From assembly GCA_030628225.1 (NCBI GenBank), contig DAOVRJ010000169.1, forward strand, positions 1 through 5,605: a DNA stretch of 5,605 nt, read 5' to 3'. The position numbers and the translations under genes were made by a program. The notes under the pieces were generated by a model. It had not been told where the DNA came from. It made no database searches and saw only the letters and a list, made by a program, of their open reading frames with translations. Of this stretch, positions 1-5,605 are shown in pieces. Within the stretch, counting starts at the first letter, position 1; every line of letters starts with the position of its first letter. This DNA comes from Candidatus Zixiibacteriota bacterium. GTDB taxonomy: Bacteria; SM23-81.

Positions 1-14
1 AACTTCGCCCAGAG

Positions 15-21
15 GATTCGT
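15..21. repeat. Isolated GATTCGT heptamer (family B end unit)
   Basis: This single heptamer is identical to the last unit of the family B array at 1999-2040 and one base from the last unit (GACTCGT) of the copy at 5316-5360. It sits just before a family A array, the same B-then-A order seen at 5316-5421. It may be the eroded end of a B array. One heptamer alone could be chance; its position is the main support. Confidence 0.35.
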
Positions 22-27
22 TTGTCA

Positions 28-69
28 ATTTTTCACTTTTCATTTTGCATTTTTCAATTTGCATTTCAC
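28..69. repeat. Heptamer array, family A (AYTTTKC)
   Basis: Six consecutive 7-nt units occupy this AT-rich stretch. Four fit the consensus AYTTTKC (ATTTTTC twice, ACTTTTC, ATTTTGC). The fifth is AATTTGC, and the last (ATTTCAC) is degenerate. The array ends one base before the T-tract of the mutase gene's terminator. The same unit variants recur at 5387-5421 beyond the peptidase gene, and both copies end in an ATTTC remnant. It is non-coding, and its function is unknown. Confidence 0.75.
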
Positions 70-70
70 T

Positions 71-102
71 AAAAAAAGGCGACCCCTCTCAGAGCCGCCT
101 TT
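71..102 (-). terminator. Intrinsic terminator of the phosphoglycerate mutase gene
   Basis: Read on the minus strand, 102 to 75 folds into a hairpin. A perfect 7-bp outer stem (AAAGGCG with CGCCTTT) is extended by four more pairs, two of them G-T wobbles, around a six-base loop. A run of seven T follows (77-71). It begins 26 nt after the mutase stop codon. In the plus direction the stem is followed by only three T, so it should act mainly on minus-strand transcription. Confidence 0.8.
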
Positions 103-128
103 CCCACATCAGCATCGCAAAAAAACCC

Positions 129-1739
129 TCACCCCTCCGGCACCGCCCTCCCCTCCCCATAAACCAACTGCCGGTAGCACTTGGCCACCCGGTCCCAGTT
201 CTCCTCCCGGTCCAGGGCCCAGAAGCGGCCGACGACCGAGACCACCTGGCCCAGGCCGATCTGCTGCGCTTTCTCCTCCACCTTCTCGATGTAGATGGCC
301 CCGCTCTCCGGCTGCTCTCCCCGCCGGCCCAGGATGGAGTGGATGTACAGCTTGTCAACCCCCTGTTTCTTGGCCATGTCCATCAGGGAGAAGAGATGCT
401 GGATGGTGCCGTGGGAGCTGTAGAAGGAGACGATGCCCAAAAGGTGCAGGTTGGTGCCATCCTTCAGGGCCCCGTCCATGGCCCACAGGAAGGCTTCATT
501 CTCGAAGAAGGAGCCGTCCTTCACGGCGGCATCGATCCGGGAGCGGTCAGAGAGGATCCGGCGTCCGGCTCCGATGTGCAGATGTCCGGCCTCGGAGTTG
601 CCCACCTTGCCCTTCGGCAGACCCACCGGATCGCCGGAGGCATGCAAAGTGGTGTTGGGGCAGGTGGCCAGCAGCCGGTCCATGTTGGGAGTGTCGGCCC
701 CCGAGATGAGATTGGTCTCGCCGGGGGGCTGCACGCCCCAGCCGTCCAGGATGAGCAGGAACAGTCTCTGCCGCTTCGCGCCTTCCGTCGGAAGATAGTT
801 CTGCAGCAGGCTTTTGCCGGTCATGGCCTCCGGCCTGGGCAGGCCCAAGATCTCCAGGGCGGTGGGGGCCACATCGGTCAGGGACCCACCGTCCAGAAGG
901 GTCACCTCGGTCCCCGAGGGTGAGTGAGCATCCACCAGGATGAAGGGAACAGGGCTGGTGGTGTGACCGGTGTCGATGGCTCCGTCCGGGTAATACCACT
1001 TCTCCACCGTGCCGTGATCGGCCGTGATCAGGGTGGCCATTCCGGCCTTTTGGGCCGCCTGCACGGCCAGGCCCACCTGTGTGTCCACCGCCTCGACGGC
1101 CTGACGGATGGCCGGTTTGTTCTCCACGTGGCCGACCACATCGGTATTGCAGAAGTTGGTCACCACCAGATGGTACTGCGGATCGTTGATCTTCTCGATG
1201 GTCTTCCGGCAAACACCGGCGATGTTCATCTCCGGGAGCTGGTCGTAATCTCCCTCGATCTTGGGAGAGGGCAGGATGATCCGCTCCTCTCCGGGAAACG
1301 GTTCGTTGATCTTACCGTTGAGATAGAAGGTGATGTGCACGGCCTTCTCCGACTCGACGACCTTCACCTGTTTGAGACCATGGCGGCTGACCACCTCGCT
1401 GAGAGTGTCCCCTATTTTCTGGCTGGGCGGAAATGCCACCTGGTCGTTCAATCCTTCGGCATACTGGATCATGGTGGCCATGTGCACCCGAAGGTCTTTC
1501 TCCGTGGGAAAGTCGGTGAAGTCCTTCTCGGTGAGGCTTCGGGTCAGCTCCACCTCTCGCTCTCCCCTGATGTTGTAAAAGATGACATAATCGCCGTGCC
1601 GGATTTGCCCGATGGGTTTTCCGGCCTCATCTACCAGAACCAGGAGCTGCAGAGATTCATCCTCCTGGCCCTGACGATAAGATTGGCGCACGGCTTCAGA
1701 CATGGGATAATTCGCTTGCCGTCTTTCACCTCTGTTCAT
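129..1739 (-). CDS. gpmI: Circularly permuted 2,3-bisphosphoglycerate-independent phosphoglycerate mutase
   Basis: This is a homologue of iPGM, the Mn-dependent cytosolic enzyme that interconverts 3- and 2-phosphoglycerate in glycolysis. From the ATG at 1739 it has 536 residues, close to the usual length of about 510. Segment order is reversed: residues 10-315 match the second half of a normal iPGM (NIRGER 56-61, ESEK 129-132, NTDVVGH 198-204, TADHG 239-243, GHTTSPVPF 258-266). A linker (316-325) follows, then 326-536 match the normal first half (LILDGWG 329-335, GNSEAGH 380-386, GRFWALDR 504-511). Metal ligands D332, D200, H204, D241, H242 and H259, nucleophile S382, and R58, R61, K132, H443, R473, R505 and R511 are present. 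The residue matching catalytic Asp154 of the Geobacillus enzyme is Gly474. ATG 1739 was preferred over GTG 1775 because GGAG lies 6 nt upstream, while the GTG would be about 6 nt from the predicted transcript start. The homology is clear; retention of mutase activity is inferred. Confidence 0.9.
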   Translation of the reverse strand: MNRGERRQANYPMSEAVRQSYRQGQEDESLQLLVLVDEAGKPIGQIRHGDYVIFYNIRGEREVELTRSLTEKDFTDFPTEKDLRVHMATMIQYAEGLNDQVAFPPSQKIGDTLSEVVSRHGLKQVKVVESEKAVHITFYLNGKINEPFPGEERIILPSPKIEGDYDQLPEMNIAGVCRKTIEKINDPQYHLVVTNFCNTDVVGHVENKPAIRQAVEAVDTQVGLAVQAAQKAGMATLITADHGTVEKWYYPDGAIDTGHTTSPVPFILVDAHSPSGTEVTLLDGGSLTDVAPTALEILGLPRPEAMTGKSLLQNYLPTEGAKRQRLFLLILDGWGVQPPGETNLISGADTPNMDRLLATCPNTTLHASGDPVGLPKGKVGNSEAGHLHIGAGRRILSDRSRIDAAVKDGSFFENEAFLWAMDGALKDGTNLHLLGIVSFYSSHGTIQHLFSLMDMAKKQGVDKLYIHSILGRRGEQPESGAIYIEKVEEKAQQIGLGQVVSVVGRFWALDREENWDRVAKCYRQLVYGEGRAVPEG

Positions 1740-1745
1740 GAGCAT

Positions 1746-1751
1746 CTCCAA
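1746..1751 (-). promoter_or_regulatory. Ribosome binding site deciding the mutase start
   Basis: On the minus strand TTGGAG is followed by six bases and then the ATG at 1739. An in-frame ATG at 1745 directly abuts this site, which is too close. The in-frame GTG at 1775 lies inside an AAAGGTGAT string with no room for an upstream site. The site therefore supports a 536-residue product rather than 548. Confidence 0.65.
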
Positions 1752-1787
1752 CAGTGAAGGGCTTTTCTTTATCACCTTTATTAGAAC

Positions 1788-1816
1788 ATTTTACGACAAC
1801 TTTTCCTAAAAGTCAA
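1788..1816 (-). promoter_or_regulatory. Sigma70-type promoter for the phosphoglycerate mutase gene
   Basis: On the minus strand TTGACT (1816-1811), a 17-nt spacer (1810-1794) and TAAAAT (1793-1788) make a near-consensus housekeeping promoter. Transcription would start near 1781-1782, giving a leader of about 42 nt to the ATG at 1739. No operator-like repeat overlaps it, so constitutive expression is plausible, as expected for a glycolytic gene. Confidence 0.75.
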
Positions 1817-1851
1817 GCATTACCATAGGATTTTGAAAAACATTCTCTCCG

Positions 1852-1870
1852 CCGGGAAAAATCTTCCCGG
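1852..1870. terminator. Perfect 7-bp hairpin, possible plus-strand terminator
   Basis: CCGGGAA (1852-1858) and TTCCCGG (1864-1870) pair perfectly around a five-base loop. In the plus direction the stem is followed by a T-rich stretch (TTGTCTTTCTT), which resembles a terminator, but no plus-strand gene precedes it in the window. In the minus direction no T-tract follows. It could insulate the two divergent promoters or be a relic of a lost gene. The hairpin is certain, its role is not. Confidence 0.4.
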
Positions 1871-1942
1871 TTGTCTTTCTTATGCGTCATCGTCCGGCAA
1901 GAAGAAGCTCTCCAGCGCCTGTTTTACTCTGCCAAAAATATC

Positions 1943-1971
1943 TTGCTTCTGGTGACATCCACTTGTATAAT
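1943..1971 (+). promoter_or_regulatory. Candidate promoter for the M1 peptidase gene
   Basis: A perfect TATAAT (1966-1971) lies 17 nt after TTGCTT (1943-1948), which matches three of six bases of the -35 consensus. Transcription would begin near 1978 and produce a leader of about 307 nt before the ATG at 2286. That leader would include the heptamer arrays at 1999-2171. A closer TAAAAT at 2256-2261 lacks a recognisable -35 element, so this upstream promoter is the better candidate. Confidence 0.55.
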
Positions 1972-1998
1972 AACTGGTGATTCTGGGGGAAAGACCGA

Positions 1999-2040
1999 GA
2001 CTAGAGATTCGAGACTCGAGATTCGAAATTCGAGATTCGT
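1999..2040. repeat. Heptamer array, family B (GAYTCGA), six units
   Basis: Six uninterrupted 7-nt units run from GACTAGA (1999-2005) to GATTCGT (2034-2040). The inner units are GATTCGA (twice), GACTCGA and AATTCGA. The array contains the palindromes CTCGAG (2015-2020) and TTCGAA (2022-2027). A second copy after the peptidase gene (5316-5360) starts its main block with the same GACTAGA and ends with a CGT unit, but has only three units in that block. It lies in the predicted leader of the peptidase mRNA. No function is known to me. Confidence 0.8.
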
Positions 2041-2056
2041 TAAAAGAAAAAGGCCG

Positions 2057-2077
2057 ATCCTGGATTATAGATTCTGG
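2057..2077 (-). repeat. Inverted, degenerate family C heptamers
   Basis: Three contiguous 7-nt units (ATCCTGG, ATTATAG, ATTCTGG) occur here. The first is the exact reverse complement of CCAGGAT, the unit of the array at 2144-2171, and the third differs from it by one base. The ten bases 2056-2065 are exactly complementary to ten-base stretches inside that downstream array, so the two could pair in RNA. Confidence 0.55.
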
Positions 2078-2143
2078 TTAAGAACAAAACCACGGAAACG
2101 CCAAGTCAAATTTGCATAAATTCGGAGTTGAGCACATCACTAA

Positions 2144-2171
2144 CCAGGATCCAGGATCCAGGATCCAGGAT
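2144..2171 (+). repeat. Heptamer array, family C (CCAGGAT), four exact units
   Basis: Four identical tandem copies of CCAGGAT occupy 2144-2171. A near-unit CCAGAAT follows at 2200-2206, and inverted units lie at 2057-2077. Exact copies suggest recent slippage or selection. The array ends 114 nt before the peptidase start codon. The remaining bases up to 2285 hold only the ribosome binding site and no convincing small gene. Confidence 0.85.
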
Positions 2172-2271
2172 TGGGGATAGGAGGTCGGGGGTCGAGCATC
2201 CAGAATCTCATTCTCCCAATGCTCAAAACAAGCCATAAATTCTTACCAGGAATAGTAAAATTTACCCTAAC

Positions 2272-2276
2272 AGGAG
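2272..2276 (+). promoter_or_regulatory. Ribosome binding site of the M1 peptidase gene
   Basis: AGGAG lies nine bases before the ATG at 2286. That ATG begins a typical signal peptide, so site and start support each other. Confidence 0.75.
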
Positions 2277-2285
2277 ATTGTTCAC

Positions 2286-5200
2286 ATGAAAAGAAGCTTG
2301 TTGGTTATGGTGATCGTTGCGGTCGTTCTCATCGGCCAGTTGCCTTCTCTGGCCGGACCTTCTCAGCCATGGGGAGATCTCTGTGTAGAGGAGAAGGTCA
2401 AAATGATCTTCCAGCCCAAGAGCAGGGAGCTGTTGCGTTCTGGCAAGGCCAAGTTGGAGCCCCTGCTGCGGGCGGAAAAGGCCGATACGCGACACTCATA
2501 CGATGTCCTGCACTATGAGATCAACATGGACATCGACATCTTCGCCGACAGCGTGCGGACAGCGTCTGTTTTCATCGACTGCCGCAGCCAGACAGACACC
2601 CTGACCACCGTGGATCTGGATTTCTACGGTATGGTCATAGACAGCGTGGCCACCGACGGCGTGTCTATGGGCTACACACAGGATGACGATCAGCTCCTGG
2701 TCCCGCTGGGTGCTGCCATCAGCGAGGGTGACTCCTTTCAGGTGGCCGTCTATTATCATGGCCATCCGCACACTACCGGCTGGAATGGTCTGTTTATTGA
2801 TCCGGACGTGACCTACACCATGTGCGAGCCGGAGGGGGCCCGCCTGTGGTTCCCCTGCTACGACAAGCCCTCCGACAAGGCCACCGCCGATCTGAACATC
2901 ACCGTGCCCGACGGCTATATCGTGGCCTCCAACGGGCTGCTGATGGAGACCGTCGCCGATGAGAAAGCGAAGACGGTGACCTACTGCTGGTCCGAGACCT
3001 ATCCCATCTGCACCTACCTGATCTCGTTGGCCATCTCCCAATACGCCACTTTTAGCTACTGGTACTACTTCGAGCAGGACTCAATGGAAATTACCTGTTT
3101 TGTGGATCCCGAAGATTCCTCCAACGCCGCTATGGATTTCCAGAACCTGCCGGAGATGATCGCCTGTTACTCCCAGCTGTACGGTCTCTATCCCTTCATC
3201 GAGGAGAAGTACGGCATGGCCACCTTCCCCTGGGGCGGTGCCATGGAGCACCAGACCTGCACCTCCTGGGGTCTCCCCATTCCCGGAAACCAGTACTGGG
3301 ATTGGGTGGTGGCCCACGAGCTGGCCCACCAGTGGTGGGGAGACTGGGTGTCGCCGGATAACTGGAAGGAGATCTGGCTCAACGAGGGCTTCGCCACCTA
3401 TTCCGAGGCCCTTTGGATGGAACACCTCTACGGTGCCTCGGGCCTGAGGTCTTACATGCAAGAGATGCAGGATTATTATATCTGGTGGGAGACCACGTGG
3501 GGCCAGCGTTTTCCCATCTACGATCCTCCCCCCGGTCAGATGTTCTCTGCCACGGAGTACGAGAAGGCCGGTTGCGTGTTGCACATGCTGCGCTTTGTGG
3601 TGGGAGACTCCACCTTTTTCGACATCCTCAAAACGTACGGAGCCACCTATGGCCATGGAAGCGTGGTCACCGAGGACTTTCAGGGCATCTGCGAGGCGGA
3701 GAGTGGAGAGGACCTGGACTGGTTCTTCGATCAGTGGATATACGATCAGGGACATCCGGAGTACACCTATGTCTGGACCGCTGAAGATCAAGGGGACAAG
3801 GGATATGAGCTGAACATCACCGTGGCCCAAGTGCAGGAGAATGCCCCCATCTTCAACATGCCCGTGGAGGTGAAGATCATCACCGCCACTGAGCAGATTC
3901 TGGACACGGTGATCGTGGACGAGGCCTCAGAGGTGATCCAGTTCGTGATTCAGAACGAGCCTGATTCTGTCCAGCTGGATCCCAACCGCTGGCTGCTCTG
4001 TGAGAAGGAGGAGGTGCACGCCACCGAGCCCATCCTGGTGATGTTGGAGTGGACCATCGACGACGAACAGGGCAACCAGAATGGCTGGCTCAGCCCCGGC
4101 GAGACGGTGGATTTCATCATCTCACTGCAAAATCAGGGGGCCACCGCCAGCGGGATGACGGCCGTGCTGCGCACCGGCGACGGGGACGTGACCATTGTCG
4201 ATAGCACTGCTGATTACGGGGAGATTCGCTTTAACCAAACGGGTGACAACGAAGCTACTCCTTTTGTTCTCTCCTGCCCTGTGGATATGGATCCTCACTG
4301 GGTTACCTTTGATCTGGTGATTCGTGATGTGGGTGCCTTTGAGGACACCATCGCTTTCCGGTTGCCTGCCGGCGACCCAACCATCTTGCTGGTGGATGAC
4401 GATGGCGGTGGGGATGAGCATCTTTTCTACATGGAGCTTCTGGACAGCCTGGATTACATCTACGATCTATATGAAGTCTCCAAGGCGGGCTCAGACATGT
4501 ACGACTTCGAGCAGTTCGATCTGCTCATCTGGTTCACCGCCCTGGAGAGCAGCAACACACTGACTACCGCTGATCAGGAGAGCCTGGCCGTCTATCTGGA
4601 CGGTGGCGGCGCCCTGCTGATCACCGGCAGCGGCCTGGGCAACGACATCGGGGCAACCGATTTCTACAATAATTACCTGTACTCCATCTGGGAGGGAGAA
4701 ACCTCCTCCACTATTCTGCAAGGGGTCACAGGCGATCCCATATCCGAGGGTACACTGGTGCTGATTTACGATGAGGGTGGCCGGCAGGATGTTCTTGCCG
4801 CCACCGAGGATGCCGGCACCTCTGTCTGTTTCAACTACATGGGCGCTGGAGCGGCGGCCATCCGGCATGAAAGCACCTACAAAAGCATCTATTTCGGATA
4901 TGCGCTGGAGAACACCAGAGACGACAATCCCAGCGCTCTTTCACCATACGGGTTGATGGACAGAATGCTGAACTGGTTCGGGGTCAGCACACCCGTGGAG
5001 CCGGGAGAAGCTCCGCTTGCCTCTCTGCCGGGAGCTTTTGCGCTTATCCAGAACTACCCCAACCCCTTCAACGCCTCCACGCGGATCACATTCCAGGTCC
5101 CGGGGCCTTCCCGGGTGAAGTTGAGAATCTTCAATATTCGCGGGCAGGAGGTGAAGATCCTGCTGGATGAGAACAAGACCGCCGGCGGTTATCTCTTGCT

Positions 5201-5309
5201 CTGGGATGGCACTGACGATCGCGGGGAGGCGGTGGCCAGCGGCATCTATTTCTGTCAGATGCGGGCTGGGGAGTATCGCCGGACACAGAAGATGCTGTTG
5301 CTGCGGTAA
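2286..5309 (+). CDS. Secreted M1-family zinc metallopeptidase with C-terminal sorting domain
   Basis: This exported zinc peptidase of the M1 (aminopeptidase N-like) family probably trims peptides outside the cell. Residues 1-23 form a signal peptide (KR, hydrophobic core, likely cleavage after SLA). Residues 70-260 are the M1 N-terminal beta domain, with WFPCYDKPSD at 188-197. The catalytic domain has GAMEH (318-322), HELAHQWWGD (344-353; zinc ligands H344, H348, E367 in LNEGFA) and transition-state tyrosine Y425 (YEKAG). GAMEH replaces the classical GAMEN exopeptidase motif; H in the last position is, as I recall, common in FCB-type secreted M1 enzymes. Residues about 581-695 look like an Ig-like/CARDB-type beta segment. 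Residues 698-900 begin ILLVDDDGGG and resemble a glutamine-amidotransferase-like fold without an obvious catalytic triad. Residues 918-1007 are a NYPNPFN-type FlgD-like/type IX sorting domain. The family is certain; substrate and the middle domains are inferred. No terminator is visible after the TAA. Confidence 0.93.
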   Translation: MKRSLLVMVIVAVVLIGQLPSLAGPSQPWGDLCVEEKVKMIFQPKSRELLRSGKAKLEPLLRAEKADTRHSYDVLHYEINMDIDIFADSVRTASVFIDCRSQTDTLTTVDLDFYGMVIDSVATDGVSMGYTQDDDQLLVPLGAAISEGDSFQVAVYYHGHPHTTGWNGLFIDPDVTYTMCEPEGARLWFPCYDKPSDKATADLNITVPDGYIVASNGLLMETVADEKAKTVTYCWSETYPICTYLISLAISQYATFSYWYYFEQDSMEITCFVDPEDSSNAAMDFQNLPEMIACYSQLYGLYPFIEEKYGMATFPWGGAMEHQTCTSWGLPIPGNQYWDWVVAHELAHQWWGDWVSPDNWKEIWLNEGFATYSEALWMEHLYGASGLRSYMQEMQDYYIWWETTWGQRFPIYDPPPGQMFSATEYEKAGCVLHMLRFVVGDSTFFDILKTYGATYGHGSVVTEDFQGICEAESGEDLDWFFDQWIYDQGHPEYTYVWTAEDQGDKGYELNITVAQVQENAPIFNMPVEVKIITATEQILDTVIVDEASEVIQFVIQNEPDSVQLDPNRWLLCEKEEVHATEPILVMLEWTIDDEQGNQNGWLSPGETVDFIISLQNQGATASGMTAVLRTGDGDVTIVDSTADYGEIRFNQTGDNEATPFVLSCPVDMDPHWVTFDLVIRDVGAFEDTIAFRLPAGDPTILLVDDDGGGDEHLFYMELLDSLDYIYDLYEVSKAGSDMYDFEQFDLLIWFTALESSNTLTTADQESLAVYLDGGGALLITGSGLGNDIGATDFYNNYLYSIWEGETSSTILQGVTGDPISEGTLVLIYDEGGRQDVLAATEDAGTSVCFNYMGAGAAAIRHESTYKSIYFGYALENTRDDNPSALSPYGLMDRMLNWFGVSTPVEPGEAPLASLPGAFALIQNYPNPFNASTRITFQVPGPSRVKLRIFNIRGQEVKILLDENKTAGGYLLLWDGTDDRGEAVASGIYFCQMRAGEYRRTQKMLLLR

Positions 5310-5315
5310 GGCCGA

Positions 5316-5360
5316 GATTCGAGACTCTTTGAACCCCGAGACTAGAGACTCGAGACTCGT
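5316..5360. repeat. Second family B array, interrupted
   Basis: Heptamers GATTCGA and GACTCTT (5316-5329), a ten-base interruption, then GACTAGA, GACTCGA and GACTCGT (5340-5360) repeat the pattern of the array at 1999-2040. The main block has three units against six there. It starts six bases after the peptidase stop codon, where a terminator would be expected; none is visible. Confidence 0.75.
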
Positions 5361-5386
5361 AAAGGCTGAAGTCAAAATATTTTTCC

Positions 5387-5421
5387 ATTTTGCATTTTTC
5401 ACTTTTCATTTTTCATTCTGC
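5387..5421. repeat. Second family A array, five units
   Basis: Five consecutive 7-nt units (ATTTTGC, ACTTTTC, ATTCTGC and ATTTTTC twice) match the array at 28-69 in consensus and in unit variants. A nine-base remnant (ATTTCATTT) joins it to the family D array at 5431. As at the left edge of the window, a family B element comes first. Confidence 0.75.
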
Positions 5422-5430
5422 ATTTCATTT

Positions 5431-5465
5431 ACTGCTTACTGCTTACTGCCGACTGCCAACTGCCA
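5431..5465. repeat. Heptamer array, family D (ACTGCYD), five units
   Basis: Two copies of ACTGCTT, one ACTGCCG and two ACTGCCA follow each other without a gap. The order, two identical units, an intermediate, then two identical units, fits stepwise duplication. The array ends 25 nt before the start codon of the zinc-ribbon gene and just upstream of its ribosome binding site. A small CCAC/GTGG hairpin (5463-5474) overlaps its end. Confidence 0.8.
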
Positions 5466-5490
5466 CCGGGGTGGGTTGCAGGGAGGGGAC

Positions 5491-5605
5491 ATGATCTGTC
5501 CTCGCTGTAAGACCAAGATGACGGAGCAGAAACGCAGCTTTCACAAGCGCCGCAAATGGGTGTGTAAGAGATGTGGGATGGTGAAGATGCAGGAGGTGAG
5601 CAGAG
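5491..5605 (+). CDS. Zinc-ribbon protein, N-terminal part only
   Basis: An ATG at 5491 opens a frame of 38 codons that runs off the window edge. It has a GGAGG ribosome binding site four bases upstream. The product starts MICPRCKTKM and has two CxxC pairs, C3-C6 and C25-C28, typical of a zinc ribbon that binds one Zn with four cysteines. Between them lies a strongly basic stretch (KRSFHKRRK, 14-22), suggesting nucleic-acid contact. I cannot tell whether the ribbon is the whole protein or the head of a larger one, so no function is assigned. It is co-directional with the peptidase gene but separated by 181 nt of repeat arrays, so it is probably a separate unit. Confidence 0.65.
   Translation, partial: MICPRCKTKMTEQKRSFHKRRKWVCKRCGMVKMQEVSR

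Follow-up and report, generated by a model that had tools for sequence, protein, structure and literature searches.

The minus-strand gene in the window (by which we mean the whole stretch of DNA analysed, 5,605 nucleotides) encodes a genuine and complete circular permutation of the chain of cofactor-independent phosphoglycerate mutase (iPGM). We consider it fairly probable that the protein is a two-metal phosphoserine phosphotransferase, which would have arisen from iPGM by one permutation and been re-tooled for another small phospho-carboxylate. The original prediction knew of no described permuted iPGM; in agreement with this, none was found in the open-access literature of PMC (subscription papers fell outside the search), and no word starting with "permut" occurs in the phosphoglycerate mutase (PGM) survey PMC2964296 or in the 338-sequence iPGM analysis PMC12077085.

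Order of the Two Halves and Structure Model

The comparison by phmmer with the iPGM of B. stearothermophilus (1ejj) returned two collinear blocks in swapped order (E 4e-121): residues 15-312 correspond to residues 218-509 of 1ejj, and residues 325-531 to residues 5-211, with 206 identities over 497 aligned residues (41%); a chance resemblance can be discarded. In Pfam, the Metalloenzyme domain (PF01676; 189.9 bits, gathering score 24.3) precedes iPGM_N, and the pieces of TIGR01307 are swapped likewise; the latter model gives 478.8 bits with both pieces summed (cut-off 330.65) and only 214-268 bits for single collinear pieces. The linear iPGM order, which runs from LILDGWG through GNSEAGH, DGRD, NFRxDR, K336, D403/H407 and TADHG to H462, is not that of the permuted protein. 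The phmmer blocks and the Pfam order therefore bear out the permuted motif order in one intact frame that had been read from the sequence originally; the linker, placed at ten residues (bases 765-794) in that reading, comprises about 12 residues according to the alignment (Table 1), and its length and sequence vary across the permuted family.

The domain boundaries were carried over by alignment from the iPGM of C. elegans, in which the phosphatase domain spans residues ~1-72 and 313-511 and is interrupted by the phosphotransferase domain (PMC8113725). In the permuted protein the phosphatase domain is continuous (residues 109-392, linker included), and it is the phosphotransferase domain that is divided between both chain ends. 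The chain would have been opened at iPGM position 212-218, which lies in the phosphotransferase domain, and the old C-terminus joined to the old N-terminus in one ancient event, the simplest route being tandem duplication, fusion and trimming; the phosphatase domain, formerly split, would have become continuous, and the phosphotransferase domain would have become the split one.

The AlphaFold2 model, built with 20 family sequences, has a pLDDT of 86 and a pTM of 0.83. It had been expected that the predicted structure would superpose on iPGM after permutation; VIA-align placed residues 11-313 of the model on residues 214-510 of 1o98 (293 residues, rmsd 2.0, Z 21.5), so that the expectation holds for this part of the chain, to which the superposition is confined. 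The TM-score is about 0.5 because order-dependent aligners cover one half only. The model of the C-terminal piece folded alone, without an alignment, was poor (pLDDT 47), and the equivalence of the second half to iPGM is based on the sequence together with the full-length model. iPGM is a two-domain enzyme whose active site forms on domain closure; the whole active site of the permuted protein would be expected to close at the level of the fold.

Upstream starts other than the one chosen for the gene are possible (ATG 1745 and GTG 1775). The gene had also been credited with its own promoter, ribosome binding site and terminator: the terminator hairpin, absent from the list of a simple scan, is supported by its folding energy, and the promoter and the GGAG fit the claim as consensus matches only.

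Table 1. Features of the permuted gene and its surroundings, in window coordinates.
Feature	Residues	Position	Strand	Basis
Permuted iPGM-family gene	536 aa	1739-129	minus	Intact frame, ATG at 1739, stop 131-129
Second half of phosphotransferase domain (1ejj ~214-312), now N-terminal	11-108	1416..1709	minus	Alignment, VIA-align
Main part of phosphatase domain (1ejj ~313-509)	109-312	804..1415	minus	Alignment
Linker from old C-terminus to old N-terminus	313-324	768..803	minus	Alignment
First part of phosphatase domain (1ejj 5-72)	325-392	564..767	minus	Alignment
First half of phosphotransferase domain (1ejj 73-211), now C-terminal	393-531	147..563	minus	Pfam, alignment
NIRGERE replacing NFRPDRA, R261/R264 kept as Arg58/Arg61	56-62	1554..1574	minus	Alignment
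FYSSHG replacing DGGVHS, H123 kept as His443	439-444	408..425	minus	Alignment
LGRRGE replacing LDGRD(T/V)	470-475	315..332	minus	Found in all 32 permuted sequences
GGAG, likely ribosome binding site, 6 bases 5' of ATG 1739		1746..1749	minus	Read from sequence
Promoter-like site TTGACT-17-TAAAAT		1788..1816	minus	Consensus match only
Likely intrinsic terminator past stop codon (GC-rich hairpin, then T7)		72..105	minus	-21 kcal/mol, z -4.16
M1 peptidase, divergent neighbour, outside the permuted system		2286..5309	plus	Pfam; synteny with sister genome

Conserved and Remodelled Parts of the Active Site

The seven metal ligands, serine nucleophile included, are identical to those of iPGM, namely Asp332 (D12), Ser382 (S62, the nucleophile), Asp200 (D403), His204 (H407), Asp241 (D444), His242 (H445) and His259 (H462), and the metal and nucleophile positions are conserved in the permuted and normal-order sets alike. 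The substrate residues are also kept, as His443 (H123), Arg473 (R153), Arg505 (R185), Arg511 (R191), Arg58 (R261), Arg61 (R264) and Lys132 (K336), and the same is true of E335; the equivalent of K336 sits in SEKAVH and not in SPK.

The DGRD and NFRxDR motifs, both listed in the original prediction, are not retained as such: they read LGRRGE, with the loss of Asp151 and Asp154, and NIRGERE, and DGGVHSH reads FYSSHGT. The change in the DGRD loop is found in 32 permuted sequences out of 32 (D151 to G, G152 to R, D154 to G), with Arg153 kept and an extra Arg at position 152, whereas D151, G152 and D154 are invariant in 47 normal-order rows. In the work on 1ejj, D154 is said to contact the glycerate hydroxyl. 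Moreover, 23 positions are conserved in both groups with different residues (permuted sequences versus the 47 normal-order rows); 14 of them lie at most two residues from a catalytic residue, against 2.9 expected (p=3e-8). At the sequence level, the active-site shell is thus remodelled in the permuted family.

Since the LGRRGE loop and the remodelled shell are present in all the permuted sequences, it is rather probable that the substrate, although related to 3- or 2-phosphoglycerate, is a different one; the retention of most substrate-binding residues of iPGM counts against this reading. Without Asp154, the phosphoserine might also be hydrolysed and not returned to the acid, which would make the protein a phosphatase (phosphomonoesterase) acting on a small phospho-carboxylate. 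Such an enzyme would agree with a serine/metal site that is fully kept and with a transferase half that has changed most at its loop, but a plain phosphatase would have no need of the strictly conserved set of glycerate-binding arginines, and we regard it as unlikely; it represents one version of the mutase-or-phosphatase alternative embedded in the explanation that we favour.

Distribution and Origin of the Permuted Family

The original prediction proposed a search for permuted chains and a mapping of their taxonomy. The search of the collection and of further genomes yielded 31 others from several phyla, that is, 32 distinct permuted sequences with frames read, to which G452, seen only as a full-length match, has to be added to reach the 33 carriers considered below; the breakpoint is common to all the sequences read. 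The carrier titles are those of Zixibacteria SM23_81, Chloroflexota/Thermoflexia/Anaerolineae, Deltaproteobacteria, Thermodesulfobacteriota, Neomarinimicrobiota, Armatimonadetes and Planctomycetota, and the carriers with record titles are metagenome-assembled genomes (MAGs) throughout. The permuted form is rare, being harbored by 2 of 301 Chloroflexota genomes and, in the phylum to which the Thermodesulfobacteriota carrier belongs, by 13 of 297. This patchy distribution suggests a transfer of the permuted gene between lineages.

In the tree of the full protein, and in a separate tree for each half, a branch with a support of 100 separates the permuted rows from all the others; the stem of this clade measures ~0.98 changes per site in the full tree. 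The recovery of one permuted clade in all the trees implies that the permutation most likely happened once. A normal-order precursor with an altered loop was not found; in four carriers (L129-L132), the iPGM in normal order retains DGRD.

The closest comparison is offered by the sister genome, Zixibacteria SM23_81, whose copy is 80% identical to the window protein and lies beside the same divergent M1-peptidase gene as in the window. The dN/dS between the two genes is ~0.14 (481 codons), and the permuted gene is under purifying selection. The sister copy (L021, ~7440-7510) has lost about 110 bases near its 3' end, with a frameshift and the disappearance of the R185/R191 region; this deletion may represent a pseudogene or an assembly error. 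Together with the fragmentation of the window's assembly (306 contigs), it might lead one to suspect an assembly chimera or a pseudogene in the window as well. This explanation, whose probability we consider negligible and whose chimera version had been judged improbable from the start, is ruled out by the 31 further permuted sequences from independent assemblies, all sharing one breakpoint, by the synteny with the sister genome and by the dN/dS value.

Co-Occurrence with Other Phosphoglycerate Mutases

The presence of other PGMs was checked in the 33 carriers. apgM lies above the curated cut-off in 30 of them, including the window's genome (PRK04135 equivalog, 590 bits, cut-off 468; G000:C148:1781-2899), which also encodes an enolase and in which apgM is probably the glycolytic PGM. 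Concerning the other three, G064 has an ordinary iPGM, while G072 and G073 have an enolase and no other PGM was found in them; another PGM is therefore present in 31 of the 33 carriers, and in four carriers of the Thermodesulfobacteriota set apgM, ordinary iPGM and the permuted gene occur together. Among the 301 Chloroflexota genomes, 143 have an ordinary iPGM, 97 have apgM and 2 have both, versus 45 expected, and 8 out of 10 Chloroflexota permuted carriers have apgM, with p-values (5e-32 and 3e-10, respectively) that are optimistic, since the genomes are related and the shared ancestry of the carriers inflates them; the trend itself is nevertheless clear. Ordinary iPGM and apgM thus almost exclude each other in the sampled Chloroflexota. 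The presence of apgM in 30 of the 33 carriers, set against this exclusion, implies that the permuted protein is probably not the glycolytic mutase of the cell.

A second, redundant PGM beside apgM would nevertheless be compatible with the co-occurrence. According to this alternative, the protein would be a true PGM in permuted order, in which another acid (e.g., the invariant Glu475, Glu60 or Glu62) replaces the DGRD aspartate, and it would serve glycolysis or gluconeogenesis alongside apgM. The metal ligands, the nucleophile, Arg153, Arg185, Arg191, Arg261, Arg264, His123 and Lys336 are all kept; the TIGR01307 score over the whole protein exceeds its cut-off; more than one PGM type is known in some bacteria (PMC2964296); and G072 and G073, with their enolase, are carriers in which a PGM function of the permuted protein is possible. 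On the other hand, Asp151 and Asp154 are gone from every permuted sequence, the active-site shell is remodelled, and the occurrence of another PGM in nearly all the carriers is unlike the behaviour of ordinary iPGM in the Chloroflexota sample. We hold a permuted true PGM to be the main alternative, a serious one although less probable than the reading that we favour. The initial view of the protein as simply an iPGM in another order is not supported, on the same three grounds (the lost catalytic-loop aspartates, the coordinated active-site changes and the other PGM), and a changed substrate is rather probable.

Gene Neighbourhood

No conserved neighbourhood across phyla was found among the carrier loci compared, and the neighbours differ by lineage. 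In one group of deltaproteobacteria (L073, L083, L144, L145, L146 and L147), a macro-domain gene (O-acetyl-ADP-ribose deacetylase-like) lies on the same strand, 3' of the permuted gene; genes for an M23 peptidase and a protein-isoaspartate methyltransferase are also near the permuted gene within a deltaproteobacterial group. A histidine-phosphatase gene adjoins or overlaps the permuted gene in two Chloroflexota, and a PHP-domain gene adjoins it in one Neomarinimicrobiota. Guilt by association was consequently discarded as a guide to function, the neighbours indicating no single pathway. Their variation counts against the changed-substrate reading. As for the phosphatase discussed above, the enzymes of phosphoesters and ADP-ribose (macro domain, histidine phosphatase and PHP) adjoining in a few lineages favor it, but the neighbours are inconsistent between lineages.

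In the window, the M1 peptidase looks secreted and has a C-terminal sorting tail that is FlgD-like or of the Por secretion type. Two types of intergenic repeat were also observed. The first is a dispersed repeat of GATTCGAGACTCGAGATTCG-like units (positions 1995-2039 and 5336-5359), which has 99 matches with at most two mismatches in its own genome and 0 in the reversed control; the second is T-rich (TTTTCACTTTTCATTTTGCATTTTTCA; positions 17-73 and 5369-5425) and flanks both genes. A short tandem repeat of CCAGGAT units occupies intergenic positions 2147-2175, and the opening part of a frame at positions 5491-5605, cut by the contig edge, contains CxxC pairs (MICPRCKTKM...CKRCGM) and may encode a small zinc ribbon.

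Proposed Function and Its Implications

In principle, we can depict the following scenario for the activity of the permuted protein. Two metals would be held by Asp332, Ser382, Asp200, His204, Asp241, His242 and His259, and the phosphoryl group of a small phospho-acid would pass to Ser382, forming a phosphoserine, a step suggested by the residues retained in the sequence. The acid, bound by Arg58, Arg61, Arg473, Arg505, Arg511, His443 and Lys132, would then be either re-phosphorylated (mutase) or let go (phosphatase), and glycolysis in most of the carrier cells would be served by apgM. In a broader sense, we lean slightly toward considering these proteins a new enzyme family, which would have originated from one natural permutation, spread between phyla and acquired a mutase or phosphatase activity on a phospho-carboxylate other than phosphoglycerate.

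If this is true, the swap of the "inserted" domain went together with a change in substrate. A natural permutant in which the chemistry is kept and the continuous domain exchanged would offer a direct test linking domain connectivity, hinge motion and substrate choice. It is also relevant to annotation: since the summed TIGR01307 score passes, an automatic procedure would call these proteins phosphoglycerate mutases. For most carriers this name is probably incorrect, and metabolic models of MAGs from Chloroflexota, Zixibacteria and Thermodesulfobacteriota would be misled by it.

Comparison with Known Systems

Two defining features of iPGM, the linear order and the DGRD loop with Asp154, were checked and neither was found; the protein is thus classed as a permuted variant and not as an iPGM. 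With the bacterial-type iPGM (TIGR01307; 1ejj, 1o98) it shares 41% identity over 497 residues, the metal ligands, Ser62, His123, the arginines, Glu335 and Lys336; it differs in that the chain of the permuted family is opened at 212-218, the family co-occurs with apgM, and DGRD is changed to LGRRGE, DGGVHSH to F(Y/F)SSHG and NFRPDR to RGERE. The archaeal-type apgM (TIGR00306/PRK04135) belongs to the same superfamily, and the match to it is local, limited to the metal-binding part and well below the cut-off (34.4 bits versus 320); unlike the permuted protein, apgM represents a different, shorter family, and it is encoded by a separate gene in the window's genome. Lastly, phosphopentomutase and the arylsulfatases/NPPs of the alkaline phosphatase superfamily have the fold of the phosphatase domain in common with the permuted protein (Z 11.8 for the phosphopentomutase 3m7v), but the model matches them only in part, mainly in that domain, and with an identity of at most 20%.
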